From positions 5,980-48,970 of the forward strand of contig JAFLCY010000018.1 in assembly GCA_017303485.1 (NCBI GenBank): DNA of 42,991 nt, written 5' to 3'. The translations under genes were made by a program, and so were the position numbers. Shown in pieces: positions 1 through 42,991 of this stretch. The notes under the pieces are model-generated. The model was not told the origin of the DNA, did not search any database, and saw only the letters and a program-made list of their open reading frames with translations. Source of the stretch: Rhodobacterales bacterium (lineage in GTDB: Bacteria; Pseudomonadota; Alphaproteobacteria; Rhodobacterales; Rhodobacteraceae). Each line of letters opens with the position of its first letter. Position 1 is the first letter of the stretch.

Positions 1-180
1 CGTCAGCCAGACCAGCGCCGGAGCCAGACTGCCCGTCGCCGCCACCGCACAGGCCAGCACCACCGCCCCATGCGCCGCCAGCCCCGCCGCCCGGTGCTTG
101 TTGGCCACCATCCAGCCGGTCTGGAATACGAAATCGGCAAGGGTGTGGGCGAAGAAAAGGGCGATGAAGGTCTGGGTCAT
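1..180 (-). CDS. DUF3307 family membrane protein (partial, runs off window)
   Basis: Only the first 60 codons are present; the gene runs off the left edge. Reading the minus strand from the ATG at 180 gives an N-terminus MTQTFIALFFAHTLADFVFQ, followed by a histidine- and alanine-rich hydrophobic stretch. The F-x-A-H-x-L-x-D-F-x-x-Q pattern is typical of DUF3307 proteins, small polytopic membrane proteins of unknown function. The start codon overlaps the stop of the SatD-like gene by four bases (ATGA), so the two are almost certainly co-translated. DUF3307 and SatD-like genes are recurrent neighbours in bacteria (known from the families), which supports the call. The C-terminus cannot be seen. 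Confidence 0.75.
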   Translation of the reverse strand, partial: MTQTFIALFFAHTLADFVFQTGWMVANKHRAAGLAAHGAVVLACAVAATGSLAPALVWLT

Positions 181-830
181 GGCGTCGCCTCGGTCTGCGG
201 ATAGGCGGCAAGGAAGGCAAGCATCATCTCGTCCAGCAGATGATAGTCCGCCGCCTTGAGCCGCGCATCGACCGCCTGGCGGGTGATGCCCAGCGCCTGG
301 GCGACCCGTTCGTTCGCCTCGCGCTTGTCGGCGGGACTGTCGGGGTCAAGCTTCAGCGCAATGGCTTCGGCCTGGCTGACGCTCCACCGGCCTGCGAGGT
401 CTCCGGCGATCAGGAAGGCCAGCTTGCGGAAGGCGTCGATGCTGCCCTTCGGACCGTCGATTGCAAGCAGCCGGTCGGGCTTCATCTGCTCCAGGGCGCG
501 TCCGGATGCGGTGAAAGCGGGGCCCATCGCGGTGGAAAGATCCCTTCCGTTGGTCGGATATTCCTCACCGATGCCGACAGCGATGCGGGTGCCGGGCGCG
601 TCGGTCTGCGCGCGCAACCTTGCGAGGATCAGCAGGCAGGCCCAGAGACAGTCGCCCGGCTGCACCAGCCGCATCTGCCAGCCGTCACCCTGAAAGCGGG
701 TGAAATCCGTATGGGGACCGATCTCGCGCGCGCAGTCCGCAAGGATCCGCATCGAGCGCTCCACCGCCTCGGGCGGGGCTTCGGTCGATCCGATCAGATC
801 GCCGGTCAGGATGGCGACGGCGCGTGGCAT
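177..830 (-). CDS. SatD-like protein: cyclase-fold-like domain plus C-terminal helix-turn-helix
   Basis: A 217-residue protein from ATG 830; a TTG six bases upstream (834-836) is an alternative start. The N-terminus reads VAILTGDLIGST and, about 30 residues later, FTRFQGDGWQ. This pair of G-D-containing motifs is characteristic of SatD-family proteins and resembles the two metal-binding strands of class III nucleotidyl cyclases (inference from motif spacing). Near the C-terminus, RVAQALGITRQAVDARLKAA looks like a helix-turn-helix. The family's function is not established. The gene overlaps the DUF3307 gene downstream. Its 5' end lies in a four-unit dyad array (832-938) that may be its operator, so autoregulation is possible. 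No good Shine-Dalgarno is seen before either start. Confidence 0.75.
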   Translation of the reverse strand: MPRAVAILTGDLIGSTEAPPEAVERSMRILADCAREIGPHTDFTRFQGDGWQMRLVQPGDCLWACLLILARLRAQTDAPGTRIAVGIGEEYPTNGRDLSTAMGPAFTASGRALEQMKPDRLLAIDGPKGSIDAFRKLAFLIAGDLAGRWSVSQAEAIALKLDPDSPADKREANERVAQALGITRQAVDARLKAADYHLLDEMMLAFLAAYPQTEATP

Positions 831-831
831 G

Positions 832-938
832 GGCAAATGATTTGCTTTGCCTAAAGGAAATGCAAGCTAATTATTTTGCCTAGGTAAAATGCAAGTCTAT
901 TGGCTTGCATTTTCGTAATGCAAGGCAATTGCCTTGCA
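832..938. promoter_or_regulatory. Four tandem dyads with 29-bp period (putative operator array)
   Basis: Four units begin at 832, 861, 890 and 919, exactly 29 bp apart. Each holds a 6-bp half-site, an 8-bp spacer and an opposed 6-bp half-site: ggcaaa/tttgcc, tgcaag/tttgcc, tgcaag/cttgca and tgcaag/cttgca. Units 1, 3 and 4 are exact dyads; unit 2 mixes the two half-site types. Unit 4 is extended to a perfect 22-bp palindrome (918-939). The array fills the gap between the SufT-like stop (939-941) and the SatD-like start, and unit 1 touches that start. It reads as a cooperative repressor operator; the binding protein is unknown. Confidence 0.6.
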
Positions 939-1304
939 TCACATGAAGCCCAGTTCCAGCCGGGCCTCGTCGGACATCATGTCCATGCCCCAGGGCGGAT
1001 CGAAAGTCATCTGGACATCGACATGCTTCACGCCGGGCAGTGGTTCCACCGCATTGGCGACCCAGCCGGGCATTTCCCCCGCCACCGGGCAGCCGGGGGC
1101 GGTCAGGGTCATGGTGATCTCGACCTCGTTCTCCTGTCCGATCTCGATCGTATAGACGAGGCCGAGGTCATAAATGTTCACCGGGATTTCCGGGTCATAG
1201 ACGGTGCGGCAGGCCTCGACGATCTGCGGATAAAGCGGATGGTCAGTGCTTGAGGGCTTGATCAGCGGCTGGCCTTCGGTCTGGCCGATTGTCTGGTCCT
1301 GCAT
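939..1304 (-). CDS. SufT-like Fe-S assembly protein (DUF59/MIP18 family)
   Basis: A 121-residue protein of the DUF59 (MIP18/SufT) family, which takes part in Fe-S cluster maturation or delivery. The diagnostic stretch is VYDPEIPVNIYDLGLVYTIE, followed by MTLTAPGCPVAGEMP, whose cysteine (C in the APGCP motif) is the conserved one of the family. A short N-terminal extension of about 25 residues precedes the domain. Unlike usual suf operons no sufBCDS genes are adjacent, so here it is an orphan unit. It has its own TATAAT-containing upstream region (1330-1361). The stop codon touches the dyad array at 832-938. Function in this organism is inferred from the family. Confidence 0.85.
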   Translation of the reverse strand: MQDQTIGQTEGQPLIKPSSTDHPLYPQIVEACRTVYDPEIPVNIYDLGLVYTIEIGQENEVEITMTLTAPGCPVAGEMPGWVANAVEPLPGVKHVDVQMTFDPPWGMDMMSDEARLELGFM

Positions 1305-1329
1305 GGCTTCGTCTCGGCGGCAAGGGATG

Positions 1330-1361
1330 TTGACCGATTATATAGGGAATGCCCCGGTCAA
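1330..1361 (-). promoter_or_regulatory. Upstream region of the SufT-like gene: TATAAT inside an inverted repeat
   Basis: On the minus strand a perfect TATAAT (1337-1342) lies about 33 bases before the ATG. It is bracketed by TTGACC at 1330-1335 and GGTCAA at 1356-1361, an inverted repeat with a 20-base spacer. A TTGACC reading toward the gene is present but only 13 bases from TATAAT, too close for a standard -35. The -10 call is reasonable; the inverted repeat may be an operator or chance. Confidence 0.35.
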
Positions 1362-1385
1362 GGTCCAGTGCCGCCGACCCAGTCC

Positions 1386-1913
1386 TCAGAACGGGATTTC
1401 GTCGTCCATGTCGGAGCGGCTGCCACCGCCGCCACCCGAGGAGCCGCCGCCAAAGCCGCCCCGACCGCCGCCCGACGATCCGCCGCCATAGCCGCCACCG
1501 CCCTGGCCACCGTCGTCATAGCCGCCCCGGTCATCGGAACCCCCGCCGCCCGAGCCGCCATCGCGGCCGCCGAGCAGGGTCAGGTTGCCCGAAAACGGCC
1601 GCAGCACGACTTCGGTGCTGTAGCGATCCTGCCCGGACTGATCCTGCCACTTTCGCGTCTCAAGCGAGCCCTCGATATAGACCGAACTGCCCTTCCTCAG
1701 ATACTGCTCGGCAATCTTGCCCAAGGGTTCGGAGAAGATGGCGACCGAATGCCACTCGGTGCGTTCCTTGCGTTCGCCCGAATTGCGGTCACGCCAGGTT
1801 TCCGAAGTGGCGATGCGCAGGTTCACCACCTTGCCGCCATTCTGGAAACTGCGCACCTCGGGGTCGGCACCGAGCCTGCCGATGAGGATGACCTTGTTGA
1901 CTGACCCCGCCAT
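1386..1913 (-). CDS. ssb: Single-stranded DNA-binding protein
   Basis: A 175-residue SSB. The OB-fold begins [20 protein letters not shown] and includes the [20 protein letters not shown] segment typical of bacterial SSB. It is followed by a glycine-rich flexible linker from about residue 112 and the acidic tip DDEIPF, which docks repair and replication partners. The ATG at 1913 is chosen because it starts the fold and has AAGGAG six bases upstream; the frame is open further upstream but without a family match. It coats single-stranded DNA in replication, recombination and repair. No LexA-type box was seen upstream, so SOS control is not evident. Confidence 0.97.
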
Positions 1914-1964
1914 GCGATTCTCCTTGCTTTGTCCGGGGCAGCTTCCCCGCGGATGGTTAACAAA

Positions 1965-1992
1965 CCTATACCCTGCTCTGAGGCCGCTGCAA
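1965..1992 (-). promoter_or_regulatory. Candidate sigma70-type promoter of ssb
   Basis: Minus strand TTGCAG (1987-1992), 16-base spacer, TATAGG (1965-1970), about 50 bases before the ssb ATG. Four of six matches in each box; position is right for ssb. Confidence 0.4.
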
Positions 1993-2110
1993 CTCGCCAT
2001 CGGCAAGGTCGGGAATGCCTGCCAAAACCCGACTGGAAAATCCGCCCGGAATGGCTATAGTCACGCGGATTGCACCGACGGGTGAACGTGGAGCGGGTGT
2101 GGGATTGGGC

Positions 2111-2716
2111 ATGCGGATCGTCTGCCAGACGGCGGTTGCGGCGCTTTTGGCTATTGCGCCGCTTGGCGCCGGGGCCGAGGGGCTGAGCCTGACGGGCTCG
2201 ACCAAATCGCGCACGGCGATCTTCAAGTCGCAGGCGGACCTGATCGACAAGAAGCTGAAGAAGCAATATTCCGGCTCGGTCAAGTTCACGCCCAAGTACA
2301 AGAAGGGCGAGGAGACGGCGGCGACCGAGGGGATTCCCGCCTATCGCGGCAGCTACAAGGGCGAATATCTTGAGGTCGCGAAGGCTGCCGCGCGCAAGCA
2401 TGGCGTGCCGGAAGACCTGTACCTGCGCCTCGTGCAGCGCGAGAGCGGCTGGAACCCGGTCGCGGTGTCGGTCAAGGGTGCCACCGGGCTGGCGCAGCTG
2501 ATGCCGGAAACCGCGCGGCATCTGGGGGTCGACATCAACGACGCCGAGGAAAACCTTGAAGGCGGCGCGCGTTATCTGCGGATGATGTACGACAAGTTCG
2601 GCACCTGGGAGCTGGCGCTGGCGGCCTACAACGCGGGTCCGGGGGCGGTGGAGGATGCCGATGGCATCCCGCCCTTCGATGAGACTCAGAAATATGTGAA
2701 GGCGATCCTGGGGTAG
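2111..2716 (+). CDS. Lytic murein transglycosylase (SLT domain)
   Basis: A 201-residue secreted lysozyme-like protein. The ATG at 2111 gives a signal peptide MRIVCQTAVAALLAIAPLGAGA. An in-frame GTG at 2099 with GGAG five bases upstream is an alternative start. The C-terminal half is a family 1 SLT domain: LVQRESGWNPVAVS with the catalytic glutamate, then KGATGLAQLMPETA, ARYLRMMYD and LALAAYNAGPGAV. It cleaves peptidoglycan glycan strands to 1,6-anhydromuropeptides in the periplasm. The middle contains a lysine-rich segment (DKKLKKQYSGS). TATAGT at 2056-2061 could be its -10, with only a weak -35. It converges on the ABC transporter operon; its stop lies in the inverted repeat at 2713-2765. 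Confidence 0.9.
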   Translation: MRIVCQTAVAALLAIAPLGAGAEGLSLTGSTKSRTAIFKSQADLIDKKLKKQYSGSVKFTPKYKKGEETAATEGIPAYRGSYKGEYLEVAKAAARKHGVPEDLYLRLVQRESGWNPVAVSVKGATGLAQLMPETARHLGVDINDAEENLEGGARYLRMMYDKFGTWELALAAYNAGPGAVEDADGIPPFDETQKYVKAILG

Positions 2717-2765
2717 GGCGGGCAATCCGCCCACCCCTCGGACCTGGGCAGATTGCCCACCCTAC
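2713..2765. terminator. Long inverted repeat between convergent genes (possible bidirectional terminator or palindromic repeat)
   Basis: Arms GTAGGGCGGGCAATC (2713-2727) and GATTGCCCACCCTAC (2751-2765) pair at 14 of 15 positions. Within it, GGGC-aatcc-GCCC and GGGC-agatt-GCCC form two smaller hairpins. The left arm contains the TAG of the transglycosylase and the right arm the TAG of the ABC ATPase gene. There is no T-run, so intrinsic termination is uncertain; it could be a dispersed palindromic repeat. Confidence 0.5.
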
Positions 2766-4852
2766 TCGGCTGCGATCTTGATCACCGGCTCCATCGTCGC
2801 CAGCACCTCGCGGGAGAGGTGGCATTTGACCTGATGCCCCCCCTCCAGCACCTGCACCGGCGGCACCTCGCGGTCGCAAAGCCCGCCCGGAACCTGGGAT
2901 TTCCAGCGGCAGCGGGTCTGGAACGGGCAGCCTGGCGGCGGGTTCACCGCCGAGGGGATGTCGCCCTCCAGCACGATGCGCTTGCGTTCGACCCGCGTGT
3001 CGGCAATCGGCACGGCGGAGAGGAGCGCCTCGGTATAGGGGTGGTAGGGGGGCGCGAAAACCTGATCCGTCGTCCCCATCTCGACCACATGGCCGAGATA
3101 CATCACCATCACCCGGTCCGAGAGATAACGCACGATGGAAAGGTCGTGGCTGATGAAGAGAAGCGTCGTCTTGTTCTCGCGCTGGATATCCATCAACAGA
3201 TCGGTGACGGCCGCCTGAACACTGACGTCAAGTGCCGAGACGGGCTCGTCCGCCACCACGACCTTGGCACCGCCTGCGAAAGCACGCGCGATCCCCACCC
3301 GCTGCTTCTGGCCGCCCGAAAGCTGGCGTGGCATCCGGTCGGCGAAGGCGCGGGGCAGTTTCACCAGGTCAAGAAGCTCCAGCATGCGCTGGCGACGATC
3401 CTCATCCGACTTGCCGAACTGGAAGATTTCCAGCGCCCGGATGATCTGGCGGCCAACCGACATCGACGGGTTCAGCGTGTCGAAGGGGTTCTGGAACACC
3501 ATCTGCACCTGGCTGACGGTGTCGGTGTTGCGCTTCTGGATCGGGGTCGACTGGACGTTCTCGTCAAACAGCATGATCGAGCCGGAGGTCGCTGTCTCCA
3601 GACCCATCAGAACCTTGGCGAAGGTCGACTTGCCGCAGCCGGATTCGCCGACGATGGCCAGGGTTTCGCCTTCGCGGGCCTCGAAGCTGAGCGTTTCATT
3701 GGCCTTCACCACCTTCGAGGCCCCGCCACCAAAGGCGCCGGTCGAAACGGAGTAGTATTTGCGCAGGTCCTCCATCTTCAGGACGACCTCGCCGATCGCG
3801 GCCTTTTCCTTCACCTCGCGCGCGGCGGGGGGCGCCGACCAGTCGATTTCCTGCCAGCGCAGACAGCGGCTGTCGTGGCGGTCATCGCCGGGGACATGCG
3901 ACATAGGAATGGCGGCCTCGTCGCAGCGGCCGTGCTGGAAATAGTCGCAACGCGGGCCGAAGTTGCAGCCATGCGGGCGTTCGTGGGGCAGGGGAAAGTT
4001 GCCCGGAATCGAAATCAGGGGCCGGGCGTTCTTGTCGGCACCGGGCAGCGGGATCGAGCGGAAGAGCGCCTGGGTATAGGGGTGGCGCATCTTGTCGAAG
4101 ACTTCGGTCACGTCCCCGGTCTCGACCGCCTCGCCGGAATACATCACGCAGATCCGGTCGCAGACATCCATGACGAGGCCAAGGTTGTGGCTGATGAACA
4201 GCATCGAGGTGCCGTATTTTTCACCCAGTTCCTTGACCAGATCGACGATCCCGGCCTCGACCGTCACGTCCAGCGCGGTGGTGGGCTCGTCGAGGATGAG
4301 GAGCGCGGGTTTGGCCATCAGCGCCATCGCGATGACAATGCGCTGCTGCTGGCCGCCCGAAAGCTGGTGGGGATAGGAGTTGATGATCCGGTCGGGGTCG
4401 GGCAGGCGCACGTCGGCGACGATCTGGCGGGCCAGCGCCCAGGCGTCGGCCTTGGACATGCCGGAATGCAGCATGGGAACCTCGGCCAACTGCGCGCCGA
4501 CCTTCATCGCGGGGTTCAGTGAGGCCATCGGCTCCTGATAGATCATCGCGATCTCGGAGCCGCGGATGTGGCGCAACTCGTCGTCATCCATCTGCGCGAG
4601 GTCGCGGCCCTTGAACTTCATCGAACCGGCTACAATGCGGCCGTTCTTGCCCAGTTCGCGCATGACGGCCAGCGCGACGGTGGATTTGCCGCAGCCGGAT
4701 TCGCCGACGAGGCCCATCGCCTCACCCGCCATGACGGTGCAGGAAAAATCCATCACGGCGGGGATTTCGCGCAGGCGGGTGAAGAAGCTGATCGAGAGAT
4801 GCTCGATTTCGAGGATCGGCTGCGATGGGTCCCAGGTGTCAGAAGCGGTCAT
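2762..4852 (-). CDS. Dipeptide/oligopeptide/nickel ABC transporter, double ATP-binding protein (DppD-DppF fusion type)
   Basis: A 696-residue protein with two complete ABC ATPase domains. Walker A GESGCGKST occurs at about residues 50-58 and again near 400. Signatures are LSGGQQQR and LSGGQKQR, with Walker B LLILDEPTT and VVVADEPVS. Each half ends with the oligopeptide-transporter C-terminal region with its cysteine cluster (GCNFGPRCDYFQHGRCDE; PPGCPFQTRCRWKS), known in this family to bind an Fe-S cluster. It energises uptake through the two permeases just upstream; the ATG lies 4 bases after the upstream permease stop. Fused ATPases of this kind are common in alphaproteobacterial peptide importers. 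The substrate cannot be read from the sequence. Confidence 0.95.
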   Translation of the reverse strand: MTASDTWDPSQPILEIEHLSISFFTRLREIPAVMDFSCTVMAGEAMGLVGESGCGKSTVALAVMRELGKNGRIVAGSMKFKGRDLAQMDDDELRHIRGSEIAMIYQEPMASLNPAMKVGAQLAEVPMLHSGMSKADAWALARQIVADVRLPDPDRIINSYPHQLSGGQQQRIVIAMALMAKPALLILDEPTTALDVTVEAGIVDLVKELGEKYGTSMLFISHNLGLVMDVCDRICVMYSGEAVETGDVTEVFDKMRHPYTQALFRSIPLPGADKNARPLISIPGNFPLPHERPHGCNFGPRCDYFQHGRCDEAAIPMSHVPGDDRHDSRCLRWQEIDWSAPPAAREVKEKAAIGEVVLKMEDLRKYYSVSTGAFGGGASKVVKANETLSFEAREGETLAIVGESGCGKSTFAKVLMGLETATSGSIMLFDENVQSTPIQKRNTDTVSQVQMVFQNPFDTLNPSMSVGRQIIRALEIFQFGKSDEDRRQRMLELLDLVKLPRAFADRMPRQLSGGQKQRVGIARAFAGGAKVVVADEPVSALDVSVQAAVTDLLMDIQRENKTTLLFISHDLSIVRYLSDRVMVMYLGHVVEMGTTDQVFAPPYHPYTEALLSAVPIADTRVERKRIVLEGDIPSAVNPPPGCPFQTRCRWKSQVPGGLCDREVPPVQVLEGGHQVKCHLSREVLATMEPVIKIAAE

Positions 4853-4856
4853 GGCA

Positions 4857-6269
4857 TCAATCCTTCAGGCTTTCTTCGCGCAGGCCGTCGGCAAGAAGGT
4901 TCAGGCCGAGGACGAGGCTCATGAGGGCAAGGGCAGGGGCCAAAGCGGGGTGGGGGTAGAGGTTCAGCAGCTTGCGGCCATCGTCGATGGTCGAGCCCCA
5001 GTCCGGGCTGTCGGGCGAGACGCCGAGACCGAAGAAGCCGAGGGTGCCGAGGAGAATGGTGGTGTAGCCGATCCGCAGGCAGAAATCGACGATCAACGGG
5101 CCACGGGCGTTGGGCAGGATTTCCCACAGCATGATGTACCAGGGCCCTTCGCCGCGCGTCTGGCCGGCGGCCACATAGTCGCGCGCCTTGATGTCCATCA
5201 CGAGGCCCCGGACGATCCGGAACACGCCGGGCGAGTTCACGAAGACGACGGAGACGAAGACGTTCAGCATGTTCGGCTCCATCGACCAGATGCCGAGGGG
5301 GTCCATGTTGAAGGCAAGGCCGGAATAGGCCCAGAGGCCGATCAGAAGCGTGATGCCGACATAGAGGTTCCGGCGCGGCGGATCGGTGTAGTAGCGGCTG
5401 TTCCAGAGTGTGCAGAGGAAGATGATGGGGAAGATGAAAAGCAGCGCCGCCAGCACGATGGGAATGCCGGTGTCGCGGATTTCCGGGGTGACGAGGAGGT
5501 AGAACAGCAGGATCACCGGGAAGGCGAGGACGAGGTTCGCGAGGAACGAGATCACCGTGTCCAGCTTGCCGCCGAAATAGCCCGCAGGCAGGCCAAGCGT
5601 GATGCCGACCATGAAGGCGAAGAGCGTGGCGGCCGGGGCGATCTTCAGCACTTCGCGGGCGCCCATCACCATGCGGGAAAAGACGTCGCGCCCGAGATGG
5701 TCGCCGCCGAGGAGATACCAGCCGTAGCCAACGCCGTCCGGCACCAGCACGCCAGGGGCGTCGTTCTTCAGACTGGCGATCTGGGAATAGGGGTCATAGG
5801 TGGCGATCATGCCCGCGAAGATTGCGGTGAAGATCCAGAACATCACGATGGCAAAGCCGATCATCCCGACGGTCGAATCGAAGAGCTTGCCGTAGAGGCC
5901 GAGCTTGCGCCGGAAGCGGATCGACAGGACGAAGACCGCGATCAGCCCCAGCCAGACCGGCCAGAAACGCACTGCCATGGCACCAAGGATCCCGGCCTCG
6001 ACCGGCGAGGGCATGACGGCGCCTGCGGCGAGGATGCAGACGATGGCGGCAAGGACGGCGTAGAAACTGTAGCGGATGGCGAGGTTGGCCATGTCGCCAG
6101 GCGAGCGCCCGGTGGTGGTGCCGTCCGGGCCGGGCAGGCGCGGGCCGTCAAGTCCGGCCAGGACGAAGATCAGTTTGGCAAGCAGCGCCAACGCCAGTGC
6201 CAGCACGGCAATTTGCATGACCGACAGAAGAACTTCGCCAGCGGTTCCGGTCCAGGTGAGGAAATCCAT
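4857..6269 (-). CDS. ABC transporter permease, DppC/OppC type with N-terminal extension
   Basis: A 470-residue inner-membrane permease; DppC/OppC proteins are usually about 300 residues. The binding-protein-dependent transport domain occupies the C-terminal part. It holds the coupling-helix signature around DYVAAGQTRGEGPWYIMLWE and ILPNARGPLIVDFCLRIGY. GGDHLGRDVFSRMVMGAREV in the middle is characteristic of the DppC subfamily. The first about 150 residues are additional, with several hydrophobic segments (near 10-40, 65-90, 95-120 and 130-165), so there may be extra membrane helices. The ATG at 6269 has GAGGGAG upstream. It pairs with the DppB-type permease 13 bases upstream. Confidence 0.93.
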   Translation of the reverse strand: MDFLTWTGTAGEVLLSVMQIAVLALALALLAKLIFVLAGLDGPRLPGPDGTTTGRSPGDMANLAIRYSFYAVLAAIVCILAAGAVMPSPVEAGILGAMAVRFWPVWLGLIAVFVLSIRFRRKLGLYGKLFDSTVGMIGFAIVMFWIFTAIFAGMIATYDPYSQIASLKNDAPGVLVPDGVGYGWYLLGGDHLGRDVFSRMVMGAREVLKIAPAATLFAFMVGITLGLPAGYFGGKLDTVISFLANLVLAFPVILLFYLLVTPEIRDTGIPIVLAALLFIFPIIFLCTLWNSRYYTDPPRRNLYVGITLLIGLWAYSGLAFNMDPLGIWSMEPNMLNVFVSVVFVNSPGVFRIVRGLVMDIKARDYVAAGQTRGEGPWYIMLWEILPNARGPLIVDFCLRIGYTTILLGTLGFFGLGVSPDSPDWGSTIDDGRKLLNLYPHPALAPALALMSLVLGLNLLADGLREESLKD

Positions 6270-6282
6270 GATGCGCGCTCCC

Positions 6283-7371
6283 TCAGGCCAGCCGGATGCG
6301 GGGGTTCAGGAAGACATAGCCGATATCCGAGATCAGCTGCGTCAGGAGGACGACAACCACCGCCACGCAGGAACAGGCGAGCAGCAGCGGGATGTCGTTG
6401 TTCGAGGCCGCCTGCACCAGCGTCCAGCCGAAGCCCTTGTAGTTGAACAGGCTTTCGACGATCACCACGCCGTTCAGAAGCCAGGGGAACTGCAGCATGA
6501 TCACCGTGAAGGGCGCGATCAGCGCGTTCCGAAGCGCGTGCTTCATCACCACGGTGCGGAAGGGAACACCCTTCAGCCGCGCAGTGCGGATATATTGCTG
6601 GGTCATCACCTCGGTCATCGACGCGCGGGTCATGCGGGCGATATAGCCGATGCCGTAAAGCGCGATGGTCATCACCGGCAGGGCGAAATTCCAGAACGTG
6701 ATCTTGTCCATCGCCGAGGTGGCGGAAGCGAGGAACAGCGTCTTCTTCGGCTCGATCAGCCCGTATTCCGCCAGCAGCGGCGAAATGCCGGTGGAGGCGG
6801 TGGCAAGCAGCGCCACCAGGATGACGCCCGAGACATATTCCGGAGTCGCGGTGGAGGCGATGGAGAAGGTCGACAGCGTCCGGTCGGTGGCCGAACCCTC
6901 GCGCATGCCCGACAGCACGCCCAGCAGCAGCGAGGTCGGCACCATGACCAGCATCACCGCCAGCATCAGCCAGCCGGTCGCGGCCAGCTTCTCGCCCAGG
7001 GAGGCGGCGACGGGCTTCTTGAAGAAGGTCGAATAGCCCCAGTTGCCTTGCAAGAGGCCGCAATAGCGCGGCGCGGCGGCAGGATCCTCGCCGATGGCGA
7101 AACAGCGGCCACGGGTGTCGCCCTTTTCATCGGTATAGGTCCAGCCCGGCGCGACACCCAGCCATTGGCCGTAGCGCAGGAAAACCGAGCCGGAATGGCC
7201 GTTCTGCTCGATCCAGTCCTGCACCGCCTCTTCGGTCATGCGGACCGAACCTTCAGTGCGGGCAAGCTTTTCCAGGTTCGGGGGCAGGTTTGTCAGGTAA
7301 AAGACCACGAAGGTCAGCGCGATGGCCGTCAGGAGCATGACCCCCAGCCTGCGCAGCACGAACATTCCCAT
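6283..7371 (-). CDS. ABC transporter permease, DppB/OppB type
   Basis: A 362-residue inner-membrane permease. It begins MGMFVLRRLGVMLLTAIALT, the usual N-terminal helix of DppB proteins. A long periplasmic loop (about 30-115) follows, containing two cysteines in GRCFAIGEDPAAAPRYCG. Then come five further hydrophobic segments and the cytoplasmic coupling motif QYIRTARLKGVPFRTVVMKH. The C-terminus FNYKGFGWTLVQAASNNDIP is typical of the family. It forms the transmembrane channel with the DppC-type partner. It is separated from the binding-protein gene upstream by an 86-base gap with a strong hairpin. Pairing of the two loop cysteines in the periplasm is possible but inferred. Confidence 0.95.
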   Translation of the reverse strand: MGMFVLRRLGVMLLTAIALTFVVFYLTNLPPNLEKLARTEGSVRMTEEAVQDWIEQNGHSGSVFLRYGQWLGVAPGWTYTDEKGDTRGRCFAIGEDPAAAPRYCGLLQGNWGYSTFFKKPVAASLGEKLAATGWLMLAVMLVMVPTSLLLGVLSGMREGSATDRTLSTFSIASTATPEYVSGVILVALLATASTGISPLLAEYGLIEPKKTLFLASATSAMDKITFWNFALPVMTIALYGIGYIARMTRASMTEVMTQQYIRTARLKGVPFRTVVMKHALRNALIAPFTVIMLQFPWLLNGVVIVESLFNYKGFGWTLVQAASNNDIPLLLACSCVAVVVVLLTQLISDIGYVFLNPRIRLA

Positions 7372-7405
7372 GCCGGTCCTCGTCGATTGTGAAATGCCCC
7401 CAAGG

Positions 7406-7430
7406 CAGGGGCGCGGCCTGCGCGCCCCTG
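7406..7430 (-). promoter_or_regulatory. Hairpin between binding-protein and permease genes (mRNA stability or partial terminator)
   Basis: CAGGGGCGCG (7406-7415), 5-base loop, CGCGCCCCTG (7421-7430): a perfect 10-bp GC-rich stem with no T-run after it on the minus strand. In ABC importer operons such a stem after the binding-protein gene commonly raises binding-protein over permease mRNA; that role is inferred here. Confidence 0.6.
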
Positions 7431-7457
7431 TCCGATGTTTTCAGCCAGTCAGACTGG

Positions 7458-9092
7458 TCAGGCGACCGACCACTTGTAGTGGTGATGCTCGAACGCCGGG
7501 TGATGTTCCAGCCCAAGGAAGCCTTCCTTGTGGTGGCTGAACAGTGACCGCGAGAACGGGTTGATGATGTAGCCTTCCTCTTGCAGGATCGTGCCCATCT
7601 TGGCCGCCAGGTCCCGCCGCGCATCGGCATCGGCCAGAGAAAGTGCCTGTGCCATCAGCGCGTCGAACTCGGGGTTGGCCATCGCGGTTTCGTTCCACGA
7701 GCCGGTCGAGGTGTAGGCAAGGCTCATGTTCTGCACGGCGAGCGGGCGGTGGTTCCAGGTCGTCGAGGAGAAGGGATACTTCTGCCAGTCGTTCCAGAAC
7801 GTCGAGCCCGGCATGACCGTGTGCTTGATGTTCATGCCCGCGTCCTTGAGCTGGGCCTGCACCGCAGCAGTGGTCGCCGATTCCCAGCCGTCGTCCAGCG
7901 AGATGACCTCGAACTCGGCATCCTTCAGGCCCGCAGCCTCGATCGCGGCCGGCAAGGCGCCAGGGTTGATCACCTGCGGCGGAAGTGTCGGGTATTCCGG
8001 ATGGATCGGGAACATATGGTGGTTCTCGCCGGTCTTGCCGAGGTTGTTGTAGCCAAGCTCCAACACCACCGCCGGATCGACCGCCAGCTGGACGGCCGAG
8101 CGGAACGCCTTGTCCTTGTAGAGGTCCGAGGACGAGTTCATCCGCACCACGATGGTTGAGGCGGTGACGATCTCTTCCTTGATCAGGCCCATGCCATCGA
8201 GGATGTCGATGAATTCGCCGACCGATTCATAGTTCTTGTCCACCTCGTCCGAGGAGAACAGCGCGACCATGGCCGCCGGGTCGGTGCCGAAATCGACATA
8301 GTGGATTTCGTCCAGCGGCGAGGTGCCGCCCCACCAGGTATGGTTCGGCGCGCGGACCAGAACCACCTTCTGCCCGACCGAGACTTCCTGCGGGATGTAG
8401 GGGCCGGTGCCGATCGGATTGGTGGACGGGTCTTCGCCATCCTTGAACGACGAGTGTACCACGGCGGCCGGATAGTCGGCCAGGTTCGGCACCACGGCGA
8501 TGTCGGAATGGGTCAGGTTCAACTGGACCGTGCTGTCGTCCACCTTGACCACCGCACCTTCGCGCAGCGTCTTGGTGGCTTCGTCGACAAGACCCGGGAA
8601 GCGCGAGGCCATCGCGTTGCCTTCGACGTTGCCATCGGTCCAGCGACCGAAGTTGCGCACCACGTCATCGGCGGTGAAAGGTTCGCCGTTGTTCCAGGTC
8701 ACGCCGGGGCGGATCTTGAGCGTGTACTGGGTGGCGTCGGCGTTCGCTTCCCAGCTTTCCAGCAGCCGGCCTTCGAACGAGCCGTCGTTGTTGTACTGGA
8801 TCAGGTATTCCAGCCAGCCGCGATAGATGTTGGCGATCTGCGGCCAGTCGGCCAGACGCGGATCCTTGGTGCCTTTCACTTCCATCGCGACACGGATCAT
8901 GCCGCCGGTCTTGGCCTCCTGCGCCTGGGCGGGGGCGGGCAGGCCGATCAGGCCATAGGCGGCCGCGGCCGAAACGCCAAGCGCGGTCGTGCGGGTCAGA
9001 AACTCGCGGCGGCTGAGCTTGCCGTCAGCATATTCCGAGGCATACATCCGCGCCGCAGAATGCAGGCCCGCCTCGTGGATCGTGTCTTTCAT
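7458..9092 (-). CDS. ABC transporter substrate-binding protein (SBP_bac_5, Tat-exported)
   Basis: A 544-residue periplasmic binding protein of the peptide/nickel/opine family. A twin-arginine signal LSRREFLTRTTALGVSA is near residues 25-41, followed by a hydrophobic core and PAPAQAQ cleavage region; Tat export implies the protein folds before secretion. The mature part shows the family-5 signature region YTLKIRPGVTWNNGEPFTAD, then NPIGTGPYIPQEV and a lobe II ending rich in histidine and aromatic residues (EHHPAFEHHHYKWSVA). The ligand is unknown; the family binds di- and oligopeptides, nickel, opines or sugars. It is first in the transporter gene order, with GGGAG seven bases before the ATG. 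The His-rich tail suggests metal, or is incidental (inference). Confidence 0.93.
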   Translation of the reverse strand: MKDTIHEAGLHSAARMYASEYADGKLSRREFLTRTTALGVSAAAAYGLIGLPAPAQAQEAKTGGMIRVAMEVKGTKDPRLADWPQIANIYRGWLEYLIQYNNDGSFEGRLLESWEANADATQYTLKIRPGVTWNNGEPFTADDVVRNFGRWTDGNVEGNAMASRFPGLVDEATKTLREGAVVKVDDSTVQLNLTHSDIAVVPNLADYPAAVVHSSFKDGEDPSTNPIGTGPYIPQEVSVGQKVVLVRAPNHTWWGGTSPLDEIHYVDFGTDPAAMVALFSSDEVDKNYESVGEFIDILDGMGLIKEEIVTASTIVVRMNSSSDLYKDKAFRSAVQLAVDPAVVLELGYNNLGKTGENHHMFPIHPEYPTLPPQVINPGALPAAIEAAGLKDAEFEVISLDDGWESATTAAVQAQLKDAGMNIKHTVMPGSTFWNDWQKYPFSSTTWNHRPLAVQNMSLAYTSTGSWNETAMANPEFDALMAQALSLADADARRDLAAKMGTILQEEGYIINPFSRSLFSHHKEGFLGLEHHPAFEHHHYKWSVA

Positions 9093-9188
9093 CGTGGTCT
9101 CCCTGTCAGGTTTTTTCTGTTCTTTGCGGCAACGCAGAACCCCACGCTTCCAGACCGTTCCGGCCAGTGCCGGTCCCTTCCAGCAGCC

Positions 9189-9222
9189 TGCGCAATCTGC
9201 GATTTCCCGTGCCTATTGCGCA
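9189..9222. promoter_or_regulatory. Inverted repeat upstream of transporter operon (candidate regulator site)
   Basis: TGCGCAAT (9189-9196), 18-base spacer, ATTGCGCA (9215-9222): exact 8-bp arms centred in the 223-base gap between the AraC-type gene and the binding-protein gene. A CAACGTTG palindrome (9230-9237) and a further GTTGCGTCAAC lie next to it. It may be the AraC-type protein's site, or a hairpin after that gene; no proof either way. Confidence 0.35.
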
Positions 9223-9315
9223 TCTTTTTCAACGTTGCGTCAACGGCTGGTTTCGACGGTTGGCAGCCAAAAACGACATGGATGTGTCGATTTCTTTACC
9301 GTTCGGACAAAAGCC

Positions 9316-10116
9316 CTATCCGGCGCGTCGGAAGGCGGTCGGTGACTTTCCGGTCAGGTGCTGGAAGGCGCGGGTGAAGTAGGCCGGGGAGTTGAAGCCG
9401 AGCTGCTCGGCGATCTTGCCGACGGGGATGCGGGTCTCGGCCAAAAGCTTGCGCGCCTCGAAGATCCGGCGGTCCTGCAGGAGAGCGGAGGCGGGCCGAC
9501 CGCAGGCCGAATTGCAGCAGCGGGTAAGATGGGTGGGCGTGACGCCCAGCGCGGCGGCAAAGTCGGCGACATTCATGCCAGTGCGGAAGTTCCGCTCCAG
9601 AAGCGCCGTATAGCGGGATACCAGGCGTCGCGTCGCATCCTGTCGCGGGGCCTCCAGCGGATCGGCCTTGCGGGCCTGCCGTTCCAGCCAGACACCGAGG
9701 AGACCGACATAGGCTTCGGTCGCGCGGTCGTGCGCGGGTGTGTCGCTTTCGATCTCGCGCAGAATCGAATCAAGCAGGACGTTCACCTCCTGCTGGGCGT
9801 GGACCTCACGGATGCGCAGATGGTGCGGCGATTTGGGCAAGGTGACCTTCGGATCACGTCCGAAAAAGACTGCGGTGCCGAAAACCTGCGGCCCAGCCTC
9901 GAAGCCGTGCATGACACCCGCCGGGATATAGACCGCATTATGTGCGGTGTAGCCGCGCGTCACCCCCGAGATCGTGATGCGACCCTGGCCCTTGGTGAAC
10001 CAGAGGAGGCAGGGTTCCGAGAGCGAACGCATCGCTTCGACCCGCCAGCGGCCACCGGCGGCAAGGCGTGGAATGGCAACGAGACGCAGCTGTGAGGCGG
10101 GCGCGGACTTCAGCAT
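9316..10116 (-). CDS. AraC family transcriptional regulator
   Basis: A 266-residue regulator. The N-terminal half is a cupin-like sensor (for example GYTAHNAVYIPAGVMHGFEA, where H and E are typical cupin residues). The C-terminal about 100 residues form the AraC double helix-turn-helix: MNVADFAAALGVTPTHLTRC and IPVGKIAEQLGFNSPAYFTR, then AFQHLTGKSPTAFRR. It lies immediately upstream of, and in the same direction as, the ABC importer, so it probably controls that operon (inference). The gap of 223 bases between them contains an inverted repeat at 9189-9222. The inducer is unknown. Confidence 0.92.
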   Translation of the reverse strand: MLKSAPASQLRLVAIPRLAAGGRWRVEAMRSLSEPCLLWFTKGQGRITISGVTRGYTAHNAVYIPAGVMHGFEAGPQVFGTAVFFGRDPKVTLPKSPHHLRIREVHAQQEVNVLLDSILREIESDTPAHDRATEAYVGLLGVWLERQARKADPLEAPRQDATRRLVSRYTALLERNFRTGMNVADFAAALGVTPTHLTRCCNSACGRPASALLQDRRIFEARKLLAETRIPVGKIAEQLGFNSPAYFTRAFQHLTGKSPTAFRRAG

Positions 10117-10245
10117 TTCGGGGCAGATCCTGTGGCAGAGGCGCTGACAAGCGAAGTAAAACAGGCCCGGCGATCCAACCCAAGCGAATTCGCCGCAAGC
10201 GGGGGCGAGTTACCCACCGATGTTGCATTATTCTGTGTACAAGCC

Positions 10246-10254
10246 TGTGGATAA
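10246..10254 (-). promoter_or_regulatory. Consensus DnaA-box sequence
   Basis: TGTGGATAA on the plus strand is the exact reverse complement of TTATCCACA, the strict DnaA box. It is isolated in the 175-base gap between miaA and the AraC-type gene; a second exact copy lies at 16926-16934. No origin-like cluster or AT-rich unwinding region accompanies it. Confidence 0.35.
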
Positions 10255-10291
10255 GCGGTCATCCGCCTAAACTTCGGCCTGCAACCCTTGG

Positions 10292-11158
10292 TCAGGGAAG
10301 GGAAAGCTGCCGCCAGGCCTTCATGTTCGATCTGAACCAGGTTCGCTGCCGTTTGGCATATTGCCGGCTGGCCAGCGTGGCGGCTTCGGTCGCGGCCTCC
10401 AGTGTGATTTCCCCCCGCAGATGCGCGATCAGCTCTGGCGCACCAATGGCTTTCGACGACGGCCGTTTCGGGTTCCAGTCCGACAGGTTGGCCTGCGCTT
10501 CAGTCAATGCGCCAAGGGTTAGCATCTGGTGAAAACGGCGGTCGATGCGCTCGTTCAGCCAGCCGACGTCCGGCGCGAGGACAAGGGCCTCGGCCCCGGA
10601 CAGGGTCAGAAGCGGCGCGGGGGTGTCGTCCTGCCAGGCGGCAAGGCCCCGGCCCGTGGCGCGCTGCACCTCCCAGGCACGCTGGATGCGGACGGGGTTC
10701 TGCCGGTCGATCCGCGCGGCGGTTGCCGGGTCCAGCTCGGACAGCAGGGCGACGTGGCCTTCGGTGGCCATGCGGGCGTCGGCTTCGGCACGGACGGCGG
10801 CGGGCGTTTCGGGCACTTCGGCCAGGCCGCGCGTCAAGGCGTTGAAATTCAGCCCGGTCCCGCCGACGATCACCACCGGTTGCGTCAGAAGTGGCGCAAC
10901 GTCACGTAGCCAGTGGCCGACCGAGTAAGCCGCGTCGCGGGGCACATGGCCATAAAGCACATGGGGCAGGGCAGCCTCATCCGCCGCGCTGGGGCGGGCG
11001 GTCAGGATGCGCCAGTTTTCATAGACTTGCAGCGCATCGGCGTTGACGATCAACCGGCCGTCCCGCGCCGCAAGCTCCATCGCCAGCACCGATTTCCCGC
11101 TGGCGGTCGGGCCTGCGACCAGCACCGGCAATTCGCGCGAAATGCTGTCGATCCGCAC
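10292..11158 (-). CDS. miaA: tRNA dimethylallyltransferase
   Basis: A 288-residue MiaA if translation starts at the GTG at 11158; the frame is open to an ATG at 11218, which would add 20 residues unlike the family. The P-loop [15 protein letters not shown] is near the N-terminus, followed by [18 protein letters not shown] (substrate-binding region), [13 protein letters not shown] and the C-terminal [14 protein letters not shown]. The enzyme transfers a dimethylallyl group from DMAPP to N6 of A37 in tRNAs reading UNN codons. It uses an isoprenoid whose pathway enzyme Dxr is encoded 3 kb away. It is divergent from pyrH across a short shared region. Confidence 0.95.
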
Positions 11159-11238
11159 CTGAAACCCCGTTGAACCCGCCGCCGTTTTGCGACATTTTGC
11201 GGCGCAGTCCAAACACAAAACGAAATGCAGGGGGTGCC

Positions 11239-11961
11239 ATGTCCGAAACGGCCACCAAATACAGCCGCGTGATGCTGAAAATCTCGGGCGAGGCGCTGAT
11301 GGGCGACCAGGGCTACGGCCTGCACCCGCCGACCGTCGCCCGCATTGCCGAAGAGGTGAAGTCGGTCCGCGACATGGGCGTCGAGATCTGCATGGTGATC
11401 GGCGGCGGCAACATCTTCCGGGGGCTGCAAGGCTCGGCGCAGGGGATGGAGCGGACGACAGCCGACTATATGGGGATGCTGGCGACCGTCATGAACGCGC
11501 TGGCCATGCAGTCGGCGCTGGAGGCAATCGGGGTCTTCACCCGCGTCATCAGCGCGATCCCGATGGATCAGGTCTGCGAGCCCTATATCCGCCGCCGGGC
11601 CGTCCGGCACCTTGAGAAGAAGCGGGTCTGCATCTTCGCCGCCGGGACCGGGAACCCCTATTTCACCACCGACACGGCGGCGACGCTGCGGGCCAGCGAG
11701 ATGGCCTGTCAGGCGATCTTCAAGGGCACCAAGGTGGACGGGGTCTATGACAAGGACCCCAAGAAGCACGCTGACGCCAAGCGGTATGACCATGTCAGCT
11801 ATGACGAGGTGCTGGAGAAGCATCTGGGCGTGATGGACGCCACCGCGATTGCTCTGGCCCGCGACAATGCGCTGCCGATCATCGTCTTCAGCCTTGATGA
11901 GCCCGGCGGGTTCCGGGGGATTCTGGCGGGGCAGGGGACCTATACAAGGGTGGAAGACTAA
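11239..11961 (+). CDS. pyrH: Uridylate kinase (UMP kinase)
   Basis: A 240-residue amino-acid-kinase-fold UMP kinase, converting UMP to UDP with ATP. Diagnostic stretches are [46 protein letters not shown] (hexamer interface), [17 protein letters not shown] and [12 protein letters not shown]. The ATG at 11239 is chosen over the ORF opening at 11170 because the fold begins just after it and AGGGGG lies upstream. It is followed by frr 238 bases later, a nearly universal pairing. Two TTTTGCG direct repeats (11185-11191, 11195-11201) lie in its upstream region shared with miaA. Confidence 0.97.
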
Positions 11962-12028
11962 GCCTTTGCGGGCGCTGGGTTAAATGGCACCCGATTCGGG
12001 ATTGCAGGCATATTCTTTTGGTATTCAT

Positions 12029-12053
12029 CGCGTATGCATTTCATGCATACGCG
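12029..12053. promoter_or_regulatory. Perfect 11-bp inverted repeat between pyrH and frr
   Basis: CGCGTATGCAT (12029-12039), TTC, ATGCATACGCG (12043-12053). There is no following T-run, so it is not a standard terminator; the AT-containing arms in a GC-rich genome suggest a protein-binding site or an mRNA processing structure. The rest of the 11962-12199 gap holds no gene that I can support. Confidence 0.45.
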
Positions 12054-12199
12054 CGGGAAGCCGACCAAGCATTAAGCATATTCCGCGACTCGGGCGCGGG
12101 GCGGGTCAGGTGCTTTGGCCTATACCCGGCCCGCGACGCTCTGCTATAGAGCGCGAAATCGCGGGGAGGCTCTCCGCACCGAAGTAAGGGGCATATCCG

Positions 12200-12766
12200 A
12201 TGGCACATGAAGAGATCGAGATCGACACCGACGCAATCCAGCGCCGGATGGACGGCGCGATGGCGGCCCTCAAGACGGAATTCGCCTCGCTGCGCACGGG
12301 CCGCGCCTCGGCCTCCATCGTCGAGCCGATCATGGTCGATGCCTATGGCCAGATGACGCCGGTGAACCAGCTTGGCACGGTGAACGTGCCGGAACCGCGG
12401 ATGGTGGTGATCAACGTCTGGGACAAGGGCATGATCTCGAAGGTGGAGAAGGCGATCCGCGAAAGCGGCATCGGCATCAACCCGGTGACGGACGGCCCTT
12501 TGATCCGCCTGCCGATCCCCGAGTTGAACGAGGAGCGCCGCCGCGAATTGACCAAAGTTGCCGCGCAATATGCCGAGAGCGCCAAGGTTGCGATTCGCAA
12601 CGTGCGGCGCGATGGCATGGACCAGATCAAGAAGGCGAAGACACAAGGCATGGGCGAGGACGACCAGAAATTCTGGTCCGACGAGGTGCAGGAGATGACG
12701 GACAAGGCGATTGCCGCCGTCGACCGGGCGCTTGAGGCCAAGCAGGCGGAAATCATGCAGGTCTGA
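12200..12766 (+). CDS. frr: Ribosome recycling factor
   Basis: A 188-residue RRF, the standard length. It shows the family elements [56 protein letters not shown] and the closing helix ending [14 protein letters not shown]. The protein splits post-termination ribosomes together with EF-G. The ATG at 12200 follows a purine-rich AAGTAAGGGG. It lies between pyrH and uppS, 21 bases from the latter, in the order usual for alphaproteobacteria. Confidence 0.98.
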
Positions 12767-12787
12767 CCTGCGGACGGAGGGCAGCAT

Positions 12788-13522
12788 TTGTCGAAGGATT
12801 TGCAGGTGGAAGCCGCGCTGCGGCCGGTGAACCATCTGGCGATCATCATGGATGGCAATGGCCGCTGGGCCACGAACCGGGGCTGGGCCCGTCTGGTCGG
12901 CCATCGCAAGGGCGCCGAACGGGTGCGCGAGATCGTCAAGGCCGCGCCGGACCTCGGGATCAGGTGGCTGACGCTTTACGCCTTCTCGACCGAGAACTGG
13001 AAGCGGTCCACGGAAGAAGTCCTGGGCCTGATGGCGATCTTCGCCCGCTATATCGAACGCGAGGCGGACCGGCTGGCCAAGGCGGGGGTGCGGATGCGCT
13101 TCATCGGCGACCGCAGCCGTCTGGACCCGAAGCTTCAGCGCATGATGGCCGGGATCGAGGCGCGGACGGCGGGGCTGGACCGGCTGAACCTGACGGTCGC
13201 GATCAATTACGGTGGGCGGGACGAGATCGTCCGCGCGGTCAGGAAGATCGCCGAGGCGGCAGCGCAGGGCATCCTTGATCCGCGCCATGTGACCGAGGCC
13301 GCCTTTGCCGAGCGGCTGGATACCGGGGGTTTGCCGGACCCGGATCTGGTGATCCGCACCTCGGGCGAGACGCGGACCTCGAACTTCCTGCCCTGGCAGG
13401 CCGCCTATGCCGAATACGAATTCACCTGGACGCTCTGGCCGGATTTCGGCCCCGAAGAGCTTGCCGCCATCGTGCAGCGCTTTTCCAACCGCGACCGGCG
13501 GTTCGGCGGTGTGCTGAAGTGA
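12788..13522 (+). CDS. uppS: Isoprenyl (undecaprenyl diphosphate) synthase
   Basis: A 244-residue cis-prenyltransferase. The start is a TTG at 12788, supported by GGAGG seven bases upstream. Motifs are IIMDGNGRWATNRGWARLVG with catalytic Asp22, LTLYAFSTENWKRS, INYGGRDEIV, DLVIRTSGETRTSNFLPWQA and the C-terminal YAEYEFTWTLWPDF. It condenses isopentenyl diphosphate with farnesyl diphosphate to the C55 lipid carrier for peptidoglycan and O-antigen. Its stop overlaps the start of cdsA (GTGATG), which implies translational coupling. Confidence 0.97.
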   Translation: MSKDLQVEAALRPVNHLAIIMDGNGRWATNRGWARLVGHRKGAERVREIVKAAPDLGIRWLTLYAFSTENWKRSTEEVLGLMAIFARYIEREADRLAKAGVRMRFIGDRSRLDPKLQRMMAGIEARTAGLDRLNLTVAINYGGRDEIVRAVRKIAEAAAQGILDPRHVTEAAFAERLDTGGLPDPDLVIRTSGETRTSNFLPWQAAYAEYEFTWTLWPDFGPEELAAIVQRFSNRDRRFGGVLK

Positions 13523-14328
13523 TGGAGCCTGCGCCCGCTTCGTCAGGCAAATGGTCCGACCTGCGCACGCGCATCCTGTCGGCCATCGTCATGGTGGCAG
13601 TGGGCGCGGTGGAGATCTGGCTGGGCGGCACGGCCTTTGCGGCGCTGGTCGTGGTCCTGACCGGGGTGATGGTTTGGGAACTGGCGGGCATGACCGGGCC
13701 CGAGGGTCGTCCCTCGCCGGTTGCGCTGGCGACGCTGGCAAGTGCCTGCCTGCTCGCGGCGCTGGGGCTGCGGTCGGAGATTGCGGTGCTGTTCCTCGTG
13801 GTGCCGAGCCTGGCGCTGTGGGTCACCGAGCGGCGCGACCGGCATCTGGCCGCGGGCTACGCGCTGGCGATCATGCTGGCGGGCTACGGCCTGGTGGAGC
13901 TGCGCGAAGCGGGCGGGACTGCGGCGATCCTCTGGCTGGTGGCGGTGGTGGTGGCCTCGGATGTGCTGGGGTATTTCGCGGGCCGCATGATCGGCGGTCC
14001 GAAGTTCTGGCCGGCGGTCAGCCCGAAGAAGACCTGGTCGGGCACGGTTGCGGGCTGGATCGGCGCGGCGCTGGTGGGGCTGTGCTTCGTGGTCTGGACC
14101 GGCGCAAGCTGGGCGCTGGTGCCCCAGTCGGCGCTGGTGGCCTTTGCCGGACAGATGGGCGACATCGCGGAAAGCTGGGTCAAGCGGCGGGCGGGGGTGA
14201 AGGACGCCTCCAACCTCATCCCCGGACATGGCGGGGTGCTGGACCGCTTCGACGCGCTGATCGGGGCGGTGGTCGCCGTAACGGTGCTGGGTCTGATGGA
14301 ACCGCTGGCCGGGCTGTTCGGGGGCTGA
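13522..14328 (+). CDS. cdsA: Phosphatidate cytidylyltransferase (CDP-diacylglycerol synthase)
   Basis: A 268-residue polytopic inner-membrane enzyme from ATG 13522; a GTG at 13519 gives one more residue. The CDP-alcohol synthase signature is complete near the C-terminus: SWVKRRAGVKDASNLIPGHG followed by GVLDRFDAL, with the conserved S, K-R, K-D, H-G-G and D-R-x-D. Upstream are about seven hydrophobic segments and the GPKFWPAVSPKKTWSGT stretch. It makes CDP-diacylglycerol from phosphatidate and CTP for phospholipid synthesis. It overlaps uppS by a base or more and precedes dxr by five bases. Confidence 0.96.
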   Translation: MEPAPASSGKWSDLRTRILSAIVMVAVGAVEIWLGGTAFAALVVVLTGVMVWELAGMTGPEGRPSPVALATLASACLLAALGLRSEIAVLFLVVPSLALWVTERRDRHLAAGYALAIMLAGYGLVELREAGGTAAILWLVAVVVASDVLGYFAGRMIGGPKFWPAVSPKKTWSGTVAGWIGAALVGLCFVVWTGASWALVPQSALVAFAGQMGDIAESWVKRRAGVKDASNLIPGHGGVLDRFDALIGAVVAVTVLGLMEPLAGLFGG

Positions 14329-14333
14329 GGGCG

Positions 14334-15521
14334 TTGCGAAGCCTGTCGATCTTCGGCGCGACCGGATCTGTCGGTGAGCAGACAGTGGACCTGATCCGCC
14401 GCGCGGGCGGGGCCGATGCCTTCCGGGTGGTGGCCCTGACCGGGGGCCGCAACATCGCGCGGCTGGCCGAGATGGCGCGCGATCTGCGGGCGGAAGTGGC
14501 GGTCTGCGCCGAACCTTCGGGCCTTGCGGAACTGCGGGAACGGCTGGCGGGCTCGGCTGTCCAAGTGGCGGCGGGGCCGGAGGCGATTGCCGAGGCGGCG
14601 GACCGCCCGGCCGACTGGGTGATGAGCGCCATCGTCGGCGCGGCCGGGCTGTTGCCCGGGATCAGGGCGCTGCGGCATGGGGCGACCCTTGCCCTTGCGA
14701 ACAAGGAATCGCTGGTGACCGCCGGACCTTTGCTGATGGCCGAGGCGGCAGCGCATGGCGCCCGCATCCTGCCGGTGGACTCCGAGCATTCGGCGATCTT
14801 CCAGGCGCTGGTGGGCGAGGACGTGGCCGCAGTCGAGCGGATCATCCTGACCGCGAGCGGGGGGGCCTTGCGCGACTGGCCGCTGGAGGCGCTGGCCCGG
14901 GCCACGGTCGCCGACGCGCTGGCGCATCCGAACTGGGCGATGGGGCAAAGGATCACCATCGACAGCGCCTCGATGTTCAACAAGGCGCTGGAAGTCATCG
15001 AGACGCGGGAATTCTTCGGGGTGGACCCGGCACAGATCGAAGTGATCATCCATCCCGAAAGCCTGATCCATTCGATGGTGGGCTACCGCGACGGGGCGAT
15101 CATGGCCCATATGGGCGCGCCCGACATGCGCCATTCCATCGGCTATGCGCTGAACTGGCCGGAGCGGGCCGAACTGCCGGTCGCGCGGCTGGATCTGGCG
15201 CAGATCGCCACGCTGACCTTCCGGGCACCGGACCCGGCCCGCTATCCCGCGCTGCGTCTGGCGCGCGAGGTGATGGCGCGGCGGGGGCTGTCGGGGGTGG
15301 CCTTCAACGCTGCGAAGGAAGTTGCGCTGGACCATTTCCTTGCCGGCGGGCTGGGCTTCATGGCGATGGGATGCGTGGTCGAGGAGGTGCTGGAGGCGCT
15401 GGATGGCGATCTGGGCAGCGATTCCGCGACCATGACCCTTGAGGATGTGCAGGCGATGGACCATCTGGCACGGATAAGGGCGGGCGAGATCGCGCGCATG
15501 CCAAGGCAGGAGAGCAGGTGA
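14334..15521 (+). CDS. dxr: 1-deoxy-D-xylulose 5-phosphate reductoisomerase
   Basis: A 395-residue DXP reductoisomerase, the usual length, with a TTG start at 14334 giving MRSLSIFGATGSVGEQTVDL. The frame is open far upstream through cdsA, but the NADPH-binding GATGSVG must sit at the N-terminus. Other motifs are LANKESLVTAG, PVDSEHSAIFQAL (metal-binding D and E), LTASGGALRDWP, WAMGQRITIDSASMFNKALE and IHPESLIHSMV. It commits carbon to the MEP isoprenoid pathway that supplies UppS and MiaA substrates. It overlaps rseP (GTGATG). Confidence 0.97.
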   Translation: MRSLSIFGATGSVGEQTVDLIRRAGGADAFRVVALTGGRNIARLAEMARDLRAEVAVCAEPSGLAELRERLAGSAVQVAAGPEAIAEAADRPADWVMSAIVGAAGLLPGIRALRHGATLALANKESLVTAGPLLMAEAAAHGARILPVDSEHSAIFQALVGEDVAAVERIILTASGGALRDWPLEALARATVADALAHPNWAMGQRITIDSASMFNKALEVIETREFFGVDPAQIEVIIHPESLIHSMVGYRDGAIMAHMGAPDMRHSIGYALNWPERAELPVARLDLAQIATLTFRAPDPARYPALRLAREVMARRGLSGVAFNAAKEVALDHFLAGGLGFMAMGCVVEEVLEALDGDLGSDSATMTLEDVQAMDHLARIRAGEIARMPRQESR

Positions 15522-16849
15522 TGGAAGCAATCGTGGCGGCCCTCGGGGGCACGGTCTGGACGGTGCTGTTCTTCGTCATCGCGCTCTCGGTGATCGTCTT
15601 CGTCCATGAATACGGCCACTACATCATCGGGCGCTGGTCGGGCATCCATTCCGAGGTGTTCTCCATCGGCTTCGGACCGGTCCTCTTCAGCCGCACCGAC
15701 CGGCGCGGAACGCGCTGGCAGGTCGCGGCGATTCCCTTCGGGGGGTTCGTGAAATTCCTCGGCGACGCCGATGCCTCATCGGTCCGGCCCGGCGATGTCT
15801 CGGGGCTGTCTGCGGACGAGCGGCGGCACACGATGGCGGGGGCGCCCTTGTGGGCCCGGACGGCGACGGTGGCGGCAGGGCCGGTGTTCAACTTCATCCT
15901 GACCTTCTGCCTGCTCATCGGGCTGGCCTTGTTCCTGGGTGTCCCGCGCGAGGAGCCGACGGTGGGGGCGATGCGTGCCTTTCCCTTCACCGGCCCGACA
16001 CTTGCCGAAGGCGACGTGATCCTGTCGGTCGAGGGCAAGCCGACCCCGGACTGGGAAACCTTCGGCACGGTGACGAGCGCCCTGAAGGGCAAGACCTCGC
16101 TCGCCTACACGGTGCGGCGGGGGACGGACGAGCTTGTGGTGACCGGCCCGCATCCGCTGGCCCCGGTGGTGGGCGAGGTGCAGATCCGCTCGGCGGCGAT
16201 GGATGCCGGCATCCAGGAGGGCGACATCATCCTGAAGGTTGGCGACAGGGACGTGACCTATTTCGACGAGCTGCCCGACATCGTGGCGGCCAGCAAGGGC
16301 GGGCCGGTCATGCTTTCCGTCTGGCGTGCGGGCCAGACCTTCGAGGTTTCCCTGACGCCGCGCATCCGCACGGTCGACGATGGCGAGGGCGGATTTACCG
16401 AACGCTATCTTCTCGGGCTTTATTCCGGCCTCTTCTTCGAACCCGCGACCCGCAGCGTCGGCCCCTGGGAGGCCGTGTCGAATGCGGGTGCAAGCATGTG
16501 GCGGATGACGACGACCACCTTCTCGGGACTGTCGCACATGATCCAGGGCGCCATTTCCAGCTGCAACCTGTCGGGCGCGATCGGTATGGCCGAAACGGCG
16601 GGCGATGCCGCGCGCAACGGGGTGGAAAGCTTCGTCGGGATGCTGGCGATCCTGTCCTTCGGTGTGGGGCTTCTCAACCTCTTCCCGATTCCGGTGCTGG
16701 ATGGCGGCCATCTGGTGTTCTACGCCTATGAGGCGGTGACGCGTCGTCAGCCCACGGAACGGGCATTGCGGGTGCTGATGACCGTGGGCCTGACGCTGGT
16801 CCTGTCGATCATGATCTTCGGCCTCAGCCGCGACCTGATGTGCCAGTAG
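15521..16849 (+). CDS. rseP: RIP metalloprotease RseP
   Basis: A 442-residue site-2 protease. HEYGH (residues 29-33) in the first transmembrane helix supplies zinc ligands and the catalytic glutamate. NLFPIPVLDGGHLVFY near residue 388 supplies the third ligand and the second active-site motif. A PDZ region occupies roughly 190-280 (IQEGDIILKVGDRDVTYFDE). It performs regulated intramembrane proteolysis, for example of anti-sigma factors, after a first periplasmic cut. The ATG at 15521 overlaps the dxr stop by one base; a GTG at 15518 is an alternative. Placement before bamA is usual. Confidence 0.96.
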   Translation: MEAIVAALGGTVWTVLFFVIALSVIVFVHEYGHYIIGRWSGIHSEVFSIGFGPVLFSRTDRRGTRWQVAAIPFGGFVKFLGDADASSVRPGDVSGLSADERRHTMAGAPLWARTATVAAGPVFNFILTFCLLIGLALFLGVPREEPTVGAMRAFPFTGPTLAEGDVILSVEGKPTPDWETFGTVTSALKGKTSLAYTVRRGTDELVVTGPHPLAPVVGEVQIRSAAMDAGIQEGDIILKVGDRDVTYFDELPDIVAASKGGPVMLSVWRAGQTFEVSLTPRIRTVDDGEGGFTERYLLGLYSGLFFEPATRSVGPWEAVSNAGASMWRMTTTTFSGLSHMIQGAISSCNLSGAIGMAETAGDAARNGVESFVGMLAILSFGVGLLNLFPIPVLDGGHLVFYAYEAVTRRQPTERALRVLMTVGLTLVLSIMIFGLSRDLMCQ

Positions 16850-16869
16850 GTCGGGGCCCGTCAGGCGCA

Positions 16870-16888
16870 AGGTCGGAAAACCCGACCT
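16870..16888 (+). terminator. Short hairpin after rseP
   Basis: AGGTCGG-aaaac-CCGACCT (16870-16888), 20 bases after the rseP stop. No T-run follows, so at most a weak or Rho-assisted terminator or an mRNA end structure. A separate promoter for bamA follows. Confidence 0.35.
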
Positions 16889-16925
16889 CGCGCGCTTTGC
16901 CTTGTTGCCACAACATCTTGCAAAG

Positions 16926-16934
16926 TTATCCACA
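16926..16934 (+). promoter_or_regulatory. Consensus DnaA-box sequence before the bamA promoter
   Basis: Exact TTATCCACA, 14 bases upstream of the candidate bamA -35 box. It is the second strict copy in the window (the other is at 10246-10254). Binding by DnaA at bamA is possible but unproven. Confidence 0.35.
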
Positions 16935-16948
16935 GGAACCGCAGGCTT

Positions 16949-16977
16949 TTGACAAAGCTTGGCTTTCCCGCTAGCTA
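16949..16977 (+). promoter_or_regulatory. Candidate sigma70-type promoter of bamA
   Basis: TTGACA (16949-16954), 17-base spacer ending GC, TAGCTA (16972-16977), 33 bases before the bamA ATG. A perfect -35 and correct spacing. The same GC-TAGCTA at 17-base spacing recurs before fabZ. Confidence 0.6.
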
Positions 16978-17010
16978 TCCGGGAAAGATAAAACACGGCG
17001 AGGATGCAAA

Positions 17011-19347
17011 ATGCGGATGACCCAAAGCGCGGCCAGAGGGCGGTCGTTCAGGGCCAGTTCTAGGGCGCGTCTCTACGCCACTGCGGTTTTCCTTGGGGCC
17101 GCAACGGTTTCGGCCCCCTACCTCACGCCGGCCTTTGCGCAGTCCTTTTCGTTTTCGAACGTCGATATCCAGGGCAATGAGCGGGTCGATGCCGCGACGA
17201 TCCTGAGCTACGCCGGAATCAGCCGGGGCGCCGACGTGTCGGCCGCGGCCCTGAACGATGCCTATCAGCGCATCATGAACTCGAACCTGTTCGAGTCGGT
17301 CGAACTGGTGCCGCAGGGGTCGACCCTGGTGATCAAGGTGGTGGAATACCCGATCGTCAACGTCATCAGCATCGAGGGCAACAAGCGTCTGAAGGACGAG
17401 AAGCTGTCCGAACTGATCAAGTCGCAGCCGCGCCGGATCTATTCGCCCTCGCAGGCCGAGGCCGATGCGGCGGCGATTGCCGAAGCCTATCGCGGCGCCG
17501 GGCGGCTGGCGGCGACGGTGACGCCGAAGATCATCCGGCGCAACGACAACCGGGTGGACCTGGTTTTCGAGATCACCGAGGGCAAGGTCGTCGAGAACGA
17601 GCGGATTTCCTTCGTCGGCAACAAGGCCTTCTCGGACCGCCGGCTGCGGCAGATTCTGGAGACCAAGCAGGCCGGCCTCCTGCGCAACCTGATCCAGCGC
17701 GACACCTATGTGCCCGAGCGGCTGGAACTGGACAAGAAGGTCCTGACCGACTTCTACCTGTCGCGCGGCTTCATCGATTTCCAGGTGCTGGATGCCAGCG
17801 CCGAGGTCAGCCGCGAACGCGATGCGACCTTCGTCACCTTCACGGTGCGCGAGGGGCTGTCCTACAACATCGGCAAGGTCTCGACCGTGTCCGAGATCGA
17901 AGGGCTGGATGCGGCCGAGTTCGAGGCGGTGCAGAAGATCCGCCCGGGACAGACCTACAGCCCGCTCTTGATCGACAACAACATCACCCGGATGGAAACG
18001 CTGGCCCTGAAGAAGGGACTGAACTTCGTCCGGATCGAGCCGCGCATCACCCGCAACGAGCGCGGCCAGGTGGTCGACGTGGAATTCGCGATCATGCGCG
18101 GCGAGAAGGTCTTCGTCGAACGGATCGACATCGAAGGCAACACGACGACGCTGGACCAGGTGATCCGGCGGCAGTTCCGCACCGTGGAAGGCGATCCCTT
18201 CAACCCGCGTGAAATCCGCCAGGCGGCGGAGCGCATCCGTGCGCTCGGCTTCTTCGCCGATGCGCAGGTCAACGCCGACCAGGGCGGCGGGCCGGATCAG
18301 GTGGTTGTGAACGTCGACGTCGAGGAGCAGCCGACCGGCTCGCTCAGCTTCGGCATGAGCTACTCGGTTTCCAGCGGGGTCGGTTTCACCATCGCCTTTT
18401 CCGAGTCGAACTTCCTGGGCCGCGGGCAGGGCCTGTCGCTCAACGTGTCGACGGCCTCGGCAAACCAGAGTTCGAGCTTCAGCTTCAAGGAGCCCGCGCT
18501 TCTGGGGCGTGACCTGAGCTTCAGCGTCGGCGGATACTATCGGACGTCCGATTCGGATTTCTCGAAATACGACACCCGCAACATCGGGCTGTCGACCGGG
18601 ATCGGCTTTCCGGTGGGCGAGCAGTCGTCGCTCGACCTGCGCCTGAGCCTGGCCGAAGACCGGCTCTACAACTACACCGGCGACTCGGCGATCATTATCG
18701 CGGAAGAAGCGCAGGATGCGCTGACCACCTTCTCGCTGGGCTATACCTACGAATACGACAACCGCATCACCGGCCTGAACCCGAAGGGCGGCGTCCTTCT
18801 GCGCTTTGGCCAGGATTTTGCCGGTCTGGGCGGCGATACCGAGTATGTCAAGACCACGGCGCTGGCCATGGCCGAGACCAAGGTCATGAACGAGGAGGTT
18901 ACCCTTCGGGCGATCTTTGAGGGCGGAGCGATCACCTCGCTTGGCGGCAACGTGACCCGCGTCACCGACCGCTTCTTCGGCAATGGCAAGATCCGCGGCT
19001 TCGAGCCGAACGGCATCGGGCCGCGCGACCTGACGGCGACCGACGACGATGCGCTTGGCGGCAACATGTTCGCCGTGGCGCGGTTCGAGGCGGACTTCCC
19101 GCTCGGCCTGCCCGAGGAATATGGCATTACCGGCGGGGCCTTCCTGGACGTCGGCTCGGTCTGGAGCCTGGACAACACGGGTGGCGGCGCGGTGGATGAC
19201 AGCTTCATTCCCCGAGCGACCGTTGGCGTGTCGATCTTCTGGACCACGCCGATCGGTCCCTTGCGGTTCAACTTCAGCCATGCGGTGAAGAAGGAAGACT
19301 ACGACAAGGAACAGACCTTCGACCTGACGATCTCGACGAAGTTCTGA
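17011..19347 (+). CDS. bamA: Outer membrane protein assembly factor BamA
   Basis: A 778-residue Omp85 protein. A long signal peptide ends ...VSAPYLTPAFAQS near residue 46. Five POTRA domains follow to about residue 360 (first one FSFSNVDIQGNERVDAATIL, later GEKVFVERIDIEGNTTTLDQ). The rest is the 16-stranded barrel, ending with aromatic-rich strand FDLTISTKF. The barrel-lid motif appears as KIRGFEPNGIG, the form of VRGF/Y in this family. It inserts barrel proteins into the outer membrane as the core of the BAM complex. GAGGA precedes the ATG. It has its own promoter, and the ompH-like gene begins two bases after its stop. Confidence 0.97.
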   Translation: MRMTQSAARGRSFRASSRARLYATAVFLGAATVSAPYLTPAFAQSFSFSNVDIQGNERVDAATILSYAGISRGADVSAAALNDAYQRIMNSNLFESVELVPQGSTLVIKVVEYPIVNVISIEGNKRLKDEKLSELIKSQPRRIYSPSQAEADAAAIAEAYRGAGRLAATVTPKIIRRNDNRVDLVFEITEGKVVENERISFVGNKAFSDRRLRQILETKQAGLLRNLIQRDTYVPERLELDKKVLTDFYLSRGFIDFQVLDASAEVSRERDATFVTFTVREGLSYNIGKVSTVSEIEGLDAAEFEAVQKIRPGQTYSPLLIDNNITRMETLALKKGLNFVRIEPRITRNERGQVVDVEFAIMRGEKVFVERIDIEGNTTTLDQVIRRQFRTVEGDPFNPREIRQAAERIRALGFFADAQVNADQGGGPDQVVVNVDVEEQPTGSLSFGMSYSVSSGVGFTIAFSESNFLGRGQGLSLNVSTASANQSSSFSFKEPALLGRDLSFSVGGYYRTSDSDFSKYDTRNIGLSTGIGFPVGEQSSLDLRLSLAEDRLYNYTGDSAIIIAEEAQDALTTFSLGYTYEYDNRITGLNPKGGVLLRFGQDFAGLGGDTEYVKTTALAMAETKVMNEEVTLRAIFEGGAITSLGGNVTRVTDRFFGNGKIRGFEPNGIGPRDLTATDDDALGGNMFAVARFEADFPLGLPEEYGITGGAFLDVGSVWSLDNTGGGAVDDSFIPRATVGVSIFWTTPIGPLRFNFSHAVKKEDYDKEQTFDLTISTKF

Positions 19348-19349
19348 CG

Positions 19350-19922
19350 ATGGCAGGGCGGCGCAGTTCCGGGCGCCCCTGGCCACGGCTTCGGGTGGTT
19401 TTGGCGGCGCTGTTCCTGGCGACGCAGGCCAATGCGCAGGAGACTGCGCCGGTCCCATTGGCGACGGTTCTGATACTGGATCAGGACCGCTTCTTTCTGG
19501 AATCCGATTTCGGCAAGGCCGCTGTCGAGCGCGAACGCACCGCGACGGCGGCGCTGGAGCAGGAAAACAAGCGGATCGAGGCGGACCTGATCGCCGAGGA
19601 GCAGGCCCTGACCGACGAGCGCAAGACGCTTCCGGCCGCGGAATTCGCCGCCAAGGCCGAGGCATTCGACCAGAAGGTCGAGCGCATCCGCAGCGAGCAG
19701 GATGCCAAGTCGCGCCAGCTGACCGAGGCGCGTGACAAGGATCGCAAGGCCTTCCTGCAGGCGGCAGTACCGGTGCTGGGCGATCTTCTGGGGCAGAAGC
19801 AGGCGATGGTGATCCTGGACAAGAATCTGGTGATCGTGTCGCTGTCGGCAATCGACGTGACGGACGAGGCGATTGCCCTGGTGAATGCGGCATTGGCCAA
19901 GGACCCCGCGCCTGCGCCGTGA
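19350..19922 (+). CDS. OmpH/Skp-family periplasmic chaperone
   Basis: A 190-residue secreted protein. A basic N-region and hydrophobic core end at QANAQE. Next is the family's opening strand [20 protein letters not shown], then a long charged coiled coil (about 60-135; [20 protein letters not shown]). The closing segment [20 protein letters not shown] is typical of OmpH proteins. The family holds unfolded outer-membrane proteins in the periplasm on the way to BamA, encoded just upstream. It occupies the place where lpxD lies in many proteobacterial clusters. The ATG is two bases after bamA, so co-translation is likely. Confidence 0.9.
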
Positions 19923-19946
19923 CCGGCCTGATCGTCGCGCATCAAC

Positions 19947-19975
19947 TTGTCTGATGCGGTGCGACTTGCTAGCTA
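19947..19975 (+). promoter_or_regulatory. Candidate promoter of fabZ-lpxA-lpxI-lpxB
   Basis: TTGTCT (19947-19952), 17-base spacer ending GC, TAGCTA (19970-19975), 38 bases before the fabZ ATG. The -10 and the two bases before it match the bamA promoter exactly. A GGGCC-cat-GGCCC hairpin lies just downstream, in the would-be leader. Confidence 0.45.
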
Positions 19976-20013
19976 GACCTAAGGGCCCATGGCCCGGGAA
20001 TGCGAAGGGGACC

Positions 20014-20478
20014 ATGATGGATGCAGCAGCAGTGAAAACCGCCGACCTGGAGCTGATCCAGCGGATCATTCCGCACCGCTATCCGTTCCTCCTGATCGAC
20101 AAGGTCCGGGACATCGTGATCAACGAATCCTGCGTCGGCATCAAATGCGTCACCCTGAACGAGCCGCAGTTCCAGGGCCATTTCCCCGGCATGCCGATCT
20201 TTCCCGGTGTGATGATCATCGAGGCGATGGCGCAGACGAGCGGAATCCTGGTCGGCCTGTCGATGGATCTGGTCGACAAGAACGCCAAGGTGTTCTTCAT
20301 GGGCGTCGACGGGGTGAAGTTCCGCCGCAAGGTGGTGCCCGGCGACGTGATGGAGCTGCATGTCAGGGCAGTGCGCGGCGGCGGGCGGGTCTGGAAGTTC
20401 GAAGGCCGCGCCATGGTCGAGGGCGAACTGGCCTGCGAGGCTACCTTCATGGCGATGTTCGACGTGCCGAAGGCATGA
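20014..20478 (+). CDS. fabZ: 3-hydroxyacyl-ACP dehydratase FabZ
   Basis: A 154-residue hot-dog-fold dehydratase. It shows [33 protein letters not shown] with catalytic His56 and Glu70, and [16 protein letters not shown]. It removes water from beta-hydroxyacyl-ACP in fatty acid elongation, controlling the balance of 3-hydroxyacyl chains between fatty acids and lipid A. The start is ATG 20014 or the next codon 20017, with AAGGGG upstream; the ORF opening at 19885 adds unrelated residues. It has a candidate promoter at 19947-19975 and precedes lpxA by ten bases. Confidence 0.97.
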
Positions 20479-20488
20479 GTTCGCAGGC

Positions 20489-21295
20489 ATGACCATTCAT
20501 CCCACAGCGCGCATCCACCCCTCGGCGGTGGTCGAGAATGGCGCGACCATCGGTGCGGAATGCGAAATCGGGCCGTTCTCGATCGTCGGACCGGAGGTCA
20601 CACTGGGCGCGCGGGTGGTGCTGAAATCTCATGCCGTTGTCACCGGCTGGACCGAGATTGGCGACGAAACGGTGGTCTTTCCCTTCGCCTCCGTGGGCGA
20701 GGTGCCGCAGGACCTGAAATATCATGGCGAGCATACCCGGCTGGTGGTCGGCCAACGCTGCCGCATCCGCGAGGGTGCGACGCTGAACACCGGCACCGAG
20801 GGCGGTGGCGGGGTCACCCGCGTCGGCGATGACTGCCTGATCATGACCGGCGCCCATGTCGGCCATGATGCCCAGATCGGCGACCGGGTGATCCTGGTCA
20901 ACAACGTCGCCATCGCCGGCCATTGCATCTTGGGTGATGACGTGATCGTCGGCGGCCTTTCCGGGGTACATCAATGGGTGCGGATCGGACAAGGCGCGAT
21001 CATCGGGGCGGTCACCATGGTGACGAATGACGTGATCCCCTATGGTCTGGTGCAGGCCCCGCGGGGTGAGCTTGACGGGCTGAACCTTGTCGGGTTGAAG
21101 CGCCGGGGCGTCGACAGGGCGGGGATCACCGCCTTGCGTGCCGCCTATCAGACGCTGGCGCAGGAGGAGGGCAGTTTCCTCGACCGCGCGCGCAAGCTGG
21201 CCGAGGAGAGTGACTCGCCTCTGGTGCGCGAGATCGCCGATTTCATCCTGTCGAAGTCGGACCGCAGCTTCCTGACCCCGAAGGGCGGGCGGTGA
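20489..21295 (+). CDS. lpxA: Acyl-ACP--UDP-N-acetylglucosamine O-acyltransferase
   Basis: A 268-residue left-handed beta-helix enzyme. Hexapeptide repeats run from IHPTARIHPSAVVENGATIG through ILGDDVIVGGLSGVHQWVRI. The active-site stretch is MTGAHVGHDAQIGD, with His126 matching the catalytic histidine of E. coli LpxA. The C-terminal helical part includes VGLKRRGVDRAGITALRAAY. It adds the first 3-hydroxyacyl chain to UDP-GlcNAc, the first step of lipid A synthesis in the cytoplasm. The ATG at 20489 is ten bases after fabZ. Its stop overlaps the GTG of lpxI. Confidence 0.97.
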   Translation: MTIHPTARIHPSAVVENGATIGAECEIGPFSIVGPEVTLGARVVLKSHAVVTGWTEIGDETVVFPFASVGEVPQDLKYHGEHTRLVVGQRCRIREGATLNTGTEGGGGVTRVGDDCLIMTGAHVGHDAQIGDRVILVNNVAIAGHCILGDDVIVGGLSGVHQWVRIGQGAIIGAVTMVTNDVIPYGLVQAPRGELDGLNLVGLKRRGVDRAGITALRAAYQTLAQEEGSFLDRARKLAEESDSPLVREIADFILSKSDRSFLTPKGGR

Positions 21296-22095
21296 GGACT
21301 GCAATCATCGCCGGGCAGGGCCGTCTGCCTGCGGCGCTGGCCGCCGCGATGGCCGAGCCGCCCTTGGTGGCCGCGCTGGATGGCTTCGCGCCTGAGGGGA
21401 TCACGGTAGACCTGACCTTCCGCGTCGAACGGCTGGTCCCCTTCCTGCGCGCCCTGGAACGCGACGGCATCGGGCAGGTGATCTTCGCGGGTGCCGTGAC
21501 GCGGCCCCGGCTCGACCCGGCGCTCTTGGACGAAGCGACCGCCGGTTTGCTGCCCCGGCTGATGGGGGCGTTGCAGCAGGGCGACGATGCGACGCTGCGG
21601 GTGGTGATCGAGCTGTTCGAGGAGTTCGGCTTCAAGGTCGCCGGGGTCGATGAGGTGGCACCTGCGCTCTTGCCCGGCGCCGGGGTGCTGGCGGGAGCGA
21701 TGACACCGCGCGACGAGGCCGATGCCGCCCGGGCGGCTGCCATCGTGGCCGCGCTTGGCGGGGTCGATGTGGGGCAGGGCGCGGTGGTCGCGCAGGGCCT
21801 CTGCCTCGGGGTGGAGGCTTTGCCGGGGACGGATGCCTTGCTGGCCCAGGTGGCAGAGATCGGCGCGTTGCGGCCCGATCCGGCGCGGGGGCGGGGCGTT
21901 TTCTACAAGGCCGCAAAACCGGGGCAGGACCGCCGGATCGACCTGCCGACCATCGGGCCGGACACGCTGCGCGCGGTGGCCGTGGCCGGACTGGGCGGGG
22001 TGGCCTTCGAGGCGGGGTCGGTGATCTGTCTGGATCTTGCCGGGATGCGGCGGCTGGCCGGGGAGTTGGGACTTTTCCTGTGGGCGCGGGGATGA
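21292..22095 (+). CDS. lpxI: UDP-2,3-diacylglucosamine pyrophosphatase LpxI
   Basis: A 267-residue LpxI (DUF1009) protein starting at GTG 21292, overlapping lpxA (GTGA). It opens MRTAIIAGQGRLPAALAAAM and later shows QVIFAGAVTRPRLDP, GDDATLRVVIELFEEFGFKV and KAAKPGQDRRIDLPTIGPDT, the strongly conserved C-terminal block. LpxI hydrolyses UDP-2,3-diacyl-GlcN to lipid X and UMP, replacing LpxH in alphaproteobacteria (known for Caulobacter). Presence here fixes the lipid A branch used. A 76-base gap with a hairpin separates it from lpxB. Confidence 0.96.
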   Translation: MRTAIIAGQGRLPAALAAAMAEPPLVAALDGFAPEGITVDLTFRVERLVPFLRALERDGIGQVIFAGAVTRPRLDPALLDEATAGLLPRLMGALQQGDDATLRVVIELFEEFGFKVAGVDEVAPALLPGAGVLAGAMTPRDEADAARAAAIVAALGGVDVGQGAVVAQGLCLGVEALPGTDALLAQVAEIGALRPDPARGRGVFYKAAKPGQDRRIDLPTIGPDTLRAVAVAGLGGVAFEAGSVICLDLAGMRRLAGELGLFLWARG

Positions 22096-22124
22096 CCGGG
22101 GATCGCTCCTCGCTTGCTTCGCGG

Positions 22125-22157
22125 CGCTCTTCGCGTCCGGGCGCGCAGCGAAGAGCG
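22125..22157 (+). promoter_or_regulatory. Hairpin between lpxI and lpxB
   Basis: CGCTCTTCGC (22125-22134), 13-base loop, GCGAAGAGCG (22148-22157): exact 10-bp arms, ending 14 bases before the lpxB ATG. No strong Shine-Dalgarno is seen between stem and ATG, so the structure may influence lpxB translation or mRNA stability. Not a T-run terminator. Confidence 0.45.
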
Positions 22158-22171
22158 GTCAAAGACAAGCG

Positions 22172-23314
22172 ATGAGCGGTGTGCTGAAACTGTTCCTCGT
22201 CGCGGGCGAACCCTCGGGCGACCGGCTGGGGGCGGCATTGATGGCGGGGCTGAAGTCCCTGACCAGGGTCGAGTTCGCAGGCGTCGGCGGGCCGCTGATG
22301 CAGGCGGAAGGGTTGGCAAGCCTGTTCCCGATGGAGGAACTGTCGGTGATGGGCATCGCCGAGGTCCTGCCGAAGTATTTCCATCTGAAACGCCGCATCC
22401 GCGAGACAGCGGCCGCAGTGCTGGCCAGCGGGGCGGAGGCGCTGATCACCATCGACTCGCCCGATTTCTGCCTGCGGGTGGCGGCGATCGTGAAGGCGGA
22501 GCGGCCCGGGTTCCGTACCATCCACTATGTCGCGCCTTCGGTCTGGGCCTGGCGGCCGGGGCGGGCGGCGAAGATGGCCAAGGTTGTCGATCATGTGCTG
22601 GCGCTGCTTCCATTCGAGCCGCCCTACATGACGGCGGCGGGGATGACCTGCGACTTCGTCGGACATCCGGTGGTGGCCGAGCCTCTGGCGTCAGCCGCAG
22701 AGAAGGCGGCTTTTGCGGGCGATGGGCCGTTGCTCCTCGTCCTGCCGGGCTCGCGGAAGGGCGAAGTGACGCGGCTTGCTCCGGTGTTCGGCGAGGTCGT
22801 TGCGCGGTTGAAGGAACGGCATCCCGATCTGCGGGTGGCCCTGCCCACCCTGCGCGGGGTGGCGGGGCTGGTGCGCGAGCTGACGGCGGGCTGGGCGGTC
22901 AGACCGGAGATCATCGAGGACGCCAGCGTCAAACGCGGCGCTTTCGCGGCGGCGGATGTGGCACTGGCGGCGTCGGGCACGGTGTCGCTGGAACTGGCGG
23001 CAAACGGCTGCCCGATGGTCATCGCCTATGACATGCACCCCATGACCCTGTGGCTCATGCGCCGGGCGGCGCTGATCGACACGGTGACGCTGGTCAATCT
23101 GGTCAGCGAAACCCGGGTGGTGCCCGAGTTCATCGGGCCGGACTGCCGGGCGGAGAAGATCGCCCCGGCGCTGGAGACGCTGCTGACCGACCCCACGCCG
23201 CAGGCGGCGGCGATGGCGCTGACGATGGAGCGGCTTGGCAAGGGGGGCGAGGCCCCCGGCCTCAGGGCTGCGCGGTCGGTTCTGCAGTCGTTGCGGGCGG
23301 CGCCTCGCCGTTGA
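22172..23314 (+). CDS. lpxB: Lipid-A-disaccharide synthase
   Basis: A 380-residue GT19 glycosyltransferase. It begins MSGVLKLFLVAGEPSGDRLG, then GVGGPLMQAEGLASLFPMEE, ELSVMGIAEVLPKYFHLKRR, HYVAPSVWAWRPGRAAKMAK and LPGSRKGEVTRLAPVFGEVV. It joins lipid X and UDP-2,3-diacyl-GlcN to the lipid A disaccharide, the step after LpxI. ATG 22172 starts the fold; the frame is open upstream to 22037 without family match. Its 3' end overlaps the convergent DUF2059 gene by 53 bases. Confidence 0.97.
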   Translation: MSGVLKLFLVAGEPSGDRLGAALMAGLKSLTRVEFAGVGGPLMQAEGLASLFPMEELSVMGIAEVLPKYFHLKRRIRETAAAVLASGAEALITIDSPDFCLRVAAIVKAERPGFRTIHYVAPSVWAWRPGRAAKMAKVVDHVLALLPFEPPYMTAAGMTCDFVGHPVVAEPLASAAEKAAFAGDGPLLLVLPGSRKGEVTRLAPVFGEVVARLKERHPDLRVALPTLRGVAGLVRELTAGWAVRPEIIEDASVKRGAFAAADVALAASGTVSLELAANGCPMVIAYDMHPMTLWLMRRAALIDTVTLVNLVSETRVVPEFIGPDCRAEKIAPALETLLTDPTPQAAAMALTMERLGKGGEAPGLRAARSVLQSLRAAPRR

Positions 23315-23768
23315 CGATCGCCAGGACCTGCGGCATCAGCCCGGTCATCTTGTCGTTGATCATCGCCATCATCCCCGGTTGCTGCGCGGCGGTCAGCTGC
23401 GGCAGTTTCGCCATCACCGAACGGCCTTCCGGCGTTGCATAGAAGTCGCGCAGCGCGGTGATCTCACCCAGAGTCATCATGTCCGCCATGATCTCGGCCT
23501 GGTCGCGCATGAGTTTCGTCATCGGTTCGGTGAAGGTGTCGAGGTAAAGCTGGCGGATCTTCGCGACCTGATCCTCGCTCAGCGACTGCCCGCCTGCGGC
23601 CACTTGCTGCAGGATCGGCTGTACCATCGTCTCGATCACGGCCGTCATGTCGAAGCCGGTCAGCGCAAGGTCAACATATTCTTTCGCGGCGGCGACCCTT
23701 TCTTCGCGCGTTTCGGCGACAGCGGGCAGGGGCAGGGCAAGAAGCGCTGCCAGAAGCAGAAATTTCAA
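23262..23768 (-). CDS. DUF2059 domain secreted protein
   Basis: A 168-residue exported protein of unknown function. The chosen start is a TTG at 23768 giving MKFLLLAALLALPLPAVAET, a clean signal peptide, with AAAGGA seven bases upstream; the longer reading frame runs into mnmA. The mature part is helical and matches the DUF2059 pattern (LREFYATPEG-like segment, here LRDFYATPEGRSVMAKLPQL). It ends with a proline- and alanine-rich tail (NGEAPPATTAEPTAQP). It follows mnmA by four bases, so the two are co-transcribed. Its 3' end overlaps lpxB on the opposite strand. Confidence 0.88.
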   Translation of the reverse strand: MKFLLLAALLALPLPAVAETREERVAAAKEYVDLALTGFDMTAVIETMVQPILQQVAAGGQSLSEDQVAKIRQLYLDTFTEPMTKLMRDQAEIMADMMTLGEITALRDFYATPEGRSVMAKLPQLTAAQQPGMMAMINDKMTGLMPQVLAIVNGEAPPATTAEPTAQP

Positions 23769-23772
23769 GGTC

Positions 23773-24909
23773 TTATCCTTTCCAGATCCAGCCGCCGCCG
23801 AAGATGCGGCTGCCTTCGGGGGCATAGAAGACGCAGGCTTGCCCGGCGCTGACCCCGTCTTCTGGGGACAGAAGCTCGACTTCGGCCGTGGTCGGGCCGG
23901 TGGGCCGCAGGATCGCCTCGCGCGGGGGGCGGGTGGAGCGGACCTTGACCTTCAGGTGCCATTCCGGGCGGCTGTCGAAGGGGGTGTCGCCCAGCCAGTT
24001 GACCTCGCGCACCGGGATGATCCGGGTGGACAGCGCTTCTTTCGGGCCGACGATCACGCGTCGCGTCGCGGGGTCCAGCTTCACCACATACAGCGGCTCG
24101 CCGAGGCCCCCGATGCCAAGACCCTTGCGTTGGCCGATGGTGTAGTGGATCACGCCGCGATGCTCGCCCAGCACGTTGCCGTCCAGATCGACGATCTCGC
24201 CCGGGTCGGCGGCACCGGGGCGCAGCTTCTCGATCACGGCGGCATAGTTGCCGTTCGGGACAAAGCAGATGTCCTGGCTGTCGGGCTTGTCGGCGACCGG
24301 CAACCCGTATTTGGCCGCCAGCGCGCGGGTTTCGGCCTTGGAGGCGAGATGCCCGAGCGGAAAGCGCAGGTAACCGAGTTGCTCCGGCGTGGTCGAGAAC
24401 AGGAAATAGCTCTGGTCGCGCGCAGGATCGGCGGCCTGATGCAGTTCGGGGCCGTGGTCGCCCACTTTCCGCTGGATATAATGGCCCGTGGCCATGCAAT
24501 CGGCCTCAAGGTCCTTGGCGGTGGCCAGGAGGTCCTTGAACTTCACCCTTTCATTGCAGCGGATGCAGGGAACGGGCGTTGCGCCGGCCAGATAGGCATC
24601 GGCGAATTCCTCGATCACCGCCTCGCGGAAGGTATTTTCGTAGTCGAGGACGTAATGCGGAAATCCCATCGTCTCGGCCACCCGGCGTGCGTCATGGATG
24701 TCGCGGCCCGCGCAGCAGGCGCCCTTTTTCGCCAGTGCGGCACCGTGATCGTAAAGCTGCAGCGTGACGCCGACGACGTCATAGCCTTCCTCGGCCAGCA
24801 CTGCCGCCACCACAGAACTGTCGACGCCGCCCGACATGGCGACGACAACCCGCGTCTCGGACGGGGGTTTCGCAAAGCCAAGGGAGTTGAGGGCCAGGTC
24901 GCGGGGCAT
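23773..24909 (-). CDS. mnmA: tRNA-specific 2-thiouridylase MnmA
   Basis: A 378-residue thiouridylase. The PP-loop SGGVDSS is at residues 26-32. [10 protein letters not shown] holds Cys118, and [10 protein letters not shown] holds Cys215, the pair that forms the catalytic persulfide and disulfide. ARDQSYFLF and GQRKGLGI are further signatures. It thiolates U34 of tRNA-Lys, -Glu and -Gln at the wobble position using sulfur relayed from a cysteine desulfurase. A short N-terminal extension of about 20 residues precedes the fold. A strong candidate promoter lies at 24941-24968, and it diverges from sciP. Confidence 0.97.
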
Positions 24910-24940
24910 GAGGATTGTCCGGGTTACGGGAATGATGGGG

Positions 24941-24968
24941 AATATATGAAAATGCTGTCTACTCTCAA
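24941..24968 (-). promoter_or_regulatory. Candidate sigma70-type promoter of mnmA
   Basis: Minus strand TTGAGA (24963-24968), 16-base spacer, TATATT (24941-24946), about 32 bases before the mnmA ATG. Each box has five of six consensus matches, making it one of the best promoters in the window. Confidence 0.6.
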
Positions 24969-25033
24969 TCCCCCGTTTCAGGATTGATTAAGCCTGATCC
25001 CTCATCCTGCCGGAAAGCTGGAAGGGAAGGGCG

Positions 25034-25312
25034 ATGTTTCTCAAACGTGTCGATGGTCCAAGGCAGGTCACCCTGCCGGATGGCAGCATTCTTTCGCGGG
25101 CTGACCTGCCGCCCGCCGATACCCGCCGCTGGGTCGCCAGCCGCAAGGCCGTGGTGGTCCGGGCGGTGGTCTACGGGTTGATCTCGGAAAAGGAAGCGCT
25201 GGAACGCTACGCCCTGTCAGAGGAGGAGTTCAGCCTCTGGCGCACGGCGGTGGCCAAGCATGGTGACAACGGCCTGAAAGTCACGGCGATCCAGAAATAT
25301 AGACAACTTTAG
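25034..25312 (+). CDS. sciP: SciP, CtrA-inhibitory DNA-binding protein (DUF1153)
   Basis: A 92-residue DUF1153 protein matching SciP, with the stretches MFLKRVDGPRQVTLPDGSIL and RWVASRKAVVVRAVVYGLIS. The last is followed by SEKEALERYALSEEEFSLWR, a helix-turn-helix region. In Caulobacter SciP binds DNA and CtrA to restrain transcription of CtrA-activated genes outside a cell-cycle window (family knowledge). The gene is directly upstream of ctrA, the usual neighbourhood in Rhodobacterales. The ATG has a purine-rich GGAAGGGAAGGG upstream. Divergent from mnmA. Confidence 0.93.
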   Translation: MFLKRVDGPRQVTLPDGSILSRADLPPADTRRWVASRKAVVVRAVVYGLISEKEALERYALSEEEFSLWRTAVAKHGDNGLKVTAIQKYRQL

Positions 25313-25339
25313 ATAGATTAATGATCTCCCTCTGGCATA

Positions 25340-25354
25340 GTAACCCTTGATTAA
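25340..25354. promoter_or_regulatory. Near-consensus CtrA box upstream of ctrA
   Basis: GTAA-cccttga-TTAA fits TTAA-N7-TTAA at seven of eight positions, 55 bases before the ctrA ATG. A further half-site GTTAAC lies at 25373-25378. Autoregulation of ctrA is known in Caulobacter, which supports the reading. No GANTC methylation site was seen in this gap. Confidence 0.5.
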
Positions 25355-25408
25355 CCATTGACCGGCAAAGCTGTTAACGATGAACCACCGGAGCGGAGTT
25401 TTCAAGAA

Positions 25409-26116
25409 ATGCGCATTCTGCTTGTCGAGGATGACCCCACCACCTCGCGCAGCATCGAATTGATGCTGACCCATGCCAATCTGAACGTCTATTGCACCGA
25501 CATGGGCGAAGACGGGATCGACCTGGCCAAGCTGTATGATTACGACCTGATCCTTCTTGACCTGAACCTGCCGGACATGAGCGGGCATGAGGTGCTGCGC
25601 CAGGTGCGCCAGGCCCGGGTCGAAACCCCGATCCTGATCCTTTCGGGCGCGGATGATACGGAAAACAAGCTGAAAGGCTTCGGTTTTGGTGCCGACGACT
25701 ACTTGACCAAACCCTTCCACCGGGAGGAGTTGGTGGCCCGCATCCACGCGATCATCCGGCGGTCGAAGGGGCACAGCCAGTCGATGATCAAGACCGGGCG
25801 GGTGTCGGTGAACCTCGATGCCAAGACCGTCGACGTCGAGGGCAAGGCGGTACATCTGACCGGCAAGGAATATCAGATGCTGGAACTGCTCTCATTGCGC
25901 AAGGGCACGACGCTGACCAAGGAAATGTTCCTCAATCACCTCTACGGCGGAATGGACGAGCCCGAATTGAAGATCATCGACGTCTTCATTTGCAAGCTGC
26001 GCAAGAAACTGGCCGAGGCGACGGGGGGCGACAATTACATCGAGACGGTCTGGGGCCGGGGTTATGTGCTGCGCGATCCCGCTGGCGGGCAGGCCCGGCT
26101 TGCGGCCAGCGCCTGA
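25409..26116 (+). CDS. ctrA: Cell-cycle response regulator CtrA
   Basis: A 235-residue OmpR-type response regulator. The receiver domain begins [20 protein letters not shown]; the phosphorylated aspartate is Asp51 in [14 protein letters not shown], as in Caulobacter Ctr[20 protein letters not shown] follows, with the conserved lysine. The winged helix contains [20 protein letters not shown], then [20 protein letters not shown] and the wing [16 protein letters not shown] 25409 begins the fold; the frame is open to 25358. CtrA governs cell-cycle genes in Caulobacter and mainly motility and gene-transfer-agent genes in Rhodobacterales (known). It follows sciP by 96 bases with a near-consensus CtrA box between. 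Confidence 0.97.
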
Positions 26117-30384
<4,268 letters not shown>

Positions 30385-30419
30385 GGCCCGACTCGGGAAT
30401 TTCCGGTTTGTTCGCGAAT

Positions 30420-30434
30420 GTTCTTAAAAAGTTC
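30420..30434 (+). promoter_or_regulatory. LexA-type SOS box (GTTC-N7-GTTC)
   Basis: GTTC-ttaaaaa-GTTC at 30420-30434 exactly fits the direct-repeat SOS box known for LexA in alphaproteobacteria such as Rhodobacter. A third GTTC lies just upstream (30410-30413), at six-base spacing. The box ends one base before a candidate -35 (30435-30440), so bound LexA would block the promoter. It lies 36 bases after recG and 56 bases before the 40-codon gene. Confidence 0.7.
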
Positions 30435-30464
30435 TTTACAGGCCATCGCCGATATGAGAACAAT
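30435..30464 (+). promoter_or_regulatory. Candidate promoter of the 40-codon gene
   Basis: TTTACA (30435-30440), 18-base spacer, AACAAT (30459-30464), 26 bases before the ATG. Five of six and four of six matches. Position next to the LexA-type box is what makes it interesting. Confidence 0.35.
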
Positions 30465-30489
30465 GCAGCAACAACTCATGGAGGACACG

Positions 30490-30612
30490 ATGAAAGACGC
30501 CATGAAGACCTTGCTGAGCCACACGCCGAAGGGGGCCGTGGAAGACCTGGTTGGGGTCGCGTCGCTGTTCGCCCTGCTGTTTGCCGTGCTGTCCTTCCCC
30601 GGCCTGTCCTGA
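30490..30612 (+). CDS. Small single-pass membrane protein (40 aa), putatively SOS-controlled
   Basis: A 40-residue protein, MKDAMKTLLSHTPKGAVEDL plus a hydrophobic second half (VGVASLFALLFAVLSFPG) ending at LS. A short amphipathic, basic N-terminus of about 18 residues is followed by one predicted membrane helix. GGAGG at 30480-30484 is five bases before the ATG, which decides the start over upstream in-frame ATGs at 30418, 30454 and 30478. A LexA-type box and a promoter lie before it and a strong intrinsic terminator after it, so it is a complete single-gene unit. I do not recognise a named family. The arrangement recalls SOS-induced small inner-membrane division inhibitors such as Caulobacter SidA; that function is inference. 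Confidence 0.8.
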   Translation: MKDAMKTLLSHTPKGAVEDLVGVASLFALLFAVLSFPGLS

Positions 30613-30696
30613 AAGTTTCTGCCCCGCGCTCTGTCCCCCGAGGGTGACGGTCCGCCTCGCCTGGCCTACCGTCCGCCATTTCCAGACGCGCTACTG

Positions 30697-30731
30697 CCGC
30701 CGCCATCCCCCCGGATGCGCGGCGGTTTTTT
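30697..30731 (+). terminator. Rho-independent terminator
   Basis: CCGCCGCCATCC (30697-30708), 4-base loop, GGATGCGCGGCGG (30713-30725) with one bulged base, then six T (30726-30731). It ends the small SOS-type unit and faces the convergent IscU-like gene, whose stop is at 30745. Confidence 0.85.
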
Positions 30732-30744
30732 CATGCGGTGAGGG

Positions 30745-31188
30745 CTAGGCGGCGGCTTGCGCGGCTTCCATCGCCTCGCAGACGGCTTCCAGCGCGAGGA
30801 GGATCGAGGCATGGCGGTTCTTGTAGTCACGGGCGGGAAGCAGGACCTCATAACCCTGGAACGGAGCGGCAGGAACCCCGCCACCCTCTTTCAGCATGGC
30901 GCGAAGGGCGTCGCGCGCGGCCTGCAGCTCCGGCAGGCTGCGACCCAGGACGACCTGACCCAGCACGGCGGCAGAGGCCTGTCCAAGGGCGCAGGCCTTC
31001 ACGTCCTGGGCGAATTCGGCGACGCGACCGTCCCGGACCACCACATCCGCCGTCACCGTGGATCCGCAGAGGGGCGAGCGGCGGCGGGCGCTGCCGTCCG
31101 GCGCGGGCAGCCGGCCAAGATGCGGGATATCGGCGGCAAGCCCGAGGATGCGGGCAGAGTAGAGTTTGATGAGGTCGCTGTCGCTCAT
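30745..31188 (-). CDS. IscU/NifU-like Fe-S scaffold family protein, lacking the third ligand
   Basis: A 147-residue protein of the NifU N-terminal/IscU family. Cys41 in PLCGSTV and Cys66 in KACALGQASAAVL match the first two cluster cysteines of IscU. The aspartate that normally follows the first Cys (CGD) is Ser43, and the third cysteine motif HCSIL is HASIL here (Ala127), so two classic cluster-site residues are missing. A free Cys137 lies ten residues further on. Thus it may bind a cluster differently or act in another step. ATG 31188 with GAGGGG upstream starts the family alignment; the longer frame overlaps hisI. It diverges from hisI across 61 bases. Confidence 0.85.
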   Translation of the reverse strand: MSDSDLIKLYSARILGLAADIPHLGRLPAPDGSARRRSPLCGSTVTADVVVRDGRVAEFAQDVKACALGQASAAVLGQVVLGRSLPELQAARDALRAMLKEGGGVPAAPFQGYEVLLPARDYKNRHASILLALEAVCEAMEAAQAAA

Positions 31189-31249
31189 GGTATTCCCCTC
31201 GCTCACCCCGTATGTAGTCCGGCGAGCCCTGACTGCCAAGGAGAAGCCC

Positions 31250-31621
31250 ATGTCCTTCGACCCGGCAACACTGAAGTATGACGCGGCCGGGCTGATCCCC
31301 TGCGTGGCGCAGGATGCCGTGTCGGGCGAGGTGCTGATGATGGCCTGGATGAATCCGGCCTCGGTCGCGGCGACGCTGGAGACGGGGAAGGTCACCTACT
31401 GGTCACGCTCACGCGGGGCGTTCTGGGTGAAGGGAGAGACCTCCGGGCACCATCAGAGGCTGGTCGAGCTGCGGCTGGACTGTGACCGGGATTGCCTGCT
31501 GGCGCTGGTCAGGCAGGAGGGACCGGCCTGTCATACCAACCGCCGGTCCTGCTTCTACACGGCGGTCCGGGGCGGTGAGGAGGTTGAGATCATGGCACCT
31601 CTCGAAGCCGGACAGGACTGA
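31250..31621 (+). CDS. hisI: Phosphoribosyl-AMP cyclohydrolase
   Basis: A 123-residue single-domain HisI catalysing the third step of histidine synthesis. Motifs are EVLMMAWMNPASVAATLETG, VTYWSRSRGAFWVKGETSGH, the metal-binding LDCDRDCLLALV and GPACHTNRRSCFYTAV. The separate HisE domain is absent, as usual for alphaproteobacteria. AAGGAG six bases before ATG 31250 fixes the start. No other his gene lies here. It converges on gluQRS with a 34-base gap. Confidence 0.97.
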   Translation: MSFDPATLKYDAAGLIPCVAQDAVSGEVLMMAWMNPASVAATLETGKVTYWSRSRGAFWVKGETSGHHQRLVELRLDCDRDCLLALVRQEGPACHTNRRSCFYTAVRGGEEVEIMAPLEAGQD

Positions 31622-31655
31622 CACCACCGCGACCCCGACAGATTGCGCCTGAACG

Positions 31656-32501
31656 CTATCGTTCCGGCAGCCCGACCATGCGGCGAATGTCGGCGGGGGT
31701 GGCGCCCTCGCCCCGGTATTTGCTGATGGCGCGGGCGTCGTCGCGTTTGGCCAGCCGCTTGCCCTGATCGTCGCGGATCAGGCGGTGGTGGTGGTAGACG
31801 GGGGTTGGCAGGCCGAAAAGGTGTTGCAGGATAACCTGGACGGGGGTGAAGTCGAACAGGTCCTCGCCACGGATCACATGCGTCACACGTTGCTGTGCGT
31901 CATCAAGGGCTGCGGCGAGGAAATAGGCCACGATATCCTCGCCCTTGCGGGAAAGGACCACATCGCCGATCCGGGCCAGCGCCTGATCGCGGTCGATCTG
32001 ATGGGTGCCTTTATGGACCGGGCCGGTATCCTGAAAGCTCAGATTGGCGGTCGAAAGCGCGTCCAGGGCGGCAGCGAGATTCAGGCGCAGCGCGTCACCG
32101 GGTTGGCGGCTGGCCAGGGTCCGGTGGCGGCAGGTTCCGGGATAGACGCTGAAGGCCACACCTTCCTGCGGGGCTGCAAGGGCGGCGCGGATATCGGAAC
32201 GGGTGCAGGAGCAGGGATAGAGAAGTGATTTGGGAACAAGGGTTTCCAGGCAGTCGTTGTAGCGGGCGATATGTTCGGACTGGCGCAGGATCGGGCCATC
32301 CCATGTCAGGCCAAGCCAGGCGAGGTCTTCCTGGATCAGCGCGTCGTATTCCGGCTTAGACCGCTCAAGATCGGTGTCCTCCATCCGCAGGAGGAAGAGG
32401 CCGCCTGCTGCCCGCGCCATGTCATGGGCGAGAATCGCCGAATAGGCATGGCCAAGGTGCAGCGGGCCGGTCGGGCTGGGGGCGAAGCGGGTTACGAACA
32501 T
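31656..32501 (-). CDS. gluQ: Glutamyl-Q tRNA(Asp) synthetase
   Basis: A 281-residue truncated glutamyl-tRNA synthetase relative. It has the class I HIGH-type site TRFAPSPTGPLHLGHAYSAI, LLRMEDTD, the zinc-binding YPCSCTRSDI and YPGTCRH, and the KMSKS-equivalent KRLAKRDDA. It lacks the anticodon-binding domain, as this family does, and attaches glutamate to the queuosine base at position 34 of tRNA-Asp. The C-terminus is short (RRMVGLPER). It is followed upstream (in its own direction) by a 106-base gap with two hairpins from trmFO. Confidence 0.95.
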   Translation of the reverse strand: MFVTRFAPSPTGPLHLGHAYSAILAHDMARAAGGLFLLRMEDTDLERSKPEYDALIQEDLAWLGLTWDGPILRQSEHIARYNDCLETLVPKSLLYPCSCTRSDIRAALAAPQEGVAFSVYPGTCRHRTLASRQPGDALRLNLAAALDALSTANLSFQDTGPVHKGTHQIDRDQALARIGDVVLSRKGEDIVAYFLAAALDDAQQRVTHVIRGEDLFDFTPVQVILQHLFGLPTPVYHHHRLIRDDQGKRLAKRDDARAISKYRGEGATPADIRRMVGLPER

Positions 32502-32523
32502 GGGGTGCCGTCAAAGGCTTGAT

Positions 32524-32586
32524 CCGGGACCTCCCGGACAACCGGGGAAGCTGCTGGACAGCGAGGCCCCGGGTCAAGCCCGGGGC
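32524..32586 (-). terminator. Two GC-rich hairpins between trmFO and gluQ
   Basis: CCGGG-acct-CCCGG at 32524-32537 and the perfect GCCCCGGG-tcaag-CCCGGGGC at 32566-32586. On the minus strand they follow the trmFO stop (32608) and precede the gluQ ATG. There is no T-run; they may be an alphaproteobacterial palindromic repeat or a transcript end structure. Confidence 0.45.
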
Positions 32587-32607
32587 GGGCAATTTCTGTA
32601 TTGCAGG

Positions 32608-33942
32608 TCAGCCTGCCAGCCATGCGGAGAAGGCGTCCTTCGCGCGGTCGGTATAGGCCTTGTAGCGGTCCTTCCGGCCCTTGCGGCCACCCTTGGCGTC
32701 GATCGGAGGGAACAGGCCGAAGTTGACATTCATTGGCTGGAAGGTCTTCGCCTCGGCGCCGCCGGTGATGTGGGTCACCAGCGCACCCATCGCGGTTTCG
32801 GGGGGCGGAGGGGAAAGCTCGCGTCCGAGAAGATCGTGCGCGGCCATTCTTCCTGCGAGCAGCCCCATCGCAGCGGATTCGACATAGCCTTCGACGCCGG
32901 TGATCTGCCCGGCGAAGCGTATATACGGGTGCGACTTCAGCCGCATCTGCGCATCCAGCAGCGTGGGCGAGTTGATGAACGTGTTGCGATGAATGCCGCC
33001 AAGGCGGGCGAAACTGGCGTTCTCTAGACCGGGAATCAGCTTGAAAACAGCAGTTTGCGCGCCGTATTTCATCTTGGTTTGAAAACCGACAATGTTGTGC
33101 AGCGTGCCAAGCTTGTTGTCGCGGCGGAGCTGGACGACGGCATAGGCTTTCACGTCTGGCCGGTGCGCATTCGTCAGCCCCACCGGCTTCATCGGCCCGT
33201 GGCGCAGGGTTTCGCGGCCGCGTTCGGCCATGACCTCGATCGGCAGGCAGCCGTCGAAATAGCCTGCCGTCTCTCCCTCGTGGAATTCGGTCTTCTCGGC
33301 AGCAAGGAGGGCGTCGATGAAGGCTTCGTATTCATCGCGGGTCATCGGGCAGTTGATGTAGGCCTTTTGCTCGTCCTCGGTCTCGCCCTTGTCGTAACGG
33401 CTTTGCAGCCAGGCGACCGACATGTCTATACTTTCTGTATATACAATCGGCGCGATGGCATCGAAGAAAGCAAGGGCCTCTGCGCCGGTGGCGGCGCGGA
33501 TGCTTTCGGCGAGCATCGGGCTGGTCAGCGGGCCTGTAGCTACAATCCAGTTGCCAGTTGAGGGAAGTTCGGTAACCTCCTCATAAGACGTCGAAATCAG
33601 CGGATGAGACTTCAGCCTTTCCGTTACGGCGCGGGCGAAGGGATCACGGTCCACCGCCAGCGCGCCTCCGGCGGGAAGGCGGTGGTTCTGCGCCATCTCC
33701 ATCACCAGACTGCCTGCTTCGCGCATTTCCCAATGGATGAGGCCGACGGCATTGCGTTCGTGATCGTCCGAGCGGAAGGAGTTCGAGCAGACCATCTCGG
33801 CGAAGTCGCCGGTGCGGTGGGCGAAGGTGGCGACCTTGGGTCGCATCTCGTGCAGGACGACGGGGACGCCAAGGTTCGCGGCGGCCCAGGCGGCTTCGGA
33901 GCCTGCCATGCCACCGCCGATGATGTGCAGGGGTTCGGTCAT
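32608..33942 (-). CDS. trmFO: Methylenetetrahydrofolate--tRNA-(uracil-5-)-methyltransferase TrmFO
   Basis: A 444-residue FAD- and folate-dependent enzyme making T54 of tRNA. The FAD motif [20 protein letters not shown] starts at residue 9. Other signatures are [20 protein letters not shown] (with a reactive cysteine), [40 protein letters not shown] and [20 protein letters not shown]. It overlaps the small upstream gene by four bases. Around 33420-33445 the codons become AT-ended (GTA TAT ACA GAA AGT ATA), unlike neighbours, yet encode the conserved [10 protein letters not shown]. This stretch carries one of three TGTATATAC words. Confidence 0.96.
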
Positions 33943-34233
33943 GGCGCCGATGTAGCGGCGCGGGCGGCGGCGAACAAGGCCCGGCGTTCGGCATCGATGT
34001 CCACCGCCCGGCCAAGTTCGGCAGCTTTCTGGAAGAAGCCGGGGGCGGGGTGGCCATCGGGCGAGAGGCGTTGCCGCAGGAGGGCGGCGCGGAAGGGCAG
34101 TCCAGCGCGGGCGTCGTCCGCCATCAGCGTCTCCAGGGCGCCGGTGAGGTCAGCCATGCGCAGGCCAAGTTCGCGCGCAAGCTCGCCGTAGGCGATGGTC
34201 TCGCCCGCAGCCGCAAGGGCCGCGAGCCGGGCC

Positions 34234-34247
<14 letters not shown>
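33939..34247 (-). CDS. Conserved small protein of unknown function between gyrA and trmFO
   Basis: A 102-residue protein from ATG 34247; the start lies inside the gyrA 3' end (14-base overlap). The N-terminal half reads [20 protein letters not shown], followed by [20 protein letters not shown], a likely winged-helix-type segment. The second half holds [20 protein letters not shown] and then [12 protein letters not shown]. The order of elements loosely resembles the DNA-binding half of O6-methylguanine methyltransferases, but the PCHR active site is absent, so methyltransferase activity is not supported. I do not recognise a named family. Overlap with both gyrA and trmFO (ATGA) shows it is translated in the same operon. 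Confidence 0.75.
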
Positions 34248-36963
<2,716 letters not shown>

Positions 36964-37007
36964 CGGCGCGCGCGCTTTCTGTGCAGGATCAAGATTTAGC
37001 TGGTGGG

Positions 37008-37037
37008 AAGATACACCATCCTAGCTATGGGGTGCAA
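37008..37037 (-). promoter_or_regulatory. Candidate promoter of gyrA
   Basis: Minus strand TTGCAC (37032-37037), 18-base spacer, TATCTT (37008-37013), about 45 bases before the gyrA ATG. Each box matches at four positions. A TAGCTA palindrome lies in the spacer. Confidence 0.4.
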
Positions 37038-37154
37038 TGGCGGGCCACGACCAGAAAACTGTTGCAAGAATGGGCGGGCAAGAGATTGTTTTCATTGAAC
37101 CTTAATTCCGCCCTGCCAGGCTGCCAAAATGGGTCATCGGAAAGGAGGAATTCC

Positions 37155-37424
37155 ATGGTCGGGCAGGAAACGGAACTGATGCTGAAGGGATACGGGCTGA
37201 CCACGGCGGAACTGTACTATCGGATGCCGGACTACCGCAGCGTCCTCAACAGTTTCATCTGGCAGGACTATGATCTGGCGCCGGACTATCCGGAACTCTT
37301 TAAGTTCATCGAGTTCTGGCAGGAAAAGATCGACGGGCCGCTACATTCCGTCCGCTTCACCCACCGCAAGCTGATTGCGCCGGGGGAATGGCGGAACGTG
37401 GTGGGTGAGTTCCGGCTGCACTAG
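37155..37424 (+). CDS. Usg family protein
   Basis: An 89-residue protein matching the Usg family of alphaproteobacteria, with KGYGLTTAELYYRMPDYRSV, LNSFIWQDYDLAPDYPELFK and FIEFWQEKIDGPLHSVRFTH. The family is named from a gene next to trp genes and its function is not established; earlier suggestions of a link to phosphoribosylanthranilate isomerase are weak. No trp gene is nearby here. A strong AGGAGG lies seven bases before ATG 37155, so expression is probably efficient. It is divergent from gyrA. Confidence 0.9.
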   Translation: MVGQETELMLKGYGLTTAELYYRMPDYRSVLNSFIWQDYDLAPDYPELFKFIEFWQEKIDGPLHSVRFTHRKLIAPGEWRNVVGEFRLH

Positions 37425-37714
37425 GTCGGCAGGCAAGTCTGGAAACAGTCCAGCCGTCCGCGGCGGATTGTCTGTGGTTTGCTCAGCGCAAGAAGCTCAC
37501 ATTCCGGAAACAATCAGACCGTGCAGTGGCCGTTGTATTTACCGTAGATACATTTGTATATACACGTTGAAATACAGAACACTATCATCGGGTTGCGCCC
37601 GGTCGATCCCGACATGTCGCATGAGAGGGCGGCAAAGGCGGTGATCGGCTACCCGATGATCCCGTCGGCTGCCGGACGCACCGGACCGCCGAAAAGTTCA
37701 TCCTGATGAAACCC
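37425..37714. other. 290-base gene-free stretch between convergent usg-type gene and ornithine cyclodeaminase
   Basis: I see no gene here that I can support. It holds a small hairpin CTGGA-aacag-TCCAG (37439-37453) just after the Usg-type gene and an AT-rich core (about 37530-37590) with TGTATATACA at 37555-37564. A 28-codon reading frame from ATG at about 37615 to a TGA near 37700 lacks a ribosome binding site and family resemblance. The composition is less GC-rich than the flanks. Confidence 0.4.
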
Positions 37715-38752
37715 TCAGGTTCTTGCAGCACGCAGGATCATGCCGAAAAGATCGCGCGGATCGTCGGGGTCGGCGATCATGTCGAGGTCATCGTAAAGCC
37801 CGGTTTCCGCCAGCTTGCTGCGGATGTAGCGCAGGGCCGAGAAGTCCTCGATGGCGAAACCGACGCTGTCGAAAAGGGTGATCTCTGCCGCGCTGGTCCG
37901 GCCCGGCGCTTCCCCGGCAATCACGCGCCACAACTCAACGACCGGGTGATCGGGGTCAAGCTGCTGGATCTCGCCCTCGACGCGGGTCTGGGCCGGATAC
38001 TCCACGAAGATCGAGGAGCGCAGGAGGATGTCGCGGTGCAGCTCGGTCTTGCCGGGGCAGTCGCCGCCGACCGCGTTCAGGTGGACACCGCTGCCGACCA
38101 TGTTGTCGGTCAGGATCGTGGCGTACTGCTTGTCGGCGGTGACTGTGGTGATGATCCCGGCGCCCTGGATCGCCTCTTCCGCCGTGCGGCAGGAGGTGAC
38201 GCGCAGGTCGCGTCCCGCAAGGTTCCGGGCGCATTTTGCGGTGGCGGCGGGGTCGAGGTCGTAGAGCCGGACCTCGCGGATGCCGCAGACCTCACGGAAG
38301 GCGAGGGCCTGGAATTCGGCCTGCGCGCCATTGCCGATCAGCGCCATCACTTCGGTCTTCGGGCCTAGCCATTTCGCCGCCATCGCGCTGGTCGCGGCGG
38401 TGCGCAGCGCGGTGAGGATGGTCATCTCGGACAGAAGGACCGGGTAGCCTGTGGCCACATCGGCCAGAAGTCCGAAGGCCGTGACCGTCTGCAGGCCCTT
38501 CTTCATGTTGGACGGGTGGCCGTTCACATATTTGAACCCGTAGGTCTCGCCGTCGGAGGTCGGCATCAGCTCGATCACGCCGACATCGGAATGCGAGGCG
38601 ATCCGCGGGGTCTTGTCGAAGAGCGGCCAGCGGCGGAAATCGGCCTCTATCTCGGCCACGAGGTCGCGCATGACCCGCTCGATGCCGAGATGGACGACAA
38701 GCTTCATCATCTTGTCGACCGAGACGAAGGGGACGAGGTTGAGGGCCATCAT
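37715..38752 (-). CDS. Ornithine cyclodeaminase
   Basis: A 345-residue member of the ornithine cyclodeaminase/mu-crystallin family. It shows FKYVNGHPSNMKKGLQTVTA, VLLSEMTILTALRTAATSAM and the NAD-binding segment TEVMALIGNGAQAEFQALAF, then NAVGGDCPGKTELHRDIL. The last is characteristic of true ornithine cyclodeaminases that convert ornithine to proline and ammonia. The ATG at 38752 overlaps the stop of the arginase gene by four bases, so the two enzymes act in sequence from arginine to proline. Confidence 0.93.
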   Translation of the reverse strand: MMALNLVPFVSVDKMMKLVVHLGIERVMRDLVAEIEADFRRWPLFDKTPRIASHSDVGVIELMPTSDGETYGFKYVNGHPSNMKKGLQTVTAFGLLADVATGYPVLLSEMTILTALRTAATSAMAAKWLGPKTEVMALIGNGAQAEFQALAFREVCGIREVRLYDLDPAATAKCARNLAGRDLRVTSCRTAEEAIQGAGIITTVTADKQYATILTDNMVGSGVHLNAVGGDCPGKTELHRDILLRSSIFVEYPAQTRVEGEIQQLDPDHPVVELWRVIAGEAPGRTSAAEITLFDSVGFAIEDFSALRYIRSKLAETGLYDDLDMIADPDDPRDLFGMILRAART

Positions 38753-39672
38753 TTGCTCCGCGTCGGGCGGTCGAAGACCTTCTTGCCCATCAGGCTTCCG
38801 ACGAGATCGACCATCAGCCGCGCCGTCATGCCGCGGTCGTCGAGGAACGGGTTCAGTTCGACGAGGTCGAGCGAGGTGACGAGGCCGCTTTCGTGCAGGA
38901 GTTCCATCACCAGATGCGCCTCGCGGAAAGTGGCGCCGCCGGGGACGGTGGTGCCGACGGCGGGGGCGATGGAGGGGTCGAGGAAATCGACGTCGAGCGA
39001 GACATGCAGCATGCCGACTTCGCGGCGCACGAGGTCAAGGAACTCGCGCAGGGGGGCGACGAGGCCGCGTTCGTCGATCACCCGCATGTCGTTGATGGCG
39101 ATGTCGCGTTCCTGCATCGCGGCCTGTTCCGCCGGATCGACCGAGCGGATGCCGAACATGCAGATGCGCGGGGCAGGGACGGCCATCGGGAAGGGCGGGA
39201 AGGCGTCGAACCCGTCGCGCCCGGCGATATAGGCGAGCGGCGTGCCGTGCAGGTTGCCGGAGGTGGTGGTCAGCGGCGTATGGAAATCGGAATGCGCGTC
39301 GAGCCAGAGCAGGAACAGCGGACGATCCTGACGTGCGGCGTAGGCGGCGGCCCCGGCGGCGGAGCCGAGCGCAAGCGAATGGTCGCCGCCCATGATGATC
39401 GGGAAGCCGCCCTGCGAAAGCGCATCATCGACGCGGTCCATCAGGATTTCCGCCCAGCCGACGGTTTCGGCAAGGTGGTGGACGGCAGGATTGGGGCAGG
39501 TGACGTCGCGCAGGTCGGGCAGCGTCAGATCGCCCCAATCCTCGACGCCGTGGCCTTCGGCGGCGATTTCGTGATGAAGGCCCGCAACGCGGTAGGCGGC
39601 AGGGCCCATCAGGCAGCCTGCACGCTTCTGGCCAGAGTCGATGGGCGCGCCGATCAGGATGGTCTTGGGCAT
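38749..39672 (-). CDS. Arginase
   Basis: A 307-residue manganese ureohydrolase. The metal-binding motifs are all present: GGDHSLALGS, LWLDAHSDFHTPLT and SLDVDFLDPSIAPAVGTTVP. GNLHGTPLAYIAG is in the active-site region. The start ATG 39672 gives MPKTILIGAPIDSGQKRAGC with GGAGG six bases upstream; the ORF opens further upstream at 39729 without support. It hydrolyses arginine to ornithine and urea, feeding the overlapping ornithine cyclodeaminase. Divergent from ccmF across 174 bases. Confidence 0.95.
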   Translation of the reverse strand: MPKTILIGAPIDSGQKRAGCLMGPAAYRVAGLHHEIAAEGHGVEDWGDLTLPDLRDVTCPNPAVHHLAETVGWAEILMDRVDDALSQGGFPIIMGGDHSLALGSAAGAAAYAARQDRPLFLLWLDAHSDFHTPLTTTSGNLHGTPLAYIAGRDGFDAFPPFPMAVPAPRICMFGIRSVDPAEQAAMQERDIAINDMRVIDERGLVAPLREFLDLVRREVGMLHVSLDVDFLDPSIAPAVGTTVPGGATFREAHLVMELLHESGLVTSLDLVELNPFLDDRGMTARLMVDLVGSLMGKKVFDRPTRSK

Positions 39673-39751
39673 TGGAACCTCCGCTTTTCCATCGTGTAGC
39701 GGGGCGGGAAGGCCGCTGGCAACCGGCATTTCGGCAGGATTGCGGGGGGAG

Positions 39752-39768
39752 AACCGGCATTCTGCCGG
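39752..39768. repeat. AACCGGCATT direct repeat and hairpin between arginase and ccmF
   Basis: AACCGGCATT occurs at 39721-39730 and 39752-39761, 31 bases apart. The second copy extends into CCGGCA-ttc-TGCCGG (39754-39768); the first is followed by TCGGCAGG, a weaker hairpin. Possible operator sites in the shared divergent region; unproven. Confidence 0.35.
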
Positions 39769-39846
39769 GCGGGCGCGGCGGAAGGGCGCAGGGCTTTCGC
39801 CTGCCCGCCGGGAGGCCTATCATGGAAGCGACAAGGAGAACCGGTG

Positions 39847-41817
39847 ATGATCGTCGAACTTGGGCATTTCGCGCTGATCCTGGCGCTGATGGTGGCGCTG
39901 GTGCAGGCCACGCTGCCGCTGTGGGGCGCGCATGTCGGCGACCGGCGGCTGATGGCGCTGGCGGGTCCGGCGGCGGCGCTGCAGCTTCTGTTGATCGGCG
40001 GGTCCTTTGCGGCGCTGACCTGGGCTTTCGTGGTGTCGGACTTTTCGCTGGCGGTCGTGGTGTCGAACTCGCACACGCTGAAGCCGATGCTTTACAAGGT
40101 GTCGGGGGTCTGGGGGAACCATGAAGGTTCGCTTCTTCTCTGGGTGCTGATCCTGGCGATCTACGGGGCGGCGGTGGCGGCTTTTGGCGGCGGGCTGCCC
40201 GAACGGCTGAAGGCACGGGTGCTGGCGGTTCAGGCGCTGATCGGGGTGGCTTTCCTTGCCTTCCTGCTGATCACCTCGAACCCGTTCTGGCGGCTGGCGA
40301 TGCCTCCGCTGGACGGGCAGGACCTGAACCCCCTGTTGCAGGACCCCGGCTTGGCCTTCCATCCGCCGTTCCTGTATCTCGGCTATGTCGGGCTTTCGAT
40401 GGCGTTCAGCTTCGCCGTGGCCGCGCTGATCGAGGGCCGGGTCGATGCGGCCTGGGGCCGCTGGGTGCGACCCTGGACGCTGGCGGCCTGGATCTTCCTG
40501 ACCATTGGCATCGCGCTGGGGTCGTGGTGGGCCTATTACGAGCTGGGTTGGGGCGGGTTCTGGTTCTGGGACCCGGTGGAGAATGCAAGCTTCATGCCCT
40601 GGCTGCTGGCGGCGGCGCTGCTGCACAGTTCCATCGTGGTGGAGAAGCGGGAAAGCCTGAAGTCCTGGACGATCCTCTTGGCGATCATGGCTTTCGGATT
40701 CAGCCTGATCGGCACCTTCATCGTGCGGTCGGGGGTGATCACAAGCGTGCATGCCTTCGCCAACGACCCCGAGCGGGGGATTTTCATCCTGATGATCCTG
40801 GGCTTCTTCACCGGAGGGGCGCTGATGCTGTTCGCGCTGCGGGCAGGAGCGATGGAATCGCGCGGGGTGTTCAGCATGGTCAGCCGGGAAACGGCGCTGG
40901 TGGCGAACAACATCCTGCTGACGGTTGCGGCGTTTGTGGTGTTCATCGGGACCATCTGGCCTTTGGTCGGGCAAATGTTGCTGGGGCGTGATCTGTCGGT
41001 GGGGGAGCCCTTCTTCAACGCCGCCTTTACGCCTTTCATCGTCGGGCTGGCGGTGATCCTGCCGGTCGGCGCGATGCTGGCCTGGAAGCGCGGCTCCATC
41101 GCCCGGTCGCTGCGGGGGCTGGTGCCGGTGCTGGTGCTGGCGGTGGCGCTGGGGCTTCTGGCCTTCGCGATGCAGAGCGGGACCTCGACGCTAGGACCCA
41201 TTGGCCTGGCTCTCGGGGCCTGGGTGGTGTTCGGCGCGCTTGCCGATCTTTGGGCCCGGACCGGGCGCGAAGGGTTTGGCGCGCGCCTGTCCCGCCTGAC
41301 GCGGCTGCCCCGGGCCGACTGGGGCAAGGCCACAGCACATCTGGGGCTGGGGGTGACGATCTTCGCGGTCGCCGCGATGCACTCCTGGAAGGTCGAGGAT
41401 ATCCGCGTGGTGCAGGTGGGCGACAGCTTCCCGCTTGGTGCCTACGAGGTGCGGCTTGATGCCGTCGAAGAGGTTCAGGGGCCGAACTATACCTCGACGA
41501 TGGGGACGATGGTGGTGACGAAGGCTGGTGCGCTGGTGACCGTGTTGAACCCGGAAAAGCGGATCTATCCGGTGGCCGGGATGCCGACGACCGAGGCCGC
41601 GATCGATTTTGGCTTCACGCGCGATCTGTATCTGGTGCTGGGCGACAAGCAGAAGAATGGCGGCTGGGCGGTGCGGAGCTATATCGAGCCCTTCGCCAAC
41701 TGGCTTTGGGGCGGGGCGCTTCTCATGGCGCTTGGCGGGGGGCTCAGCCTGTCGGACCGGCGCTACCGGGTTGCGGCGGGCGCGCGACGGGTGCCGGCGG
41801 GGGTGCCTGCGGAATGA
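39847..41817 (+). CDS. ccmF: Cytochrome c maturation heme lyase subunit CcmF
   Basis: A 656-residue polytopic membrane protein. The tryptophan-rich WWD segment WWAYYELGWGGFWFWDPVEN is complete, followed by NASFMPWLLAAALLHSSI. Conserved histidines lie in LPLWGAHVGD, LAFHPPFLYLGYVGLS and nearby loops, and a large periplasmic domain sits before the last helix. With CcmH it transfers heme from CcmE to apocytochrome c. ATG 39847 or GTG 39844 follow AAGGAG (39833-39838). It overlaps ccmH by four bases. A weak TATCAT at 39818-39823 could be its -10. Confidence 0.97.
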   Translation: MIVELGHFALILALMVALVQATLPLWGAHVGDRRLMALAGPAAALQLLLIGGSFAALTWAFVVSDFSLAVVVSNSHTLKPMLYKVSGVWGNHEGSLLLWVLILAIYGAAVAAFGGGLPERLKARVLAVQALIGVAFLAFLLITSNPFWRLAMPPLDGQDLNPLLQDPGLAFHPPFLYLGYVGLSMAFSFAVAALIEGRVDAAWGRWVRPWTLAAWIFLTIGIALGSWWAYYELGWGGFWFWDPVENASFMPWLLAAALLHSSIVVEKRESLKSWTILLAIMAFGFSLIGTFIVRSGVITSVHAFANDPERGIFILMILGFFTGGALMLFALRAGAMESRGVFSMVSRETALVANNILLTVAAFVVFIGTIWPLVGQMLLGRDLSVGEPFFNAAFTPFIVGLAVILPVGAMLAWKRGSIARSLRGLVPVLVLAVALGLLAFAMQSGTSTLGPIGLALGAWVVFGALADLWARTGREGFGARLSRLTRLPRADWGKATAHLGLGVTIFAVAAMHSWKVEDIRVVQVGDSFPLGAYEVRLDAVEEVQGPNYTSTMGTMVVTKAGALVTVLNPEKRIYPVAGMPTTEAAIDFGFTRDLYLVLGDKQKNGGWAVRSYIEPFANWLWGGALLMALGGGLSLSDRRYRVAAGARRVPAGVPAE

Positions 41818-42287
41818 GCGGGTTTCGGAAGAACGGTGCGTGCAAGCACGCACCCTACGTTCTGGCGCTGTTTCTGGTGGTGGCCCCGGCCTGGGCGGTG
41901 CAGCCGGACGAGATGCTCGCCGATCCGGCGCTGGAGGCCCGCGCCCGCACGATCAGCCACGACATCCGCTGCCCGGTCTGTCAGGGCGAGACGATTGATG
42001 ACAGCAACGCCCCCATCGCCCGCGACCTGCGGATCATCATCCGCGAGCGGCTGGTGGCGGGCGACAGCGATGCGGCGGTGGTCGACTACATCGTCGCCCG
42101 CTACGGCGAGGGCGTGCTGTTCAACCCGCCCGCCAAGGGGGTGAACCTGTTCCTGTGGCTCGCCGGGCCAGCGCTTCTGCTGGCCGGGATCGCGGTGGCG
42201 GTCGCGGCGGGACGGCGGAGGCACGCGCCCGAGGTGGTGCTTTCGGCCGAGGAAGAGGCCCGGGTTAAGGAAATCCTGAAAGAGTGA
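41814..42287 (+). CDS. ccmH: Cytochrome c maturation protein CcmH
   Basis: A 157-residue periplasmic thioredoxin-like reductant subunit of short CcmH (Ccl2/CycL) type. The CxxC motif RCPVCQGET has Cys53 and Cys56, which reduces or resolves apocytochrome cysteines. Then come DSNAPIARDLRIIIRERLVA, ARYGEGVLFNPPAKGVNLFL and a C-terminal membrane helix. The signal peptide is MSGFRKNGACKHAPYVLALF followed by LVVAPAWA. The NGACKHAPY part is encoded by a palindromic repeat element (41835-41854). The ATG overlaps the ccmF stop (ATGA). Confidence 0.95.
   Translation: MSGFRKNGACKHAPYVLALFLVVAPAWAVQPDEMLADPALEARARTISHDIRCPVCQGETIDDSNAPIARDLRIIIRERLVAGDSDAAVVDYIVARYGEGVLFNPPAKGVNLFLWLAGPALLLAGIAVAVAAGRRRHAPEVVLSAEEEARVKEILKE
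41835..41854. repeat. Palindromic element inside the ccmH signal-peptide codons
   Basis: GGTGCGTGC-AA-GCACGCACC (41835-41854) is a perfect 20-base dyad, followed by CCTACG. It lies in frame within codons 7-14 of ccmH. The trailing ACCCTAC is shared with the right arm of the inverted repeat at 2713-2765, so the two may belong to one dispersed palindromic family. Confidence 0.5.
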
Positions 42288-42353
42288 CGCCGCGTTTGCC
42301 TTTGGCGCTGTCGGCCCGCCCGCTAGGGTGGCCGAAAGGCAGGAGGGCAGGCA

Positions 42354-42991
42354 ATGGGCGAACTGGTCAGGGTCGAGGTCGAGGGTGGCGTGCATCGGGT
42401 CACGCTGAACCGGCCGGAGGTGATGAACGCCCTGAACCGCGAGCTGCGGCGTGAGTTGACGGCGGCGCTCCTCGCCGGGCATTCGGCGCGGGTGATCGTG
42501 CTGTCGGGCGCGGGCCGCGGCTTCTGCTCGGGTCAGGATCTGGGCGATGCGACGGGCCTTGACGATGCGGGCTTCGAGCGGACGCTGAACGAGGAATATG
42601 TCCCGATGATCCGCGCGATCACCGAAGCGCCGGTGCCGGTGATCGCGGCGGTGAACGGGGTCGCGGCGGGGGCGGGGGCGAACCTCGCGCTGGCCTGCGA
42701 TCTGGTGATTGCCTGTGAAAGCGCGGTCTTCCTGCAGGCTTTCACCCGGATCGGGCTGATCCCGGATGCGGGCGGCACCAGCTTCCTGCCGCGTCGGGTG
42801 GGCTTGCAGCGGGCGATGGGGGCGGCACTGCTGGCCGAACCCGTCAGCGCGCGGCAGGCGGCGGACTGGGGCATGATCTGGGAGGCGGTGGCGGATGATC
42901 AATTCGCTTCTGTCGTGTCGGCCCGCGCCGCGAAGTTGGCGGCGGGGCCGACCGGGGCCTATGCGGCGCTGAAACAGGCGCTGCGCGGGGC
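42354..42991 (+). CDS. Enoyl-CoA hydratase/isomerase family protein, PaaG-like (partial)
   Basis: 212 codons plus two bases remain before the window edge. ATG 42354 has AGGAGGG upstream. The crotonase fold shows HRVTLNRPEVMNALN, an oxyanion-hole stretch GRGFCSGQDLGD, NGVAAGAGANLALACDLVIA, and FTRIGLIPDAGGTSFLPRRV. The F-x-R-I-G-L-I-P-D-A-G-G-T pattern with the aspartate is the one seen in PaaG-type isomerases of phenylacetate degradation (2-(1,2-epoxy-1,2-dihydrophenyl)acetyl-CoA isomerase). That narrower call is inference, since no other paa gene is in the window. It follows ccmH by 66 bases but is not obviously in its operon. Confidence 0.88.
   Translation, partial: MGELVRVEVEGGVHRVTLNRPEVMNALNRELRRELTAALLAGHSARVIVLSGAGRGFCSGQDLGDATGLDDAGFERTLNEEYVPMIRAITEAPVPVIAAVNGVAAGAGANLALACDLVIACESAVFLQAFTRIGLIPDAGGTSFLPRRVGLQRAMGAALLAEPVSARQAADWGMIWEAVADDQFASVVSARAAKLAAGPTGAYAALKQALRG

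What the first reader, a model, noticed from the sequence alone, without database searches (positions are those of the whole stretch)
30410..30731. LexA-box-controlled 40-residue membrane peptide after recG: candidate SOS-induced small protein
Seen: GTTC-N7-GTTC (30420-30434), with a further GTTC upstream, then a candidate -35 immediately after the box, GGAGG, a 40-codon gene with one hydrophobic helix, and a strong T-run terminator. Known: alphaproteobacterial LexA (for example Rhodobacter) binds GTTC-N7-GTTC direct repeats; Caulobacter SOS includes SidA, a very small inner-membrane division inhibitor. Inferred: this unit makes a damage-induced membrane peptide, possibly a division or membrane-function checkpoint in Rhodobacteraceae. 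Its size is below usual annotation cut-offs.
Basis: partly seen in the sequence, partly recalled or inferred. Interest (0 to 1): 0.75.

Follow-up and report, generated by a model that had tools for sequence, protein, structure and literature searches.

The report
DNA-damage membrane peptide with RNA tail
Behind the recG repair gene of this bacterium and of most sampled relatives in its family sits a tiny gene with an operator of the DNA-damage (SOS) type, encoding a 40-residue membrane peptide followed, in many relatives, by a conserved folded RNA; it looks like an undescribed part of the family's damage response, with function still to be shown.

Summary
Box, promoter, 40-codon ORF and terminator are present. 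One box in one window is weak evidence (3 seen, 0.93 expected), but conservation is decisive. A profile of the peptide hits 351 of 394 family genomes; in a class sample of 385 it hits 6, five of them of this family, the sixth doubtful. Of 134 non-redundant loci, 132 have the strict box upstream (0 of 133 control stretches) and 116 encode exactly 40 residues. lexA and recA of the same genomes carry the same box (27 of 28, 26 of 29). New: the 3' UTR of many relatives is a multi-hairpin RNA with repeated, mostly unpaired CUGYCY motifs and strong covariation, without an Rfam match above chance. The window's own copy is a shortened variant that the model does not recognise. SOS control is well supported by sequence; a SidA-like division checkpoint is plausible but untested; the RNA's role is unknown.

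The parts
30410..30413 (+). extra GTTC half-site, 10 bp before the box
   Evidence: the bases of the matching GTTC columns are at 91-96% in the logo of 131 loci
30420..30434 (+). LexA-type operator GTTC-N7-GTTC (GTTCTTAAAAAGTTC)
   Evidence: strict box within 260 bp upstream in 132 of 134 loci, 0 of 133 control stretches
30435..30440 (+). -35 element TTTACA, abutting the operator
30455..30464 (+). conserved TGAGAACAA(T); -10 read as AACAAT after 18 nt (or GAACAA after 17 nt with TG before it)
   Evidence: exact register inferred
30458..30472 (+). second, imperfect operator GAAC-N7-CAAC over the -10 and the predicted start of transcription
   Evidence: both halves conserved at fixed spacing in the logo; LexA binding inferred
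30480..30484 (+). ribosome-binding site GGAGG
   Evidence: purine-rich sites precede most of the 134 starts printed (by eye)
30490..30612 (+). 40-codon gene: N-terminal part with basic residues (about 1-18), then one hydrophobic helix (about 19-39)
30619..30695 (+). structured 3' UTR RNA, shortened variant: outer helix 30626-30633 with 30683-30691, one inner helix, CUGYCY motifs
   Evidence: (z -2.6); family shown by covariation in relatives; not recognised by model R2
30696..30731 (+). intrinsic terminator, G+C-rich stem-loop and T-run
28300..30384 (+). recG, the usual upstream neighbour
   Evidence: recG found in 28 of the first 30 loci (not in L014, L025) and in 117 of 117 promoter hits

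Best explanation
This is a LexA-repressed transcription unit of the DNA-damage (SOS) response, near-universal in the sampled Rhodobacteraceae. Its promoter is covered by LexA-type half-sites before the -35 and over the -10. When damage activates RecA and LexA is cut, a short mRNA is made, about 260 nt here. It is translated into a 40-residue single-pass inner-membrane peptide; in many relatives its 3' UTR folds into a conserved multi-hairpin RNA ending in the terminator. The peptide most likely inserts with the basic N-terminal side inside and docks through one conserved helix face (D19, G22, L26, L30, L34) onto a membrane protein, most plausibly of the late divisome, to hold division while DNA is repaired. 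The RNA is most likely a second output that acts through its C-rich motifs. Shown here: operator, promoter, ORF and RNA conservation. Inferred: one transcript, induction, topology, partner, checkpoint role and any RNA activity.
For: Peptide in 351 of 394 family genomes; exact length 40 in 116 of 134 loci; strict box in 132 of 134 against 0 of 133 controls; the promoter pattern alone leads to recG in 117 of 117 and to the peptide in 116 of 117; the same box at lexA 27 of 28 and recA 26 of 29. Coding: codon positions differ by 0.444, 0.286 and 0.605, pN is below pS in 98.7% of pairs, and with the same-genus copy pS is 0.45 and pN 0.12. One hydrophobic helix (best 17-residue mean 2.36 on average), net charge about +0.9 in the first 18 residues, mean 0.00 K or R in the last 8. 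RNA: mean z -2.50 against -0.14 in controls; 27 of 28 and 28 of 28 pairs with changes on both sides.
Against: No expression, binding or phenotype data. pN/pS is 0.79 among the 615 pairs with pS below 0.5, a set chosen for low pS. No convincing match to any known protein family, so the divisome target rests on analogy. The window's own RNA is too reduced for the family model and its full transcript folds no better than shuffles (z 0.47). No sign that 5' and 3' UTRs pair. The first RNA model found only 52 of 99 promoter loci and 38 of 149 genomes. Five of 24 recG loci from weak or negative genomes lack the box and, by script, the ORF.
Confidence: 0.5

Rival explanations
1. The peptide is a membrane-depolarising, growth-slowing peptide of the TisB kind rather than a divisome inhibitor; the structured RNA tunes its translation or stability.
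For: SOS-type promoter, short size and one helix fit; repeated half-sites suggest a need for tight repression (inference).
Against: No sigma-70-like promoter on the opposite strand in 30300-30800 that could make an antisense RNA (consensus scan only); conserved D19 at the helix start and a conserved face suggest a specific partner; presence in most of the family, usually one match per genome, is unlike most type I toxins (recalled); no 5'-3' pairing signal.
Confidence: 0.2
2. The main product is the RNA: a 3' UTR small RNA with C-rich motifs under SOS control, the peptide being minor or a way to stabilise the message.
For: Covariation and motif conservation; CUGYCY 3.27 per RNA against 0.55 in shuffles, 75% of motif bases unpaired against 43% of all bases.
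Against: The peptide is found in more genomes than the RNA model, its length is nearly fixed, and the window's own RNA is reduced.
Confidence: 0.2
3. The peptide modulates another membrane complex (respiratory, transport or protease) under damage, unrelated to division.
For: Small single-helix proteins often regulate such complexes (recalled); the basic N-terminal part and helix face fit any membrane partner.
Against: SOS-induced division inhibitors of Caulobacter, Bacillus and Staphylococcus point to division (PMC4211646, passages; PMC13396833 and PMC6851548, search listing).
Confidence: 0.25
4. The locus is the known UdsC/RSP_7527 small-RNA locus of Rhodobacter sphaeroides seen in another genome.
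For: RSP_7527 is also a 300-nt message for a small hypothetical protein with an sRNA of about 70 nt cut from its 3' UTR (PMC6238624, PMC8625941, PMC9779115, passages).
Against: Its promoter is reported as RpoHII-dependent, UdsC is 67 nt and highly abundant in exponential phase, and the words recG and LexA do not occur in the UdsC paper's main text. Its genome position was not compared with recG.
Confidence: 0.07

Closest known systems
SidA of Caulobacter crescentus
   Same: LexA-controlled, very small inner-membrane protein of an alphaproteobacterium (29 residues, interacts with FtsW; PMC4211646, passages)
   Different: No sequence relation shown: the profile hits nothing convincing outside the family in a 385-genome class sample, and SidA's own sequence was not compared; here mostly 40 residues, usually behind recG, with a structured 3' UTR in many relatives
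TisB-type SOS membrane toxins (recalled)
   Same: SOS-type promoter, short hydrophobic peptide
   Different: Present in most of the family, no antisense promoter seen, no family match
UdsC from the RSP_7527 3' UTR, Rhodobacter sphaeroides (PMC9779115, PMC8625941, passages)
   Same: Small RNA from the 3' UTR of a small-protein message, in a member of the same family
   Different: RpoHII promoter, 67 nt, role in hydrogen peroxide resistance and motility; not shown to be the recG locus
Rfam sX13 (RF02232), Xanthomonadaceae sRNA
   Same: Only Rfam row over the 3' UTR, 16.5 bits; C-rich loops (recalled)
   Different: Far below its cut-off of 50 bits; Xanthomonadaceae are gammaproteobacteria (recalled)
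Dual-function RNAs such as VcdRP of Vibrio cholerae (PMC8672173, search listing)
   Same: One RNA with a very small protein (29 residues there) and a regulatory RNA part
   Different: VcdRP acts in carbon metabolism; RNA activity here is unproven

Membership tests
LexA (SOS) regulon of alphaproteobacteria | GTTC-N7-GTTC operator overlapping the promoter, conserved among relatives | tested here: met
   132 of 134 loci; same motif at lexA 27 of 28 and recA 26 of 29; motif stated for Alphaproteobacteria in PMC8565304 (passage)
LexA (SOS) regulon of alphaproteobacteria | LexA binding and RecA-dependent induction | not testable with these tools
   needs gel shift and expression after damage
SidA family | sequence homology to SidA | tested here: inconclusive
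   no convincing match outside the family in 385 class genomes; SidA's sequence itself was not compared
SidA family | very small single-helix membrane peptide under LexA-type control | tested here: met
   (by sequence only)
SidA family | interaction with FtsW or FtsN and division block | not testable with these tools
   needs two-hybrid and microscopy
Type I toxin-antitoxin | antisense RNA antitoxin | tested here: inconclusive
   no sigma-70-like promoter on the minus strand in 30300-30800 (consensus scan)
Dual-function RNA | conserved ORF and conserved RNA structure between one promoter and one terminator | tested here: met
   for relatives; transcript and translation untested, window copy reduced
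Dual-function RNA | regulation by base pairing in trans | not tested
   no target search was made
UdsC / RSP_7527 | RpoHII promoter and 67-nt processed RNA at the RSP_7527 locus | not tested
   promoter here is LexA/sigma-70-like by sequence; locus position not compared
Rfam families (sX13 considered) | score above the gathering cut-off | tested here: not met
   window 30380-30760: 16.5 bits against 50, and adapt33_2 18.9 against 60; in 8 relatives only Ysr141 rows at 21-24 bits against 196, outside this RNA

The most novel reading that the evidence does not exclude
A family-wide SOS dual-output gene: one LexA-controlled RNA makes a membrane peptide that stops the divisome and, from its 3' UTR, a multi-hairpin CUGYCY RNA that silences messages in trans, so that one transcript enforces the damage checkpoint at protein and RNA level.
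Probability: 0.2. Interest if true: 0.88.

Novelty: new variant of a known kind. Interest (0 to 1): 0.72.

Why it matters
A gene this conserved with an SOS-type operator is a strong candidate for a damage-checkpoint protein of the Rhodobacteraceae. I saw no SOS division inhibitor for this family in the titles and abstract starts listed (one search returned nothing), but no search was aimed at that alone. The Dinoroseobacter LexA-site survey does not contain the word recG in its main text (PMC6473078, passages; supplement not read). The linked RNA would be a conserved RNA family without an Rfam entry and would put an RNA output into the SOS response. Both can be tested in laboratory strains with standard methods.

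Tried and rejected
Single-sequence search found only 47 of 198 genomes; the profile was needed. Pfam, NCBIfam and PHROGs scans and the PDB sequence search gave nothing convincing (best single-member E-values 0.025 to 0.089-fold chance level, PDB 0.89). Rfam gave only chance-level rows. A longer ORF from ATG 30418 (64 codons) was rejected because conservation begins at the ATG at 30490 and the longer frame runs over the operator. Pairing of the 5' UTR with the 3' RNA was tested and not supported (own mean -23.13, other loci -23.30). A first MAFFT alignment of 20 RNAs looked misaligned in the 3' strands; a ten-sequence alignment and model-based alignments were used instead. Wider origin: of 30 recG loci from a class sample only one, of the same family, has the box within 300 bp (L377 was not readable and L378 held 261 bp). 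One relative of the peptide (L011) gave no phage match and one plasmid match, on a 1.58 Mb replicon of Pseudorhodobacter turbinis. No target search for the RNA was made.

Limits of the counts: the 134 loci are mostly the best-scoring rows, not a random sample; 11 of 145 were dropped as duplicates. The logo uses 131 of 134 rows. RNA folding used 116 of 134 loci, after 4 without a recognised terminator, 10 that could not be cut out and 4 of unsuitable length were dropped. R1 was given 99 of 117 promoter loci and R2 99 of the 134 loci plus the window. Alignments A4 and A5 are fitted to the model structure. The recG check of weak genomes read 24 loci from 30 genomes; the other 6 gave no full recG.

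Full report
Observation. GTTC occurs at 30410, 30420 and 30431, the last two forming GTTC-N7-GTTC. TTTACA follows directly, and the promoter scan finds TTTACA-18-AACAAT at 30435-30464 as its only promoter-like site in 30300-30800, against a shuffle mean of 0.0. GGAGG at 30480 precedes the ATG at 30490; 40 codons end at 30612; a terminator ends at 30731 (seen in the fold; the scan lists two other terminator-like sites and not this one). The box alone is weak: three in the window against 0.93 expected, the other two inside long ORFs, and 126 in the genome against 85 for the reversed pattern.

Conservation of the peptide. The window sequence alone found 47 of 198 family genomes at E 0.1. A profile of 30 members (A1) found 351 of 394 family genomes at E 0.01, nearly one genome per genus. 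In a class sample it hit 6 of 385: five of the same family, own genome included, and one at E 0.008 inside a 547-codon frame, taken as chance. I read 145 loci and kept 134 after removing duplicates; all 134 were given an ATG start (the script preferred ATG near the expected place), 116 are exactly 40 residues and the rest 36 to 42. Apart from M1, the most constant positions among the 116 are G22 and L34 (116), D19 (115), L30 (112), L26 (111) and P37 (110). D19, G22, L26, L30 and L34 lie on one helix face (inference from spacing). Codon behaviour is that of a gene: differences 0.444, 0.286 and 0.605 at positions 1 to 3, pN below pS in 98.7% of pairs, and 0.12 against 0.45 for the same-genus copy; among the 615 pairs with pS below 0.5 the ratio is 0.79. 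Composition predicts one hydrophobic helix with a basic N-terminal side.

Conservation of the promoter. Within 260 bp upstream the strict box is present in 132 of 134 loci, against 0 of 133 stretches just further upstream. The logo of 131 loci shows GTTC-N6-GTTC-N7-GTTC-TTTACA-N14-TGAGAACAA-N5-CAACA at fixed spacing. The -10 region therefore lies in a second, imperfect repeat GAAC-N7-CAAC. In the 30 genomes first read, lexA was found in 28 and recA in 29, and the box, in either orientation within 450 nt upstream of the match, is present in 27 of 28 and 26 of 29, nearly always written as GAAC-N7-GAAC. The motif is the one reported for Alphaproteobacteria (PMC8565304, passage).

Reverse test. 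Their titles, are Rhodobacteraceae names as far as I recognise them, or unplaced alphaproteobacterial or pseudomonadotal bins. recG lies upstream in 117 of 117, and the peptide follows in 116; the last is cut by the end of its locus. Two Paracoccus copies, L245 and L313, are shorter, keeping the helix. Species overlap with the loci above, so this is a different method rather than a wholly new sample. Of the first 30 loci found by peptide, 28 have recG beside them; L014 and L025 keep promoter and peptide without a recG match in the stretch.

Limits of range. Full recG loci were read in 24 of 30 genomes with weak or no profile hit: 19 of 24 still have a GTTC or GAAC box within 200 bp, and 16 of 24 a short hydrophobic ORF behind it by script; by eye the other three boxed loci (L322, L333, L344) also have one. 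Of 30 recG loci in a class sample, one has a box, and it is of the same family. The unit therefore looks like an innovation of this family, at this sensitivity.

The 3' UTR. Within 200 nt of the stop codon the words CTGCCTG and CTGTCCC occur in 110 and 105 of 134 loci. Single-sequence folds repeatedly show, by eye, an outer helix closing on GCG/CGC that encloses several hairpins (the output was cut). Over 116 loci the mean z without the terminator is -2.50 against -0.14 in same-length controls, and an outer helix of at least 7 bp occurs in 113 of 116 against 44.6% of shuffles and 65 of 116 controls. CUGYCY occurs 3.27 times per RNA against 0.55 in shuffles, with 75% of motif bases unpaired against 43% of all bases. 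A covariance model from ten sequences (R1) hit 52 of 99 promoter loci at E 0.01, all 153-267 nt behind the promoter on its strand. On these, 27 of 28 pairs change on both sides, 90.0% of cells pair, and none of 500 shuffles reaches this; slid partners fall to 37-48%. R1 found 38 of 149 family genomes, one hit each, with the tool's stricter filters and not in the window's genome; the 25 whose peptide position is listed or 19 have it just behind the peptide, and 13 could not be checked. A second model (R2) gave rows at E 1 in 84 of 99 loci, 80 of them starting within -5 to +100 nt of the stop codon; the first 70 rows have E 0.01 or less, 69 in that range and the other 111 nt behind. On all 85 rows, one of them a wrong-strand chance hit, 28 of 28 pairs change on both sides and no shuffle reaches the observed values. 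Both alignments are fitted to the model and share species. Rfam has no match above chance over this RNA.

The window's own RNA. It is short (78 nt without terminator). It folds well by itself (z -2.6, -5.04 with terminator), but R2 does not recognise it, and the whole predicted transcript folds no better than shuffles (z 0.47). It is best called a reduced variant by position, motifs and outer helix.

Mechanism. Sequence supports SOS control of a unit with two conserved parts. The peptide's nearly fixed length, conserved helix face and membrane character fit a regulator that docks on a membrane protein. SidA, a 29-residue LexA-controlled inner-membrane protein that interacts with FtsW in Caulobacter (PMC4211646, passages), is the nearest functional precedent, so a division checkpoint is my first choice, at about even odds for the full statement. 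No homology to SidA was shown. For the RNA, mostly single-stranded C-rich motifs presented by a helical scaffold suggest binding to G-rich sites in other messages or to a protein; pairing with its own 5' UTR was tested and not supported.

Comparison with the literature. None of the passages read describes this locus. The Dinoroseobacter LexA-site survey names lexA, recA, dprA and others in the passages seen, and the word recG does not occur in its main text; its supplement was not read (PMC6473078). Two other papers were checked for recG and were irrelevant (PMC2864571, PMC4414408, passages). The nearest published RNA is UdsC of R. sphaeroides, from the 3' UTR of RSP_7527; its RpoHII promoter, 67-nt size and abundance in exponential phase argue against identity, but the position of RSP_7527 relative to recG was not checked. 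This is the main open doubt on novelty.

Noticed in passing
window 30619-30731; relatives L037, L038, L060, L127 and others: Conserved multi-hairpin RNA with repeated, mostly unpaired CUGYCY motifs in the 3' UTR, without an Rfam match above chance; taken into the finding.
   Followed up: yes
L245, L313 (Paracoccus): The peptide is shortened to about 30 residues, losing most of the N-terminal part while the helix and promoter remain; close to the reported size of SidA.
   Followed up: no
L014, L025: Promoter and peptide are present without a recG match in the fetched stretch, so the unit can move or persist apart from recG.
   Followed up: no
L325, L327, L330, L331, L334: Five recG loci of the family without a box within 200 bp or, by script, a peptide behind recG: apparent losses or moves.
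   Followed up: partly
L068, L081, L088, L091 and others, upstream of recA: Some recA promoters of the family carry a further TGTTCT word upstream of the GAAC-N7-GAAC box.
   Followed up: no
window 4643-4657 and 17046-17060: Two further GTTC-N7-GTTC matches lie inside long ORFs that look like an ABC transporter and a BamA-like protein (by eye); probably chance.
   Followed up: partly
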